A stretch of DNA of 58,200 nt, from positions 1 to 58,200 of the forward strand of contig DATKNH010000016.1 of the NCBI GenBank assembly GCA_035541455.1, given 5' to 3'. The notes beneath the pieces were generated by a model, which searched no databases, was not told where the DNA came from, and worked only from the letters and a program-made list of their open reading frames with translations. Positions 1 through 58,200 of the stretch are shown here, piece by piece. Position 1 is the first letter of the stretch; each line of letters begins with the position of its first letter. Source of the stretch: Syntrophorhabdales bacterium. Its GTDB lineage: Bacteria; Desulfobacterota; Syntrophorhabdia; Syntrophorhabdales; WCHB1-27. A program made the translations under genes and the position numbers.

Positions 1-645
1 GACCAGGACGTCGTCGCGGTGGTGATCACCGGCTCAGGGCAGAAATCCTTCGTGGCCGGAGCCGATGTGAAGGAGATCCTGGACGCAGGGGAGGAGCGCA
101 CCGCCTTGATTACAAAGGGGCAGCATATTTTCTCGCGCATAAGGAATTCGAGTAAAGTGGTAATTGCGGCAATCAATGGCTATGCGCTCGGCGGGGGGCT
201 GGAGCTCGCCCTTGCCTGCGATATAAGGATTGCTTCTCAGAATGCAAAGTTCGGCCTTCCTGAAGCGAAGCTCGGCCTTATGCCGGGCTATGGTGGAACA
301 CAGATGCTTTCACGGATCTGCGGTGTCGGCATGGCCAAGTGGATGATGTTCACGGGCACTATGCTGGGTGCCGCCGAAGCAGAGCAGTGCGGGCTTGTGC
401 AGAAGGTGTGTGGTATGGAGTCTCTTGCAGAGGAGGCTGACGGTATAGCCAAGAAGATTGCACTTAACGGGCCATTTGCTCTGAAAGCCATCAAGAGGGC
501 TGTCAATAGAGGGAGCGAGCTGGACATTGAAGAGGCAATGAAAGTGGAACTTGAGGAATACGACAAGGTGGCGCACTCGCAGGATGCGATCGCAGGGATT
601 GAAGCCTTCTTTGCCAAGAAGAGTCCGGTTTTCAATGGCAAATGA
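1..645 (+). CDS. Enoyl-CoA hydratase/isomerase (crotonase), 5' end cut by window
   Basis: Crotonase-fold enzyme that hydrates a 2-enoyl-CoA to 3-hydroxyacyl-CoA in beta-oxidation or aromatic-ring catabolism. The frame is open from base 1 and already inside the first core strand, so about 40-50 N-terminal residues lie outside the window. The oxyanion-hole motif (SFVAGADVKE) is present. So are both glutamates expected of a true hydratase, one in GGGLELALACD and one in LPEAKLGLMPGYGGTQ. The gene ends 11 bp from the converging permease gene, which leaves no room for a separate terminator. Together with the 3-hydroxybutyryl-CoA dehydrogenase at 18312 it could supply two successive beta-oxidation steps. 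Substrate chain length cannot be read from sequence. Confidence 0.93.
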   Translation, partial: DQDVVAVVITGSGQKSFVAGADVKEILDAGEERTALITKGQHIFSRIRNSSKVVIAAINGYALGGGLELALACDIRIASQNAKFGLPEAKLGLMPGYGGTQMLSRICGVGMAKWMMFTGTMLGAAEAEQCGLVQKVCGMESLAEEADGIAKKIALNGPFALKAIKRAVNRGSELDIEEAMKVELEEYDKVAHSQDAIAGIEAFFAKKSPVFNGK

Positions 646-656
646 CTTCTTTCCGG

Positions 657-1595
657 CTATTGACGTCGTATTGGAAAGAACTCGAAATGAAACCTATTCT
701 GAAATGTTCCTACAATCCCTCTGGGAGCAAAGAAGATTGTGGCAATCGTAATGGTGCCCAGAATCATGAGATTGAATCCGACGTAGTCGGAAAGGAATTG
801 TTGAAGAAGCACAAAAATAATGCCTCCTACAACGGGCCCTTCCACCGTCCCCATACCGCCGATAATAACGATGAAGAGTAGCTTGACGGTCCAGCCGATA
901 CCGAACGCTTCAAAGGGTTGGATAAAGATTGTGTTAAGGTAGAGGACGCCCGCCGCGAGGCCCGTGACAAAGGCGCTGATCAGGAAACAGGCCAGTTTGC
1001 AGCGAAAGATATTGACGCCCACGGCCTCGGACGCACCATCGTCATCTCTAATAGCCATGAGTGCTAGACCAAGGTTAGAACGGAGGAGAAGATAGACAAG
1101 AAGGACAGAACAGACTCCGAGAATCACGGCGGCATAATAGATCGAGGGTATGGAAAGTTTATAGGCAGGTTGAATAAACAGCCCCATTCCGTATCTCACA
1201 TACCCCCAGTTACTAAAGGTAATCCCAAGTGTCTCTGCAATGATCCATGTCCCAACCGCGAAATAGACCCCTCTCATTCTAGAGACCGGCCTCGAGATGA
1301 CGAGAGCGAGGATGACAGAGACAACTCCCCCGGCAAGAACACTGAGAGAAATTGGAAATCCGTAATACATCGAAGATACAGCCAGCGTATATCCGCCAAT
1401 GCCGATGAACATTTGCTGCCCTAGAGATATAAGCCCTGAATAACCGGCCAAAAGATTCCACATGGAGGCGATCGTCACATGGAGGCAAATGAGCATGACG
1501 ACGGACACTACATAACGGGAACCCCATAAGGGAAGTGTAATCAACGCTATCAGAAATAACGTCAAAACTAAAAGACGCATCTGGCCGGTCGACAT
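657..1595 (-). CDS. livM: Branched-chain amino acid-type ABC transporter permease, LivM family
   Basis: Inner-membrane permease, 312 residues, of the hydrophobic amino acid transporter (HAAT) class. This class also imports aromatic acids and amides. The protein is almost wholly hydrophobic, with about eight to ten predicted membrane spans. It carries the family motif GGMGTVEGPVVGG near residue 250 (the LivM/LivH EAA-like loop). It is the last gene of a five-gene minus-strand operon (binding protein, LivG, LivF, LivH, LivM) and lies 1 bp behind livH, so translation is probably coupled. Because the operon sits in a catabolic island beside an IclR regulator, an aromatic or related acid is a likelier cargo than leucine. 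That cargo assignment is inference. Confidence 0.93.
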   Translation of the reverse strand: MSTGQMRLLVLTLFLIALITLPLWGSRYVVSVVMLICLHVTIASMWNLLAGYSGLISLGQQMFIGIGGYTLAVSSMYYGFPISLSVLAGGVVSVILALVISRPVSRMRGVYFAVGTWIIAETLGITFSNWGYVRYGMGLFIQPAYKLSIPSIYYAAVILGVCSVLLVYLLLRSNLGLALMAIRDDDGASEAVGVNIFRCKLACFLISAFVTGLAAGVLYLNTIFIQPFEAFGIGWTVKLLFIVIIGGMGTVEGPVVGGIIFVLLQQFLSDYVGFNLMILGTITIATIFFAPRGIVGTFQNRFHFEFFPIRRQ

Positions 1596-1596
1596 T

Positions 1597-2460
1597 TTAT
1601 TTTCTCCCCAACAAGCCCTGAGGTCTTATGGTCAATACAATGAGAAGAATGAGGTAGCCCGAAAGAAGCTGAAATCCCGGTCCGAGGAATTGCCCGCCCA
1701 TGAGCTGAGCAACGCCTAGGATGAGACCCCCGAGGAACGTACCCCAAAGACTCCCCATGCCACCGATAATCACGACGCCAAAGGCAACGATCAGATATTG
1801 AGTGCCGGAATGAGGATAAAAGGTGAACGTCATGCCGACGAGAACTCCAGACATCGCAGCCGTAACGGCCGCAATGCCCATTGCTATGGCATAAACCCTG
1901 GCGGTGTTGACACCCATGAGCTTGGATGTGGACAAGTCATCACCTGAAGCGCGGATCGCCCATCCAAGATAGCTCTTTTTCATGAAGAAGTGGAGAAGGC
2001 CGATCAGCACAATGCCTCCTGTGAAGTCGACGAGATAGATCACTGGCACGTGAAAAAGGCCGTACACATCAAGGCTCTGAATCGCAAGACTCGTCTTGAG
2101 CGAGCGAGCGTCCGGAGTGAATACTTTAAGCATGGCGTTTTGCAGAATGATGGATAGCCCAAAAGAGACCATGAGATAAGGCTCCATCCCCCTTCCAAGA
2201 ACCCGGTTGAAAAGGTAAGTCTGGATCAGGTATCCGATGATAAAGAGGGATGGAAAAACAAGGCACAGCGTGAGCAACGGATGAAGGCCGAGTAGGCTGA
2301 TGAAGACCAGGCTAAGGTAACTGGAAAGAATCATCAGCTCGCCATGCGCCAGGTTCACCTGTCTCATGATTCCGAAGGTCAGGGCGAGCCCTATACCTAT
2401 GACCGCGTAAAGGCCCCCCAGAAGGATTCCATTGAGCAAAGGCTCCAGGGAAGTTAACAT
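1597..2460 (-). CDS. livH: Branched-chain amino acid-type ABC transporter permease, LivH family
   Basis: Second permease of the HAAT importer, 287 residues, normal for LivH. The N-terminus contains the typical GILLGGLYAVIGIGLALTFG segment, followed by VNLAHGELMIL. The loop GGMGSLWGTFLGG near residue 235 matches the LivH consensus for contact with the ATPase subunits. The ATG is preceded by a purine-rich ribosome site (gagagaaggg on the coding strand). It is followed at once by livM and preceded by livF with a 20-bp gap. It should form the transmembrane heterodimer with LivM. Confidence 0.93.
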   Translation of the reverse strand: MLTSLEPLLNGILLGGLYAVIGIGLALTFGIMRQVNLAHGELMILSSYLSLVFISLLGLHPLLTLCLVFPSLFIIGYLIQTYLFNRVLGRGMEPYLMVSFGLSIILQNAMLKVFTPDARSLKTSLAIQSLDVYGLFHVPVIYLVDFTGGIVLIGLLHFFMKKSYLGWAIRASGDDLSTSKLMGVNTARVYAIAMGIAAVTAAMSGVLVGMTFTFYPHSGTQYLIVAFGVVIIGGMGSLWGTFLGGLILGVAQLMGGQFLGPGFQLLSGYLILLIVLTIRPQGLLGRK

Positions 2461-2480
2461 TGTGCAGTCCCTTCTCTCAT

Positions 2481-3182
2481 CTATAGCCCGAAATAGGCCT
2501 CTTTCACCTCATTGTCTGTAAACCGTTTCGGATCTCCTTTCAGGCTCACCCTTCCCTCCTGCAGAATATACGCCAGCGAAGCAGCCTCGAGACTTCTTTT
2601 AACATCCTGCTCCACCAGGATGACGGTGACTCCCTCCCGGCCGATTTTCCTGATCGCTTCGTAAAGCATGGTCACCACCAAGGGACTCAGCCCGAGAGAA
2701 ATCTCGTCGAAAATAATCAGACGGGGTTGTGACATTAGCGCTCGGCCTATGGCCAGCATCTGCTGTTCTCCCCCGCTCAAATTTGTTCCTATTACTTTTC
2801 GTCTCTCCTTGAGAGGCGGGAAAAGTTGGAAGATAGTATCGAGGATCTCTCTCCTGTGAGGGCGGGCCTTCGGGGTATAGGAGCCAATGAGAAGGTTTTC
2901 CAGGACGGTTAGGCTGGAAAAAATCCTACGGCCTTCTGGGACCAGAGAGATTCCCAGATTGACTATTTCATGGGGCTCGAGATGATTGATCTGCTGTCCG
3001 TCGAAGCGAATGGAACCAGAGCTGGCTTTCATGAGACCGACAATCGTTTTGAGCAGCGTCGACTTTCCTGCGCCATTGGCGCCGAGTATAGATACGATCT
3101 GCCCCTTCTCCACGTCCACGGTGACGTCCCAGAGTGCCTGGAACATCCCGTAGAAAACGTCTAGACTTTTTACTGACAGCAT
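2481..3182 (-). CDS. livF: ABC transporter ATP-binding protein, LivF family
   Basis: Cytoplasmic ATPase of the importer, 233 residues, the usual LivF length. Visible motifs are Walker A GANGAGKST (residues 34-42), signature NLSGGEQQMLAIGRAL near 134-149, Walker B LIIFDEISLGLSP, and the switch histidine replaced by the LivF-typical VEQD segment. It lies 5 bp downstream of livG and should pair with it. Nothing is unusual. Cargo specificity comes from the binding protein, not this subunit. Confidence 0.95.
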   Translation of the reverse strand: MLSVKSLDVFYGMFQALWDVTVDVEKGQIVSILGANGAGKSTLLKTIVGLMKASSGSIRFDGQQINHLEPHEIVNLGISLVPEGRRIFSSLTVLENLLIGSYTPKARPHRREILDTIFQLFPPLKERRKVIGTNLSGGEQQMLAIGRALMSQPRLIIFDEISLGLSPLVVTMLYEAIRKIGREGVTVILVEQDVKRSLEAASLAYILQEGRVSLKGDPKRFTDNEVKEAYFGL

Positions 3183-3187
3183 GAGGA

Positions 3188-3916
3188 TCAGTTCTTCTCG
3201 GTCCCGAGATAGACCCTTTGAACTTCTTCTGACTCGAAAGCTTCTTCAGGCTTTCCAGAGAAGATTTCATGGCCAAGGTTCATCACGAGTAAACGGTCAG
3301 GTCCCTTCTTCATAGCCATCATGATGTGCTCCACCCACAAAATAGTCACCCCGTTCTTCCGCAACGCGTGGATAATCGAGAGAACCTCCTCCACCTCATG
3401 CTCGGTAAGGCCTCCTGCAACCTCGTCGATCAACAGAAGCGCGGGATTAGTCGACAGGGCCTTTGCCAGTTCCAGTCTCTTCCTGTCCAGGAGTGTCAAA
3501 GACCCCGCGAGCGCATTCCTCTTTGCTAACATGCCGGTCGTCGTCAAGACTTCTTCACATCTCAATCTTGCCTTCTTCCTGCCCAATCCCGCGCCGTATA
3601 CTGCACCAACCAAAAGGTTCTCCAGAACCGTCATGTTTGAGAAGGGTCTCGGAATCTGGTAGGTGCGAGCCATCCCCATGCGGCATTTTTCATGGGTTCC
3701 GGCGTACGTTACATCCGTGTTGTTGAACATAATCCTTCCCCGGTGAGGTTTGATCTGACCAGCAATGAGGTTGAAAAGGGTGGTTTTTCCCGCACCATTT
3801 GGGCCGATGACGCCGAGTATCTCTTCACGATGCAGTTCAAGGCTGAGATCGTGAACAGCCATGAGATTTCCGAAGAATCTCGTTAATCTCTCGACGGTTA
3901 GGATGGACGGGGCCAT
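3188..3916 (-). CDS. livG: ABC transporter ATP-binding protein, LivG family
   Basis: Second ATPase of the importer, 242 residues from the chosen ATG (MAPSILTVERL). The open frame extends 52 residues further upstream, but that part is arginine-rich and unlike the family, and it would run into the binding-protein gene. Walker A GPNGAGKTT is at residues 38-46 and Walker B ALLLIDEVAGGL near 165. The ABC signature is the degenerate LTLLDRKRLELAKAL in place of LSGGQ, a variant I know from some LivG-like proteins. The C-terminus (GKPEEAFESEEVQRVYLG) is typical LivG. The gene follows the binding-protein gene by 85 bp. Confidence 0.93.
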   Translation of the reverse strand: MAPSILTVERLTRFFGNLMAVHDLSLELHREEILGVIGPNGAGKTTLFNLIAGQIKPHRGRIMFNNTDVTYAGTHEKCRMGMARTYQIPRPFSNMTVLENLLVGAVYGAGLGRKKARLRCEEVLTTTGMLAKRNALAGSLTLLDRKRLELAKALSTNPALLLIDEVAGGLTEHEVEEVLSIIHALRKNGVTILWVEHIMMAMKKGPDRLLVMNLGHEIFSGKPEEAFESEEVQRVYLGTEKN

Positions 3917-4001
3917 AGTCTCTGGTGTCCTCAGGGGAGGAGCGAACCCATAAAAGGCAGGGTTCCTCCTCCGAGGCCTTGCTCTTTGGAGCTTGGCTGA
4001 T

Positions 4002-5288
4002 TTACGATTTTGGGATCGGGAAGAGCATCTTCCCCGTCGTCGGGATCTTGGTGGCCTCTTTGTTGTAAACAACCTGGAGTTCCCAGGGCCACTTCTTACC
4101 TTTTACCCATTGTCCCCCCACGAGAGGGGTGAGGGAAAAATTCTTTTCATTAAATTTGATTGGGCCGACCACGGTGTCCAGATTCGTGCTGGCCAGGGCA
4201 TCCCTGATCTTTTTCTTGTCCAGGGAACCTGCCCGCTTCAGCACATCAGCGGCAATCTCAAAGGCCGCATAATCAAAACCCATTGGTTGCGTCCATTGCC
4301 TCTTTGTCTTCGCGGTCCAGGAATCGGCCAGTTGCTGGCACGTTGCCCCTGTCAGGGATGATTTGAATGGATGCAGGGGCGTCCACCAGACCTCTGTTGT
4401 CAGGCCATTGGGTAAATTCCCGCCAAGAGCTTCGACGGCGGCCGGGAAAAGAAGCGCCTTTCCGACTGTTGCAAACTTGGGAACAAAGCCCTGCTGGTAA
4501 CACTGCCGCCAGCACGTGGCCCAATCGGGCGGAACCGGTACGCCGGTAAGAATATCAACCTTTTCTTTTTTCCATGTGCTTATAAAAGCGCCGAAATCCT
4601 GCATGCCATAGGGAAACCTTCCCACATCCACCACGCGATATCCCATGGAACTCAACTTTTTCCCAAACTCCTGAGCCCACACTGTGCCGTCAGGATCATT
4701 CGGCCAGAAGCCTCCCACCACCTTCGTTGTCTGGTCTGCGAATTGATTCCACATGCCTGTGAAGACGGTGATGATCTGGTCGAGGTTCCAAAAGTAGTGA
4801 AAGGTCCATTTGTACGGACCGCCTGTTAACCACGGCTCGATGGGCGCCACTGAGGAGATGCACGGGACCTCATACCTTTCGCACGTGGCCCCTACCGGGT
4901 TGACGGTATCCGGAGTGTGCAGCACCACCATGAGATCAACCTTATCCTGTAGGATCAGCTTTGAAGCCACCTCGGCAGCCTTGGTGGGATTGCTTTCGGT
5001 GTCCACGGCCTTGATCCTGACAGGCAGTTTCCTGTTCAGCTCCTTAATGAAGATGCCGCCATCTTTGTTGATTTCTGCCGTAGCACGATCGTCCGCCCAC
5101 GCAGAGGTTTCCCCAAAAGGCGCAATGGGCCCGGTGGCCGGCGTAGGGTGGCCGATCAGAATGTGATCCCTGGCTGCCCGAGAAGGTCTGGATAAGAACG
5201 AACTACCTGTAGCGGCGATGCCTGCAGCCCCAACCAGCTTGATAAAGTTTCGCCTCGTCACGCCATCCTGTCTGTCCTCTTTTTCCAT
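4002..5288 (-). CDS. Tat-exported ABC transporter substrate-binding protein (HAAT/amide type)
   Basis: Periplasmic binding protein of the importer, 428 residues. The start at MEKEDRQDG is chosen over a 30-residue longer frame because a strong ribosome site (ggggagga) stands 5 bp upstream. A twin-arginine signal also follows directly (TRRNFIKLVGAAG, Arg12-Arg13, then a hydrophobic stretch and an alanine site near residue 39). The mature part starts ILIGHPTPATGPIAPFGETS, typical of the Peripla_BP_6 family. It is the promoter-proximal gene of the liv-like operon. Tat export rather than Sec is common for this family in deltaproteobacteria. Ligand unknown; context suggests an aromatic or organic acid. 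Confidence 0.92.
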   Translation of the reverse strand: MEKEDRQDGVTRRNFIKLVGAAGIAATGSSFLSRPSRAARDHILIGHPTPATGPIAPFGETSAWADDRATAEINKDGGIFIKELNRKLPVRIKAVDTESNPTKAAEVASKLILQDKVDLMVVLHTPDTVNPVGATCERYEVPCISSVAPIEPWLTGGPYKWTFHYFWNLDQIITVFTGMWNQFADQTTKVVGGFWPNDPDGTVWAQEFGKKLSSMGYRVVDVGRFPYGMQDFGAFISTWKKEKVDILTGVPVPPDWATCWRQCYQQGFVPKFATVGKALLFPAAVEALGGNLPNGLTTEVWWTPLHPFKSSLTGATCQQLADSWTAKTKRQWTQPMGFDYAAFEIAADVLKRAGSLDKKKIRDALASTNLDTVVGPIKFNEKNFSLTPLVGGQWVKGKKWPWELQVVYNKEATKIPTTGKMLFPIPKS

Positions 5289-5406
5289 AGTTCCTCCCCT
5301 TTTTGGTTTTAGCCCTCTTCGTCGGAGACCTGTTTCGTATTGGCAGCAACAACTCCTCTTGTTATCATAGCGTTGCAATTAATGAAACAAGTATCCGTTT
5401 AGTGAA

Positions 5407-5437
5407 ATTGTAACAGAAAGTGCACTTTGATTGTCAA
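5407..5437 (-). promoter_or_regulatory. Candidate sigma-70 promoter of the transporter operon
   Basis: On the minus strand a perfect -35 TTGACA (5432-5437) is followed after 19 bp by TACAAT (5407-5412, 5 of 6 matches). It lies about 120 bp upstream of the binding-protein ATG. The 19-bp spacing is long, so basal activity may be low. The stretch 5289-5608 has no gene; it holds this promoter, the opposing IclR promoter and the operator. Confidence 0.45.
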
Positions 5438-5506
5438 GAAAAAAATGTACGTGAAAAAATACACTATGTATGCCTGGGCTGTGGACTCAGCGTTTTCATT
5501 TTTTTC

Positions 5507-5537
5507 TTGACAAGGGAACGGGTATGTTTGCTAAAAT
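5507..5537 (+). promoter_or_regulatory. Candidate sigma-70 promoter of the IclR-family gene
   Basis: TTGACA (5507-5512) and TAAAAT (5532-5537, 5 of 6) are separated by 19 bp, about 70 bp before the IclR start codon. The -10 box touches the repeated operator at 5536-5575, which fits negative autoregulation. Confidence 0.45.
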
Positions 5538-5575
5538 TTCGATAAATGAATATGTATTTCGATAAATGAAATACA
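5536..5575. promoter_or_regulatory. Palindromic and repeated operator, probably for the IclR regulator
   Basis: The 15-mer ATTTCGATAAATGAA occurs twice in tandem (5536-5550 and 5556-5570), 20 bp apart, so both copies lie on one helix face. The second copy sits in a perfect inverted repeat, TGTATTTC-N7-GAAATACA (5553-5560 and 5568-5575). IclR-type regulators bind such palindromes, often in pairs, near their own promoter. The site lies between the regulator and the divergent transporter operon. Confidence 0.65.
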
Positions 5576-5608
5576 TGACCACTCAATAAGCTGGAAGGTT
5601 GAACTGCC

Positions 5609-6406
5609 ATGCTTTACAACAACAAGTCTCTTGAAAGGTCACTCCAGATTCTGAGCGCGTTTAACGCTGAACAGCCGAAGTTTAGCCTCGCCGAGCTGTC
5701 CGAGGCTGTACATCTACCGAAGGCTACGGTGCTGCGGCTCTGCTCGACCCTCGTACACTACGACTTCCTCATGCTCAACAAAGAGACGAGACAATACTCA
5801 CTCGGACTTAAGCTCTTCGAGCTGGGCAGTGTCGTCTTCGCCTCGTTTTCACTCAGGAGGATTGCCGCTCCTTATCTGATTAATCTGCAGGCAAAACTGG
5901 GCAAGACGGTTTTTCTGGGAATACTCCAGGAAGGACAACTTGTCTATCTGGACAAAAAGGAGAACCCTTTAAACCTTATCAGATTTGGGTCACAAATAGG
6001 AACCAGGCGACCGCCTTTCTTCGGCATGCTGGGAAATGTCCTCATGGCGCACCTCTCGAGCGAAAAGGTGACTGAACTCTTGAAAAGGCATCCTCTCTCG
6101 CCACTCACGAAGAAGTCAATCACCAACGAGAGACGTTACAAGGAGAGGCTGGCCGTTATCCGATCGGAAGGGTATTGCGTGGATGAGGGAGAGGTTATCG
6201 AGGGCGTCACCGGTGTTGGTGCGCCAATCCGTGATTCTTCGAAAGAGGTGGTAGCAGCGGTTGGGGTCAGTTTTGTTTCCTCCTCGGAAGACGAGAAAGG
6301 CGTCGACAAGGTTATACGGGAGACTCGAAAAACAGCCGCCCTCATTTCCAAAGCCATGGGTTATAGAGACAATGGAGCTGGTCGTAATCCTGGCCTGTTC
6401 ACCTGA
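5609..6406 (+). CDS. IclR-family transcriptional regulator
   Basis: DNA-binding regulator of 265 residues, the normal IclR length. The N-terminal winged helix-turn-helix covers about residues 8-70 (SLERSLQILSAF, FSLAELSEAVHLPKATVLRLCSTL). The C-terminal effector domain covers about 80-250 and contains the family segments GILQEGQLVYLDK and GYCVDEGEVIEGVTGVGAPI. IclR proteins commonly control aromatic and organic acid catabolism and usually sense a pathway acid. It is divergent from the importer and upstream of the amidohydrolase cluster, so both are plausible targets. Start supported by agctggaagg upstream. Confidence 0.93.
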   Translation: MLYNNKSLERSLQILSAFNAEQPKFSLAELSEAVHLPKATVLRLCSTLVHYDFLMLNKETRQYSLGLKLFELGSVVFASFSLRRIAAPYLINLQAKLGKTVFLGILQEGQLVYLDKKENPLNLIRFGSQIGTRRPPFFGMLGNVLMAHLSSEKVTELLKRHPLSPLTKKSITNERRYKERLAVIRSEGYCVDEGEVIEGVTGVGAPIRDSSKEVVAAVGVSFVSSSEDEKGVDKVIRETRKTAALISKAMGYRDNGAGRNPGLFT

Positions 6407-6569
6407 AGAAATGGGTTGGGAATCTTGCAAAGGAGGGCTGGTGGTGAATGGGAGGAAAAAGGGGGTGATGGAAACAAGAGGCTCGCAAATAAATGCGGGC
6501 ACATACATTGCGTTTCCGCAAGCTTTGTAGACAATCGATTAGCAAAAACAAATAAGAGAGGAGGAATTC

Positions 6570-7601
6570 ATGGGACAAAGAACGGTCGATGTACATTGTC
6601 ATTGGTATCCGATGGAGTATATGGAGTATCTCATCTCAAGAGGCAAGGACAAAACGCCTTACTGCATCCATGACAGCGGCACGCATTACCGCATGTATTT
6701 TAAGGGCGTGCCCGTGGCGCATATTGACAGGGCCGGCCATTATGATTTGGAGGCCAGAATACGTGACCTTGATGCAGCCGGCCTCGATACGCAGCTTCTG
6801 ACTGTTACTATCCCCGGGCCGGAATCTCTTGAAAGGGATGCGGGTATTTACTGGGCCAAGAAGTGTAATGACCATCTTGCTGAGGCCGCGAGGAAATATC
6901 CGGGACGGTTCTATCACATGGCATCCCTGCCGTACCAGGATCCGGACGCAGCATGTGAAGAATTGGAGCGCTGCAAGAAAATGGGTGCTGTGGGCATCCA
7001 GATGTTCTCGAACGTGAATGGGGAGCCTGTTTTTCTGGAAAAGTTTCATCCCATCTACGAGATTGCCAATAAGTATGACATGCCTTTTCTGGTTCACCCT
7101 GCCGTTCCTCTCACAGCATCCGTCATGGATATGATGCGGCTGCCCTACCAGCTCTGGGGCTATACGCTAGACACGAGCATGGCGGTTATGAGCCTGATCT
7201 TCCAGGGTGTGTTTGCGAAATACCCAAAGCTCACCCTTGTCCATGGGCATCTGGGCGGCACGGTCCCCTATTTCGTGCGCCGGATACAGGATGCATATAA
7301 AGGCTATGGCAAGGAGTGGGGCATCGAGCTTAAGGAGCCGCCGGACGTTACGTACAAGAACAGGGTCTATCCTGATACCACCTCCTTTTACAAGCCGGCG
7401 ATGAAATGCTGCCTCGAGTGGGTCGGTCCGCAGCAAATGATCATCGGGACAGACTATGCGCACCGGGTCGGTGATCCGGAAGGCGCTATCAGGGCGGTCA
7501 AGGAAGTGGGAGCTGAATATGGTCTTAAGTCGGATGAAGTAGATATGATTCTGGGTAAGAACGCAGAGAGGATCTTCCATCTGCCGCCTATGAAGAAATA
7601 G
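6570..7601 (+). CDS. ACMSD-type amidohydrolase, probable metal-dependent decarboxylase or hydrolase
   Basis: Amidohydrolase-2 family protein, 343 residues, of the group that includes aminocarboxymuconate-semialdehyde, gamma-resorcylate and 5-carboxyvanillate decarboxylases. The metal ligands are visible: His9 and His11 (DVHCH), His176 (FLVHP), His225 and His227 (VHGHLGG) and Asp295 (IGTDYAH). The start has an excellent ribosome site (gaggaggaattc). The family mostly performs non-oxidative decarboxylation of aromatic or muconate-type acids through a bound Zn or Mn. A ring-cleavage or lactone hydrolase role cannot be excluded. It heads a plus-strand catabolic series; the gap to the next gene is 228 bp, with no gene in it. 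Confidence 0.88.
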   Translation: MGQRTVDVHCHWYPMEYMEYLISRGKDKTPYCIHDSGTHYRMYFKGVPVAHIDRAGHYDLEARIRDLDAAGLDTQLLTVTIPGPESLERDAGIYWAKKCNDHLAEAARKYPGRFYHMASLPYQDPDAACEELERCKKMGAVGIQMFSNVNGEPVFLEKFHPIYEIANKYDMPFLVHPAVPLTASVMDMMRLPYQLWGYTLDTSMAVMSLIFQGVFAKYPKLTLVHGHLGGTVPYFVRRIQDAYKGYGKEWGIELKEPPDVTYKNRVYPDTTSFYKPAMKCCLEWVGPQQMIIGTDYAHRVGDPEGAIRAVKEVGAEYGLKSDEVDMILGKNAERIFHLPPMKK

Positions 7602-7829
7602 ACAGAGAGTGTTACGAAGACGCGTGCCCGGTGCGGATGGCTCTCCTTCAACCATCCCACCGGGATCGTGTGCTTCACAGACGGCCCAGATCCCGTGAGG
7701 CAGTGATGCCTTCGATCGCGGGGCACCGAAACAGGCAACGAAGAGGGGTACTCGTGTCCAGCACGAGTTTATGCAGGAGGGCAGCCTGGCAGATCCGTAA
7801 AAAGAGAGGGAATGAATAAGGAGGTTACC

Positions 7830-9548
7830 ATGTCCGACGAATGTAGCCTTGACGCCCATGATCGCAGCATTTCAAGTTTGAGGACGTTGCGTATGCCTGA
7901 GGACGGGGATATCTTCTGGTTCCGGGATGATCTCCACCAGCCCTACCCCATCTGTCCTTTGGGCATGACCACCATCCAGAAGCACCATGCCTGGGGCTAC
8001 CACGTGGGTGCCGAGGTCACCAGGCTCCCTCCCTCCAAGGGTGGCCACGTAAAGATCTACAAGGGAAGAACCATGCTCGGGTTCGAAGCCCTTACCGACC
8101 CGGCCGAAGTCGCGCAACGGGCAGTCGAGTTTACGAAGCTCCTCGACTACGCGAGGCCCAACTGGGATACCTTCTACAATGGCTATATCGATGAGGTGAA
8201 ACAGGGCCTTATCTATATGGCATCAGTCCATGACGGGTTTGCCGATACCGACCTCCACCAGGCCCTTCGCAGGAGTGAAGCCATCAACCGGAGGAACTGG
8301 GAGATCCACTTCATCCTCATGTATGTGGCAGATATGCTCTACTTCGGGTTTGAAGCCTTCTGCAAAGAACGCGGCCTTGCCGAAAAAGAGTTCGCGGTCA
8401 TGCTGAAAGGCCTTGACACCATGGCCACGAGGACCGATACCGGCGTCTTTGAACTGGCCAAGCTTGCCGACACCTTGGGCATTGCCGATACTATCCTCTC
8501 CTCGGACGCCAAGGCCCTCCTCCCGGTCCTCGAGAAGGAACCAAAGGCTGTGCCCTGGCTCAGCGCCCTGCATGCCTTCCTTGATGCCTACGGTCACCGG
8601 ATCACCGCCGGCCACCTGGATATCATCTTCCCCACCTGGATCGAGGAGCCCTCCCCTGTGCTGGATACGGTGAAGACCTACATCCCCAAAGTCCGCCAGG
8701 GCTGGGACATCAAGACTGAACGCCATGCTGCCCTCAAAGAAGCAGACCAGGCAGCCCAAGCCTTTATGGCGACCCTCACCCCCTCGGATCAGGACGCATT
8801 CACCAAGCAGCTCGCCATCGGCAGGAAGATCTACCGGTTTCAGGAGGACCACGGGTTCTATATCGACGGTGCCTCCACCGCAGGCCTCCACGATGTGGCC
8901 ATGGCACTAGGCAGAAGGCTCACGCACTATGGCCTTTTTTCTGCTCCTGATGATGTTTTCTTCTTGAACTACTACGAGCTGGAAGAGACCCTTGCCCTGC
9001 TTGCCGAGAACAGAATCCCTGCCCTCTACCACTTCCACCGGCTCATACCTCCTCTTGTCAAAGAGCGGAGAAAGGGATGGGAATTGACTGCTACCCTCAA
9101 GGAAGCGCCTCTTACCCTGGGTAAGATCCCCGAGAAAGCAGAAGACCCTATTCTTGTCAAGGTCTTCGGCATGGTGGACGAGGTGCTCAAGGCCGGCAAG
9201 GTGGACGAGCTTCAGATGATGGATACCTTTGAAGGTTACCCCGGCTCGCCGGGTGTCGCCGAAGGGCTCGCCCGGGTGGTCACGAGCTTCGAAGCCTTCC
9301 CCACCCTCCAACCCGGGGAGATCCTCGTTTGCCCCTATACCGCCACTGCCTGGACCCCCCTCTTTCCCAAGATCAAGGCGGTCGTGACTGATACCGGCGG
9401 CATGCTCACCCACGCGGCCATCACCGCACGGGAATACCGCATCCCTGCGGTGGTGGGTACCTGGCGGGCAACCCGGTCGATCAAGGATGGGGACTACATA
9501 CGGGTTGATGGGAACAGAGGGGTTGTGGAAGTGATGAAAAAAGCCTAA
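7830..9548 (+). CDS. PEP-utilising-enzyme mobile (phosphohistidine) domain protein, phenylphosphate synthase alpha-like
   Basis: Protein of 572 residues whose C-terminal ~80 residues are the swivelling phosphohistidine domain of PEP synthase/PPDK enzymes. The motif TDTGGMLTHAAITARE carries the phosphorylatable histidine, and the domain ends IPAVVG then the DGD/G region. The upstream part (EDHGFYID, GRRL, PDDVFFL) resembles the central part of phenylphosphate synthase alpha and rifampin phosphotransferase-like proteins. There is no ATP-grasp nucleotide-binding domain, in this chain or next to it, so a partner must phosphorylate it if it acts as a phosphotransferase. The start was set at MSDECS because aaggaggt stands 4 bp upstream. 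Third codon positions are strikingly C-rich compared with neighbours. A role in activating a phenolic substrate is inference. Confidence 0.8.
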   Translation: MSDECSLDAHDRSISSLRTLRMPEDGDIFWFRDDLHQPYPICPLGMTTIQKHHAWGYHVGAEVTRLPPSKGGHVKIYKGRTMLGFEALTDPAEVAQRAVEFTKLLDYARPNWDTFYNGYIDEVKQGLIYMASVHDGFADTDLHQALRRSEAINRRNWEIHFILMYVADMLYFGFEAFCKERGLAEKEFAVMLKGLDTMATRTDTGVFELAKLADTLGIADTILSSDAKALLPVLEKEPKAVPWLSALHAFLDAYGHRITAGHLDIIFPTWIEEPSPVLDTVKTYIPKVRQGWDIKTERHAALKEADQAAQAFMATLTPSDQDAFTKQLAIGRKIYRFQEDHGFYIDGASTAGLHDVAMALGRRLTHYGLFSAPDDVFFLNYYELEETLALLAENRIPALYHFHRLIPPLVKERRKGWELTATLKEAPLTLGKIPEKAEDPILVKVFGMVDEVLKAGKVDELQMMDTFEGYPGSPGVAEGLARVVTSFEAFPTLQPGEILVCPYTATAWTPLFPKIKAVVTDTGGMLTHAAITAREYRIPAVVGTWRATRSIKDGDYIRVDGNRGVVEVMKKA

Positions 9549-9581
9549 AATGTCTGTGTCTGTTTCGCAGTGCAAGTAAGG

Positions 9582-9636
9582 GGAGGCGAGCACTCCGGAA
9601 ACAGGTTGCTGATCCGAGGGCATCGCCTCCTCTTTT
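9582..9636 (+). terminator. Possible intrinsic terminator
   Basis: GGAGGCGA (9582-9589) pairs with TCGCCTCC (9623-9630), followed by TCTTTT. The 33-base loop is long, so this is only a weak candidate for ending the phosphohistidine-protein transcript. Confidence 0.3.
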
Positions 9637-9690
9637 CTCCGGTTTTTCAGGGACGACCAAGAGGAGATACTACTTTAGAGAAGGAGAAGA

Positions 9691-10878
9691 ATGATGAAGT
9701 ACGAGAAGCTTTTTCAACCGGTGACGATGCGAGGAGTGGTTTTTCCCAACCGGCTGCACCGCACGTCGATGGTCTCCGGATTGACAACGGAAAATGGTGA
9801 TGTCACAGAGGATTTGATCACGCGATATCAGAGAGAGGCAAAAGGCGGTGTCGGGGCCATTGTTGTCGAGGCTGCAGTTATCATCCCGTCCAAGAGTCCT
9901 TACAACCTGCGAATCAGCGATGATAGCTTTGTGCCGGGCCTGACAAAGCTCGTCAAGGCCATTCGGGAAGTGAACAAGGAAACGAAAATAGGCGTGCAGA
10001 TCATGCAGCACCTCAAGCTGGCCAGGTCAGGCTGGAGGCAGAAAGTGGAGGATTTCAAGCCTGAAGAGCTGCCCAAAATAGTCGAAGACCACGTTGCGGC
10101 GGCGAAGCGCGCACTCACGGCGGGCTTTGATTTTATAGAGGTCCACATGGCCCATGCCTATGTGCTCTCCTCTTTTCTTTCACGCTCCAACAAGCGCACA
10201 GACGGGTATGGTTCGACTTTACAGAACAGAATGAAACTGCCCATTGAAGTATTTCAAGCCGTGCGGAAGCTCGTCGGCGAGAACTACCCATTAGGAGTCA
10301 GGATAAACGGAGAAGATTTTGTTGTACAGGGAAACACCTCGGCCCAGAGCGGACGCATTGCTGCAAAATTCGCTGAACTCGGCGCTGATTACATCAGCGT
10401 TTCGGCAGGAAGCCGCTTTGAAGATGCCCTTACCCCTGCGGAAGGATACCCGCCGGATCCTATGTCTGGTTACAGCGGTCATCGCATGAGCCCATGGTTC
10501 TGGTGGCCGGACGGGTGCCACGTCTATCTGTCGGAGGCGATCAGGAAGAGTGTGCGTGGGGCAGGATTTCAGACGCCGGTCATCATAGCCGGCAAGATAC
10601 GCGAGCCTGAGCACGCTGAAGAGATACTACGCGAGGAGAAGGCCGACATCATAGGACTTTGCAGGGCTCTTCTCTGCGACCCTGACTGGCCGATCAAGGC
10701 CAAAGAAGGAAGGGATAAAGAGATCGTACGCTGCGTAGCCTGCAACTGGTGCCTGGAGGCTGACTCGCGCTACGAAAAAGTGAACTGCGATCGGTGGCCG
10801 AAGCCGAGCATCGTTGCACCAGAGCCGTTCCTGCCGAGCACGGCAGGCGCCGGCACGTTCAAGAAAGAATACTTGTAA
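9691..10878 (+). CDS. Short Old Yellow Enzyme-family NAD(P)H:flavin oxidoreductase with Fe-S motif
   Basis: FMN-dependent TIM-barrel reductase, 395 residues. It begins with the OYE signature (LFQPVTMRGVVFPNRLHRTSM) and has the EVHMAHAYVLSSFLSRSNKRTDGYG segment in the barrel. After the barrel, a cysteine cluster C348-x2-C351-x2-C354-x11-C366 resembles the [4Fe-4S] site of 2,4-dienoyl-CoA reductase and trimethylamine dehydrogenase. The FAD/NAD-binding C-terminal half of those enzymes is absent. Electrons must therefore come from a separate donor. Likely reaction: reduction of an alpha,beta-unsaturated carbonyl or dienoyl intermediate in the catabolic pathway. The start has gaaggag 5 bp upstream. 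Confidence 0.85.
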   Translation: MMKYEKLFQPVTMRGVVFPNRLHRTSMVSGLTTENGDVTEDLITRYQREAKGGVGAIVVEAAVIIPSKSPYNLRISDDSFVPGLTKLVKAIREVNKETKIGVQIMQHLKLARSGWRQKVEDFKPEELPKIVEDHVAAAKRALTAGFDFIEVHMAHAYVLSSFLSRSNKRTDGYGSTLQNRMKLPIEVFQAVRKLVGENYPLGVRINGEDFVVQGNTSAQSGRIAAKFAELGADYISVSAGSRFEDALTPAEGYPPDPMSGYSGHRMSPWFWWPDGCHVYLSEAIRKSVRGAGFQTPVIIAGKIREPEHAEEILREEKADIIGLCRALLCDPDWPIKAKEGRDKEIVRCVACNWCLEADSRYEKVNCDRWPKPSIVAPEPFLPSTAGAGTFKKEYL

Positions 10879-11049
10879 GAACAGGGCCCAAGGGGCCACG
10901 ATTTCCGGGGCCTAACTGAAACAGTTAGATTGACAGTCACTATTGGCATTTGAACCCTCGTTGCCCTGAAGCGTCGGGCCCTCGAAACCTGGAACCCTGA
11001 TTGGAGCAAAATAGGGCTAGCAAGCAACACCCCGCGAAAGGAGATAAGC

Positions 11050-12699
11050 ATGAATCCTGCTGACATTCCAAACCACAACGAAAAAGATGCCGCACTCTAC
11101 ACGAAGTACCGCTGGTGGATGGAGTTGCCACTGGGAGATCTCGTGGACAGGGCTGCAGATGTATTTCCTCGAAAAGAAGCAGTCGTAGATGACAGAGTGC
11201 GCATCACCTACAGTGCGCTTCGGGAGGGCGTAGATAGACTGGCCGTGGCTCTCATGAAACTCGGGATCGACAAGGGCGATGCAGTGCTGCTACAGCTTCC
11301 CAACTGGGCAGAGTATGTGTACGCATATTTTGCTCTGCAGAAGATCGGTGGAATTCCCGTTGTTCTGATCTCCGGGTATAAACAGCTGGAGGTCGGCCAT
11401 CTTGGGCTTCTCACCCAGGCAAAGGCGTGGATCGTGCCGAAGGTTTATCGCAAGATGGAGTACACGACGTTTATAGGTGACGTCAGGGAGAAGAATCCGC
11501 AACTGGCTCACGTGATCTCGGTGCGCTCTGACAAGGAAGGAGCCCCCTTCACGGCAAGTCTGGAGAAACTGATGGCGCAACCGATAAGCCCGGCCGACAG
11601 AGAGGCGCTTGCGGCCCGGAGGCCTGACCCGGGCGCGGTCGCTCACATCATTCCTTCCGGCGGCACAACCGGGCTTCCGAAGGGCATTCCCAGAACGCAC
11701 AACGACTACCTCTGCAACGTGGAATATATGCACAAGGGATGGGAGATGAATACCGCGGATACGGCATTGATCGTCGTTCCTGTCGGTCACAATCTTGCGG
11801 TGCTCAACGTCGTTGGTTCGGTAATGTTCGGATTCAAGCTTGTTCTTCTTGACTCCACGCGGCCTGAAGATATCTGCGATGCTATTCAGACAGAAAAAGT
11901 GACGTACACGCCAATGGTGCCGAGCCTGACCAGAAGGATTCTCGAATCGGAGAAATTCGGCAGCTACGATTTGCACTCCCTGAAGAAAGTGTTGGGAGGC
12001 GGTGAACCGAGCACACCAGAGCTCGTGAGGGAGGTTTACAAAAAAATAGGTTGTACATACATAAACGAATTCGGCATGACGGAGGGGCTTGTCACCCGTA
12101 CAGCGCTTGATGACGCCGTAGAAGTGATCTGCAACACCGTGGGAAGGCCGACCTGTCCTTACAACGACGTGAAGATTCTCGACGGCCACGGTAAGGAGTT
12201 GCCAAGAAACGTAGACGGCGAAATGGTCGTCAAAGGGCCAACGATCTTCGCCGGTTACGTCAAGAATCCGGAAGAAAACAAGAAGAGTTTCACTGCCGAT
12301 GGTTATTTCAAGACGGGCGACATGGCACGGATCGACGATCAGGGAAACCTCAAGATCACGGGCCGCATAAAGGATCTCATCATCAGGGGAGGTGAGAACG
12401 TGAGCCCCGGGCAGGTAGAGGAACTGGTGGAGACGCATCCCTATGTCGCGGATGTCGCAGTTATCGGCATGCCCGATAAGGCCCTGGGCGAGAGAGTCTG
12501 CGCCTACGTGCGTTCCGTAACCGGTCAGACGCTGACCGAGAAGGAACTCCAGGCATTCATGGAGAGCAAGGGTGCCTCCAAGCTGCTTATTCCTGAGAAA
12601 TTCGTTTTTGTTGACACGCTGCCCATGACTGAAGCGGGGAAGCACGACAAGAAAGCGTTGCGCGAGGACATAAAACGGAGAATAGCAGCCGGAGAGTAG
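11050..12699 (+). CDS. AMP-forming aryl/acyl-CoA ligase, 2,3-dihydroxybenzoate-AMP ligase (EntE)-like
   Basis: ANL-superfamily adenylate-forming enzyme, 549 residues. The phosphate loop is SGGTTG (residues 203-208) followed by LPKGIPRTHNDY. That is the pattern of EntE/DhbE 2,3-dihydroxybenzoate ligases rather than acetyl- or fatty-acyl ligases. Later motifs are NEFGMTEGL, GYFKTGDMARID, GRIKDLIIRGGENVSP, and the C-terminal lysine (Lys531 in EAGKHDKK). No carrier-protein or NRPS gene is nearby. The product is therefore more probably a CoA thioester of an aromatic acid, which would commit it to the beta-oxidation-like genes around. Strong ribosome site aaaggag before the ATG. Confidence 0.9.
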   Translation: MNPADIPNHNEKDAALYTKYRWWMELPLGDLVDRAADVFPRKEAVVDDRVRITYSALREGVDRLAVALMKLGIDKGDAVLLQLPNWAEYVYAYFALQKIGGIPVVLISGYKQLEVGHLGLLTQAKAWIVPKVYRKMEYTTFIGDVREKNPQLAHVISVRSDKEGAPFTASLEKLMAQPISPADREALAARRPDPGAVAHIIPSGGTTGLPKGIPRTHNDYLCNVEYMHKGWEMNTADTALIVVPVGHNLAVLNVVGSVMFGFKLVLLDSTRPEDICDAIQTEKVTYTPMVPSLTRRILESEKFGSYDLHSLKKVLGGGEPSTPELVREVYKKIGCTYINEFGMTEGLVTRTALDDAVEVICNTVGRPTCPYNDVKILDGHGKELPRNVDGEMVVKGPTIFAGYVKNPEENKKSFTADGYFKTGDMARIDDQGNLKITGRIKDLIIRGGENVSPGQVEELVETHPYVADVAVIGMPDKALGERVCAYVRSVTGQTLTEKELQAFMESKGASKLLIPEKFVFVDTLPMTEAGKHDKKALREDIKRRIAAGE

Positions 12700-12790
12700 A
12701 AGAGAAAAAGATTATAATGTAATTGTATAGAGGCCCTTTAACTATTAGAACAGAAGCAGCGGTTGTCCGGGCCGGAGTGGGAGGAAAACT

Positions 12791-14542
12791 ATGTCAGGGC
12801 TGGCGCTCAAGAAGGGTAAATTATCATCCGCACTGCGGAAGAGATTAGATGAATATTACGCAAAGTGTACCGGTGTTGGCCCGTCATATATGGATGCGAA
12901 ATGGCGACACTGGGCAGAGAGCCCAGACGTAATCGTATATCAGGTAAAGAACAGAGACAGCCTTGAGGGATGGATCGTGTACAACACGACCGCCAGCGCT
13001 GTGCTTGATATCGTCGCGGACATGGAGCAGCAGCCGACGCACGTGCTCTCAAACCTGATGGATGTGCTTGTGCGAGCTCAAACGCTTGTTTCCGCGGAAG
13101 TGCTCGTGTCTGACCAAGAGAAGTACGGGTGGCTCGTAGAGTATGGATTCCGTCCAACACGAACCCTCAGGACCGATGGATTCTCCTCTTTCAGAATGGA
13201 TCTGAGCATACGCGTGCTCGCGGAAAAATTGAAAGGCCAGAAGCCGGTGAAGGCCTATCGAAAAAAGGAGAAGGTAGCTATCCAGCAGGTACCGCCTTCC
13301 CAGTGCTATGAAGAAATCAAAGCCGGACTGCAAGGTCTTCTGGACAAGCTTGGCGGCTTGAGGAAATTTGTCGCACCGGGGCAGCGGGTGGTCATCAAGC
13401 CCAACCTCGTGGCCGATCATGGGCTGATGAACGGTATCTACAAAGGTGGAGTTGTGACGGATGTACGGCTTGTCCGCGCGCTTATCGAACTTCTTCTTCC
13501 TGTTGCCGGCAAAGTGATCATTGCCGAAGGCTCTTCCATTAACCGCAGCGCGACTATGAAGATGTTTAACCTGTACGGATACGACAAATTAATAGACCTG
13601 GACCCGAAAAAGGTGAGTATCGTCGATCTGAACACTGATGACGCTGTCGCAAAAGCAGTGCCGGGCGGCAAGCGGATGCTCTCGAGAAGGGTGCCCGTCA
13701 CCCTTGAGCAGGCGGATGTTATTATCAATATCCCGGTAATGAAGCTCCATTTCGCAGCGGTTGTCTCCCTCGCGGTCAAAAGCCTTCAGGGAACCATGCC
13801 TCCCCTTGAAAAATATATGAGCCATTTCTTTGGCCTGTGGCAGAACCTGATCAACATCCATCACCTGGTGAAACCAAGCCTGCACATCATAGACGGGCTT
13901 ATTGCGCAGGAGGATTTCGGGCCGGTCTCAGGCATAGCCAAGCCGATGAACCTGTTGATCGCAGGGGCAAACCCCGTGGCTGTGGACGCCGTTACGATGC
14001 GCATTATGGGACTGGAGCCCTTAACTTCGCCACCGGTCTGGTTGGCCTACATGCAGGGCTTGGGGCCTGTGGAGCCGGAAAAGATAGAAACGGTGGGACC
14101 CCCGATCGATGGCCTGGTGAGCCCGTTCAAACAGCCGGAAATAAATCTTGCCAGCGGTCGGGATTTTGTTATCCATGCAGGCACGGCCTGTCCCGGTTGC
14201 GCGGGATACTTGCACTTTGCCGTTGCGAAACTGAGACGGCCTGACCCTGCTGACCCTTCGAGGCTGCTCATCGATCGTCCGTTCGAGCGCAAGGTGAATA
14301 TCTACCTGGGTCCGACCACAGAGGATGGGATGAACCCGGATGAAACAAATGTCTTCCTCGGCATTTGCCAGCAGCACCATGCGCAGGACGGCAAGCATTT
14401 ACCCGGGTGTCCGCCGCACGCGGAAGTGCTGCTCAATGGTATATTCAGCCTTTTTCCCGATGTAGAGCGGCCCAAGTATGCGGACAAGACCGAGGAGGCG
14501 AAGCTGGAGGAGATGCTAAAGGAAGTGCTCGCCTTACTCTAG
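12791..14542 (+). CDS. DUF362 protein with N-terminal GNAT-like region and Cys-rich tail
   Basis: Protein of 583 residues in three parts. Residues about 1-145 look like a degenerate N-acetyltransferase fold (alternating strands, EKYGWLVEYGFRPTRTLRTDGFSSF). Residues about 160-390 are DUF362 (VVIKPNLV, VIIAEGSS, NIPVMKLH, NPVAVDAVTMRIMG). The tail has paired cysteines near residues 466-469 (CPGC) and further Cys/His at about 523-540 (ICQQHH, LPGCPPH) that could bind metal. DUF362 proteins are often annotated as Fe-S associated and their biochemistry is largely unknown. It follows the aryl-CoA ligase by 91 bp, so it is probably in the same transcript. No reaction is assigned. Confidence 0.82.
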   Translation: MSGLALKKGKLSSALRKRLDEYYAKCTGVGPSYMDAKWRHWAESPDVIVYQVKNRDSLEGWIVYNTTASAVLDIVADMEQQPTHVLSNLMDVLVRAQTLVSAEVLVSDQEKYGWLVEYGFRPTRTLRTDGFSSFRMDLSIRVLAEKLKGQKPVKAYRKKEKVAIQQVPPSQCYEEIKAGLQGLLDKLGGLRKFVAPGQRVVIKPNLVADHGLMNGIYKGGVVTDVRLVRALIELLLPVAGKVIIAEGSSINRSATMKMFNLYGYDKLIDLDPKKVSIVDLNTDDAVAKAVPGGKRMLSRRVPVTLEQADVIINIPVMKLHFAAVVSLAVKSLQGTMPPLEKYMSHFFGLWQNLINIHHLVKPSLHIIDGLIAQEDFGPVSGIAKPMNLLIAGANPVAVDAVTMRIMGLEPLTSPPVWLAYMQGLGPVEPEKIETVGPPIDGLVSPFKQPEINLASGRDFVIHAGTACPGCAGYLHFAVAKLRRPDPADPSRLLIDRPFERKVNIYLGPTTEDGMNPDETNVFLGICQQHHAQDGKHLPGCPPHAEVLLNGIFSLFPDVERPKYADKTEEAKLEEMLKEVLALL

Positions 14543-14546
14543 GCGC

Positions 14547-14681
14547 AAATTCTGATGTCTAATTTCTAAATTCTAAACAATTTTCAAACATCGAATGCTC
14601 AAACCAGACCGGACCCCGATTACTTCTTGGAGGTCGATCATTTGGTTTTGTTTAGAGCTTAGACATTAGGATTTCGAATTT
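14547..14681. repeat. AT-rich imperfect inverted repeat between convergent genes
   Basis: The left arm 14547-14580 and the reverse complement of the right arm 14648-14681 agree at 26 of 34 positions by eye. Both begin AAATTC and end TCTAAACAA. The arms are much richer in A+T than the flanks and enclose a 67-base loop. It sits between the convergent DUF362 and tautomerase genes and could act as a two-way transcription stop or be a small mobile palindrome. Confidence 0.6.
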
Positions 14682-14692
14682 CTCCTCTTGTT

Positions 14693-14968
14693 TCAGGTTA
14701 TGCAGAGGTCGGCCGGGAAGCACTCGGATGGTTCCTGGGGCGCGCATTCCTCTCCTTCTTTCTGAGCTTTTTGCCTTTTTCTTCTCACGGTGAGAGATTC
14801 GCCCGCCACGCCCCAATTATCGGTATCCACCTCGTCAATGACCACTGAGGTCATCTGAGGATCTTTTCCCAGGACATCAAAGAGTAATTTTGTCACTCCC
14901 TGGATCAAGGCCGCCTTCTGCTCGGCCGTAACGCCGTCTTTTGTTACTTTGATGTTGACATACGGCAT
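14693..14968 (-). CDS. 4-oxalocrotonate tautomerase-family protein with extended tail
   Basis: Small tautomerase-fold protein, 91 residues. Removal of the initiator Met exposes Pro1 (PYVNIKVTKDGVTAEQKAALIQG), the catalytic base of the family. The downstream core (VLGKDPQMTSVVIDEVDTDNWGVAG) matches 4-OT-like proteins of about 65-75 residues. The last ~20 residues (three Cys, acidic) are an unusual extension. Likely role: enol-keto tautomerisation of a dicarboxylic or ring-fission-type intermediate. A strong ggagg site precedes the ATG. It is on the opposite strand from the catabolic series and is separated from the molybdopterin gene by a terminator, so it is probably its own unit. Confidence 0.88.
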   Translation of the reverse strand: MPYVNIKVTKDGVTAEQKAALIQGVTKLLFDVLGKDPQMTSVVIDEVDTDNWGVAGESLTVRRKRQKAQKEGEECAPQEPSECFPADLCIT

Positions 14969-15080
14969 GTTTCTCCTCCCTCACTTCAAGTTTCGTCAAC
15001 GCTGACGCGCATAGAGAACTTAATGCTTCGATGCCTCTTTTGCAACCGTGCTCTGTGCACGTCTGCGCTTTGGCTCTGCT

Positions 15081-15115
15081 TCAAAAAGAAACCGCCGCTT
15101 GCGGGCGGCGGTTTC
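15081..15115 (-). terminator. Intrinsic terminator of the molybdopterin oxidoreductase gene
   Basis: GAAACCGCCGC (15088-15098) pairs perfectly with GCGGCGGTTTC (15105-15115) around a 6-base loop. On the minus strand the stem is followed by CTTTTTGA, giving a proper U-tract. Confidence 0.85.
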
Positions 15116-15135
15116 CCTATAGCATCAGGTTTGTC

Positions 15136-15247
15136 ATGTCAATTCGAATTCAAGATGTAGACCGAGGCGGCAGCGAGGAGCCGACGCAGCGATAGCACAG
15201 CATCCTGTAAGGGCAACGAAAGTATACGCTTGAAGACGAATTGACAT
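15136..15247. repeat. Palindromic repeat element, copy A
   Basis: The outer arms 15136-15154 and 15229-15247 are inverted repeats with two mismatches in 19. The interior begins AGGCGGCAGCGA and ends GGGCAACGAAAGTATA. Copy B at 21950-22076 has the same layout and shares interior blocks (AGGCGG..AGCGA, GATAG.AC, GGCAACGAA). Both copies start at the base after a minus-strand stop codon. Confidence 0.6.
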
Positions 15248-17308
15248 CTATGCTGCTTTGGAAATACGGCATAACAATGCCTTCATCTCTGTGTAGCCGG
15301 TGACGGGATCGCGCGGCTCAAGCTCGGTCAGAATGTTCGCATTTGCTTTCGACCAGCCGTGAGGAATGCTCAGTACACCGCGTGCCAGAGCTTCGGTAGT
15401 CTTTGCCTTTATGGTGATCTTGCCTTTCGTGGTCTCTACGGTCATCATGTCGCCATCGGCAACGCCATACTTTGCGGCGGTGTCCGGATGGATCTCAGCG
15501 AGAGGCTCCGGCGCAGTCTGCTGCACGTACGGCACGCCCCTCATCTGCGTGTGCGTATATTCGGGAATTCTTGCGCCTGTGGTCAGTATCACGGGATATT
15601 TGGCATAAATCTGAGGCGTGCTTACCGGGCTTTTGCTCGGCTCGACCGGCCGGGGCATGGGATCATACCCGTTCTCGGCCAGGGTCTGGGAATAGAGTTC
15701 GATCTTGCCCGAGGGCGTGTTGTAGCGCTTCGGCTGCTCGTACTTCAATTGTGTATAGAAAGCTCCTTCCGGGTGGTCATTGGTCAACTGCTCCCTGTTT
15801 AAGCCGCTTGGCTTCAGGAAGAAATCTATGATCTCCTCTTCCGTATTCCATGGGAAGAACTGCCCGTACCCCATTCTCCTGCCTATTTCCGTCCATATCT
15901 TCCAGTCGGGCCAGCACTCGCCGATCGGCTTAATGACCTGTTTGCGGACCATGGCGTACGGGATGCAGTTTGTCACGCCATAAACGTAGCCTACGCCGCT
16001 CTTCTCCAGGAATGAACACGCAGGCAGCACGATATCTGCAAGCGCTGCAGTTTCCGTCATGAACAACTCTGAAACAACAACGAAGTCGAGAGCCTTGATA
16101 GCCTCTTTGATGCGTTCCGAATCGGGCAGAGTAACGGCAGGGTTGCCGCCCGTGCAGATCAGGCCCTTGATCGCGTAAGGTTTGCCTTTCAGCACCGCGT
16201 CGGCAAAGAGCATCTGCTGGCCGTAAGGGGATGTCCTGCCCCAGAACCTCCGGAAGAGAGGATGTTCATCAGTGCCTATCGGATCGCTGATCTCGGTGAC
16301 GCGCATGTCGCCGAGACGAATGAAGGGTATGTTCACCCACCCACCTGGAATGTCCATGTTGCCGGTGACCGCCTGCATGATAGCGTGCACACGATTCCCC
16401 TGGAAGCCGTTCACGTGCTGGTCGATAGAGCAGGTCCCGGGAACGACCGAAGCCGGCTTGAGCGTAGCGAACAGGCGGGCGACTCTCCTTATGTCCTCTG
16501 CGGGCACCCACGTGATCTCCGACATCTTTTCAGGCGTGTACTGTTTGACGTGCTCGGCCAACTTGTCAAAACCGATGCAGTTCTTCGCCACAAACTCCTT
16601 GTCGTAGAGATCTTCTCCTATAATGACGTTCAGCATGCCCAGGCAGAGCGCCGTATCCGTGCCCGGCCTGATCTGGAGGTGAATGCCTTTTTCCGCCATC
16701 GGGATCTTCTTGGGGTCAACGATGACAACGTGCTTGAGTGTGCCGGCCTCGATGGCCTTATATATCTTGCGCCCGACGGTTATCCTTGAGTTATCCATGT
16801 TCTGACCGAAGACGATGATGATCTTTGCGTTCCAGGGCTCCTCAATAGGATAGCCTCCAAACGTCATCTGGCGCGCCATGATTCGGGAGCGGAAACAGTT
16901 GCCTTCCACGGACAGGAGATTAGGGGTACCATAGACGCCGCGGAATCTCTGTGCGTACGCTGCCAGCTCTATATTCTCCGTTCCCAGCGAACCGGTATAG
17001 ACGGCGAGTGCCTTCGCGCCGTACTTGTCCTTTATCTCCTGAAATTTCTGCGCGATGGTGTCAAGCGCGGTGTCCCAGGATATGCGCTCCCATCCGCCAT
17101 CGGTCTTCTTGCGCATGGGATACGTGAGCCTGTCTTTTGAGTAGACCCATTGAGGCAGGGCTGCTCCCCTGGGGCACAACTCCCCCAGACTGATAGGGTG
17201 TTCTTTCATGCCCTCGACTTTTACAAGCTTTCCGTCCTCAACATACGCGTTTATGCCGCAGCTGTTGATGCACATGATGCAATCCGATTTCACTACTTTT
17301 GTTGCCAT
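15248..17308 (-). CDS. Molybdopterin oxidoreductase (DMSO reductase family), single-subunit type
   Basis: Mo/W-bis-MGD enzyme, 686 residues. The N-terminal [4Fe-4S] ligands are Cys10, Cys13, Cys17 and Cys45 (CIMCINSCG, LCPRG). The probable metal ligand is Cys138 in EGNCFRSRIMARQ. The later motifs GTDTALCLGMLN, TGNMDIPGGW, CTGGNPAVTLPD and the C-terminal MGD-binding domain (HPDTAAKYGVADGDMMTVET) are complete. There is no Tat signal, so it is cytoplasmic. No electron-transfer or membrane subunit adjoins it. The family includes formate dehydrogenases, acetylene hydratase and hydroxylases or transhydroxylases of aromatic substrates; the reaction cannot be fixed from sequence. ggagg precedes the ATG. 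The closest regulator is the TetR gene upstream on the same strand. Confidence 0.9.
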   Translation of the reverse strand: MATKVVKSDCIMCINSCGINAYVEDGKLVKVEGMKEHPISLGELCPRGAALPQWVYSKDRLTYPMRKKTDGGWERISWDTALDTIAQKFQEIKDKYGAKALAVYTGSLGTENIELAAYAQRFRGVYGTPNLLSVEGNCFRSRIMARQMTFGGYPIEEPWNAKIIIVFGQNMDNSRITVGRKIYKAIEAGTLKHVVIVDPKKIPMAEKGIHLQIRPGTDTALCLGMLNVIIGEDLYDKEFVAKNCIGFDKLAEHVKQYTPEKMSEITWVPAEDIRRVARLFATLKPASVVPGTCSIDQHVNGFQGNRVHAIMQAVTGNMDIPGGWVNIPFIRLGDMRVTEISDPIGTDEHPLFRRFWGRTSPYGQQMLFADAVLKGKPYAIKGLICTGGNPAVTLPDSERIKEAIKALDFVVVSELFMTETAALADIVLPACSFLEKSGVGYVYGVTNCIPYAMVRKQVIKPIGECWPDWKIWTEIGRRMGYGQFFPWNTEEEIIDFFLKPSGLNREQLTNDHPEGAFYTQLKYEQPKRYNTPSGKIELYSQTLAENGYDPMPRPVEPSKSPVSTPQIYAKYPVILTTGARIPEYTHTQMRGVPYVQQTAPEPLAEIHPDTAAKYGVADGDMMTVETTKGKITIKAKTTEALARGVLSIPHGWSKANANILTELEPRDPVTGYTEMKALLCRISKAA

Positions 17309-17398
17309 GACCTTTATCCTCCTTACGCATCATTAATTGAAACTGTTCAGCTTTTGATCGTTATGTTATTTGAGAAGCTCCTGCCCTCCTGATGGCGG

Positions 17399-18013
17399 CT
17401 ATCGTGCCGACCTTCCCGCCTCATCAGATGACCGAACGCCTATCCCATTAAGAATGATATCGCTCACCTGCCCATAGTGCTGGATAATATCGTCTTTCTC
17501 TCCTTTCAATAGCCATCTCGTCACCACGTGCTCCAGTATGCCCAGGAGCAGGTGGCGGGCGAGGTATATGTCCACATCCTTCCGGATGATGCCGCGTTCC
17601 TGGCCCTCTCTCAGAATCTCCAGAGCCTGATTGGTGAACTTCTTGATACCCTTATAACTCGATGACTTGGCGAATGCCCTGCTTATCCTCATTTCGAGCA
17701 TGAGGCTTCTCGCGTACGCAGGATTAGTGGTGAAGAAATAGAGATAGTACCAGACAAATTTCCGTATTTTGTCCCGTGTGTCAGATATTCCTTCAAGATA
17801 CCCATCGAGCTTGCTTGTAAAGACTTTCGTCTTTTCCCGGGGAATCGAAAAAAAGAGGTCTTGCTTATTCTTGAAGTACTGGTAGATCGTTCCTTCTGCC
17901 ACGCCTGCCCGGCGGGCTATTTCAGAGATGCTGGCATCCTCAAAGTTGCTCCTGCCGAATGCTTCTACCGCCGCCTGGAGGATCTGTTGTTTTTTTGCGG
18001 CTTTTTTATCCAT
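17399..18013 (-). CDS. TetR/AcrR-family transcriptional regulator
   Basis: Repressor of 204 residues. The N-terminal helix-turn-helix is clear (residues about 20-55: ASISEIARRAGVAEGTIYQYFKNKQDLFF). The C-terminal domain is the helical ligand-binding part, unspecific in sequence. I chose the ATG at 18013 over a GTG three codons upstream; neither has a good ribosome site. It is divergent from the 3-hydroxybutyryl-CoA dehydrogenase gene and lies next to palindromes resembling TetR operators. It may act like FadR-type TetR repressors that sense acyl-CoA, releasing the dehydrogenase (and perhaps the molybdopterin gene) when CoA esters build up. The ligand is inference. Confidence 0.9.
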   Translation of the reverse strand: MDKKAAKKQQILQAAVEAFGRSNFEDASISEIARRAGVAEGTIYQYFKNKQDLFFSIPREKTKVFTSKLDGYLEGISDTRDKIRKFVWYYLYFFTTNPAYARSLMLEMRISRAFAKSSSYKGIKKFTNQALEILREGQERGIIRKDVDIYLARHLLLGILEHVVTRWLLKGEKDDIIQHYGQVSDIILNGIGVRSSDEAGRSAR

Positions 18014-18026
18014 GGTTGACACAAAA

Positions 18027-18041
18027 TTGAACGACGTTCAA
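18027..18041. promoter_or_regulatory. TetR-type operator, site 1
   Basis: TTGAACGACGTTCAA is a perfect 7-bp inverted repeat around one base, 14 bp upstream of the TetR start codon. It is a good candidate for autorepression. Confidence 0.6.
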
Positions 18042-18070
18042 AATATTATAATGCCTACTGCCGCAACTAC

Positions 18071-18090
18071 TTATGCCATAAATGGCATAA
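18071..18090. promoter_or_regulatory. Second palindrome in the TetR/dehydrogenase intergenic region
   Basis: TTATGCCAT-AA-ATGGCATAA is a perfect 9-bp inverted repeat. Its sequence differs from the two TTGAA..TTCAA sites, so it may belong to another regulator. Confidence 0.5.
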
Positions 18091-18096
18091 TAAAGA

Positions 18097-18111
18097 TTGA
18101 ATTTCGTTCAA
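18097..18111. promoter_or_regulatory. TetR-type operator, site 2
   Basis: TTGAATTTCGTTCAA matches site 1 at both half-sites (TTGAA...CGTTCAA) and has the same 15-bp length, 70 bp away centre to centre. Confidence 0.5.
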
Positions 18112-18204
18112 TATTGTACGAACTTAACCCGTTTCTTGTCAAGCCCTGAATTTGTGGCCTATATTTACGAAACGCTCAGCCTCTTTCTATGATACCCTTT
18201 TGCC

Positions 18205-18234
18205 TTGACAACTCGGGAAGATAGCCTGTATATT
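18205..18234 (+). promoter_or_regulatory. Candidate promoter of the 3-hydroxybutyryl-CoA dehydrogenase gene
   Basis: TTGACA (18205-18210) and TATATT (18229-18234, 5 of 6) with an 18-bp spacer, about 78 bp before the start codon. The TetR-type sites lie 94 bp or more upstream of the -35 box. Confidence 0.55.
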
Positions 18235-18311
18235 CAACCTTTAAAGACCTTGTCTCACACGCGCCATCTAAAAAGCATGGTACGGGCAAAAACTGAGGAA
18301 GGAGGAGAGCG

Positions 18312-19166
18312 ATGGAAATAAAAAAACTCGGCGTCTTGGGATGTGGACAGATGGGCGCAGGTATCGTGCAGGTGTTTGCCTCTGCAGGTTATGACGTGGT
18401 GGCGTGCGACACAGTCCCTGCCATGATCGATAAGGGCATCAAGGGCATCGAGAAGAGGCTGTCGGGCCGCGTGGAAAAAGGCAAGATGACACAAGACGAA
18501 CTAAAGGCCGTTATAGCGAGAATAAAGCCGAGCAGCAAGATCGAAGACCTCGCCGACTGTGATATCATCGAGGAGGCGATACCTGAAGACCTCGAACTGA
18601 AGAAGAAGACATTCGCGCAGCTGGATAAGATATGCAAGCCCGAAACTATTTTCGGCACCAACACGTCAGGTCTTTCCGTTACCGATATGGCCGTGGCTAC
18701 AAAGAGGGGAGACAAGCTTCTGGGCATGCACTTTCACAACCCCGCGCCTGTCATGCAGCTTCTTGAGCTGGTTCGCACCATCATGACAAGCCAGGAGACC
18801 ATCGATACCGTTAAGAAATGGGGAGCAACACTGGGGAAGACCGTGGTGGTGGCACCCGATGTCGGCGGTTTCATCGTGACCAGGCTTTTTACGCCGTTCC
18901 TCCTTGGTGCGGTTCGCATGCTGGAAGCAGGTATAGCAACCCGGGACGAAATCGACATTTCGATGAAGCTCGCGGTGAACCATCCCATGGGACCACTGGA
19001 AGTCGTGGATTTCATAGGCCTTGACACCGAGCTTTCGATTGCAGAAAGTCTCTATGAAGAGACCAAAGAGGCGAAGTATGCGCCACCCCTGCTGCTCAGA
19101 AAGATGGTGACTGCCGGCTGGCTGGGCAGAAAGACAGGCAAGGGATTTTACGACTACAACAAGTGA
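18312..19166 (+). CDS. hbd: 3-hydroxybutyryl-CoA dehydrogenase
   Basis: NAD(P)-dependent 3-hydroxyacyl-CoA dehydrogenase, 284 residues (family about 282). It oxidises 3-hydroxybutyryl-CoA to acetoacetyl-CoA, or the reverse. The Rossmann motif is LGVLGCGQMGAG at residues about 6-17, and the catalytic histidine lies in HFHNPAPVMQLLELV. The C-terminal domain has HPMGPLEVVDFIGLD and ends GRKTGKGFYDY, fully typical. Ribosome site ggaggag. The gene stands alone between a TetR operator region and a strong terminator. Paired with the crotonase at 1-645 it would complete the late steps from crotonyl-CoA towards acetyl-CoA. Confidence 0.95.
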   Translation: MEIKKLGVLGCGQMGAGIVQVFASAGYDVVACDTVPAMIDKGIKGIEKRLSGRVEKGKMTQDELKAVIARIKPSSKIEDLADCDIIEEAIPEDLELKKKTFAQLDKICKPETIFGTNTSGLSVTDMAVATKRGDKLLGMHFHNPAPVMQLLELVRTIMTSQETIDTVKKWGATLGKTVVVAPDVGGFIVTRLFTPFLLGAVRMLEAGIATRDEIDISMKLAVNHPMGPLEVVDFIGLDTELSIAESLYEETKEAKYAPPLLLRKMVTAGWLGRKTGKGFYDYNK

Positions 19167-19192
19167 GTAATTGAAGGAGAATGTTAGACAGG

Positions 19193-19240
19193 TCCCATCC
19201 TGCGCCGATGTCCAGATGTCGGCGCAGGATGGGATTCTTT
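19193..19240 (+). terminator. Strong intrinsic terminator after the dehydrogenase gene
   Basis: A perfect 16-bp stem (19193-19208 with 19219-19234) has a 10-base loop and is followed by TTCTTTT. It ends only 28 bp before the fdhD start codon, so fdhD either depends on read-through or has a promoter inside the upstream gene. Confidence 0.85.
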
Positions 19241-19267
19241 TCGCTGTCATGAATGCAGGAGAGATCT

Positions 19268-20065
19268 ATGAGTACGGTTAATGTCCCGATTGTCAGGTTT
19301 AGTAATCAGCAAGTCAGCCGTGAAGATGACCTGGTGGTTATGGAGGAGCCTCTGGAGATCTACGTGGATGACGAGCCCTATTACGTGACGATGAGGCTGC
19401 CGGGTGAAGAACTTCCTCTTGCCCTCGGTCTATGCCATTCCGAGGGCATCATAGATTCCATCGACGATACGATAAGCGTCAACTATTGCCAGGATATAGC
19501 CAGCAACAGAATCAATGTCTACCTTGCTCCTTCGCGAAAAGAGGCAGCTGCGGCCAAGTTGAAGAAGAAGAGAAGCACAGCCTATTCCAGTTGTGGCATA
19601 TGCGGCAAGGAGATTGTAGACGACATTGCCGTCTCACTGAAGCCGGTCGCGGCAACCATAAGCGTGGAGTTCGCCTTTTTGCGACAACTGCAGGACGTAG
19701 CGCGCGAGAGCCAGCAGCTCTTCCATGCCACCGGTGGAACGCACGCAGCAGCAATCTTCGACAAGGCCGGAGGGCTTCTTGCCTTCTCCGAAGATGTGGG
19801 ACGTCACAATGCACTCGATAAAGCGATCGGCAAAGTGCTGTTTGCCCGCAAAAGAGATGATGCGGCTATCTGCATATTGAGTTCACGACTGAGCTACGAG
19901 ATGGTGCAGAAAGCAGCCCGGCTGGGAATAGAAATGATTGCCGGCGCATCTGCGCCCACCAAGCTTGCAATTGATCTGGCCAAGGCGATCAACGTGACGC
20001 TGATCGGTTTTCTCCGGAAAGAACGCTGCAATATCTATTCGTGTCCGGAGAGAATGGCCTTATAA
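19268..20065 (+). CDS. fdhD: Formate dehydrogenase accessory sulfurtransferase FdhD
   Basis: FdhD takes sulfur from a cysteine desulfurase and passes it to the Mo/W-bis-MGD cofactor before insertion into formate dehydrogenase-type enzymes. Length is 265 residues. The acceptor motif SSCGICGKE (CxxC) is present near residue 111. So is the family segment FHATGGTHAAAIFD and SEDVGRHNALDK. The start is MSTVNVP because aggag lies 7 bp upstream; an ATG five codons earlier has no such site. No formate dehydrogenase catalytic gene is in the window. The nearest clients are the molybdopterin oxidoreductase at 15248 or genes elsewhere. Confidence 0.95.
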   Translation: MSTVNVPIVRFSNQQVSREDDLVVMEEPLEIYVDDEPYYVTMRLPGEELPLALGLCHSEGIIDSIDDTISVNYCQDIASNRINVYLAPSRKEAAAAKLKKKRSTAYSSCGICGKEIVDDIAVSLKPVAATISVEFAFLRQLQDVARESQQLFHATGGTHAAAIFDKAGGLLAFSEDVGRHNALDKAIGKVLFARKRDDAAICILSSRLSYEMVQKAARLGIEMIAGASAPTKLAIDLAKAINVTLIGFLRKERCNIYSCPERMAL

Positions 20066-20084
20066 ACCACAGAGCGCTTTACGG

Positions 20085-20127
20085 ATTGCGTGCCTCGTTA
20101 CGAGTTGAACCCACACGCAATAACGAG
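20085..20127 (+). other. Overlapping alternative hairpin arms upstream of the DUF89 gene
   Basis: Two interleaved complementary pairs occur: ATTGCGTG (20085-20092) with CACGCAAT (20114-20121), and CTCGTTA (20094-20100) with TAACGAG (20121-20127). Because the order is a-b-a'-b', the two stems compete. It may be an RNA switch or a coincidence. Confidence 0.3.
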
Positions 20128-20146
20128 TTCACGATGAAGGGGCAAA

Positions 20147-21022
20147 ATGAAGATATGGCCTGATTGTGTTCCCTGTATCGAAAAAATGGCCCTGGGAATC
20201 TGCCGCGTCGCCCTCAAAGACGAAAAGAAAGTAAGAGCGTGCATGACAGACGTAATGAAGCTGGGCCCTTTGCGAGGAGAAGAGTGGAACGTGATCTCAC
20301 CAGTGGTCCTGCTCGCGGTCTGGCGTATTCTTGTCGATCACGCGGGCGCAAGCGACCTTATGAGAGAGGTCAAGAGCGCGCAGAACCGAAAAGCCATGGA
20401 AATGTACGCTGCGGCAAAAGAGCTGGTGCTGAGAAGCCCTGAGCCCCTCCTCGCAGCGCTCAAGCTGGCAATAGCAGGAAACGAACTGGATGCGATGGTC
20501 AGCGTGGTGGAGGATGGCGCCCGGGGCATACTGAAGAAGTTGGATAACCTTTTTCTTGAAAGTCAAAGCTTTGAAGAATTGAAGGTCCGATTGGACAGGG
20601 CGAGTACGATTACGTATTTTCTCGACAACTGTGGCGAAATCGTATTCGACAAGCTTCTCATCGAAACGCTCCTTTCGCGTAAGCAAGCCGACATCACGAT
20701 CGTTACCAGGGGCGTGCCGATTCTCAATGACGCGACGCTGGATGAGGCACGGTCGGTAGGCCTTCAGGATGTCGCGCGCCTCATCGATAACGGGACCGGG
20801 GAGCCTGTTGCGGGAACGGTGTATTCGATGGTCTCCCCCGAAGTCAAGGCCCTGATGGAGGAATCAGACCTTCTGATAGCGAAAGGGGTCGGCAATTACG
20901 ATGCTCTTACTGAAGAAAAGTGGTTGAAGGGAAGGCTTACCATGCTCTATCACGGGAAGTGCCGTCCTTGCTGCAGCGCTGTGGGGGCGAATATCGGCGA
21001 CCTTATCATCTACAATTTTTGA
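20147..21022 (+). CDS. DUF89/ARMT1-like protein, putative metal-dependent damage-control phosphatase
   Basis: DUF89-family protein of 291 residues, of the prokaryotic subgroup with N-terminal cysteines (PDCVPCIEKM). Family hallmarks are the Asp/Asn-rich metal site YFLDNCGEIVFDKLLIETL and AKGVGNYDALTEE. The C-terminus adds KCRPCCSAVG, so the four or five cysteines may form a second metal site. Characterised DUF89 members hydrolyse phosphate from damaged sugar phosphates or cofactors. The bacterial subgroup is little studied. It lies 81 bp after fdhD and may be cotranscribed, although the link to Mo cofactor is only positional. Confidence 0.85.
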   Translation: MKIWPDCVPCIEKMALGICRVALKDEKKVRACMTDVMKLGPLRGEEWNVISPVVLLAVWRILVDHAGASDLMREVKSAQNRKAMEMYAAAKELVLRSPEPLLAALKLAIAGNELDAMVSVVEDGARGILKKLDNLFLESQSFEELKVRLDRASTITYFLDNCGEIVFDKLLIETLLSRKQADITIVTRGVPILNDATLDEARSVGLQDVARLIDNGTGEPVAGTVYSMVSPEVKALMEESDLLIAKGVGNYDALTEEKWLKGRLTMLYHGKCRPCCSAVGANIGDLIIYNF

Positions 21023-21024
21023 TG

Positions 21025-22080
21025 TCAATCTTCCTCTTTATCTTCATATCTCCATTTTCTTCGCCATAACGAACGGACGAAGCCTGCCACGGTAAGAAGT
21101 GCAGCGGCGAAAAAGAGTATCTCGTACAGATGTGTGCTTACATAGAGGAGCCACGTCTCGCGCTTCCTCAATGAACGCTGCCATGCAACTTCCAGCTCCG
21201 CAACACTGATGCCGAGGCTCTCATCCATCGCCACACTGAGAGTGCTGCCGCGGCGCAGTTGATTCAACAGCAAAAGAACTTTGTCTGCACCATACTTTTC
21301 GGAAATATATGTCACGACACTCTGGCTCTGCTCGTATGCGAGTAGTAGTGAACGGTCCTCCGGAGGAAAATGGCCGGTCAACCGGGACAGCGGCAGAAGC
21401 CCTCCCGAGAGCGCGGCTTGATCAAGAATTGAAACTTTTTTCTCCATGATAATCTCGGCTATGCCGTTGCTTACCCACTGGCAGACGCCCTCGTCCAGCC
21501 ATTTCGGCAGCTCATTTTCTGGTATGTACTGGTGCAGGAGCAGATGACAAAGTTCATGTTTCATCGTTGTTTCCAGAACGAACGCATGCCGGGACATCTT
21601 TGAAACATCGAGAAGGATCAGATTGCGGTGCGGCACAGCTAAGGCTGTGACAAGGGGGGACTCAGTCATCTTCTCCAATACACCTTCCGTGAGGAGGACG
21701 AAAGTTGGACTGAACTCAACGGGCCAGCCGATGGTTTTCTGAAGCTCTGTGCGTACCTCAGCGTAGAGGCGCAGCACTTCCCTCGCAGCAGCCTCCTGCG
21801 GAGCATCGTACCGAACCAAAACTCCTTCCTCTTGCATGGATAGAGAGGGTGAGGCATAAGCGAAGCCGTTCACGACAAAAGAAATTGCGATTGCGAACAA
21901 AAGAAGGATTCGCAGTGAAGCTGTTCTTGGCAGGATGTAATATAGCGCGCATACCAGCTTGCTTACGAAAATAGAGCTAGGCGACAAGGCGGATAGCGAC
22001 GGAGGCGTACTGATAGTACGTCGTAGTCGTGCCGCCGCAGGCAACGAAGCTATATGAACGAATGCAAGCCGGTATGTCAC
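21025..22080 (-). CDS. Membrane-anchored MA-type zinc metallopeptidase; N-terminus uncertain
   Basis: Gluzincin-type peptidase, 351 residues in the longest form. The zinc motif is HELCH (His175, Glu176, His179), and Glu197 in WLDEG is the likely third ligand. A hydrophobic segment at about 55-75 ending AYA-SPS looks like a signal peptide. A second hydrophobic segment near 318-338 is a C-terminal anchor, followed by a basic tail. The first ~44 codons, from a GTG overlapping the SemiSWEET stop (GTGA), are encoded by repeat element B. The native start was probably near residue 45-50, but no ATG, GTG or TTG is available there. The true start is therefore unresolved: an element-derived N-terminus, a rare CTG start, or a damaged gene. 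Confidence 0.75.
   Translation of the reverse strand: MTYRLAFVHIASLPAAARLRRTISTPPSLSALSPSSIFVSKLVCALYYILPRTASLRILLLFAIAISFVVNGFAYASPSLSMQEEGVLVRYDAPQEAAAREVLRLYAEVRTELQKTIGWPVEFSPTFVLLTEGVLEKMTESPLVTALAVPHRNLILLDVSKMSRHAFVLETTMKHELCHLLLHQYIPENELPKWLDEGVCQWVSNGIAEIIMEKKVSILDQAALSGGLLPLSRLTGHFPPEDRSLLLAYEQSQSVVTYISEKYGADKVLLLLNQLRRGSTLSVAMDESLGISVAELEVAWQRSLRKRETWLLYVSTHLYEILFFAAALLTVAGFVRSLWRRKWRYEDKEED
21950..22076. repeat. Palindromic repeat element, copy B
   Basis: The ends CATACCAGCTTGC (21950-21962) and GCAAGCCGGTATG (22064-22076) are inverted with one mismatch in 13, and pairing continues inward imperfectly for about 28 bases. Interior blocks match copy A at 15136. It starts at the base after the SemiSWEET stop and supplies the first codons of the metallopeptidase frame. 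Confidence 0.6.
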
Positions 22081-22343
22081 CTATACTTGATCTTCAGCGT
22101 GAGCAGGGTAAAAGTCAATACCGAGCTGATAAAATTCGGGAGAATAATCGGCAAAGAGCGCACGCAAAGGCCGTAAATGAACCAAAGGAAAATGCCTGTT
22201 GAGGTGAGACTTACCATTCCCAGTGAAATGTCATGTGTGGATTTTGTGCGCGCTGCTTTTACTACCTGAGGGAAAAAGGCAACAGTGGTCAAACCGCCTG
22301 CAACGAAACCTAAAATAGAGACTGCATCTACAGCAAAAACCAT
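22077..22343 (-). CDS. SemiSWEET-family transporter
   Basis: Three-helix membrane protein of 88 residues that dimerises to form a small sugar transporter. The first helix shows LGFVAGGLTTVAFFPQVVKAARTKST, with the PQ motif of the PQ-loop/SWEET fold. Then come DISLGMVSLTSTGIFLWFIYGL and a third helix. The ATG at 22343 is preferred to one seven codons upstream because gagga lies 8 bp before it. It may share a transcript with the downstream metallopeptidase, but the two are separated by repeat element B. Confidence 0.9.
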   Translation of the reverse strand: MVFAVDAVSILGFVAGGLTTVAFFPQVVKAARTKSTHDISLGMVSLTSTGIFLWFIYGLCVRSLPIILPNFISSVLTFTLLTLKIKYR

Positions 22344-22514
22344 TTCTATATTCCTCGCATGCAAGAGCTGCTACACACAAAATGTTATCGCTTGTCCTGC
22401 TCATTACTCAAGGATCACTGCTCACTTGAGCGGTTGTTCTTATATAGCATATTCGGCTGAAATAATCTGGAAGTGAGGCCTTGCAATGTTATACCCAAGC
22501 TGCTTTAATAGGCT

Positions 22515-23933
22515 ATGAGCGGCGAGCCTGTGCGGCCCGAGAGGGCGGCAAGCACCGAAAGTGACTCCGTAAGGACGACCCAAAAAGTCGCCCTTATTGT
22601 CACCACGATTGCGAATTTTTCCTGGCCTTTCATGGCTGCTTCCGTCAGCATAGCGCTGCCCTCGATCGAGAGAGAGTTCCACATTGACGCCGTACTGCTG
22701 ACCTGGGTGGCGATGTCCTTCACGCTTGCCACAGCGTCGCTCCTCGTGCCCTTCAGCAGGATCTCCGACATCTACGGGAGAAAAAGGGTCTTCCTTTGCG
22801 GGGTGGCGGTATTCACCGTTGCTTCTTTTCTCGCCTCTATTGCAACATCGGTTCCCATGCTCATCGCATGCCGGACTCTGCAGGGGGTGGGCGGGGCGAT
22901 GAGCTTTGGTACTTCGGTTGCCATCATTACATCGCTCTATGCGCCGCACGAGCGAGGAAAGCCCATGGGTATAGCTATTGGAGCCGTCTATCTTGGCATC
23001 TCGTGCGGTCCGGTGATCGGCGGTTTCCTTACGCAGCATTTGGGGTGGAGAAGCATATTTCTGGCCAATATCCCCTTCGGGATCTTGGTGGTTGTGCTCG
23101 GGCTGCTCAAATTGAAAGGCGAATGGGCCGAGTCGCGCGGGGAGAGGTTTGATCTCGCAGGCTCGGTTATCTGTTCGGCTTCGCTGATATGTCTGATTGT
23201 GGGGCTCTCGATGTTACCCGGGTCAAACGGGTGGTTGGCCGTCATTCTCAGCTTCTTCGGATTCCTTCTGTTTGTCAGGTGGGAGCGCGGAAGAACAAAT
23301 CCTGTCGTCAATCTCGCCCTTTTTCGGAATAACAGGGTCTTCGCCCTTTCAAACGTGGCTGCGCTTATTCATTACAGCGCCACAAATGCAGTCACGTTCA
23401 TGATGAGCCTCTACCTGCAGTACGTGAAGGGCATGAGCCCGCAGGGCGCTGGATTGCTGCTTGTGGCCCAACCCATAGTACAAGCAGTCGTAGCGACCTG
23501 GGCCGGCAGGCTTTCGGATCGTGCACAGCCGCGCCTGGTGGCGACCGCGGGCATGGCCATAACGGCACTATGCCTTTTCCTGCTCTCGATTATTGATGAG
23601 AGGACGAGCCCTTATGTTATTGTGGCAAAGTTGGCCCTCCTGGGATTCGGGTTTGCCCTGTTCACATCACCCAATACCATAGCCGTCATGAACTCGGTGG
23701 AAAAGAAATCCTACGGTGTGGCATCGGGCATACTTTCCACCATGCGCGCCGTTGGCCAGGTTTCGAGTCTGGCCATAGCCCTACTGCTGCTTTCACTCTA
23801 TGTCGGGAGGGTCCGTATAAGTCCCTACTACTTCCCTTTTTTCCTCAAAAGCATTCGGCTGACATTCCTGATTTGTGCACTGCTCTGTGTCGGGGGGATC
23901 TTCGCATCCATCGCCAGGGGTAAGACACAATGA
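22515..23933 (+). CDS. MFS transporter, drug:H+ antiporter-2 (14-helix) type
   Basis: Inner-membrane exporter of 472 residues. The segment LPSIEREFHIDAVLLTWVAMSFTLATASLLVPFSRISDIYGRKR follows the EmrB/QacA pattern. It covers the end of helix 1, helix 2 and the loop motif A (SDIYGRKR). Motif C of helix 5 is present as AVYLGISCGPVIGGFL. Length and spacing suggest 14 spans. Such proteins export hydrophobic compounds by proton antiport; the substrate is unknown. The ATG has only a weak ribosome site. No regulator or membrane-fusion partner is adjacent. Confidence 0.9.
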   Translation: MSGEPVRPERAASTESDSVRTTQKVALIVTTIANFSWPFMAASVSIALPSIEREFHIDAVLLTWVAMSFTLATASLLVPFSRISDIYGRKRVFLCGVAVFTVASFLASIATSVPMLIACRTLQGVGGAMSFGTSVAIITSLYAPHERGKPMGIAIGAVYLGISCGPVIGGFLTQHLGWRSIFLANIPFGILVVVLGLLKLKGEWAESRGERFDLAGSVICSASLICLIVGLSMLPGSNGWLAVILSFFGFLLFVRWERGRTNPVVNLALFRNNRVFALSNVAALIHYSATNAVTFMMSLYLQYVKGMSPQGAGLLLVAQPIVQAVVATWAGRLSDRAQPRLVATAGMAITALCLFLLSIIDERTSPYVIVAKLALLGFGFALFTSPNTIAVMNSVEKKSYGVASGILSTMRAVGQVSSLAIALLLLSLYVGRVRISPYYFPFFLKSIRLTFLICALLCVGGIFASIARGKTQ

Positions 23934-24047
23934 TCAGGTCTGCGCTACGGGCGGGCTGGATGGGGATGCCGAGAGCGGCGTGCCGCAATTTCCCTTGACC
24001 TTGATGTTGATCTGTTTTATTCCTTATTAAAAAGCGGGGGTGCTCGG

Positions 24048-24503
24048 ATGCTCAAAGAGTTCAAAGAATTTGCCATGAAGGGCAATGTTCTGGATATGGC
24101 TGTTGGTATCGTTATCGGCGCAGCTTTTGGCACCATTGTCGCTTCGTTCGTCGCGGATGTTCTGATGCCGCCGATCGGACTTCTCCTCGGCAATGTGGAT
24201 TTCACAAGCATCTTCTCGGTTCTTAAAGATGGTAAGGTCGCGGGTCCCTATGCGACACCGGCTGCGGCCAAGGCCGCGGGAGCGATCACCATAAACTGGG
24301 GTATTTTCATCAATACGATCATCAATTTCGTGATTGTGGCCTTCGCGATCTTTTTGCTGGTGAAAGGCGTCAACCAGATGCGCAAAGAGAAAGAAGCGCC
24401 CCCTGCCGAACCCACAACGAAAGAGTGCCCGTATTGCATTTCGGCGATTCCCATCAAGGCGACGCGCTGTCCTCACTGCACGTCTGAAGTAAAGGCAGCG
24501 TAA
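24048..24503 (+). CDS. mscL: Large-conductance mechanosensitive channel MscL with C-terminal zinc ribbon
   Basis: Pentameric emergency osmotic valve of the inner membrane. The N-terminus [28 protein letters not shown] and TM1 are classical. The periplasmic loop includes [17 protein letters not shown] before TM2. Length is 151 residues against about 136 for E. coli. The extra part is a two-knuckle zinc ribbon ([23 protein letters not shown]) attached after the cytoplasmic helix. Such tails occur on some MscL homologues and might stabilise the bundle or sense metal or redox state; that role is inference. Confidence 0.97.
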
Positions 24504-24561
24504 CGGACGACCGTACGTTCAGGACCTACGTACAGAGAGCTATCCGCCAGAGCCATGTATC

Positions 24562-25941
24562 ATGGTCGATAAGCGCCGCATCCTCCTGCTGAATGGCCGC
24601 ATTAGAAGCCCCGGTCCGGTCACCTACTGGATGAGCAGGGATCAGCGGGTTCAGGATAATTGGGCACTCCTCTTTGCCCAGGAACTAGCCCTGGAACAGA
24701 AACAACCGATGGTCGTGCTTTTCTGCCTTGTCCCTCAGTTCCTCGGCGCGACCTGGCGCCACTATGATTTCATGATCCAGGGTCTGCGGGAAATTGAAAA
24801 AGACTTATCTAGAAAAAACGTTCCGTTCTTCCTGAAGGCAGGCGATCCGGAAGAAGAGATTCAGCGCTTCGTTTCGGAACATAACATCGGCGCGGTCGTT
24901 ACCGATTTTGATCCGTTACGGATAAAGCGGGAATGGAAGCATGCCGTTGCGGATCGATTGAATGTCGCATTCTACGAAGTAGACGCCCACAACATAGTCC
25001 CGTGCTGGGTTGCCTCTCCAAAACAGGAGGTAGGGGCACGCACGTTTCGTCCGAAAATAAGAGCGCGTCTTCCTGAATTTCTCAAGCCCATGCCGAGTTT
25101 GCAGAAGCATCCATTTCAATGGAAGAGAGGGGTGCTGCCGGTTGATTGGGATCGTGTGGTGCGGACTGTCCGGTGCGACGCAATCCCTCCGGTAACATGG
25201 ATGATACCCGGAGAAAAACAGTCGCTCAAGGCTCTTCGTCGTTTCATAGACTCACGACTTGCCTCCTATGCCGAAGCAAGAAATGATCCAGCCACGAGAG
25301 GCCTCTCTGACCTCTCTCCGTATCTCCATTTCGGCCAGCTGTCAGCGCAGCGGGTCGCACTCGACGTGTGCACAGTGAGAATCGCCGGCGAATCTAAAGA
25401 AGCTTTTCTCGAGCAACTTATCGTGAGGCGTGAACTGGCGGATAATTTCTGCTACTACAACACAGGATACGATTCCGTTAAAGGATTCCCTGCCTGGGCG
25501 GCGAAAAGCCTTGCCGAACACGTTCGCGACAGAAAACTGTACCGGTACACGCGCGAAGAGCTGGAACAGGCCGAGACCCACGATCAACTCTGGAACGCTG
25601 CTCAGTTGGAGATGGTGCGCCGTGGAAAGATGCACGGCTACCTGCGCATGTACTGGGGCAAGAAGATTCTCGAGTGGACGCGGTACCCGGAAGAAGCATT
25701 GCAGATCGCGATCTATCTCAACGACCGGTATGAGTTGGATGGACGTGATCCTAACGGCTATACGGGGATTGCGTGGTCCATCGGAGGAGTGCACGACAGG
25801 CCATGGCCTGTCCGACCTATCTTCGGCACTATCCGCTACATGAGCTACAACGGCGCCAGATCGAAATTTGATATAGAGGCGTATATAGAATCTGTCCCGG
25901 GCAAACCCAGTACTGACGGCCCTTCTGCAAAATTTTCTTGA
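24562..25941 (+). CDS. phr: Deoxyribodipyrimidine photolyase, class II
   Basis: Light-driven repair enzyme that splits cyclobutane pyrimidine dimers using FADH-, 459 residues. The N-terminal Rossmann domain starts with the class II signature GPVTYWMSRDQRVQDNWAL. The FAD-binding half contains GLSDLSPYLHFGQLSAQRVAL, ELADNFCYYN, WNAAQLEMVRRGKMHGYLRMYWGKKILEW and GIAWSIGGVHDRPW, all typical of class II. A photolyase in a presumed anaerobe is not rare but is notable. The gene lies 59 bp after mscL and may be cotranscribed with it. Confidence 0.96.
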   Translation: MVDKRRILLLNGRIRSPGPVTYWMSRDQRVQDNWALLFAQELALEQKQPMVVLFCLVPQFLGATWRHYDFMIQGLREIEKDLSRKNVPFFLKAGDPEEEIQRFVSEHNIGAVVTDFDPLRIKREWKHAVADRLNVAFYEVDAHNIVPCWVASPKQEVGARTFRPKIRARLPEFLKPMPSLQKHPFQWKRGVLPVDWDRVVRTVRCDAIPPVTWMIPGEKQSLKALRRFIDSRLASYAEARNDPATRGLSDLSPYLHFGQLSAQRVALDVCTVRIAGESKEAFLEQLIVRRELADNFCYYNTGYDSVKGFPAWAAKSLAEHVRDRKLYRYTREELEQAETHDQLWNAAQLEMVRRGKMHGYLRMYWGKKILEWTRYPEEALQIAIYLNDRYELDGRDPNGYTGIAWSIGGVHDRPWPVRPIFGTIRYMSYNGARSKFDIEAYIESVPGKPSTDGPSAKFS

Positions 25942-25966
25942 CATAAATTTTCCCGCGAACTAAAAG
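25938..25966 (+). promoter_or_regulatory. Candidate promoter of the NuoEFG-Nfn operon
   Basis: Consensus TTGACA (25938-25943), an exact 17-bp spacer, then TAAAAG (25961-25966, 4 of 6). The -35 overlaps the photolyase stop codon. The spacer contains CGCGAAC, the same half-site as the palindrome at 25984. Confidence 0.6.
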
Positions 25967-25983
25967 AGAAGAAGGGGGAGTAA

Positions 25984-26003
25984 TGTCTGTTCGCGAACAG
26001 ACA
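25984..26003. promoter_or_regulatory. Perfect 20-bp palindrome, probable operator of the NuoEFG-Nfn operon
   Basis: TGTCTGTTCG followed by its exact reverse complement, just downstream of the expected transcription start. It may bind a dimeric repressor, or form a 5' mRNA hairpin. The 106 bp from here to the first gene hold no other clear element except a GC-rich CCGGCC...GGCCGG hairpin at about 26018-26034. Confidence 0.6.
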
Positions 26004-26109
26004 CATCGCTGCACTTCCGGCCAAACGGCCGGCCCGCTGGTATCTTGCCAAATTCACGGCAACTGTGTATTCACAAAAATACGATCGTCCCTTCGCGCGG
26101 AGGAAGAGC

Positions 26110-26559
26110 ATGCCCGAAACCATCCAAGCAGTGCTGCAGAAGCATCTTCGGAAGTCCGAGAACCTTATCCCGATCCTTCAGGATGTCCAGAAAGAATTCG
26201 GCTATGTTTCGGTGGAATCCATAAAAGAGATATCGCGCTACCTGCGCATCTCTGAGAATCAGATATACGGCGTCTCCTCGTTTTACGCCCAGTTCCGGTT
26301 CACCAAGCCCGGCCTCCACTCTATCAAGGTTTGCCTGGGTACGGCGTGCCACGTGCGCGGGGGAGGTACCCTGCTTGAGACGCTGGAGCGTGGACTGGAA
26401 ATCAAATGCGGTGAAACAACAGCGGATGGCAAGTATGACCTTGACCGGGTTGCCTGTCTGGGGTGCTGTGCTCTTTCTCCGGTGGTGCAGATAGACCGGG
26501 ACATCTATAGCCGGGTCACGGTGAGCAAACTAACACAATTAAGGGCCAGCTATGAATAA
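26110..26559 (+). CDS. NuoE-like [2Fe-2S] thioredoxin-fold subunit
   Basis: First subunit of a five-gene electron-transfer complex, 149 residues. The N-terminal helical part (LIPILQDVQKEFGYVSVESIKEIS) and the thioredoxin-like domain are both present. The [2Fe-2S] ligands are Cys75 and Cys80 (CLGTAC) and Cys116 and Cys120 (CLGCC). The start MPETIQ is chosen because ggagga precedes it; a longer frame has no such site. In NuoE/HydC/HndA relatives this cluster exchanges electrons with the FMN of the NuoF-like partner. It overlaps the next gene by 8 bp, so equal production is likely. Confidence 0.94.
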   Translation: MPETIQAVLQKHLRKSENLIPILQDVQKEFGYVSVESIKEISRYLRISENQIYGVSSFYAQFRFTKPGLHSIKVCLGTACHVRGGGTLLETLERGLEIKCGETTADGKYDLDRVACLGCCALSPVVQIDRDIYSRVTVSKLTQLRASYE

Positions 26560-28432
26560 CTTGCACGAGAAGAGAGATGCGGCAAAAAACAAATGGGAGA
26601 ACAGGTACAAAAGTGCGGTGCCGGTCATTTATGTGGGAGCGGCATCGTGCGGGAGGGCAGCGGGCGCGCTGGATGCGCTGGCACAGATCAATGCTTTCAC
26701 CACGGAAAACGGGATCACCGCAAACCTGGTGCAGGTGGGCTGTATTGGCCCTTGCTACCTGGAGCCGCTCGTGGACATCCAGCTGCCGGGTAAGCCCAGG
26801 GTAAGTTACGGCAACGTGAATGAAAAGACGCTCGCCACCATACTGAAGTCCCACCTCCTGGAAGAGAAGCCCCACCCGAAGCTTGCAATCGGTCGTTTCG
26901 GAAACGGCGCCTACGCAGATATGCCCTCCTTCTGGAATCTGCCGATGCTCAAGGGACAGGTGAGAATCGTGCTGCGAAACTGCGGCATGATTGACCCCGA
27001 GGAGATCGACGAGTACCTTGCGGTCGACGGCTACGCGGGATTTGTCAATGCGCTGCAGCAATCGCCCGAAGAGGTAATCGGGGTGGTGCGGCAGGCGGGT
27101 CTGCGGGGCAGAGGCGGCGCAGGTTTCCCCACGTACAAGAAATGGACATTCTGCAGAAGCGCGCCGGGTGAGCAGAAATACCTGATCTGTAATGCTGACG
27201 AGGGCGACCCCGGAGCCTTCATGAACAGGTCTTTGATCGAATCTGACCCCCACGCGGTGCTTGAAGGAATGCTCATCGCGGGTTACGCCATCGGGGCGAG
27301 CAAGGGCATCATCTACATCCGTGCTGAATATCCTCTTGCCATCGAGCGCCTCAAGAACGCGCTCGATCAAATGCGTGCATACGGCCTATTGGGAGATGAG
27401 ATACTGGGCTCGCCGTTCAGCTTTGATATCAAGATCAAGGAAGGAGCCGGTGCTTTTGTCTGTGGAGAAGAGACGGCCCTTATCGGCTCCATCGAAGGCA
27501 AGCGCGGCATGCCCAAGTCCCGTCCTCCATTCCCGGCCCTCTCAGGACTTTTCGGATGCCCCACCATCATAAATAACGTCGAGACACTGGGTACGCTCCC
27601 GAACATTTTGAGAAACGGACCGGAGTGGTACGCGAAGCATGGAAAGGAAGGCAACCGGGGCACCAAGACCTTCTCCCTCGTCGGCAAGGTTAGGAGGCCC
27701 GGTCTTATCGAAGTACCGCTGGGGACCACGTTGCGGGAGATCATCTTCGACATCGGTGGAGGAGTTCAGAAAACCTTCAAGGCCATACAGACGGGCGGAC
27801 CTTCGGGAGGATGTCTGTCGGAGGAGTTCCTGGATCTGCCGGTCGATTACGAGTCGCTGGCTGCAGCAGGCTCAATCATGGGCTCGGGCGGTCTCATTAT
27901 CATGGACGAAGATACGTGTACGGTTGACGTAGCAAAATACTTTCTCGATTTCACGCAGAAAGAATCGTGCGGCAAATGTGTGCCTTGCCGCGTGGGAACG
28001 CGCCACATGGTCGAACTCCTCGAGAAGATAACCAACGGTGAGGGCGCGATGGAAGATCTTCTTGCATTGAGGACGCTTGGTGACACGATCAAGAAGACTG
28101 CGCTCTGCGGGCTCGGTCAGACTGCTCCGAATCCTGTGTTGACAACGCTTCGCTACTTCAGGAACGAGTACCTGGAGCACATCAGGGATCACCGTTGCCG
28201 TGCAGTCGTCTGTAAGTCTCTCCTTGAGTACCGGGTGATCAAGGAGAAATGCACGGGCTGCCAGTCGTGTGTGCGCGTCTGCCCGACTGGAGCAATCTCC
28301 GGGCCGCGCTCAGAGCCGCACAACCTCGACAAGACCAAATGTATCAAGTGCCGCTCCTGCTACGAGATATGCAGGTTTGACGCTATAGCCGGTGACGCTA
28401 TCGTGATTGCCAGCGGGGAGGCCAGACCATGA
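26552..28432 (+). CDS. NuoF/HydB-like NADH-binding flavoprotein with extra ferredoxin domains
   Basis: NAD(P)H-oxidising FMN subunit, 626 residues. The N-terminal thioredoxin-like domain has three cysteines (Cys33, Cys64, Cys68), as in HndC/HydB-type proteins. The central NuoF core contains the NADH/FMN glycine motif GLRGRGGAGFPTYKKW and GDPGAFMNRSLIE. The N3-type [4Fe-4S] motif is ESCGKCVPCRVGT with a distal Cys in ALCGLG. The C-terminus adds two [4Fe-4S] sites (CTGCQSCVRVCPTG and CIKCRSCYEICRFD). This is the architecture of bifurcating hydrogenases and formate dehydrogenases, not of complex I NuoF. It overlaps the next gene by 4 bp. Confidence 0.95.
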   Translation: MNNLHEKRDAAKNKWENRYKSAVPVIYVGAASCGRAAGALDALAQINAFTTENGITANLVQVGCIGPCYLEPLVDIQLPGKPRVSYGNVNEKTLATILKSHLLEEKPHPKLAIGRFGNGAYADMPSFWNLPMLKGQVRIVLRNCGMIDPEEIDEYLAVDGYAGFVNALQQSPEEVIGVVRQAGLRGRGGAGFPTYKKWTFCRSAPGEQKYLICNADEGDPGAFMNRSLIESDPHAVLEGMLIAGYAIGASKGIIYIRAEYPLAIERLKNALDQMRAYGLLGDEILGSPFSFDIKIKEGAGAFVCGEETALIGSIEGKRGMPKSRPPFPALSGLFGCPTIINNVETLGTLPNILRNGPEWYAKHGKEGNRGTKTFSLVGKVRRPGLIEVPLGTTLREIIFDIGGGVQKTFKAIQTGGPSGGCLSEEFLDLPVDYESLAAAGSIMGSGGLIIMDEDTCTVDVAKYFLDFTQKESCGKCVPCRVGTRHMVELLEKITNGEGAMEDLLALRTLGDTIKKTALCGLGQTAPNPVLTTLRYFRNEYLEHIRDHRCRAVVCKSLLEYRVIKEKCTGCQSCVRVCPTGAISGPRSEPHNLDKTKCIKCRSCYEICRFDAIAGDAIVIASGEARP

Positions 28433-30669
28433 CGCGCGAGAAGACGCTGAGCCTGACCATTGACAACAAACCGGTGGAGGTGCGTTCAGGCCTCACCATA
28501 CTGCAGGCTGCCAGGGCTCACAACATCTACATCCCAACGCTCTGCGCTCTCGAGCAGCTGCCTTCCTACGGAAGCTGCAGGCTCTGCATGGTGGAAGTGG
28601 ACGGCCTGCGCGGCTTTCCTACGTCATGCACGACGCCTGCAGAGGGAGGGATGGTTATACGAACCGAGACTGCAGAACTGAAAAGTTTGCGACAGGAGGT
28701 TCTGCGACTACTGCTGAGCGAGCACCCGGCGAGCTGCCTTTTCTGCACCGAAGCAGAGGAGTGCAAGAACTACCAGGGCACCATCCGCAAAGCAGGCATG
28801 ACTACGGGGTGCCGGTACTGCCCCAACGACAGCCGTTGCGACCTCCAGGAGCTGACCGAGCGCGTGGGCATCGGGGAAACATCCTATCCTGTCCGTTATC
28901 GAAATTACAGCGTGGAGAAGCTGGATCCCTTTTATGACCGTGACTACAATCTCTGCATTCTTTGTGGCAGGTGTGTGCGCGTCTGCAACGATGTGCGCCT
29001 TAACGCGACACTCAGCTTTAAACAGCGCGGCAAACAGACCACAATCGGTCCTGCCTTTGACCGCACGCACCTGGAGGCCGGGTGCGAGTTCTGCGGAGCC
29101 TGCGTGGACGCGTGCCCCACAGGAGCACTTTCTGCAAAGGTTTCAAAGTGGTCCGGCAAGCCGGACAAGGAAGTTGGGACCACGTGCGTCTACTGCTCTG
29201 TCGGCTGTCAGCTCCGCGTCCAGATAAAGAACAACACGGTAATCGATGTGCTCCCAGATTACACATCGCCCGTTGATCACGGCCTGATCTGCGTCAAGGG
29301 ACGGTTTGCGGTGCCTGAATACGTGCATAGTCCGGCCCGTTTCACTAATCCAAGAGAGCGCACGTCCATGGGATACAACGATATTCCCTGGGAAGAGGCT
29401 ATAGCGCTGGCTGCCGAAAAATTGAAAGACCTGAGCCCCGATGACTGCCTGCTCATGGTCTCTCCGGAGTTGTCGAACGAAGACCTGTTTGCAGCCCAGC
29501 AGTTCGCGAGACAGGCGCTCGGTACGGAGAATATCGCATCATCGCTGCTTATCGAATTGGGCGACGACCTTATGCCTTTCCTTGATCTTGCCACGCGCAC
29601 GGTCCCAATTTCTGCGATCGGGGAGGCAGAAGCGATACTGGCACTGGGATTCGATTCTACGTACGGCTACTCGCCTATCGGCATTGCAGTAAAAAGCGTA
29701 ACGCGACGAGGCGCCTTTTTTGCCACGATCAATTCATGCGAGTCGAATCTCGAAATGCTCTCAGAGGCGTCGTGCAGTGCACCCGAGGAGAACTGGGCTA
29801 CCATCCTCGACGGCATACGCACGGGCGCTTCATGGTCAGGTGCGGCAGGCCCCTCTTTCGGCGGAACGTCCCAATGGAGTGAAGAAGAGAAAATCATCGC
29901 GCGGTCCCTTGGAAAGTCAAAGAACAGTCTCCTCATCGCCGGGCCCCAGGTCCTTGCGTCTGAAGCCAGACATGACGTGTTGAAGGCCCTGATTACCATA
30001 AGAGATGAGTTGGGCTGGAAGGTCATGATCGCACACCCGTACACCAATATATGCGGCATGGTGGCAGTAGGTGCGCTGCCGGGCCTTGAGCCCGGCCAGA
30101 TCGTGCGAAAGCAGGCGTCCGAGGGAACGCTGCCGTATGCACCGGAACCGATAGATTTCAAGCGACCTCGTAAGGTGATCTACCTTATCGGAGAGGCGCC
30201 TGCAGCAGAACTCCCGCCGTGCGACTATCTGATATACCAGAATGCATTCCCTATGGACTCTTCTCGCCAGCCTGACCTGATTCTTTCTTCTGCCTTGTTC
30301 ACGGAATGCGCGGGAACAGTGATAAATGCTGAAGGACGCATCCTGCATCTGCAGCAGGCCGTGACACCGTCGGAGGATGTAAAGCCCGACTGGTGGATAG
30401 TGAGCAGGATCGCAGAAAAACTCAACAAGGGGAAAATGAAGTACACCACGGTTTCAGCCTTACAGCAGGAGCTCAAAAAACAGGTGAAGGGCATCTCCGA
30501 CTCGAGAAAGAAAGTTGAGTTTGAAAAGATCGGCTACCCGATCACAAGCGAAAGCGGACGCGTGACGCGCACCTCTTCCCATTGCTGGAACGGACGGGGC
30601 GAGAGCCACCGCGGCATTCTGCTCAGCGAGGTGGTTACGGGCATGAAGGTGCTAAAGGAGAAACGATGA
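28429..30669 (+). CDS. NuoG-like multi-Fe-S subunit with degenerate molybdopterin domain
   Basis: Electron-wire subunit of 746 residues. In order it has a plant-type [2Fe-2S] domain (Cys38, then CRLCMVEV and a distal Cys) and a His-Cys [4Fe-4S] site (HPASCLFC, EEC). Then come an extra Cys pair (CRYC), two [4Fe-4S] motifs (CILCGRCVRVC, CEFCGACVDACP), and the Fe4S4 region of molybdopterin enzymes (CVYCSVGC to LICVKGRF). The rest, residues about 300-720, resembles the MGD-binding fold. I see no Cys, Sec or Ser metal ligand, and most cofactor motifs are eroded, so formate dehydrogenase activity is not expected. Complex I NuoG lost catalysis similarly. Translationally coupled at both ends (ATGA overlaps). 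Confidence 0.9.
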   Translation: MTREKTLSLTIDNKPVEVRSGLTILQAARAHNIYIPTLCALEQLPSYGSCRLCMVEVDGLRGFPTSCTTPAEGGMVIRTETAELKSLRQEVLRLLLSEHPASCLFCTEAEECKNYQGTIRKAGMTTGCRYCPNDSRCDLQELTERVGIGETSYPVRYRNYSVEKLDPFYDRDYNLCILCGRCVRVCNDVRLNATLSFKQRGKQTTIGPAFDRTHLEAGCEFCGACVDACPTGALSAKVSKWSGKPDKEVGTTCVYCSVGCQLRVQIKNNTVIDVLPDYTSPVDHGLICVKGRFAVPEYVHSPARFTNPRERTSMGYNDIPWEEAIALAAEKLKDLSPDDCLLMVSPELSNEDLFAAQQFARQALGTENIASSLLIELGDDLMPFLDLATRTVPISAIGEAEAILALGFDSTYGYSPIGIAVKSVTRRGAFFATINSCESNLEMLSEASCSAPEENWATILDGIRTGASWSGAAGPSFGGTSQWSEEEKIIARSLGKSKNSLLIAGPQVLASEARHDVLKALITIRDELGWKVMIAHPYTNICGMVAVGALPGLEPGQIVRKQASEGTLPYAPEPIDFKRPRKVIYLIGEAPAAELPPCDYLIYQNAFPMDSSRQPDLILSSALFTECAGTVINAEGRILHLQQAVTPSEDVKPDWWIVSRIAEKLNKGKMKYTTVSALQQELKKQVKGISDSRKKVEFEKIGYPITSESGRVTRTSSHCWNGRGESHRGILLSEVVTGMKVLKEKR

Positions 30670-31535
30670 ACAGGGTCGTCCAGAGCGAAATGCTTGTGCC
30701 CAATATGCATCTCTTGGAAATAGAGGCCCCGGAAATTGCGTCCAAGATCAAGCCGGGCCAGTTCGTCATCCTGCGGTCAGAGGAGGAAGGCGAGCGCATT
30801 CCTCTATCAGTGGCGGACTGGGACAAGGATAAAGGCACCATAACTATCGTGTTCATGGAAGCGGGTGCGTCGACCGGCCGTCTTGCCGCACTCGCCCCCG
30901 GGGCCAGCGTAGCGACGTGTGTGGGCCCGCTGGGCAATGCGACGGAGATTGCGCGCTTCGGCACGGTAATGGTGGTGGCCGGCTGTTACGGCATCGGGAG
31001 CATATATCCGGTCGTGCGCGAGTTGAAGAATCATGGGAACACCGTGGTGACGGTCATGGAAGCGCGCAGTTCGTACCTTCTGTACTGGACAAACAGATTC
31101 GTCGGCCTGTCGGATAAGATCATTCCCATCACCCGTGATGGAAGCCGCGGTTACAAGGGGCACGTGACGCGCCTTCAGGACGTGATCAATGGATTATCGA
31201 GCCCACCCGACAGAATCATCGTCAATGGATGTACCTACCTGATGGCGCGCACCTCCGAGATCACGAAGGGCATGGGCATACCCACGGTCGTCAATCTCAA
31301 TCCGATCATGATCGACGGAACCGGCATGTGCGGCGTGTGCCGTGTGACCGTGACAGGAAAGATGAAGTTCGCCTGCGTGGATGGACCGGAGTTCGACGGC
31401 CACGAAGTCGATTGGAAAGAGTTCCTGGCGCGCAGAAAGCAATACATGGACGAAGAGGCGCTTTATTTCAAGCGGAGCGAACCGGCGCCTGTAATCGCCA
31501 AGGCGCTCCATAAAGAGGGGAAGTGCCAAGCATGA
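30666..31535 (+). CDS. NfnA/SudB-like FAD/NAD- and [2Fe-2S]-binding subunit
   Basis: Ferredoxin reductase-fold protein, 289 residues, of the family of NfnA (ferredoxin:NADP transhydrogenase small subunit), SudB and dihydroorotate dehydrogenase electron-transfer subunits. The FAD site is KPGQFVILR then ERIPLSVAD. The C-terminal [2Fe-2S] ligands are Cys222, Cys225 and Cys237 (GTGMCGVC, FACVDGPEF). Asp217 stands where NfnA uses an aspartate ligand. Its ATG overlaps the stop of the NuoG-like gene; a longer frame inside that gene is not used. In NfnAB this subunit binds NAD(H) and supplies the low-potential branch. Confidence 0.92.
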   Translation: MNRVVQSEMLVPNMHLLEIEAPEIASKIKPGQFVILRSEEEGERIPLSVADWDKDKGTITIVFMEAGASTGRLAALAPGASVATCVGPLGNATEIARFGTVMVVAGCYGIGSIYPVVRELKNHGNTVVTVMEARSSYLLYWTNRFVGLSDKIIPITRDGSRGYKGHVTRLQDVINGLSSPPDRIIVNGCTYLMARTSEITKGMGIPTVVNLNPIMIDGTGMCGVCRVTVTGKMKFACVDGPEFDGHEVDWKEFLARRKQYMDEEALYFKRSEPAPVIAKALHKEGKCQA

Positions 31536-32935
31536 GCACAGAAGAACGTCCGAAGAAACTCGATCTTAACCGCAACGATATGCCAAGGCAGCCTCCGGAA
31601 ATCAGGCGTCACAACTTCAGCGAGGTGGCTCTCGGCTACACGCAGGATCTGGTCATGGCCGAGGCGAAACGGTGCATGCAGTGCAAGAAGCCGCGCTGTG
31701 TCACAGGGTGCCCGGTGGAGATTGATATCCCCGGGTTCGTCTCCTTCGTCACCAAGGGCGATTTCGCTTCAGGCATCAAGAAACTGAAGGAGAAGAACTG
31801 TCTACCCGCGGTGTGCGGCCGCGTGTGCCCCCAGGAGAGCCAGTGCGAGTCGCAATGTATTCTCAAGAATAAAGGGGCGGAAGTTGCAATAGGAAGGATC
31901 GAGCGCTTTCTTGCCGACTGGGAAGCGGCGGAGGGTGTTGTCGAAATCCCGCCCCGGCCAAAGCCGACAGGCAAGAAGATTGCCGTGGTCGGGTCTGGGC
32001 CTGCAGGCATCACCGTTGCGGGTGATCTTATTCTGCTCGGCCACGAAGTCACCGTTTTCGAGGCATTGCACAGGGCGGGCGGCGTTCTCACGTACGGGAT
32101 TCCGGAATTCCGACTCCCGAAGAGAATTGTGGCGCGGGAAGTGGATTACGTGCAGAAGCTGGGAGTGAATGTCGTGACCGACTTCGTCGTAGGGAAGACC
32201 CGCACGGTTGATGAGCTGCTCGAAGAATACGACGCGATATTTATCGGTACAGGTGCAGGCCTGCCGTGGTTCATGAACATTCCCGGAGAGAACCTGAACG
32301 GCGTTTACTCGGCGAACGAATATCTGACCAGGATGAACCTCATGCAGGGGTATAAATTCCCGAACTCGTCGACCCCCGTGAAAAGACACACACGCGTTGC
32401 TGTGGTCGGCGGTGGCAACGTTGCCATGGATTCGGCGCGCACTGCGCTGCGCAGAGGGGCGAAAGAGGTACACATTATCTATCGTCGCTCTATGAACGAG
32501 CTTCCTGCGCGCCATGAAGAGGTAGAGAATGCCGAAGAAGAGGGAGTGATTTTTTCAGTGTTGACACTTCCGCTCCGCTACATAGGCGATGAGGATGGAT
32601 GGTTGCAAGAGATCGAGTGCATGAAAATGGAGCTGGGTGAACCCGATGCCTCAGGGAGGCGTTCACCTGTCGAGATCGAGGGTTCCAATTTCACAGTGAA
32701 GTTCGACGCACTTGTGTGCGCAATAGGTAACAGCCCGAATCCCCTCATTCCTTCGACGACTGCAGGGCTCCAGACAACAAAAAGGGGCACGCTCGTTGCC
32801 GATCCGGAAACAGGAAAGACGACACGGGACCGCATCTGGGCAGGGGGCGATATAGTGACAGGGGCAGCGACCGTTATTCTCGCGATGGGGGCGGGTAGAA
32901 AGGCGGCGCGCTCCATACACGCGTACCTTAGCTAG
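31532..32935 (+). CDS. NfnB/SudA-like (GltD-type) bifurcating flavoprotein subunit
   Basis: Glutamate synthase small-subunit-like protein, 467 residues. The N-terminal region carries two [4Fe-4S] sites (CMQCKKPRCVTGCP and CGRVCPQESQCESQC). The FAD-binding Rossmann motif is VVGSGPAGITVAGD near residue 155 and the NADPH-binding one is VVGGGNVAMDSAR near 292. It ends with the FAD motif GGDIVTGAATVILAMGAGRKA. In NfnB the FAD of this subunit is the bifurcating centre and NADPH binds here. The ATG overlaps the preceding stop. A fused paralogue of this gene and its partner lies at 49771. Confidence 0.94.
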   Translation: MSTEERPKKLDLNRNDMPRQPPEIRRHNFSEVALGYTQDLVMAEAKRCMQCKKPRCVTGCPVEIDIPGFVSFVTKGDFASGIKKLKEKNCLPAVCGRVCPQESQCESQCILKNKGAEVAIGRIERFLADWEAAEGVVEIPPRPKPTGKKIAVVGSGPAGITVAGDLILLGHEVTVFEALHRAGGVLTYGIPEFRLPKRIVAREVDYVQKLGVNVVTDFVVGKTRTVDELLEEYDAIFIGTGAGLPWFMNIPGENLNGVYSANEYLTRMNLMQGYKFPNSSTPVKRHTRVAVVGGGNVAMDSARTALRRGAKEVHIIYRRSMNELPARHEEVENAEEEGVIFSVLTLPLRYIGDEDGWLQEIECMKMELGEPDASGRRSPVEIEGSNFTVKFDALVCAIGNSPNPLIPSTTAGLQTTKRGTLVADPETGKTTRDRIWAGGDIVTGAATVILAMGAGRKAARSIHAYLS

Positions 32936-33043
32936 GGGGCGGGCAGCGGCGTCAAAAGCCCATCTCTTTTGTCGCCTTTCACCTGTCTGTGCTCGACGTG
33001 CTTCTAGTACGCCTGCGTCCGCTGGGGACCAGACCCATGGATA

Positions 33044-33253
33044 GTGCAAGTTGCAAAAGAGCATTTTGCCGCAACTGTCGGATTGCCGCTTGCCGCTATC
33101 GCCTCAATCTGCGTTGTGCTTCTCCTCAAGTACACGACCGGCCCTATCGAGTTTAAGGTGCTCGGCTTTGAATTTCACGGCGCATCTGGACCGATAGTTT
33201 TATGGGTTATGTGCCTCTTGGCTATCACTCTCGGCATAAAACTTTTGTGGTGA
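33044..33253 (+). CDS. Small membrane protein, unknown function
   Basis: Frame of 69 codons starting at GTG. It has two hydrophobic stretches (residues 11-27 and about 50-68) around a short polar loop (TTGPIEFKVLGFEFHGASGPIVLW). The segment resembles small conserved proteins I recall from many proteobacteria with a GASGPIVLW-like motif and a C-terminal IKLLW. No ribosome site is obvious, so the start is uncertain. It is isolated between the Nfn operon and the P-type ATPase. No function is known to me. Confidence 0.5.
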   Translation: MQVAKEHFAATVGLPLAAIASICVVLLLKYTTGPIEFKVLGFEFHGASGPIVLWVMCLLAITLGIKLLW

Positions 33254-33442
33254 GTGCTCGCGCTTCTATCAGTGGGGCTCGCGTCCTGCCGCTTTGTTTC
33301 TTGAGGACTTTTGACTTTTCGTGCTAAAATATTCGCCCTCAGATGGGCGGGAGCTGAGGACCGCACTATAATAACTTCGCCTACTTAGCTCGAGGGATTG
33401 CCAGTCTGAGGCGAATAGAAAGATTCGTAACAGGGGGGCGTC

Positions 33443-36274
33443 GTGAACCTTAAGGAATGTCATTGCAGGCCGGTTTTTGAACTTGCCAAAGAGCTCGAAA
33501 CGCATATTGATGAGGGCTTGACCCAGGCGGAAGCAGACGCCAGAATGCAGAAACTGGGGCCTAACGAGCTGGACGAACGTCCGCGGCCCGGCTTTTTGCG
33601 CATGCTCCTTGACCAGTTCAACAACTTCCTGGTGATCATCCTTATCATTGCCGCTGTTGTCTCTCTCCTTCTCGGGGAATATGTAGATGCCCTGGCCATC
33701 ATGGTGATCGTGATACTAAACGCCATTGTGGGAGTCGTTCAGGAATCAAAAGCCGAGCAGTCCCTGGCGGCCCTCAAGAAAATGGCTGCACCGAATGCAC
33801 AGGTCATCCGCGATGGACACCAGAAAGCCATCCCATCGCGGGAACTGGTTCCCGGCGACGTCGTTCTGGTTGAGGCGGGCAACTACATCCCGGCGGATCT
33901 TCGTCTGGTGGAAAGCGCCAACCTGAAGATAGAGGAAGCCTCACTGACCGGCGAGTCAGTCCCGGTCGATAAAGTCGCTTCAGAAGTGCTGGACAAAGAG
34001 ATCCCTATCGGCGACCGGAAGAATTCCGCCTTCATGAGCACCATGGTCACGTACGGACGGGGGAAGGGGATGGTGGTTGCCACGGGTATGCACACGGAGA
34101 TCGGTCTCATCGCGCAGATGCTCCAATCGTACGAAAGCGAATCGACACCGCTGCAACTCAAGCTCGATCAGCTTGCCAAGTGGCTGGGCACCGCATGCCT
34201 TATCATCTGCGGGATTATTTTTGTGTATGGCATCCTCCGGGATACAAACCTTTCGGCCTTCATCAAAAATGGTCTTGTGGCCTATTTCAAGGCTGAGGAG
34301 AAGGATATAGTAAACCTCTTCATGACCTCCGTGAGTCTAGCCATTGCCGCCATACCGGAAGGGTTGCCGGCCGTGGTGACGATCTGCCTGGCAATCGGCA
34401 TGCAGAGGATGATCAAGCGCCACGCGCTGATCCGTAAGTTGCCTGCCGTGGAGACACTCGGCTGCGCGACTGTGATCTGTTCTGACAAGACGGGCACGTT
34501 GACCCAGAACCAGATGACCGTTCTCCAGGGCTGGGTGGGCGGCAAGAGATTCAAAGTAACGGGAGAGGGCTATAATCCTACCGGGCAGTTCTTCCAGGGC
34601 GATGATGCCTTTAATCCGATGAGAACTTCAGAGACGTCTCTCTTGCTTCACGGCGGAGTGCTTTGCAACGATGCCCTTCTCGAGACTGCAGACGGCGCTA
34701 AAGGCGAAGCAAACTGGCGTATTGTCGGCGATCCGACGGAAGGGGCCTTGCTTGTGGCGGGTGCCAAGGCCGGACTTTGGCGCAAGGAAGTAGAGCGGGA
34801 ATTACCGCGTGTGCAGGAGATCCCCTTCGATTCCGACCGTAAGCGTATGACCACGATCCACGAGGCTAACGGGAGGGCGGAACTGGAGGCCAAATTATGT
34901 TTCCCTTGTCCGCCTATCGTGGCCTTTGTGAAAGGCGCGCCCGACGTTGTACTCGATCTGTGCGATCATGTTTTCGAAAACAATACTCAAGTTCCCATTT
35001 CGGACGAAAAGAAGAAGGCTGTACTCGAAGCTGTGCACGACATGGCCGGCCAGGCCCTGAGGGTAATGGGCGTAGCGTATCGTCCGCTGGACAAGGTGCC
35101 CGATGACTGTAGCAGCGAGACCGTGGAGCGCGAACTCACGTTTGTGGGCCTCCTTGGCATAATCGACCCGGCGAGGCCTGAAGTGAAGGAAGCGGTAAAG
35201 ATAGCAAAACGGGCCGGGCTGAAAAGCGTGATGGTCACCGGTGACTATAAAGACACCGCGGTGGCCATTGCGAGAGAAATAGGATTCTCGACCCCCGGCG
35301 GAAAGATCTTTACAGGGGCGCAGCTTGATAAGATGAGTGAAGCGGAACTGGCAGCCGAAGTGGATAAGCTTGATGTCTGCTGCCGTGTTTCTCCTCAACA
35401 CAAAACAAAGATCGTGGATGCGTTCAAGGCGAGAGGACACGTTGTGGCCATGACCGGGGACGGCGTGAATGACGCGCCGGCGCTGAAGAGAGCGAACATA
35501 GGCGTAGCCATGGGCATCTCCGGCACCGATGTTTCGAAAGAAACAGCAGACATGGTGCTGACCGATGATAATTACGCGAGTATTGTCTCTGCCATAGAAG
35601 AGGGACGCGTCATCTACTCGAATATCCGCAAGTTCGTTTACTACCTTATCTCCTGCAACATAGGGGAGATTCTGATCATCTTCCTCGCCATGCTTGTTGG
35701 CGTTCCCATACCGCTGAGGCCAGTTCAGTTGCTGCTCCTCAACCTGGTGACCGACGGTGCACCGGCGCTCGCGCTGGGGCTTGAAAAGGGAGATACGGAC
35801 ATCATGGAGCGTCCTCCGCGCCCTGTAAAGGAGCCCATCATCAACTGGGAGATGCAGGTAGGCACGATTGTCCAGGCGGTTGTCATGACTGCTGCAGTGT
35901 TGCTCAGCTACTACTGGGCGCTCAATCGGTATCCGGGAGAGCTGGAAAAGGCACAGACCGTGGCCTTCACCACACTCTGTATGTCCGAACTATTAAGGGC
36001 CTTTACGGCGCGCTCCGAGCACCACGGAATATTTTCGATCGGTCTTTTTACGAACCGGTGGATGCTCTGGGCTGTGGGCGGCTCAAGCATGCTGGTCCTG
36101 CTCGCAGTCTATGTCCCGTTCCTGAGGCCCTTCTTCGGCACGACTTTCCTGGATCTGACGGACTGGGTCGTTATGCTCCCGTTTATGATGATGGCGTCCG
36201 TGGCCGCAGAGGTGACAAAGGTTTTCATCCGGCGGCACGCTGCAAAGCTGCAACACAGGATGGCAGTAGAGTAG
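33443..36274 (+). CDS. Calcium-type P-type ATPase (P2A, SERCA/PMR1-like)
   Basis: Ten-helix cation pump of 943 residues. The phosphorylated aspartate is Asp348 in [13 protein letters not shown]. The actuator TGE loop is in [11 protein letters not shown], and the hinge is [21 protein letters not shown]. Transmembrane helix 4 carries IPEGLPAVV, the Ca/Mn-type PEGL motif, which argues against a Na/K or heavy-metal pump. The N-terminal cation ATPase domain ([22 protein letters not shown]) is present and there is no CxxC metal-binding domain. It likely exports Ca2+ (or Mn2+). GTG start with a ggggggc site upstream. Monocistronic. Confidence 0.94.
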
Positions 36275-36306
36275 TCACCCTATACTTGGGGTAGAAATCT
36301 ATTCCT

Positions 36307-36377
36307 GGGGCGCTCGCGTCGCCCCCTCCAGTGGCAAAGCCACGTGGAGCCTCCCTCTCTCGCGAGCCGTGTTCGCT
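36307..36377. repeat. Dispersed two-hairpin repeat, copy C
   Basis: This 71-bp segment is about 80-85% identical by eye to copy D at 57261. The first hairpin is GGGGCG...CGCCCC. The second is CTCCA-GTGGC-AAA-GCCAC-GTGGAG, followed by a conserved CTCTCGCGAGCCGT block. It lies between the convergent Ca-ATPase and binding-protein genes. Confidence 0.75.
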
Positions 36378-36428
36378 AGATAAATCCCACGGGCGGCGTC
36401 AAGCCAGCAGAGGACTACGCCATCTATT

Positions 36429-37688
36429 TTACGGCACGGCCGTGGGGAACGTCACTACCGGTTTCTGTTCGCGCCCGGTTATTTTTGCTATTGAAGCATC
36501 ATACGTGAGCATCCGCTTTATGCCGTAGGTTTTCTCTCCGCTGGCCACGCTCGTCCCGTAAAAATGCTCTATGGGTTTGGACTCCAGCGTCCGGACGATG
36601 TCCTCGGTCTTTACGCTATGCGCGAGCGTGACTGCACTGACGTACGCCGCCAGGTGGTTGGCGCACCACGCAAATGAATCACCAAACGTGAGGTCTGTAC
36701 CGTGCTTATCCTTCCATGCTTTGCGGATGCGATTAGCCATATCCTTGAACTTGGGAGATGTTTTCGGTGAATCCCAGGGGGCGCATCCCGACGTGTACGC
36801 ATACTGCGATCCTTCGTATCCGGCTATCTTGATGAATTCTCCCACGTCAGTCAGGTTCGGTACCGTCACGATGGGGACCTTGAGTCCCATCTCATAGGAC
36901 TGCTTGGCGATCATGGCGAGGTTCGGGACAGTGGCCGACGCTGCAAAAATGAGATCTGCTTTTTTCGCTAAGGCAGCAATCTTCGAGAGCCATGGGGTCA
37001 TGTCTTGAGCTGTTATAGGGAAGACATCATCGTAGACCATCTCCAAACCATACTTGGCCTGCCACTCCTGCTTCAGGCCTTTTATCTGCTCTGCCATGGT
37101 GCGACCAAGCGTGTCATCTTTACATATAAGCGCATATGTTTTTACGTTCGGCAGTGCGGCGGCTTTCAGCTTGGGAATATAGACCTTGATGCCCTCAATC
37201 TGTGCCCAGCCTACGTCGAACATGATGGGGTATTTTGGTGAAACCACCTCAATACCTTTGGCTTCGCGCACCATGTGCAGCACGGGTATATTGGCTGCGG
37301 TGCCGTCCCGCCCCATGATGGTGGCCAGCGCGGGCATCCATCCTCCTATTACCGCATTCACCTTTTCCGTGTTGATGAGCCTGTCGGCCGATGTCCTTAT
37401 GCCGTCCGGAGAGGCTTTATCATCCGACACAATAAATTCTAGTCTGTACGTTGTGTCGCCTGCGGTAAGGCCTCCGTCTTTATTTAAGAGGTCAGCATAA
37501 ATGGCCGTTACTTCCGACTCCGGAATCCCCCACGGGGACATGGGTCCGCTGAGGGGCATTGACGATCCTATTTTGAGTACACCTGTCTTGGTCGCTTTCT
37601 TTGGCTCTGCTGTCAAGGCGAGGGTGGACAGCACCATGAGGAAGGCAACTACGAGACAGATGCCTGAAAACAATCTCCTGGATTTCAT
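36429..37688 (-). CDS. Orphan ABC-type branched-chain/amide substrate-binding protein
   Basis: Periplasmic binding protein, 419 residues, Peripla_BP_6 family. A Sec signal peptide covers residues 1-27 (MKSRRLFSGICLVVAFLMVLSTLALTA). The mature part starts KIGSSMPLSGPMSPWG and contains VNAVIGGWMPALATIMG. The ribosome site is ggagga. No permease or ATPase gene adjoins, so it must use a transporter encoded elsewhere, possibly the importer at 657-5288, or act as a sensor component. It differs from the Tat-exported binding protein at 4002 in signal type and sequence. Ligand unknown. Confidence 0.9.
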   Translation of the reverse strand: MKSRRLFSGICLVVAFLMVLSTLALTAEPKKATKTGVLKIGSSMPLSGPMSPWGIPESEVTAIYADLLNKDGGLTAGDTTYRLEFIVSDDKASPDGIRTSADRLINTEKVNAVIGGWMPALATIMGRDGTAANIPVLHMVREAKGIEVVSPKYPIMFDVGWAQIEGIKVYIPKLKAAALPNVKTYALICKDDTLGRTMAEQIKGLKQEWQAKYGLEMVYDDVFPITAQDMTPWLSKIAALAKKADLIFAASATVPNLAMIAKQSYEMGLKVPIVTVPNLTDVGEFIKIAGYEGSQYAYTSGCAPWDSPKTSPKFKDMANRIRKAWKDKHGTDLTFGDSFAWCANHLAAYVSAVTLAHSVKTEDIVRTLESKPIEHFYGTSVASGEKTYGIKRMLTYDASIAKITGREQKPVVTFPTAVP

Positions 37689-37937
37689 CTTTCTCCTCCA
37701 TGCTTTTATATTTCAACGGGCTGTAGAGATGTTGTTAGATAATAGATTGCCTCGTCTGACGCGTCAAGCAAAACCCGAAGAATAGAATTGCTTCAATAGT
37801 TCGGCGGTTCCCGAATGCATCTTGACACAGCGTGCCGATTAAGCCTATGTTTGAGGTCGAAGCGGAGCCTCTTCACAGCGAGGCCTGTGTGGAAAATGAG
37901 AGAAAGGCAAGCACGCACAGATTCGACAGGAGGGTAA

Positions 37938-38366
37938 ATGTCCATCTCGCATCAGAAAGCGATTGTCCGGCGCTATTTTGAAGAAGTGCTTGACAAGAGA
38001 AAGATCGAACTTCTTGGTGATCTGTTTGCCGCTGATTGCATCATCCATCGGCCTGAAATGGCAGAACCTATCAAGGGGATTGAAGCGTTCAGGCAAGTCC
38101 TTGCCCGTATTCTCGACGTGTACAGCGGATTCTCGACAACAATCCACGATCTGATAGAAGAAGATGATCGTGTGGCATGCAGGCTGAGCCACAAGGCTGT
38201 TAATCGTGGCGAGTGGGCCAGCCGCATCGGCCGTCACGCGGTGGCCGGTAAGGAGGTCGCCTGGCAGGCTATCGCAATCTTTCGATTTGAAGAGGGAAAG
38301 ATTGCTGAAGAATGGGTGAGCAGGGATGAACTCGGTATGCTAATCCAGCTGGGTGTTCTGGCGTGA
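37938..38366 (+). CDS. SnoaL-like (NTF2-fold) protein
   Basis: Polyketide cyclase SnoaL/ester cyclase-like protein, 142 residues, with an alpha+beta barrel cavity. Recognisable segments are VRRYFEEVLDKRKIELL, FAADCIIHRP, GIEAFRQVLARILDVYSGF and the C-terminal FRFEEGKIAEEWVSRDELGM. These small proteins bind or rearrange hydrophobic substrates; most are uncharacterised. It has a strong gaggagg-type site before the ATG. Its stop overlaps the GTG start of the next gene by 4 bp, so the two are translationally coupled and probably act together. Confidence 0.85.
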   Translation: MSISHQKAIVRRYFEEVLDKRKIELLGDLFAADCIIHRPEMAEPIKGIEAFRQVLARILDVYSGFSTTIHDLIEEDDRVACRLSHKAVNRGEWASRIGRHAVAGKEVAWQAIAIFRFEEGKIAEEWVSRDELGMLIQLGVLA

Positions 38367-39265
38367 AAGAACCACGTATTCAGGAACATCGCATACCAAC
38401 GCCGGGCAGCAGACCTTACATCATTGCACTCGGACCGGTCGGGAATCTCTGGTTCTGCGAAAACGGTGCCTCCAGGATTGCCCGGCTTTCTCCGGATGAC
38501 GGAACGTTTGCCGAATTTATTATTCCTACGCCCGAGAGCGAACCGGTCGGCATTATTGCCGGTGCGGACGGTAATCTCTGGTTTACAGAACACTCGGGTC
38601 ACAAGATCGGTAGAATCACACCTTCCGGGATCATAACCGAGTTCCCGTTACCTACTCCGCATGCAGGACCCGACGGGATCATACTCGGGCCCGACGGCAA
38701 TATCTGGTTTTCAGAAGCAGACGCAGCGCAGATTGGAAAAATCACACCGGACGGCATTATAACCGAATATGCCAGAGGCATCACTCCCGGAAGCAAGCCG
38801 CTTGCACTTGTCGCGGCAGGCGGAGACGTGTGGTTCAGCGAAGCAGACGGGAACCGCATAGGCAAGATCACCATGGACGGAGTAGTCACCGAGTACCCTG
38901 CTCCGAGTCCTCGCAGTGGGCCTCGGGCCATAATACTCGGGCCGGACAACCATCTCTGGTTTGTCGAGAGCGTCGGCAATGCGATCGGTCGAATGGATCT
39001 GAAAGGCAATAGTGGTGCTTTTCCCCTACCGCGACCGAATGCCAGCCCCCGCAGTATCGCCTTCGCCTCAGGCGGTGAGTTCTGGATCACCGAGAATGGC
39101 GTCAATGTGGTCGCCCGCATGGCAGTGACGGGTCAGCTCTTGGCCGAATACCCGGTGCCCACACCTGGCAGCGGACTGAGGGCGATGCTGGCGATTCCCG
39201 ATGGACGCCTCTTTTTTTCCGAGCACGATGCGGGACAGATAGGTGAGATTATTCCGGACCGATGA
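38363..39265 (+). CDS. Virginiamycin B lyase-like beta-propeller protein
   Basis: Protein of 300 residues built from about six to seven repeats of roughly 42 residues with the pattern GPDGNIWFSEADAAQIGKITPDG..TEY. This is the Vgb/streptogramin lyase propeller blade. True Vgb opens the streptogramin B ring with a histidine and Mg ligands; I cannot confirm those residues here. Most such homologues are environmental proteins of unknown function. No signal peptide is seen, so it is cytoplasmic. It starts at a GTG overlapping the SnoaL stop (GTGA). Confidence 0.85.
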   Translation: MKEPRIQEHRIPTPGSRPYIIALGPVGNLWFCENGASRIARLSPDDGTFAEFIIPTPESEPVGIIAGADGNLWFTEHSGHKIGRITPSGIITEFPLPTPHAGPDGIILGPDGNIWFSEADAAQIGKITPDGIITEYARGITPGSKPLALVAAGGDVWFSEADGNRIGKITMDGVVTEYPAPSPRSGPRAIILGPDNHLWFVESVGNAIGRMDLKGNSGAFPLPRPNASPRSIAFASGGEFWITENGVNVVARMAVTGQLLAEYPVPTPGSGLRAMLAIPDGRLFFSEHDAGQIGEIIPDR

Positions 39266-39524
39266 TAATTCGAAGAGGGCTATACGGCAAACATTCGTGT
39301 ACAAATATGTCTGGCCGTTCCGCTTGCTGTCGACAAACTTGTCGAATTACCCGTGAAGGCTCAGGCCCCATAAACGGTAAGCTCTTACAATGAAACATAT
39401 TTCCTCTAGTATGCGGCTTGGCATTGAGTATGCACAAGGTGGAGATATGAGGCAAACTACTAAGAGGTGGAACATGAAATTCTCTCACCCGCGATTAATT
39501 TCGAGAGTGTGCCGGGAGGAGTTG

Positions 39525-41069
39525 ATGTATCGATGTTTGACGGTGATGACAGCGATTATCATGGTAACCGCCAGCATCGTGGCAGCGCCTGCACAGCAGC
39601 TGTCTCAGGCGCCGGCTAGCGTTTACAATCAGTCGGCTCCTGGACCCTACGCGGTGCCGCAACCCTTCAGCCAGGAACAGCTGGATCAGATGCTCGCCCC
39701 CATCGCGCTCTATCCGGATGAGCTTCTGGCGCAGGTGTTGATGGCAGCTACATACCCGGCTGAGGTTGTCCAGGCGGCACGGTGGGTTCAACTTAACGCG
39801 CGACTGACTGGGGACCAGCTTGCATGGGCCCTGGAAGAACAGCCGTGGGACCCGAGTGTCAAATCGCTCGTCAATTTCCCCTCGGTCTTGCAGATGATGA
39901 ACGATAGACTCGACTGGACGCAGCAGCTGGGAGATGCCTTTCTGGCTCAGGAAGAGCAGGTGATGGCAACGGTCCAGCAACTCAGGCAGCGGGCCTGGGC
40001 TCAAGGGTATCTCGCGAACACGAGTGAGCAAACAGTCTTTGTCGATCCGCAGACGCAGCAGATCGTCATCCAACCGGTAGTCCCGCAGATCATCTACGTG
40101 CCGGTATATGACCCAATGGTAGTTTACGGCCCGTGGTGGTGGCCCGCGTACCGACCTTATTACTATCACCCCCGGGGAGTGGTCATCAGAGGTGTCTTCG
40201 GCTTCGGTCTCGGAATCCGGATTGGCGTGGCGTGGGGCTATGCATGGGGCGGCTTTGACTGGCATCGTCATAACGTCATCATCAACGCTGAACAGAACAT
40301 ACGCATCAATAACCATATCGACATAAACAGGTATGTAACCCGCGCGACGGTCGAAGGCAGGGATAGGGGCACGTGGAAACATGACCCTGTGCACAGACAA
40401 GGAGTGGCCTACCGGACTCCGGCCGTCGCTGAGAAGTATGGTCGAGGACCTCGCCCGGGAGCCGATACTCGACGCGACTACAGAGGCTTTGAGCAACCCC
40501 GTGGATCAGCCGCTCCTCAGGCCAGGCTCGAGCCACCGCACGGGGCACCAGCTCCTCAAGCGCAGCAGCCGCGAGTCACACCATCCCCTGTTGCCAAGCC
40601 TGAGCCGCCGAGAGTTCAGACTCCTCCTGCCCAGGAACCGCGTGTTGCGCGGCCCCCTGCGGCTAAGCCAGAGGTGGCGCGGCCTGCGCCTGCGCAACCG
40701 GCGCAACCGGCACCAGCTCCGCCTGCTGTGCGGACTGAGCCTCCGCGGCCGTTGGCAAGTACCACTCGTGCTACACAGGGAACACAAGGACCCATGCCGT
40801 TTGGTGGGCCCGGTTCGAAAGCTGAGATACGGCAGTTCAGTAACAGGGGCCGCGAAAGCCTCGGCAGCACGCCTCCGGCAGGAGCGCCGCAGCCCGCAGG
40901 TGGCAGCGGCGGCCCGCACGGCGGAATTACCACGGGGGGCGCTCCACAAAGCCCACCTCGTGGTGGAGGTCCGGGTGGCGGCGCGCCCCAGGGCGCTCCT
41001 CATGGAAGCGCCACGGGTGGTGGCGCTCGACCCGCAGGTGGCAGCGGCGGCCCGCACGGCGGGCACTGA
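39525..41069 (+). CDS. DUF3300 secreted protein with Pro/Gln/Gly-rich tail
   Basis: Exported protein of 514 residues. The start is MYRCLTVMTAIIM because gggaggag lies just upstream and a signal peptide follows directly (cleavage near APA-QQ). Frames 45 residues longer have no such signal. The DUF3300 domain, residues about 45-260, begins QEQLDQMLAPIALYPDELLAQVLMAATYP and includes a Tyr/Trp-rich strand (PWWWPAYRPYYYHPRG). The remainder is low-complexity: repeated Pro/Ala-Gln-Pro, then Gly/His repeats. Function unknown; DUF3300 proteins are often encoded beside DUF2950 proteins, as here. Confidence 0.85.
   Translation: MYRCLTVMTAIIMVTASIVAAPAQQLSQAPASVYNQSAPGPYAVPQPFSQEQLDQMLAPIALYPDELLAQVLMAATYPAEVVQAARWVQLNARLTGDQLAWALEEQPWDPSVKSLVNFPSVLQMMNDRLDWTQQLGDAFLAQEEQVMATVQQLRQRAWAQGYLANTSEQTVFVDPQTQQIVIQPVVPQIIYVPVYDPMVVYGPWWWPAYRPYYYHPRGVVIRGVFGFGLGIRIGVAWGYAWGGFDWHRHNVIINAEQNIRINNHIDINRYVTRATVEGRDRGTWKHDPVHRQGVAYRTPAVAEKYGRGPRPGADTRRDYRGFEQPRGSAAPQARLEPPHGAPAPQAQQPRVTPSPVAKPEPPRVQTPPAQEPRVARPPAAKPEVARPAPAQPAQPAPAPPAVRTEPPRPLASTTRATQGTQGPMPFGGPGSKAEIRQFSNRGRESLGSTPPAGAPQPAGGSGGPHGGITTGGAPQSPPRGGGPGGGAPQGAPHGSATGGGARPAGGSGGPHGGH
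40893..41062 (+). repeat. 32-bp direct repeat within the DUF3300 tail
   Basis: A 32-base sequence at 40893-40924 recurs exactly at 41031-41062, encoding PAGGSGGPHGG twice. It indicates recent in-frame duplication in the low-complexity tail. Confidence 0.8.
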
Positions 41070-41104
41070 GTTTTGCATATGAAACTCCTTATGGAGGGAT
41101 AGTG

Positions 41105-42073
41105 ATGCTGGGATCTGAAAATAGAAAAGAAAAAAATTCTCGCGGAAAGATAGAGCTTCTCATGATTCTGCTGCTTCTTGGTAGTCTCCTCACGTGCGGC
41201 GACGCCTACGCGAAAATTTCCACTCAGAAGATTTTTTCCTCCCCGCAGGATGCAGTCAACGCACTGATCAAAGCGGTCAAGGAGGCTGACACGAAATCAC
41301 TGCTGGCGATATTTGGTCCTGGGAGCAGGCACATAGTCCTCTCGGGCGATCCGGTAGAAGACAGGAAAGGCCGCGAGTGGTTCATCACGCGTTATGAACA
41401 GAAAAGCAGACTCGAAGAAGAAACACCGGGCACGTTCGTGCTTCACGTGGGAGAAGAGGAGTGGCCTCTACCCTTTCCAATAGTCAAGGCCGGGAACGGC
41501 TGGAGGTTCGACATAAAGGCAGGTAGAGAGGAGATAGTGGCACGCAGAATCGGCAGAAATGAATTGAGTGCGATCCAGGTGTGCCTTGCTTACGTCGACG
41601 CACAGAAGGAATACGCGTCGAGGAGGGCTCACCAGGGAGAGGGACTTCTTGAATATGCGCAACGCTTCGTGAGTGAGCCCGGCACGGAGGATGGCCTCTA
41701 TTGGGAGACTGCAGAAGGTCAAGAGCAAAGCCCCATCGGGCCTCTCTTTGCGGCTGCACGCGAAGAGGGCTACGGCGAAAAACCCCTGGGTGGGAAGCCT
41801 GCGCCGTATCATGGGTATCTTTACAGGATTATCAAGGCCCAGGGCAAGAACGCACCCGGCGGCGCTCACGATTACGTGGTGCAGGGAAAGATGATCGGCG
41901 GTTTCGCACTGATAGCCTATCCCGCACATTATCGCGCTTCTGGCGTTATGACATTCATTGTCAATCAGGATGGCGTGGTTTACCAGAAGGACCTTGGGAA
42001 GAACACCAGAAGCGTAGCCCGCTCGATGCAAGCATTCGACCCGGACTCCACATGGACCCGCGCACCCGAATGA
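41105..42073 (+). CDS. DUF2950 secreted protein
   Basis: Exported protein of 322 residues. The signal peptide is at residues about 15-37 (ELLMILLLLGSLLTCGDAYA). The DUF2950 body contains FSSPQDAVNALIKAVKEADTKSLLAIFGP, a DRKGREWFITRY segment and a GYLYRIIKAQGKNAPGGAHDYVVQGKMIGGFALIAYP core. The ATG at 41105 is preferred to the GTG one codon earlier (ggaggg spacing 7). It follows the DUF3300 gene by 35 bp and is surely in one operon with it. The pair is widespread but has no known function; an envelope role is inference. Confidence 0.88.
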   Translation: MLGSENRKEKNSRGKIELLMILLLLGSLLTCGDAYAKISTQKIFSSPQDAVNALIKAVKEADTKSLLAIFGPGSRHIVLSGDPVEDRKGREWFITRYEQKSRLEEETPGTFVLHVGEEEWPLPFPIVKAGNGWRFDIKAGREEIVARRIGRNELSAIQVCLAYVDAQKEYASRRAHQGEGLLEYAQRFVSEPGTEDGLYWETAEGQEQSPIGPLFAAAREEGYGEKPLGGKPAPYHGYLYRIIKAQGKNAPGGAHDYVVQGKMIGGFALIAYPAHYRASGVMTFIVNQDGVVYQKDLGKNTRSVARSMQAFDPDSTWTRAPE

Positions 42074-42112
42074 GCGTACAAGGGACCCGGCAGCGTCGTG
42101 AATTGAATTTAG

Positions 42113-42140
42113 TTGACAAGTTAATTTGCTGAGCTATTAT
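42113..42140 (+). promoter_or_regulatory. Candidate promoter of the dodecin gene
   Basis: TTGACA (42113-42118), 16-bp spacer, TATTAT (42135-42140, 5 of 6), 54 bp before the start codon. Confidence 0.6.
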
Positions 42141-42193
42141 TTCCTTAGCCGTAGATTGCATAAACAAACTACATCTCGAAAGGGGAGGTCCTC

Positions 42194-42409
42194 ATGGAAG
42201 GCAGCGTGTATAACATCATCGAATTAGTAGGCACAAGTAAAACCTCGTGGGAAGAGGCTGCAAAGAATGCAGTCGAAACAGCGTCCAAGACCCTCGAAGA
42301 CTTGAGGGTTGCCGAAGTAATCAAGCTCGACGTAACTGTAGAAAACGGTAAGGTAACGGGTTACCGGGTGAGACTGAACCTCTCCTTTAAATATCACCAG
42401 AAGAAATAG
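42194..42409 (+). CDS. Dodecin family flavin-binding protein
   Basis: Protein of 71 residues that assembles into hollow dodecamers storing flavins (FMN, riboflavin or lumichrome). The whole chain matches the family: YNIIELVGTSKTSWEEAAKNAV, with the flavin-stacking tryptophan Trp19, then RVAEVIKLDVTVENGKVTGYRVRLNLSFKY. A strong ggggagg site precedes the ATG. It has its own promoter and terminator, so it is monocistronic. A flavin buffer makes sense in a genome this rich in flavoproteins. Confidence 0.95.
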   Translation: MEGSVYNIIELVGTSKTSWEEAAKNAVETASKTLEDLRVAEVIKLDVTVENGKVTGYRVRLNLSFKYHQKK

Positions 42410-42424
42410 AGTTTCGTCAAAAAA

Positions 42425-42480
42425 AGGAAACGCCGCCGTGCGAGGTCAACCCTGCCTCAACAGGTCGGCCGGCGTTTCCT
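42425..42480 (+). terminator. Long-loop hairpin terminator after dodecin
   Basis: AGGAAACGCCG (42425-42435) pairs perfectly with CGGCGTTTCCT (42470-42480); the 34-base loop is long. An A-run precedes the stem, and only a weak T-tract follows. Confidence 0.55.
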
Positions 42481-42642
42481 GAAGAAATCTTTCCTTTCTC
42501 CGCAGGAGTCATACTTATCAGGCCAATGGACCTGGTGACCTCGCCAACGGCGACGGCAGGGGCTTTGCGTTCTTGCACTCGCGCAGATTCGAGAGTAGAA
42601 TTAGGGCGATTTTTACTACGGATTTTTGAAGGAGTTGTTGGC

Positions 42643-43638
42643 ATGAAAAAGCCGTGTCTTATCCTGGTCTCGTTGGTTATAGCAACTGGATTTGTGGCCT
42701 CGGGGTGCGGAGGGCTGAAGGTCACCATAGGGCCGGATTCGAAGGAACCCCTCAAAGAATATACCCTCGAAGGCAAGGAAAGGGGAAAGGTGCTCATTAT
42801 CCCTGTGAGAGGATTCTTATCGGATGCTCCTGGCAAGAGTCTTCTTGGTGAGCGGCCCGGTACTGTTCAGGAGGTCGTGGCGCAGCTTCGGAAGGCAGAG
42901 AAGGATGATGAGATCAAAGCCGTGCTCCTGGAGGTCAATTCACCCGGTGGTTCTATTACAGCAAGCGATATCCTCTATCACGAGATCATGGCGTTCAAAG
43001 AACGGACGAAGGCAAAGATTGTGGCGGGACTTATGGATGTGGCGACATCTGGAGGTTATTACATTTCCTTGCCTGCAGACAGGATCGTTGCACATCCTAC
43101 TACTATTACCGGGTCGGTGGGGGTAATTTTTGTTAATCCCAAAGTGATGGGTCTTATGGATAAGCTTGGGGTGGCGGTTGAGGTGAATAAGTCGGGCAAA
43201 GAAAAGGACATAGGCTCGCCTTTTCGCCCCTCCACTCCCGAGGAGCAGAAGATTTTTCAGGAACTCATCGATAGGATGGCGAAGAGGTTCCTTGATCTTG
43301 TTGCTAAACACCGCATGATGGACCAGACGTTGCTTTCTTCTGTTTCCACCGCCCGTATTTATTCGGCAGAAGAGGCGTTGCGGCTGAAGCTTGTAGATCG
43401 CGTCGGCTATATGAGCGATGCCATAGCCGAGGCGAAAGATATGTCAGGGCTTTCGAAGGATGCCAGGGTAGTGGTCTATCGTCGCACTAAGTACGCCAAC
43501 GACACATACTATAATACCTCAACTACCTTGTTCAATGGACAGAGCCCGTCTCTTATCGATTTAAATCTTGCGGAAATTGTCCCTGCACTGGGCCCCGGAT
43601 TCTATTACCTCTGGGCACCCGGGCTCGCCGGCAATTAG
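42643..43638 (+). CDS. sppA: Lipoprotein-anchored signal peptide peptidase SppA (S49 family)
   Basis: Serine-lysine protease of 331 residues that cleaves residual signal peptides in the membrane. The start MKKPCLIL was chosen because aaggag lies upstream and a lipoprotein signal follows at once (VASGC, lipidated Cys22). The 39-residue longer frame lacks both. The catalytic Ser136 is in MDVATSGGYY and the base Lys188 is in SGKEKDIGSPFR, aligned with the Ser-Lys pair of short SppA proteins. The oxyanion segment EVNSPGGS is intact. A lipoprotein anchor in place of a transmembrane helix is unusual for SppA. Confidence 0.9.
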   Translation: MKKPCLILVSLVIATGFVASGCGGLKVTIGPDSKEPLKEYTLEGKERGKVLIIPVRGFLSDAPGKSLLGERPGTVQEVVAQLRKAEKDDEIKAVLLEVNSPGGSITASDILYHEIMAFKERTKAKIVAGLMDVATSGGYYISLPADRIVAHPTTITGSVGVIFVNPKVMGLMDKLGVAVEVNKSGKEKDIGSPFRPSTPEEQKIFQELIDRMAKRFLDLVAKHRMMDQTLLSSVSTARIYSAEEALRLKLVDRVGYMSDAIAEAKDMSGLSKDARVVVYRRTKYANDTYYNTSTTLFNGQSPSLIDLNLAEIVPALGPGFYYLWAPGLAGN

Positions 43639-43658
43639 CATGCAACGGCAAGAGGCGG

Positions 43659-44843
43659 ATGCCTGCCGGCAGGCGTTCGCATTATTGCGTCTTCTGTAGC
43701 GTGACCGTGACAACGTACAACTTGGTCGCAACATCTACCTTTGGTCTCGAGTCTGTGGTGGCAGATGAACTCAAGCTCCTGGGTTACACCGGCCTCAAGG
43801 TGGAGAACGGAAAGGTCTCGTTTCAGGGAGATGCCCATGCCATCGCACGGTGCAATATCTGGCTCAGGACTGCGGACAGGGTGCTGATCAGGATGGCCGA
43901 GTTTGCTGCTACAGATTTCGGCCAGCTTTTTGACCGCACCCTTGCAATCCCGTGGGAGGAACTGATTCCTGAAAACGGCCGCATGCATGTGGTCGGTAAA
44001 TCGGTCAGGTCAACCCTCTTCAGCGTGCCCGATTGCCAGTCGATTGTGAAGAAAGCCGTGGTCGAAGCGATGAAAAGAAAACACCGTCGCAGTTGGTTCG
44101 ATGAAAGCGGGCCGACATACAAGATTGAAGTCGCGTTGCTCAAGGACCACGTAACGTTAACTGTGGACACCAGCGGAGCAGGGCTTCACAAGAGAGGTTA
44201 CCGGAAGGCGGCCGGAGAAGCTCCCATCAAAGAAACGCTTGCTGCCGGCCTGGTTCTGCTCTCCAGGTGGAAGCCGTCGAGGATTCTGGCAGATCTGTTT
44301 TGCGGTTCAGGTACAATAGCAGTAGAAGCGGCGCTGATCGGCAGGAACATGGCTCCCGGCCTCAACAGGCAGTTTGCTGCTGAAAGATGGCCGCACCTGC
44401 CGGAGAAGGTCTGGGCAGATGTAAGAGATGAAGCGCGCAGAGTGTCTTCGCGTGATCCTCTCGCCATACTTGCTTCAGATGTTGATCCAGCAGTGCTGGG
44501 GACCGCACGAAAGAATGCGAGGGATGCGGGTGTGAGCGACTGTATAACCTTCCGAGAGGTTGCAATGGAGAAGTTCACGTCCCGCGAGAAATTCGGATGC
44601 ATCGTCTGCAACCCGCCGTACGGAGAAAGAACAGGGGAGACGACGCAGGTTGAAAAGCTCTGTAAGAATCTAGGCCATATGTTCACGCGCCTGGATGGCT
44701 GGTCCATGTTTGTCCTCTCAGCGTACCCCCACTTTGAAAAGTTTTTCGGCAGGCAGGCTGACAGGAAGAGGAAGTTGTATAACGGCACGATCCAATGTTA
44801 TCTCTACCAGTACTTCGGACCTATCCCTCCAAAAACACATTGA
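43659..44843 (+). CDS. THUMP-domain 23S rRNA (guanine-N2) methyltransferase, RlmL/Trm14-like
   Basis: SAM-dependent RNA methyltransferase of up to 394 residues. After residue ~20 it shows TYNLVATSTFGLESVVADELKLLGY, a THUMP/ferredoxin-like domain. Then follow the Rossmann methyltransferase motifs DLFCGSGTIAVEAA (SAM site), ASDVDPAVLGTARKNARDAGV and the catalytic CNPPYGER (N-P-P-Y, N2-guanine methylation). It corresponds to the N-terminal half of RlmL. The first 14-16 codons overlap a GCCTGCCGGCAGGC palindrome and look non-native, so a GTG at 43701 or 43707 may be the real start. Likely housekeeping. Confidence 0.9.
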   Translation: MPAGRRSHYCVFCSVTVTTYNLVATSTFGLESVVADELKLLGYTGLKVENGKVSFQGDAHAIARCNIWLRTADRVLIRMAEFAATDFGQLFDRTLAIPWEELIPENGRMHVVGKSVRSTLFSVPDCQSIVKKAVVEAMKRKHRRSWFDESGPTYKIEVALLKDHVTLTVDTSGAGLHKRGYRKAAGEAPIKETLAAGLVLLSRWKPSRILADLFCGSGTIAVEAALIGRNMAPGLNRQFAAERWPHLPEKVWADVRDEARRVSSRDPLAILASDVDPAVLGTARKNARDAGVSDCITFREVAMEKFTSREKFGCIVCNPPYGERTGETTQVEKLCKNLGHMFTRLDGWSMFVLSAYPHFEKFFGRQADRKRKLYNGTIQCYLYQYFGPIPPKTH

Positions 44844-44948
44844 CACAAGACGCTCCCTTGCAGCCAAGCTAATGAGTTCTTATCTTAATGAACGGATTTA
44901 GTGGACACCTCCGACGAACAGGCAAGAACCAAAGAAAGGGGGATCGAG

Positions 44949-45410
44949 ATGAAAAGAGTTCTGATTGCGTATCTCAGCAAAACCGGTACCACTGAAACAA
45001 TGGCGCAGTATATTGCCGAAGGCGTGAGGATTGGCGGTCACGCGGCGGACCTGAAAAAGGTCTCAGACATCAAGAGCGAAAAAGACCTGTTGGGCTATGA
45101 CGCTTATATTTTCGGATGTCCTACCTACTTTCTGGACATGCCAGAGAGTTTCGTAAAGTTTCTCGGTATAGCCGGCAAGGCGAGCCTGGAAGGAAAGATC
45201 GGCGGTGCCTTCAGTTCGCGGGCTCATCCATCGAGTGGCGAGGGCATCGGCCCTGCGAAAAGCATTTTTCAGACGATGGAATCGCAGTTTAGGATGAGGA
45301 TGACGAATCTCGGCCCGTTCGATCTCCAAGGGGGGCTGACTGAACACGAGCATGATATGCACACGTGCCAGGATTACGGGAAGGCGGTCGCCGCAATGCT
45401 GGGGGCGTAG
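44949..45410 (+). CDS. Flavodoxin-family protein
   Basis: FMN-binding electron carrier or flavoprotein, 153 residues. The phosphate loop is SKTGTTETMAQYIAEG at residues about 10-25 and the FMN-contact segment is FGCPTYFLDMPESF. The later SSRAHPSSGEG matches the WrbA/FldA-like fold. The start at MKRVLIAY has a ggggga site; a 16-residue longer frame does not. No partner is adjacent. It may shuttle electrons for the nearby Nfn-type enzymes, but this is inference. Confidence 0.85.
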   Translation: MKRVLIAYLSKTGTTETMAQYIAEGVRIGGHAADLKKVSDIKSEKDLLGYDAYIFGCPTYFLDMPESFVKFLGIAGKASLEGKIGGAFSSRAHPSSGEGIGPAKSIFQTMESQFRMRMTNLGPFDLQGGLTEHEHDMHTCQDYGKAVAAMLGA

Positions 45411-45595
45411 CGCCGATTGCCTTGGGGCGAGCGCGCTGATTCTTGCTGCCCTGCTTTTTTTCTGCAGTTCCATTCCATCAGGATTGCCGCTTACGCTACG
45501 CTATGGGAATTCCACTGTTGCTGGCTGTTCGCTGTGGGAGGTCTCAATGTAGTAATGGCCGGTTCCTCACATAGGTTAGAAGTACCTGCGATTCG

Positions 45596-45625
45596 TTGAC
45601 TTTCGAATTTTGGTTACTGTAAGAT
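45596..45625 (+). promoter_or_regulatory. Candidate promoter of the hydrogenase-like sensor operon
   Basis: TTGACT (5 of 6) at 45596-45601, an 18-bp spacer, then TAAGAT (45620-45625, 4 of 6), 26 bp before the first codon. The 240 bp upstream hold no gene I can support. Confidence 0.4.
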
Positions 45626-45650
45626 AAACTAGGGAGTAAACCGACACAGA

Positions 45651-47831
45651 ATGGCGCAGGTGCTTACAGAAAAGTCTCATTTGATACCGCGTCGAAGAGA
45701 GCATGTCCCTACCATAGAAATCAGTCATAAGAAGTGTCGCCGCTGTTTCTTTTGCATCCAGATATGTCCCGCCAAGGCTATCAAGCTGGAGAAGGAAACG
45801 CTCAGGGTTCTTCCTGAGCGCTGTGTTTTCTGTGGAAGCTGTCTGAAAGCCTGCCCGCAACAGGCGCTCTATTATTACAGCGGATGTGACAAGGTGAGAG
45901 AGTTTCTCGCCGATAAGAGGAAAACTGTTGCCATTCTGGACCCCTCATTTCCTGCTGTTTTCGAGGGGGCGTCGCCCAGGCAGCTTGTCACGATACTCAA
46001 AAATGTGGGCTTTACCGAAGTGTGGGAAGGAGCTTTTGGCGCGGACCTCGTGAGTCGCGCGTATCTCAAGCAGCTCACACTTGATGGGCTCTTGCGGGAG
46101 CATCCTGAATACGAAGAGGTATATAAACCCCTCATATCAACCTTTTGCCCTGTTATTGTCTTCTACGTACAGAAGTACTTTACGCACCTTATACCGAGCC
46201 TGGCGCCGATCGTCTCTCCGATGATTGCAGCGGGAAGGGTGGCTCGCCGCATAAGGCCTGCATGGAAGGTAGTTTACGTTACCTCCTGCTTTGCCCAGAT
46301 GAGAGAGGTGCGTTCGCCTGAGGTGGCGGGTGCGATCGACGAGGTGATTACCATCAGGGAAGTGAACGAGCTGATCGAGGAGACTCGTGGCAGTCGCCGA
46401 AAGATGGAGGAGTGCGATTTCGATGGTCCGAGGCCGTATCTTGGCCGGGTCGTGCCGATGGTTGGCGGATTCTACCGGTCTATGGGCAGCACTTTCGATG
46501 TCATGATGGATGATGTCAGCGTGACTGGTGGGCCTAAGCGGGCCGTGGGCGCGCTGGGCCAACTGGCCACCGGTCACATCAAGGCCAAGTTCCTGGACGT
46601 CGTCTACTGCGAGGGCTGTATAGATGGCCCTTTCGTAGAGCGCGAACTCTTCCTCCTGGGGCGCCGACAGATAATCGCTCGGTATGCGGAAAGCGAATTG
46701 GGAAAGACAAACGTTCCGAAGATCATGATTGAGCTTGATCAATTCGCAGACATTGATCTGCATCGCACGTTCCTCAACATGGAGGAGCAGCTACCAACGC
46801 CGACAGAAGAGCAGATACGGACCATTCTCAAGAAAATAGACAAACTTCCACCCAACCATAACCTGGACTGCCGGGCCTGCGGTTATCCTACGTGCCGTGA
46901 CAAGGCCATAGCCGTGGCGCAGGGGATAGCAGAAGCCGACATGTGCATGCCGTATCTCCTCGAGCAGAGTAAGAGGATTTACCAGCAGCTTGAAAAATCA
47001 CACCGGGAGTTGCAACTGTCGCATCAGGAACTGGAGCAGGCGCAAACTCAACTCATCAGAACAGAAAAGCTGGCCTCATTGGGACAATTGGCCGCAGGCG
47101 TTGCGCACGAGATTAATAATCCGCTGGGTACCATAACAATTTATGCGCACCTTCTCTTGAAGAGCATGGACAAGGACGATCCGCGGCGGGAGGACGTGGA
47201 ACTGATAGTGAGTGAAGGGAACCGCGCCAAGGAGATAGTACAGGGGCTGCTCAGCTTCGCGAGAGAGAGGAAGCTCAGGCCTGGTCCTGTCAATCTCAAC
47301 GATCTCCTGGACGACGTACTGGGCTTGGTGGTAAATCAGTCTCTGTTCCAGAACATCAAGATCAAGAAATCGCTTTTACAGGATTTGCCCACGATAGTGG
47401 CTGATGAGACCCAGCTGAAACAGGTTTTTCTCAATATTATTCTCAACGCGGCGCAGGCCATGGAGGGCAACGGAAGGCTCTCGATAACCACTGGCACCGA
47501 AAGGAAACAGATAAGAGTCAAGATACGGGATACAGGACCGGGCATTCCTCCGGAAGTCAGGAAGAATATTTTTTCTCCTTTTTTTACGACAAAGGAGAAG
47601 GGAACTGGATTGGGACTTGCTATTTCTTACGGTATTATAGAGCGGCACAATGGGAAGATCGATGTTGAAACAGAGCTGGGGAAGGGAAGCACCTTCATTA
47701 TTTCTCTGCCCACCTCGACAGGGGAGGAGCAGAGAACTGAAGACGTAGGTACAAGTAATATGGGCGTTCAAAACACAACTTCAGGGAGAAGAGACTATGG
47801 TGAACAAAACCAAGATTCTACTGGTAGATGA
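45651..47831 (+). CDS. [FeFe]-hydrogenase-like sensor histidine kinase
   Basis: Cytoplasmic fusion of 726 residues. Order: two [4Fe-4S] ferredoxin motifs (Cys29/32/35/39 and Cys58/61/64/68), then an [FeFe]-hydrogenase large-subunit-like domain at about 90-370. Next is an FeS domain (Cys407, Cys410, Cys415, Cys432; CRACGYPTC), a coiled coil, and a kinase core. The kinase core has phospho-His486 in AAGVAHEINNPLG and the ATP lid DTGPGIP..GTGLGLAISYG. H-cluster ligand positions survive as Cys166, Cys213, Cys320 and Cys323. However, L1 reads TFCP for SCCP, L2 lacks its lysine (SCFAQM), and L3 has CxxC for CxxxC. It is therefore a sensor of H2 or redox state rather than an enzyme. No membrane spans. 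The last 35 bp overlap the receiver gene. Confidence 0.88.
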   Translation: MAQVLTEKSHLIPRRREHVPTIEISHKKCRRCFFCIQICPAKAIKLEKETLRVLPERCVFCGSCLKACPQQALYYYSGCDKVREFLADKRKTVAILDPSFPAVFEGASPRQLVTILKNVGFTEVWEGAFGADLVSRAYLKQLTLDGLLREHPEYEEVYKPLISTFCPVIVFYVQKYFTHLIPSLAPIVSPMIAAGRVARRIRPAWKVVYVTSCFAQMREVRSPEVAGAIDEVITIREVNELIEETRGSRRKMEECDFDGPRPYLGRVVPMVGGFYRSMGSTFDVMMDDVSVTGGPKRAVGALGQLATGHIKAKFLDVVYCEGCIDGPFVERELFLLGRRQIIARYAESELGKTNVPKIMIELDQFADIDLHRTFLNMEEQLPTPTEEQIRTILKKIDKLPPNHNLDCRACGYPTCRDKAIAVAQGIAEADMCMPYLLEQSKRIYQQLEKSHRELQLSHQELEQAQTQLIRTEKLASLGQLAAGVAHEINNPLGTITIYAHLLLKSMDKDDPRREDVELIVSEGNRAKEIVQGLLSFARERKLRPGPVNLNDLLDDVLGLVVNQSLFQNIKIKKSLLQDLPTIVADETQLKQVFLNIILNAAQAMEGNGRLSITTGTERKQIRVKIRDTGPGIPPEVRKNIFSPFFTTKEKGTGLGLAISYGIIERHNGKIDVETELGKGSTFIISLPTSTGEEQRTEDVGTSNMGVQNTTSGRRDYGEQNQDSTGR

Positions 47832-48207
47832 CGATGTTGATTTCATAGACCTGAATAAGGCCGTGCTCGAAAATCAGGGTTTTGAGGTGTCTTCTGCCTT
47901 CTCCGGTCGGGAGGCGATGGACAAGGTGAGGTTCGAGAAACCTGACCTCATTGTACTCGACCTTATGATGGAGAAACATGACAGTGGTTTCATTTTCGCT
48001 AAGGCGGTTAAAGCTGATCCGCTCTACAGGAATATTCCGATTTTGATGCTGACAGCGGTTGCATCAGAGACTGGATTTGATTTTTCCCAGGAGATGGATG
48101 GCTACTGGATGAAGACCGATGATTATGCGGCCAAGCCGCTATTGCCCGACGAACTGATCAAGAGAGTCACTGCTTTGCTGGAGAGGGCAAAGAAGGAGTC
48201 TGAATAG
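47797..48207 (+). CDS. Stand-alone response regulator receiver
   Basis: CheY-like receiver of 136 residues without an output domain. The acidic pocket is Asp11-Asp12, the phospho-acceptor Asp55 (LIVLDLMM) and Lys113 (AAKPLL). Between beta-4 and beta-5 is a longer loop (SQEMDGYWMKTDDY) seen in receivers linked to redox kinases. The gene overlaps the kinase gene by 35 bp, so it is its obvious phosphorylation partner. Since it cannot bind DNA, it probably relays phosphate onward or acts by protein contact, possibly with the hybrid protein downstream. Confidence 0.92.
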   Translation: MVNKTKILLVDDDVDFIDLNKAVLENQGFEVSSAFSGREAMDKVRFEKPDLIVLDLMMEKHDSGFIFAKAVKADPLYRNIPILMLTAVASETGFDFSQEMDGYWMKTDDYAAKPLLPDELIKRVTALLERAKKESE

Positions 48208-48228
48208 GCTGGAGACTTCAGGGACGTT

Positions 48229-49722
48229 ATGAGTGAAGCAGCCAATATACTTGTGGTGGACGACGAACGGGGAATCCGGGAAGGTTGCCGGAGAATTTTG
48301 TCTGCCGAAGGTTTTTCTGTAGATGTCGCCGGAAACGGTAAGGAGGGTTGGGATCTGGTGCGCTCCGGCAAAGCTTACGATCTTCTGCTTGTTGACCTCA
48401 TGATGCCGGTCATGGGCGGCCTGGAGCTGATGGACGAAGTAACCCGATTCGACCCCGAGGTAATCATGATCGTGATCACAGGGTTTGCGACTATCGAAAC
48501 GGCTGTGGAGGCTATGAAACACGGCGCGTACGATTACGTTCCGAAGCCGTTTACGCCTGATCACCTGATGGCCGTTGTGAACCGGGGTCTGGAGAAACGC
48601 CGCTTGCGCATACAGGCGCAGCGGCTCATGGAGGAACGGGATCAGAAACTCCTCGAGGTTGCAAAGGAGGAAACAAAACTTCGCGCGATTGTCGACTCCA
48701 TGGCAGACGGCATTCTGGTGACCAACAACGAACGGCAGATAGTGCTGTGGAACCCTGCTGCCACAAGGATGCTCAACCTGCACGAGAAGCTTGAATCCGG
48801 GAAAGATATACATGAGGTGGTCCCGCAAAAAGAACTTATGGAGCTGATTGACAAAGCATTCACTCCTGACGCATCACAGTATACGGCTGTATCAGAAGAG
48901 ATTGAACTTAATGTGCCCGAGCCACGCACGCTGATGGTGAACGTTTCAGCGGTCAGAGACAATGATGGGCAGGGGCTCGGCGTGGTAAGCGTGCTGCGCG
49001 ACATTACGGTGCTCTCGGAAATCAATCAGGTGAAGACGCAGTTTGTTACTATGGTCACTCATGAATTGCGTGCACCGTTGGCAGCGATCGAAGGGTATCT
49101 GGCCGCATACCTGCAGGGTCTCGCGGGCACTGATCCGCAGGCAACTCGGCAGATGCTGGAGCGGGCTAAGCAGCGTGCTCATGCGCTCCTCGACATGGTT
49201 AACGATCTCCTGGAATTCAGTCGACTGGAAGCAAAGAAAACGGTGAGAAGAAAAGAACTGCTTGACCTCGCAAGCATCATCACCAATACTGTTGAGCTCT
49301 TGAAGGGGCAGGGCGAGCCAAAGGGAATTGAATTCCAGGTAGATGTGGCGGAGCCTCTCCCCTTGATAGAGGGGGACAGGTGCGAGATGGAGCAATTGCT
49401 CACCAACCTCATATCAAACGCCGTCAAGTATAATATCAAACGCGGCAGGGTAATGGTCAGTGCGAAAAAGAGCAATCACGCGCTCAACATCAGCGTGGCA
49501 GATACCGGTATCGGCATAGCCGCAGAGCACCTGCCCCACATATTTGAAGAGTTCTACAGGGTGTCGGGACCGGAAACGAGGTACACTACAGGTACGGGAT
49601 TGGGCCTTTCAATAGTCAAAAAGATTGTCGAATCCCATTTCGGCCGTATTGAAGTAGAGAGCAAGCCCGACAAAGGCACAGTTTTTACAGTCAAGCTTCC
49701 CATTAAAGAGCAACGCAGGTGA
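48229..49722 (+). CDS. Hybrid receiver-PAS-histidine kinase
   Basis: Soluble signalling protein, 497 residues. The N-terminal receiver (residues 1-125) has Asp56 (LLVDLMMP) and Lys106 (YVPKPF). A PAS domain at about 145-265 includes IVDSMADGILVTNNERQIVLWNPAA. The kinase core has His278 in MVTHELRAPLAAIEG and the ATP motifs VADTGIGIAAEHLP and GTGLGLSIVKKI. The receiver-first order means it may take phosphate from the kinase at 45651 and then start a second relay. The final output regulator is not evident; the LuxR-type gene at 52290 has a degenerate receiver. It lies 21 bp after the lone receiver. Confidence 0.92.
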   Translation: MSEAANILVVDDERGIREGCRRILSAEGFSVDVAGNGKEGWDLVRSGKAYDLLLVDLMMPVMGGLELMDEVTRFDPEVIMIVITGFATIETAVEAMKHGAYDYVPKPFTPDHLMAVVNRGLEKRRLRIQAQRLMEERDQKLLEVAKEETKLRAIVDSMADGILVTNNERQIVLWNPAATRMLNLHEKLESGKDIHEVVPQKELMELIDKAFTPDASQYTAVSEEIELNVPEPRTLMVNVSAVRDNDGQGLGVVSVLRDITVLSEINQVKTQFVTMVTHELRAPLAAIEGYLAAYLQGLAGTDPQATRQMLERAKQRAHALLDMVNDLLEFSRLEAKKTVRRKELLDLASIITNTVELLKGQGEPKGIEFQVDVAEPLPLIEGDRCEMEQLLTNLISNAVKYNIKRGRVMVSAKKSNHALNISVADTGIGIAAEHLPHIFEEFYRVSGPETRYTTGTGLGLSIVKKIVESHFGRIEVESKPDKGTVFTVKLPIKEQRR

Positions 49723-49770
49723 ACTCACTGTTGAAACTGTGTTCAGCATTCTTACAAAAAAGGAGACAGC

Positions 49771-52065
49771 ATGGCGACCGCGAGTAAAGTCAAGCAGCCC
49801 ACGGAAGAAGAAAAAGGATTGCAGCTGAATGAAATAGTTGAGAAGCGTGAATTAGCCCCCTCGATAACCCTGTTTAAGCTTTACGTGCCGGACATTGCAG
49901 CGCGGGTGAAACCCGGGCAGTTCGTGGTGTTGCGGGCCGATGACAGGGCCGAGCGAATTCCGCTGACTGTTGCCGATTTCGATCGCGAGCGGGGGTTGAT
50001 AACAACCATCTTTCAGGCCGTAGGCGCATCGACGCAGAGAATGGCAAAACTGGAACAGGGCGAACGTATCCTCGATGTGGTGGGTCCTCTAGGCAGGCCG
50101 AGCCACATCGAAAAATTCGGCACCGTTGTCTGCGTGGGAGGCGGTGTCGGCGTGGCCCCTGTCTACCCGATAGCCAAGGCTTTGCACCAGATAGGCAATC
50201 GTGTCATCTCGATCATTGGTGCACGGACAAAAGAGATGCTGATCCTTGAAGAGGAAATGAAGGCAATCAGCGAGACCCTGCTCGTCACCACGGACGATGG
50301 TACGTACGGCCACCACGGGTTTGTAACTGATGAACTGAAGCGCCTGATACAGGAAAAGACGCAGATAGATCTGGTCATAGGAATCGGGCCGGTCATTATG
50401 ATGAGGGCTGTGGCAGAGGTGACGAGACCGCATACCATAAAGACGGTGGTAAGCCTCAACACGATCATGGTCGACGGTACGGGCATGTGCGGATGCTGCC
50501 GGGCAACTATCGGCGGCGAAACCAAGTTCGTGTGCGTGGACGGCCCGGAATTTGACGGACACCAGGTGGACTTCAAAGAGTTGATGCTGAGGCAGCAGAT
50601 GTATACGCGGGAGGAGCGCCGCGCAGCCTGGGATCATAAGTGCAAGTTGGAGGCTGCCGCTGCAAAACTGAAGAAGTCCAAAGTCCGCGAGAAGATGCCG
50701 GAACAGGATCCGAGGATAAGAGTGCAAAACTTCAACGAGGTGGCTCTCGGCTACACTCGCGAGAATGCCTTGAGGGAAGCCTCGCGGTGCCTGGGGTGCA
50801 AGAATATGCCCTGCGTAGAGGGTTGCCCGGTAGGTGTTGTGATCCCGGCGTTCATCAAGAAGATAAAAGAGGGTGATTTCATAGGCGCCATCCGTGAAAT
50901 AAAAAATACCAATAGCCTGCCGGCAGTTTGCGGCAGGGTTTGTCCGCAGGAATCACAGTGTGAGTCGAAATGCGTGCTGGGCAAAAAGGGGCAGTCCGTT
51001 GCCATAGGGCGGTTGGAAAGGTTTGCGGCGGACTACGAATTGAGTCTCGGCGACGTGCGCGCCCCTGAAATAGCGCCTCCCACGGGGAAGAAGGTGGCTG
51101 TTGTGGGTGCGGGTCCCGGAGGCTTGACCGTGGCCGGTGAACTGGCAAAGAAGGGGCACGACGTGACTATTTTTGAGGCACTTCATAAGGCTGGCGGGGT
51201 GCTGGTGTATGGTATTCCGGAGTTTCGTCTGCCGAAGAGCATTGTGCAACGCGAGGTAGACTACGTGTCAAAACTGGGTGCAAAGGTTAAAGTCGATACA
51301 ATCATCGGCCAGACTATGACGCTGGATCAGCTTTTTGAGCACGGATTCGACGCAATCTACGTCGGCACAGGAGCGGGTCTGCCGTATTTTCTGAACATTC
51401 CGGGCGAGAATTTGAACGGGGTCTATTCGGCCAATGAGTTTTTGACGCGGGCAAATCTGATGAAAGCATACCTTTTCCCTGAGTACGATACCCCGGTACG
51501 CGTCGGCAGCAGAGTTGCAGTAATCGGTGGTGGAAATGTCGCGATGGATTCGGCGAGAGTTGCCCGGCGTTTGGGCGCCGAGCATGTGTATCTCATTTAT
51601 CGCCGGTCCCGGGCTGAAATGCCGGCTCGTGCGGAGGAGGCCCACCATGCCGAGGAGGAAGGCATCGATTTCAGGTTACTTACAAACCCAGTGAGGATCG
51701 TTGGTGATGAGAGAAACTGGGTTAAAGGCATTGAATGCGTAACAATGGAGCTTGGCGAGGCTGATGCTTCCGGCAGAAGGAGACCCGTTGAGAAGAAAGG
51801 GTCCGAGCACATCATCGATGTTGATGTCGTAGTTGTTGCTATCGGTCAGGGTCCAAATCCGATCCTAACACAGGATGCCCCGGGACTTAAATTGCGCAAG
51901 CCCGGATACATCGAGGCTGATCCGGAAACAGGCAAAACGACAAGAAAGGGTGTTTTTGCGGGCGGAGATATTGTAACAGGTGCTGCGACGGTTATCCTCG
52001 CAATGGGCGCTGGAAAAAAAGCTGCAGCCGCGATGGATGAGTATCTCAAGACCGGCAAGTGGTGA
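49771..52065 (+). CDS. Single-chain NfnA-NfnB (SudB-SudA) fusion flavoprotein
   Basis: Protein of 764 residues that joins, in one frame, homologues of the two proteins encoded at 30666 and 31532. Residues about 15-290 are the NfnA/SudB part (VKPGQFVVLR, ERIPLTVAD, GTGMCGCCR, FVCVDGPEFDGH). After a lysine-rich linker (AAAAKLKKSKVREKM) comes the NfnB/GltD part with two [4Fe-4S] sites (CLGCKNMPCVEGCP, CGRVCPQESQCESKC). Its FAD motif is VVGAGPGGLTVAGE and its NADPH motif is VIGGGNVAMDSAR. Expected function is electron bifurcation or transhydrogenation among NADH, ferredoxin and NADPH. It follows the sensor genes by 48 bp (aaaggag site), so it is probably cotranscribed with them. Confidence 0.93.
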   Translation: MATASKVKQPTEEEKGLQLNEIVEKRELAPSITLFKLYVPDIAARVKPGQFVVLRADDRAERIPLTVADFDRERGLITTIFQAVGASTQRMAKLEQGERILDVVGPLGRPSHIEKFGTVVCVGGGVGVAPVYPIAKALHQIGNRVISIIGARTKEMLILEEEMKAISETLLVTTDDGTYGHHGFVTDELKRLIQEKTQIDLVIGIGPVIMMRAVAEVTRPHTIKTVVSLNTIMVDGTGMCGCCRATIGGETKFVCVDGPEFDGHQVDFKELMLRQQMYTREERRAAWDHKCKLEAAAAKLKKSKVREKMPEQDPRIRVQNFNEVALGYTRENALREASRCLGCKNMPCVEGCPVGVVIPAFIKKIKEGDFIGAIREIKNTNSLPAVCGRVCPQESQCESKCVLGKKGQSVAIGRLERFAADYELSLGDVRAPEIAPPTGKKVAVVGAGPGGLTVAGELAKKGHDVTIFEALHKAGGVLVYGIPEFRLPKSIVQREVDYVSKLGAKVKVDTIIGQTMTLDQLFEHGFDAIYVGTGAGLPYFLNIPGENLNGVYSANEFLTRANLMKAYLFPEYDTPVRVGSRVAVIGGGNVAMDSARVARRLGAEHVYLIYRRSRAEMPARAEEAHHAEEEGIDFRLLTNPVRIVGDERNWVKGIECVTMELGEADASGRRRPVEKKGSEHIIDVDVVVVAIGQGPNPILTQDAPGLKLRKPGYIEADPETGKTTRKGVFAGGDIVTGAATVILAMGAGKKAAAAMDEYLKTGKW

Positions 52066-52136
52066 TTAAGGGCGGGGTCACGGGTCACCGCTTAGAGTCA
52101 AGAGCCGAGAGGCAGTATCTAATCTGACATCTTCAT

Positions 52137-52170
52137 GGCCGCGTAGTCCCTGACGACGCGGCCTTTTCCT
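52137..52170 (+). terminator. Intrinsic terminator after the NfnAB fusion gene
   Basis: GGCCGCGT (52137-52144) pairs with ACGCGGCC (52156-52163), with an 11-base loop, followed by TTTTCCTT. It would end the sensor-Nfn operon. Confidence 0.75.
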
Positions 52171-52263
52171 TACATCATTATTACCCATCCCTGCTCTTTT
52201 CGTGTCCCATGACCCCTCCATTGTTAATGCTTAAGTTTGCATGGCTATAAGCCGATAAGCTTA

Positions 52264-52278
52264 GTAAACATGGTTTAC
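52264..52278. promoter_or_regulatory. Palindrome upstream of the LuxR-type gene
   Basis: GTAAAC-ATG-GTTTAC is a perfect 6-bp inverted repeat ending 2 bp before the ribosome site (ggaggag). Bound protein would block transcription start or early elongation, so autoregulation by the LuxR-type protein is plausible. Confidence 0.45.
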
Positions 52279-52289
52279 AGGGAGGAGCT

Positions 52290-52907
52290 ATGAAGATTCT
52301 TATTCACTTGGGGAATCACCTGATAGCGGAAGCGATCTCACAGCTTCTGGTCAGGAACGGCTATGAGAGTGTGATCACAAGCAGTAATTCCCGATCCACT
52401 AATTTCAAACCGGACACGGTCATGGTCGACATACAGACACTGGATCAGCAATTCCTTTCTCAATTCCCTGATGCAAAGGTTTTTCTTATCGATACCGGCT
52501 TGGAGAAGGAACGCATTATAGCTGCATTACTTTCCTACAAGATACATGGAGTCCTGTCGCCACGCACAGAGCTTGAACTCTTTAAGAAAGCTCTCACCGT
52601 CGTGAGTCAGGGACAGATATGGGTTGATAACAGCACGGTAGTGGCTTTCTTGCACGAGTCCGGAACTTTAAGCAAGAGCGGGCGAATCGGAAGCATAACG
52701 CTCAGAGAACGGGAGATCATAGACTATGTGTGCCAGGGGTACAGTAATAACGAGATTGCGGATGCTCTCGCGCTCAGCAGGCATACTATAAAGGCTCATC
52801 TCAATCGCATATTTAAGAAATTGAACGTAAATGGCAGGCGCAAGCTTATATCGCTGGCGCTCAATAATCACCAACTAGGAGGTACTCAGAAGTCTGTGGC
52901 GCGATAG
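52290..52907 (+). CDS. LuxR/NarL-type regulator with pseudo-receiver
   Basis: DNA-binding protein, 205 residues. The C-terminal LuxR helix-turn-helix (residues about 138-195) is intact: SITLREREIIDYVCQGYSNNEIADALALSRHTIKAHLNRIFKKLNV in outline. The N-terminal half has the receiver fold length and an aspartate at the usual place (Asp47, MVDI). It lacks the acidic pair after beta-1 (IHLGNH instead of DDH) and the conserved lysine (SPRTEL). Phosphorylation is therefore unlikely, and it may respond to a ligand or partner. It is separated from the Nfn fusion by a terminator. Confidence 0.9.
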   Translation: MKILIHLGNHLIAEAISQLLVRNGYESVITSSNSRSTNFKPDTVMVDIQTLDQQFLSQFPDAKVFLIDTGLEKERIIAALLSYKIHGVLSPRTELELFKKALTVVSQGQIWVDNSTVVAFLHESGTLSKSGRIGSITLREREIIDYVCQGYSNNEIADALALSRHTIKAHLNRIFKKLNVNGRRKLISLALNNHQLGGTQKSVAR

Positions 52908-52910
52908 CTG

Positions 52911-52938
52911 CCTTTCCAAAGGGAAAGGAGTCTCTTTT
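52911..52938 (+). terminator. Probable terminator of the LuxR-type gene
   Basis: CCTTTCC (52911-52917) pairs with GGAAAGG (52922-52928) around a 4-base loop, followed by a T-rich stretch, 4 bp after the stop codon. The remaining bases to 53144 show no gene. Confidence 0.5.
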
Positions 52939-53144
52939 CTCCAGTCCTCGGGTACACATTCCTGGGCACCGCCTCTTTACCTCGGCTGGCGGTGATCTCA
53001 CGTCTTAACTCCTTGTTACTAACAAAAATAGCTCAATGACCGATTGATTCTCGTCTTGGCCAAGGACTATAGTAATGTCACGGGACAGGGAGCGCAATAC
53101 CTGCGCGACAGATGTGGGTCGCATGCAGCGCGGAGGAGAGACAC

Positions 53145-53687
53145 GTGGCCAAGACGAAGATCAACATACGGGAAGTTCTGAGCCTTAATTTCCTGCACAG
53201 GCGAGAGACACTGGTCATCTCCGGTAGTGTCGATTCGGACGCGAACGCATTAGCTCACGCGCTCGGAATGAAGGCCGAGAGAGATGGTGTGAGCGTTATG
53301 ACGATCAACGCTGGTATGCTTGACGAGGAATTCGTTGAGGGTGAAGCAGGAGAGTTTTCTGCTGTGCGGCTCATTGGAATCGCCAGGCCTAAGTTACTTA
53401 TTATAGAAAATCTCGGAGTGAAGAAACTTGCACCATCTCAGGCGAAGGTCCTTGCCCGCCTCATCAGCGAGCGCATCAGTAAAGCGTCCACCATCATCAC
53501 CAGCCCATATCCATTATCGATCATGACCATTCAACTGGGGGCTTCAACAGGAGTGAAGAGCCTTCTTAATTCCTTATCGGCTCACGCCGGGCAAGTAATC
53601 ATCGGCATCAAGAATGAATCCGCTACAAAACGTGACGCAGAAATAAGAAAGCCTGCACCGTCACTGAAAACGGTGCAGGCTCAGTAA
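53145..53687 (+). CDS. IstB/DnaC-like protein with lost Walker A motif
   Basis: Protein of 180 residues from a GTG with a perfect ggaggag site 6 bp upstream; an ATG 11 codons earlier lacks one. The outline follows IstB ATPases: LVISGS..ANALAHALGMKAERDGVSVMTINAGML, then PKLLIIENLGVKKL, then ISKASTIITSPYPL. Residues 27-35 read GSVDSDANA where GPPGTGKTH is expected. The Walker B aspartate-glutamate pair is changed to Glu-Asn, so ATP binding or hydrolysis is doubtful. No IS21 transposase (IstA) or inverted repeat is near. It may be a domesticated DNA-binding helper or a decaying relic; the intact frame and good ribosome site favour the former. Confidence 0.65.
   Translation: MAKTKINIREVLSLNFLHRRETLVISGSVDSDANALAHALGMKAERDGVSVMTINAGMLDEEFVEGEAGEFSAVRLIGIARPKLLIIENLGVKKLAPSQAKVLARLISERISKASTIITSPYPLSIMTIQLGASTGVKSLLNSLSAHAGQVIIGIKNESATKRDAEIRKPAPSLKTVQAQ
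53650..53681 (-). terminator. Terminator of the molybdenum hydroxylase operon, inside the opposing gene
   Basis: A perfect 12-bp stem (53650-53661 with 53670-53681) has an 8-base loop. On the minus strand it is followed by a T-rich tract (TTCTTATTT), as expected for ending the minus-strand operon. The same bases encode the last residues of the IstB-like protein. Confidence 0.7.
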
Positions 53688-53758
53688 ACGAACACCTCCC
53701 CGCATCTCAGGCGTCCGCCGGCCGAAGCCCCGGACGGGCGATGCAGGGGTCTGCCGAA

Positions 53759-54211
53759 TCAGGCCACGCCTTTCATCTTCTCCTGCAGGTTGGCGGTGAA
53801 CTCCTTCTCCACATCCTTTGCCTTGCTCTTCATGATCCGATCGCCGAACATGGCAAGCTTGCCCACCATGGAGACGTCAGATTTGTAGGAGACCTCGACC
53901 TCACCGTTTCCCACGTCCTTCAGGTCTACAACAGTCTTCTGCCTGATATGACCCAGCTTCGTGACGTCCTCGCCCTCACCATCCATCTCCAGATGTGTGG
54001 GCGGCTGAATGTTCGTCAGCTTGTTGCGGAACGCAAGTTTTACCTTGATGATGCCCACCTTCTGTTTCACGACCGCATCATAGGTCGTATCATCAATCTT
54101 CTCAACTTTTTCCGCTCCGGGCAGGCATGCAGCCAGCGTTTCAGGCTGTAATAACATGTCCCACAGCTTCTGAATGGGTGCTTTCACCTTAAAGCCGCCT
54201 TCGATTATCAT
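53759..54211 (-). CDS. CoxG-like SRPBCC-domain protein
   Basis: Carbon monoxide dehydrogenase subunit G (CoxG) family protein, 150 residues. The family opening MIIEGGFKVKAPIQKLWDMLLQPETLAACLPGAEKVE is clear, and so is the VGKLAMFGDRIMKSKAKDVEKEFTANL end. In CO-oxidising bacteria CoxG anchors the Mo enzyme to the membrane through a C-terminal helix. That helix is missing here, so a role in assembly or substrate handling is likelier. It is the last gene of the Mo hydroxylase operon. Ribosome site ggagg. Confidence 0.92.
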   Translation of the reverse strand: MIIEGGFKVKAPIQKLWDMLLQPETLAACLPGAEKVEKIDDTTYDAVVKQKVGIIKVKLAFRNKLTNIQPPTHLEMDGEGEDVTKLGHIRQKTVVDLKDVGNGEVEVSYKSDVSMVGKLAMFGDRIMKSKAKDVEKEFTANLQEKMKGVA

Positions 54212-54222
54212 CTCGCCTCCTC

Positions 54223-54441
54223 CTACTTTATATCCTTCTGCGCTTTCTCTACGTACCCGCCGACCAGTTCGTACGACTTGTTGCCGGGCTGTGTGGCCTG
54301 ATCTAAGAGCAGGTCTATAAAAGAAAGGCCCTGGGCATCAAACCACGCCCTGTGGGGTTTATCGCCGGTACCGAACATGTGCCTGGCGCAGTCAACGGGA
54401 TTCTTCTTTACTTTTTTGCAAACTGGACAGATCACGCTCAC
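54223..54441 (-). CDS. Small zinc-finger-like protein in the Mo hydroxylase operon
   Basis: Protein of 72 residues. I start it at a GTG (MSVICPVCKK) with an aaggagg site 5 bp upstream; the longer ATG frame would overlap the Mo-subunit gene by 46 bp. A probable zinc site is Cys5-x2-Cys8-x9-Cys18-x2-His21. The rest is soluble (KPHRAWFDAQGLSFIDLLLDQAT). I do not recognise the family. Its place between the Mo subunit and CoxG suggests an assembly or regulatory helper for the hydroxylase. Confidence 0.7.
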   Translation of the reverse strand: MSVICPVCKKVKKNPVDCARHMFGTGDKPHRAWFDAQGLSFIDLLLDQATQPGNKSYELVGGYVEKAQKDIK

Positions 54442-54452
54442 GGTAGCCTCCT

Positions 54453-56750
54453 TTACTTTTTCTTCTCGTTCTTTTTCTGCTGCTGTTTTTCCTTCCATGC
54501 TTTTGCGATGGCTTCCGCACGGATAGGAGCCTCTTTCATCTGAAGACCGGTCGCATAGTAGATCGCGTTACCCAGCGCTGCGGCGTGCGGGTTAGTAAGG
54601 CCCTCGCCTGCCTCTTTCGCGCCGTACGGTCCTTCAGGCTCGTAGGTGTCGATTTCGATAACCTGGCAGGCTGGCATCTCCGGAGCACGGATCAGCTTGT
54701 AGTCAACCAGGTTCGGGTTCATGACCTTGCCGTCTTCCACCGGCAGGTACTCGTAGTAGCCGAAGCCGATAGCCATGGAGGCTGCGCCTTCGAGCTGGCC
54801 GATGAGGCCCAGGGTGTTGATCGGCTGGCCGCAGTCGTGCGCCGTTACGCTCTCGTGGATTTTCAGATACCCGGTCTCAGGATCGATCTCCACATCAAGA
54901 CCCTGCACCATGTAGCTGTACGCAGGGGAGATCATACCCTTTCTGCGCGGGGTGTAGAAGCCCCTGCCGATTATGCGCTGTCCTTCCTTGCCGCGCAGCG
55001 CTTCCTTGCAGAGGTCGTAGTAGCTCATGCCCCGCTCCGGCCGTGCCACATTGTAGACCCAACCCTGCTTGATGTCCAGATCGTAGATGATGTTGAATCC
55101 GAGTTTTGCGTTGGCGAATTCAAGAAGTTGCCTTTTTGCATCCTCTGCCGCCATCTTGGTTGCATTGCCGGCCATCAGGGTCTGCCTTGAGCCCCAGGCA
55201 CCGAGGTCAGCCGGGGAGTGGTCGGTATCGCCCATATGCACCTTGACATCCTCAAGTTTCACACCAAGCGCTTCTGCACAGATCATGGCCATGGTGGTGC
55301 TTGAGCCCTGGCCGATTTCCTGCGCGCCCACGTGGAGCTCCACCGTGCCGTCATAGTTGATGGTGATGACCGCGGACGAGAAAGAATAGGGTGAGTCAAA
55401 CCAGTTGAAGATACCGCCTGACATGAAGCCGGCTGCAGAGATGCCGATAGCTCTGTTCGCCGGGAGCTTGCCTTTTGACTTCTTCCATTCCTGGATCTTG
55501 GTGAGCGCCTCATCCAGACCGCAGCTTGCGATCGTGGCCTGGCCGGGAACTTCATAACCTTCGTAGTGGCCGTTCTTACGGCGCATCTCGATCGGGTCGA
55601 GACCGAGGTCATTGGCTATCCACTCGATCTGCTGCTCGGAGCAGAACATGGCCTGAGGAGCGCCGAAACCGCGCATCGAGGTGGAGGGCAGGCTGTTCGT
55701 GTAGACTCTGTACCCATCATAACGATAGGCTTTCCAACGATAGGGGAATGAGTGGAAAAAGCCGGTGAGGTACAACGCCGTGGCGCCCATGCCGGTGTAC
55801 GCGCCGCCGTTGGTGAACACTTTCGCTTCGCGTGCGCAGAAGGTGCCGTCCTTCTTGACGCCGGTGCGCACGTAGTAATACATCGGGGTACGGCGCTTTG
55901 AAGCAATAAAATCTTCTTCGCGGGTAAAGATGACCTTCACGGGTTTGCAGCACTTCATCGAGAGAATCGATGCGCAGAACTGCGCGCCGTCGAGCTCGAA
56001 CTTTCCGCCGAAGCCGCCGCCCACGTAGGGTGCGATCACGCGGATGTTGCCCTCGCGCAGGCCGAGAACGCCGGCAAGAAGTGCCTGGTGATAATACGCA
56101 GACTGCGTCGAGGTATAGATCGTCAGTTTCCCGTCCGGCGTGTAGGCCGCCACTGCTGCGCGTGTCTCCATGCACATGTGATGCTGACCGCCCAGCTTGA
56201 ACCAGTCTTCCCGGACGTACTCCGCCTCCTCCATGGCGTCTTCGAGATCGCCCCAGGCAATCTGGCGCGTCACGTTCACGTTCCTCTCGAAGCCTTCATG
56301 GATCAAGGGCGCTTCTTTTTTGATGGCTTCCATAGGGTCATCAACAAACGGAAGCACTTCATAATCAACGTTAATAAGATCGAGTGCCTTCTCCGCGATC
56401 TCCTCTGTCACAGCCGCAACTGCAGCAACGGGCTCGCCGATGTAACGCACTTTGTCAACCGTGAGAATCGCTTCGTCGCAGAGATCTTTATAACGCCGCC
56501 AGATGCCCTGCCTGACGCCCAGTGTATCTTCCTTGCCGGTAACGACGGTTATGACACCCGGAAGTTTCAGTGCTTCGCTATAATCGATATTGAGTATCTT
56601 TGCGTGAGGGTGCGGGCTCCGGAGGATCTTCCCGTAGAGCATGCCGGGCAGCGTCACGTCGAACGTATACGTTGCCCGTCCCGTTACCTTGGCGTAACCG
56701 TCTACATTGTGAACCCTTGTATTAAGGACAGAATATTTATTCTCGCTCAT
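54453..56750 (-). CDS. Molybdenum hydroxylase large (Mo-cofactor) subunit, xanthine dehydrogenase family
   Basis: Catalytic subunit, 765 residues, of an xanthine oxidase-family hydroxylase or dehydroxylase. It starts VLNTRVHNVDGYAKVTGRATYT. It has the Mo-pterin motif YVGGGFGGK near residue 245, RGFGAPQAMF near 375, GAQEIGQGSSTTMAMI and the catalytic glutamate near 713-716 (GAKEAGEGLT). The overall pattern recalls the alpha subunit of 4-hydroxybenzoyl-CoA reductase and CoxL. The CoxL active-site loop with its Cu-binding Cys (AYRCSFR) is not present. The substrate is therefore probably an aromatic or N-heterocyclic compound rather than CO. It overlaps the 2Fe-2S gene by 4 bp. Confidence 0.92.
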   Translation of the reverse strand: MSENKYSVLNTRVHNVDGYAKVTGRATYTFDVTLPGMLYGKILRSPHPHAKILNIDYSEALKLPGVITVVTGKEDTLGVRQGIWRRYKDLCDEAILTVDKVRYIGEPVAAVAAVTEEIAEKALDLINVDYEVLPFVDDPMEAIKKEAPLIHEGFERNVNVTRQIAWGDLEDAMEEAEYVREDWFKLGGQHHMCMETRAAVAAYTPDGKLTIYTSTQSAYYHQALLAGVLGLREGNIRVIAPYVGGGFGGKFELDGAQFCASILSMKCCKPVKVIFTREEDFIASKRRTPMYYYVRTGVKKDGTFCAREAKVFTNGGAYTGMGATALYLTGFFHSFPYRWKAYRYDGYRVYTNSLPSTSMRGFGAPQAMFCSEQQIEWIANDLGLDPIEMRRKNGHYEGYEVPGQATIASCGLDEALTKIQEWKKSKGKLPANRAIGISAAGFMSGGIFNWFDSPYSFSSAVITINYDGTVELHVGAQEIGQGSSTTMAMICAEALGVKLEDVKVHMGDTDHSPADLGAWGSRQTLMAGNATKMAAEDAKRQLLEFANAKLGFNIIYDLDIKQGWVYNVARPERGMSYYDLCKEALRGKEGQRIIGRGFYTPRRKGMISPAYSYMVQGLDVEIDPETGYLKIHESVTAHDCGQPINTLGLIGQLEGAASMAIGFGYYEYLPVEDGKVMNPNLVDYKLIRAPEMPACQVIEIDTYEPEGPYGAKEAGEGLTNPHAAALGNAIYYATGLQMKEAPIRAEAIAKAWKEKQQQKKNEKKK

Positions 56751-57235
56751 TTCTTGTCCTCCTTATATTCGCCTTTCGCCACTCTGTCAATTGCCCTGAT
56801 GATGGCGTTGTAGCCGGTGCACCGGCAGAGGTTGCCCTCCATGCCGCGCCTGATTTCCATCTCATCTTTGGGCTTCGGCGTCTCATTCAGGAAGGCTCTC
56901 GCTGACATGAGCATGCCGGACGTGCAGAAACCGCACTGAAAGGCGCCTTCGTCGAGGAATGCCGTTTGAATCGGATCGAGCTTGCCATTCGTCTCCAGAC
57001 CCTCCACCGTGGTGACTTTCTTCCCTTCTACCTGCATGGCAAGAATAGAGCAACCCTTTACTGCCATACCCTCCACCATAACGGTGCAGGCGCCGCAGGA
57101 GACCGTCTCACAGCCCCTCTTGGTCCCGGTGAGGCCGATATGATCTCTGATCGCTTCGACCAGAAGCGTTTTCGGATTTATGTATATCTCATAGGGTGAC
57201 TCATTTACGGTGAACTTCAATAGCTTCTTTTCCAT
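56747..57235 (-). CDS. Molybdenum hydroxylase small subunit, two [2Fe-2S] clusters
   Basis: Protein of 162 residues, standard for CoxS/HcrC. The N-terminal plant-type [2Fe-2S] site is CETVSCGACTVM with a distal Cys (KGC). The C-terminal four-helix site is CGFCTSGM and CRCTGYNAI. It moves electrons from the Mo centre to the FAD subunit. The ATG overlaps nothing upstream; 104 bp, holding repeat copy D, separate it from the FAD-subunit gene. It overlaps the large-subunit gene by 4 bp. Confidence 0.95.
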   Translation of the reverse strand: MEKKLLKFTVNESPYEIYINPKTLLVEAIRDHIGLTGTKRGCETVSCGACTVMVEGMAVKGCSILAMQVEGKKVTTVEGLETNGKLDPIQTAFLDEGAFQCGFCTSGMLMSARAFLNETPKPKDEMEIRRGMEGNLCRCTGYNAIIRAIDRVAKGEYKEDKK

Positions 57236-57260
57236 AGTATCCGACCTCCTTTCTAATAAT

Positions 57261-57330
57261 GGGGCTCACGTCGCCCCCTCCCGTGGCAGAAGCCACAGGG
57301 AGCCTCCCCCTCTCGCGAGCCGTACTCGCT
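57261..57330. repeat. Dispersed two-hairpin repeat, copy D
   Basis: This 70-bp homologue of copy C (36307) sits inside the Mo hydroxylase operon, between the FAD and 2Fe-2S genes. The second hairpin reads CTCCC-GTGGC-AGAA-GCCAC-A-GGGAG. Relative to copy C the outer pair changes from A-T to C-G on both sides, a compensatory change. Confidence 0.75.
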
Positions 57331-57339
57331 GGTGAGGAG

Positions 57340-58200
57340 TTAGCTCTTCTTGGCCTGTTCAAAGGCCGCCTTTGCCATTCTCTTCGTAAGTACACCGACC
57401 AGATGGCGTCTGTACTCTTCGGATGCGTGGATATCGCCGACCGGCTCGCATTCTTCTGAGGCAGCTTCGCCCGCTTTCTCGAAGAGCGCATCAGTCAGTT
57501 TTTTGCCGACAAGCACGCTTTCCGCTTTCTTTGCGCGTACCGATGTGGGTGCCGCGTTACCGAGGACGACTCGAGCGTCTTTGCAGGTGTCTCCATCGAG
57601 CGTGATTGAGACAGCGACGGCAACAATGCCCTGATCACTTTCCAGCAGATTGAACTTCTTGTACGCAGTTGCCGATTTTGCGGCAGGGGCGGGAACCTGG
57701 ACCTCGAGAATTATCTCGCCCGGCTCCATGGCTGTTTCAAAAAGATCAGTGTAGAACTCCTCAAGCGGTATAGTCCGCTCGCCCTTTGCGCTGCCCACCT
57801 TTACTGTAGCGCCAAGAGCCGTAAGCACCGGCGCCGGGTCACCCGCAGAGTCTGCGTGCGCCAGGTTGCCGCCGATGGTGCCCCAGTTCCTCACCTGGAT
57901 AGAGGCTAGCTTCTCTTCCATGTCGGTCAGGACCGGATACTTCTTCGCAATCACGTCAGATTTCTCGATCGCACGGTGGGTGGTCGTTGCCCCTATCTTG
58001 AGACCGCCTTTGTCATCGTACTTAATGTAGCTGAGCTCATTAAGTCCTTTGATGTCGATCAGGTACTCTACCTGTACGAGTCCCTGCCGCATCACGATCA
58101 AGAGTGATTGTCCGCCGCAGATGATCTTGCATTCGTCCTTATGCTCCGCAAGCATCGCCAGCGCTTCCTTAACACTACCAGGTTGCAAATACGTAAAATC
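57340..58200 (-). CDS. Molybdenum hydroxylase FAD-binding (CoxM-like) subunit, 5' end cut by window
   Basis: FAD subunit of the hydroxylase. The frame stays open to base 58200, and its first codons read DFTYLQPGSVKEAL, the usual family beginning, so only a few residues are missing. The TTG at 58188 is not the start. FAD motifs are CGGQSLLIVMRQG and IQVRNWGTIGGNLAHADSAGDPAPVL. At about 286 residues it lacks the ~40-residue [4Fe-4S] insertion that marks the beta subunit of 4-hydroxybenzoyl-CoA reductase. This argues against that specific enzyme. It is the first gene of the operon. Confidence 0.93.
   Translation of the reverse strand, partial: DFTYLQPGSVKEALAMLAEHKDECKIICGGQSLLIVMRQGLVQVEYLIDIKGLNELSYIKYDDKGGLKIGATTTHRAIEKSDVIAKKYPVLTDMEEKLASIQVRNWGTIGGNLAHADSAGDPAPVLTALGATVKVGSAKGERTIPLEEFYTDLFETAMEPGEIILEVQVPAPAAKSATAYKKFNLLESDQGIVAVAVSITLDGDTCKDARVVLGNAAPTSVRAKKAESVLVGKKLTDALFEKAGEAASEECEPVGDIHASEEYRRHLVGVLTKRMAKAAFEQAKKS

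Follow-up and report, generated by a model that had tools for sequence, protein, structure and literature searches.

A phosphohistidine subunit of a putative two-component dikinase in a Syntrophorhabdales bacterium and its probable ATP-grasp partner on another contig

The gene at positions 7830-9548 (plus strand) of the window, which is the entire 58.2-kb contig C16 of genome G000 (97% complete, 2.7% contaminated), probably encodes the acceptor (H/alpha) subunit of an ATP-dependent dikinase that acts on small molecules and consists of two components, with the ATP-grasp subunit supplied in trans from a second contig, C116. The interaction of the subunits in trans, the phosphoryl chemistry, which is taken from PpsAB and HpeHI, and the class of substrate are inferred.

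The frame at 7812-9548 is open without interruption and the gene is intact. Translation most likely begins at ATG 7830, giving 572 amino acids, because a Shine-Dalgarno sequence, AAGGAGG (7818-7824), precedes this codon by five bases. Residue numbers given here are counted in the 578-residue frame that begins at 7812, so that His534 is His528 when counted from ATG 7830. A scan of 6300-10000 for promoters and terminators returned no more than shuffled sequence yields, and an Rfam scan of the window returned no matches at gathering scores. The only Pfam match in the protein is to the PEP-utilising mobile domain PF00391 (residues 500-570, E up to 1), which lies within a swivel domain of approximately residues 470-578. 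As originally predicted, this C-terminal domain carries a swivelling phosphohistidine motif, TDTGGMLTHAAITARE, at residues 526-541; it contains TDTGGMLTH, which agrees with the catalytic-histidine pattern T/SxxGGxxxH (PMC12167813), and alignment to the swivel motif of rifampin phosphotransferase (RPH) marks His534 (codon CAC, 9411-9413) as the predicted phospho-acceptor. Loss of this histidine in close homologues was sought and none was found, the residue being kept in 26 of 26 aligned sequences. An AlphaFold2 model built from the same number of sequences (pLDDT 87.7) superposes over residues 1-576 on residues 307-867 of Listeria RPH (5fbt; Z 26.6, 492 aligned, 3.9 A), and RPH is also the top Foldseek match, as 5hv1. 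That range covers all of RPH except the ATP-grasp domain, so the protein is whole, with an RPH-like substrate domain followed by a C-terminal swivel domain. The two proteins are alike in fold across their middle and swivel domains, but RPH is a single chain with its own N-terminal ATP-grasp domain, which the window protein lacks. For this reason, and because the rifampin phosphotransferase family NF041857 gives 126 of 999 bits, we reject an identity with that enzyme and imply no role concerning rifampin. The best NCBIfam matches are to the PRK08296 type, a group of approximately 600 residues, at 307 bits (cut-off 578).

The original prediction also held that neither the gene nor its neighbours encode a nucleotide-binding domain, and for the contig this is borne out: a profile search of the whole genome found no ATP-grasp domain (PF01326) on C16, a tblastn search of the window with two close ATP-grasp proteins as queries gave a best E of 0.14, and no trace of a former ATP-grasp, HAD or 225-residue gene was found in the gaps at 6407-6569, 7602-7829 and 9549-9690. 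The further claim that the partner is absent fails, as "not nearby" is not the same as "absent". When the genome was searched for a PpsB-like ATP-grasp protein, PF01326 was matched on C13, C116, C160, C73 and C135 only. The gene on C116 (57252-58208) encodes an intact protein of 318 residues (295 bits; a TGA flagged there is its own stop codon) and is followed by an amidohydrolase 82% identical to that of the window (6570-7601) and by an acceptor 86% identical to the window protein. It is the only close ATP-grasp gene that the genome search found in G000; the ATP-grasp proteins of C160 and C13 are 31-32% identical to it, and each adjoins its own acceptor gene, whose product is 29-31% identical to the window acceptor. 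The genome thus holds two near-identical acceptors and one close, non-adjacent ATP-grasp gene, and the product of the latter therefore probably serves both acceptors and is, on this comparison, the probable partner of the one in the window. The genes of C16 and C116 may not be co-expressed, which would count against a shared partner. That the two contigs come from one genome, and that C116 is not a stray contig, is very likely because both bear the same dispersed repeat, which is present on further contigs too. In the window it is an intergenic element at 14530-14700 with complementary ends, with TTCTAAACAA near one end and TTGTTTAGA near the other. It has 20 full or partial matches in the genome, itself included (E <=0.001), among them C116:64463-64604, and looks like a dispersed palindromic repeat with no Rfam match.

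The window gene lies in a cluster of plus-strand genes headed by an IclR-family regulator (5609-6406; PF01614; PcaR/PcaU/PobR-like, with TIGR02431 below its cut-off), which occupies the same place on contig C221 of G001, a genome of the same genus. Next comes an Amidohydro_2 protein (6570-7601; PF04909), a putative metal-dependent decarboxylase or hydrolase whose nearest solved structures by sequence are the 5-carboxyvanillate decarboxylase LigW and ACMSD. Downstream of the acceptor are an FMN ene-reductase of the old yellow enzyme family (9691-10878; PF00724), in the same position at locus L015 and on G001 C256, and an AMP-forming acyl- or aryl-CoA ligase (11050-12699; PF00501 and PF13193), which follows the ene-reductase also in L015, L016 (there split over two ORFs) and L041. 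Locus L015, from G002 of the same family, has the order IclR regulator, enoyl-CoA hydratase, membrane protein (these two named by eye), ATP-grasp, amidohydrolase, HAD-like protein, 221-residue protein, acceptor, ene-reductase and CoA ligase. A close ATP-grasp gene is present in 16 of the 29 relative loci, all 16 of which have a relative of the amidohydrolase; several of the other 13 are incomplete stretches. The window retains the IclR, amidohydrolase, acceptor, ene-reductase and ligase genes of such a cassette, and C116 the ATP-grasp, amidohydrolase and acceptor genes. The HAD and 225-residue genes of related cassettes are in neither copy in G000; a 53% HAD relative on C159 forms a pair with a gene for 161 residues, beside a second IclR gene, xanthine-dehydrogenase-like genes, a ligase and an ene-reductase (neighbours named by eye). 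This family of 161-225 residues, which has no Pfam match, stands behind the HAD-like gene in several cassettes (for example L014, 5526-6203, and L093, 9115-9600). Elsewhere an inositol-monophosphatase-like gene, named by eye, lies near the acceptor and no HAD gene was seen (L022, 7533-8333; L021, 6759-7541; L026, 2395-3177); it is perhaps an alternative phosphatase. In G001, C221 is colinear with window 4008-7601 through the IclR and amidohydrolase genes, and C256 is colinear with window 8760-12113 through the acceptor, ene-reductase and ligase genes, the stretch between them falling across contig ends and outside the comparison; the only close ATP-grasp gene found by a search of that genome is on C372. 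Relatives of the acceptor occur in records named Deltaproteobacteria, Pelotomaculum and other Peptococcaceae, Chloroflexi, Acidobacteria, Actinobacteria and alphaproteobacteria. No amidohydrolase-linked dikinase cassette was found in print among open-licence PMC papers.

The two-component small-molecule dikinases have been recognised as a subfamily since 2025, and PpsAB, CreHI and HpeHI are phenol kinases with this split layout (PMC12167813). For comparison, references were taken from plasmids: PpsA from the ppc cluster of Azoarcus KH32C, a Rhodococcus CreH-like protein and a second one, and a Rhizobium HpeH-like protein, the CreH-like and HpeH-like labels being assigned from gene context. The likeness to phenylphosphate synthase that was originally drawn stands as to general kind, in that PpsAB also divides the ATP-grasp and histidine functions between subunits and its histidine subunit has approximately 600 residues, but the window protein is not a subunit of that enzyme. 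It is 28% identical to Azoarcus PpsA and 28-30% to PpsA, the CreH-like and the HpeH-like proteins taken together, whereas those three kinds share 43-45% with one another, and a tree that places PpsA with the window clade, away from the remaining references, is rejected (p-AU 2.7e-6). The organism's PpsA is likely the C13 homologue, which is 57% identical to PpsA and groups with it (100/98). The genome has 15 UbiD-family matches (PF01977), four of them on C13; none is on C16 or C116, and with no PF01326 on C16 the window has neither a ppsB gene nor a UbiD-type carboxylase gene. CreHI, the 4-cresol kinase, is likewise a two-component dikinase, and the Rhodococcus CreH-like cluster also has an IclR regulator, but the window protein is 28% identical to the CreH-like protein and none of the seven window proteins typed by Pfam is a P450. 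HpeH, too, joins a substrate domain to an RPH-like swivel domain with a conserved histidine, its ATP-grasp domain being on a separate protein (PMC12167813). The window protein is 30% identical to the HpeH-like protein, whose gene in Rhizobium adjoins biotin carboxylase and HAD genes, whereas the window gene has decarboxylase, ene-reductase and ligase neighbours and a non-adjacent ATP-grasp gene. In the ATP-grasp tree the C116 clade is separate from PpsB and the CreI-like, HpeI-like, C13 and C160 proteins (100/100). A tree with the window acceptor clade as one group (13 rows) is not rejected (p-AU 0.55) but is not established either, with the C160 acceptor as a long branch of unsure placement. 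Judged by sequence, the window acceptor is a separate branch, kinase-like but not PpsA, that is linked to a LigW/ACMSD-like decarboxylase. The C160 genes (L044, 7604-10438) form a further, very divergent acceptor and ATP-grasp pair, in which the acceptor is 23-26% identical to PpsA and to the CreH-like and HpeH-like proteins. Genes for two FAD-dependent phytoene-dehydrogenase-like proteins and an SDR (by eye) precede it; by its sequence this pair is another uncharacterised two-component dikinase. We also considered and rejected a link to the "Magic" cluster of anaerobic benzene degradation: PMC13101534 contains neither "amidohydrolase" nor "dikinase" and names phenylphosphate synthase once, in the introduction, and passages of PMC13416013 concern other genes.

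In HpeHI and PpsAB the ATP-grasp subunit presents ATP, whose beta-phosphate is attacked by the histidine with loss of the gamma-phosphate, and a phenol is then phosphorylated by the phosphohistidine (PMC12167813). By the same route, His534 would take the beta-phosphate of ATP from the C116 subunit, and the swivel domain would then move to the helical substrate domain and phosphorylate a phenolic or enolic catabolite, which the neighbouring decarboxylase, ene-reductase and CoA ligase would help to process. These neighbours suggest a carboxylate of phenolic or enolic type as the substrate. No stable complex forms between HpeH and HpeI (PMC12167813), and this suits a partner supplied in trans. 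In Desulfatiglans anilini, carboxylase subunits from different clusters are combined (PMC7500099). In the known two-component dikinases that we examined, both subunits lie within one gene cluster.

The distance between acceptor and ATP-grasp genes was surveyed in 26 genomes, namely G000-G002 and 23 reached through loci of relatives (six other loci lie in genomes already counted). These 23 entered the survey because each contains a relative of the window acceptor, and they come without completeness values; most survey genomes are MAGs, and G001 is 79% complete. An acceptor was counted as close at >=45% identity and 380 bits, and an ATP-grasp gene as close at >=280 bits; the two were taken as linked when within 15 kb on the same contig. 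Among 31 close acceptors, 18 had a close ATP-grasp gene within 15 kb and 13 had none. For nine of these 13, a close ATP-grasp gene was found in another part of the genome; for the other four (two in G061, one each in G081 and G082) none was found in the genome. Five of the 13 (G001 C256, G067, G068, G081 and G082) start <=0.4 kb from, or across, a contig end, and linkage may therefore be hidden there. Two close acceptors occur with one close ATP-grasp gene in G000, G001, G060 and G062. The 8 kb around one ATP-grasp gene in each of G064 and G066 hold amidohydrolase, HAD-like and approximately 210-residue genes and no acceptor. The count leaves out two acceptors of 43-44% identity: that on G063 C111, with no ATP-grasp gene in the 18 kb read, and that on G068 C617 (44% to the window acceptor), which shares a cassette with the ATP-grasp gene of its genome. 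One locus of G066 (C40:39561-42276) has an ATP-grasp protein that shares 56% identity with that of C116, beside an acceptor that shares just 31% with that of the window, a pairing that hints at an exchange of partners.

The window gene gives a pN/pS of 0.12 against the C116 copy and of 0.17 against the partial copy on G001 C256, and its swivel domain gives 0.08 and 0.14, respectively; synonymous sites are near saturation and these ratios are rough. They indicate purifying selection on the gene. Of the three thirds of the protein, the swivel domain is the most conserved in the comparison with C116 (91%), while in that with G001 C372 the N-terminal third leads (89% vs 86%). This pattern bears on the possibility that the acceptor needs no ATP-grasp subunit and works as a transphosphorylase that uses one aryl (or enol) phosphate to phosphorylate a different hydroxyl compound. 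Such activity has precedent, as PpsA alone exchanges phenol with phenylphosphate (PMC6114531) and HpeH by itself phosphorylates acetovanillone with 4-phosphoacetophenone as the donor (PMC12167813), and the lack of an ATP-grasp gene in the window cluster fits it. We nevertheless regard it as unlikely, as the domain that would also dock on an ATP-grasp subunit is the one so strongly conserved, a close ATP-grasp gene is present in the genome, and the rate for HpeH alone is 2.7 nmol/min/mg (PMC12167813). It is similarly improbable that the window gene is a redundant paralogue left by duplication of the cluster, kept in sequence but contributing little while the C116 copy phosphorylates for both clusters. 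The union of all three genes on C116 favours this, as does the lack in the window of the ATP-grasp, HAD and 225-residue genes that L015 has, but the open frame, the retention of all motif residues, the low pN/pS of the whole gene, and the matching gene order in those parts of G001 that its contigs cover argue against it. Very unlikely, finally, is a function outside the kinases, as a ligase of two components or some other condensing enzyme that works by phosphate activation, like PigC and RedH, which share the swivel domain. Matches to RedH (132 of 1350 bits) and PigC (112 of 1300), far below their cut-offs, speak for it; against it are the better PRK08296 score and the split layout, which is that of the phenol kinases PpsAB, CreHI and HpeHI (PMC12167813).

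The pyrimidine-rich third codon positions of the gene were confirmed. At four-fold sites its C content is 0.536 (mean 0.334, sd 0.047), first of 109 ORFs, and its C+T content is 0.708 (0.530, sd 0.046), the comparison being with ORFs of >=200 residues from seven stretches of its own genome, taken mechanically as the longest non-overlapping frames, some of which may not be genes. The hint of transfer that had been drawn from this bias is not upheld: C content is 0.53 and 0.56 in the two G001 copies, 0.39 in C116 and 0.41 in G002, and protein trees place the gene inside the genus. Distant transfer is therefore not supported as the source; the bias is, from these copies, common to this acceptor gene in the genus except for C116, and a near relative may have supplied the allele. 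Nor is high expression supported as the cause, pooled plus-strand ORFs of a ribosomal-protein region having a C content of 0.31 (these ORFs are also mechanical, and one of 112 residues had 0.55).

Protein trees of the two cassette genes differ. For the amidohydrolase, C116 groups with G001 C372 (100/100) and the window with G001 C221 (85/85), and holding the window copy with C116 is rejected (p-AU 2e-59). For the acceptor, the two G001 copies pair (100/99), as do those of the window and C116 (88/88; 94/90 in a wider set), and trees that pair the orthologues instead are rejected (p-AU 9.6e-5 and 1.9e-5), the G001 C256 copy spanning 46% of the alignment columns. DNA trees of the acceptor support the G001 pair and do not resolve the window and C116 copies, and synonymous divergence from the window copy is lower for the G001 copies (pS 0.59) than for C116 (0.73). 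We read this as homogenisation of the acceptor copies within a genome, clear only in G001 and possible in G000. Such homogenisation would suit a shared ATP-grasp partner.

More tentatively, and with somewhat more doubt than belief, we propose a hub-and-spoke arrangement in which one ATP-grasp subunit would charge several interchangeable acceptors that differ in substrate or regulation and lie in separate operons, gene conversion keeping them alike to fit the one donor while their decarboxylase neighbours diverge. The sugar phosphotransferase system, with its shared donor, is a parallel. Rather than a defective orphan, the window gene probably encodes one of a pair of subunits that share a single partner. 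A branch tied to a LigW/ACMSD-like decarboxylase, whose acceptors often lie apart from the ATP-grasp gene and outnumber it in four of 26 genomes, would extend the known kind of two-component dikinase and suggest a shareable donor. For annotation, an acceptor gene without a neighbouring ATP-grasp gene need not mean a broken system.
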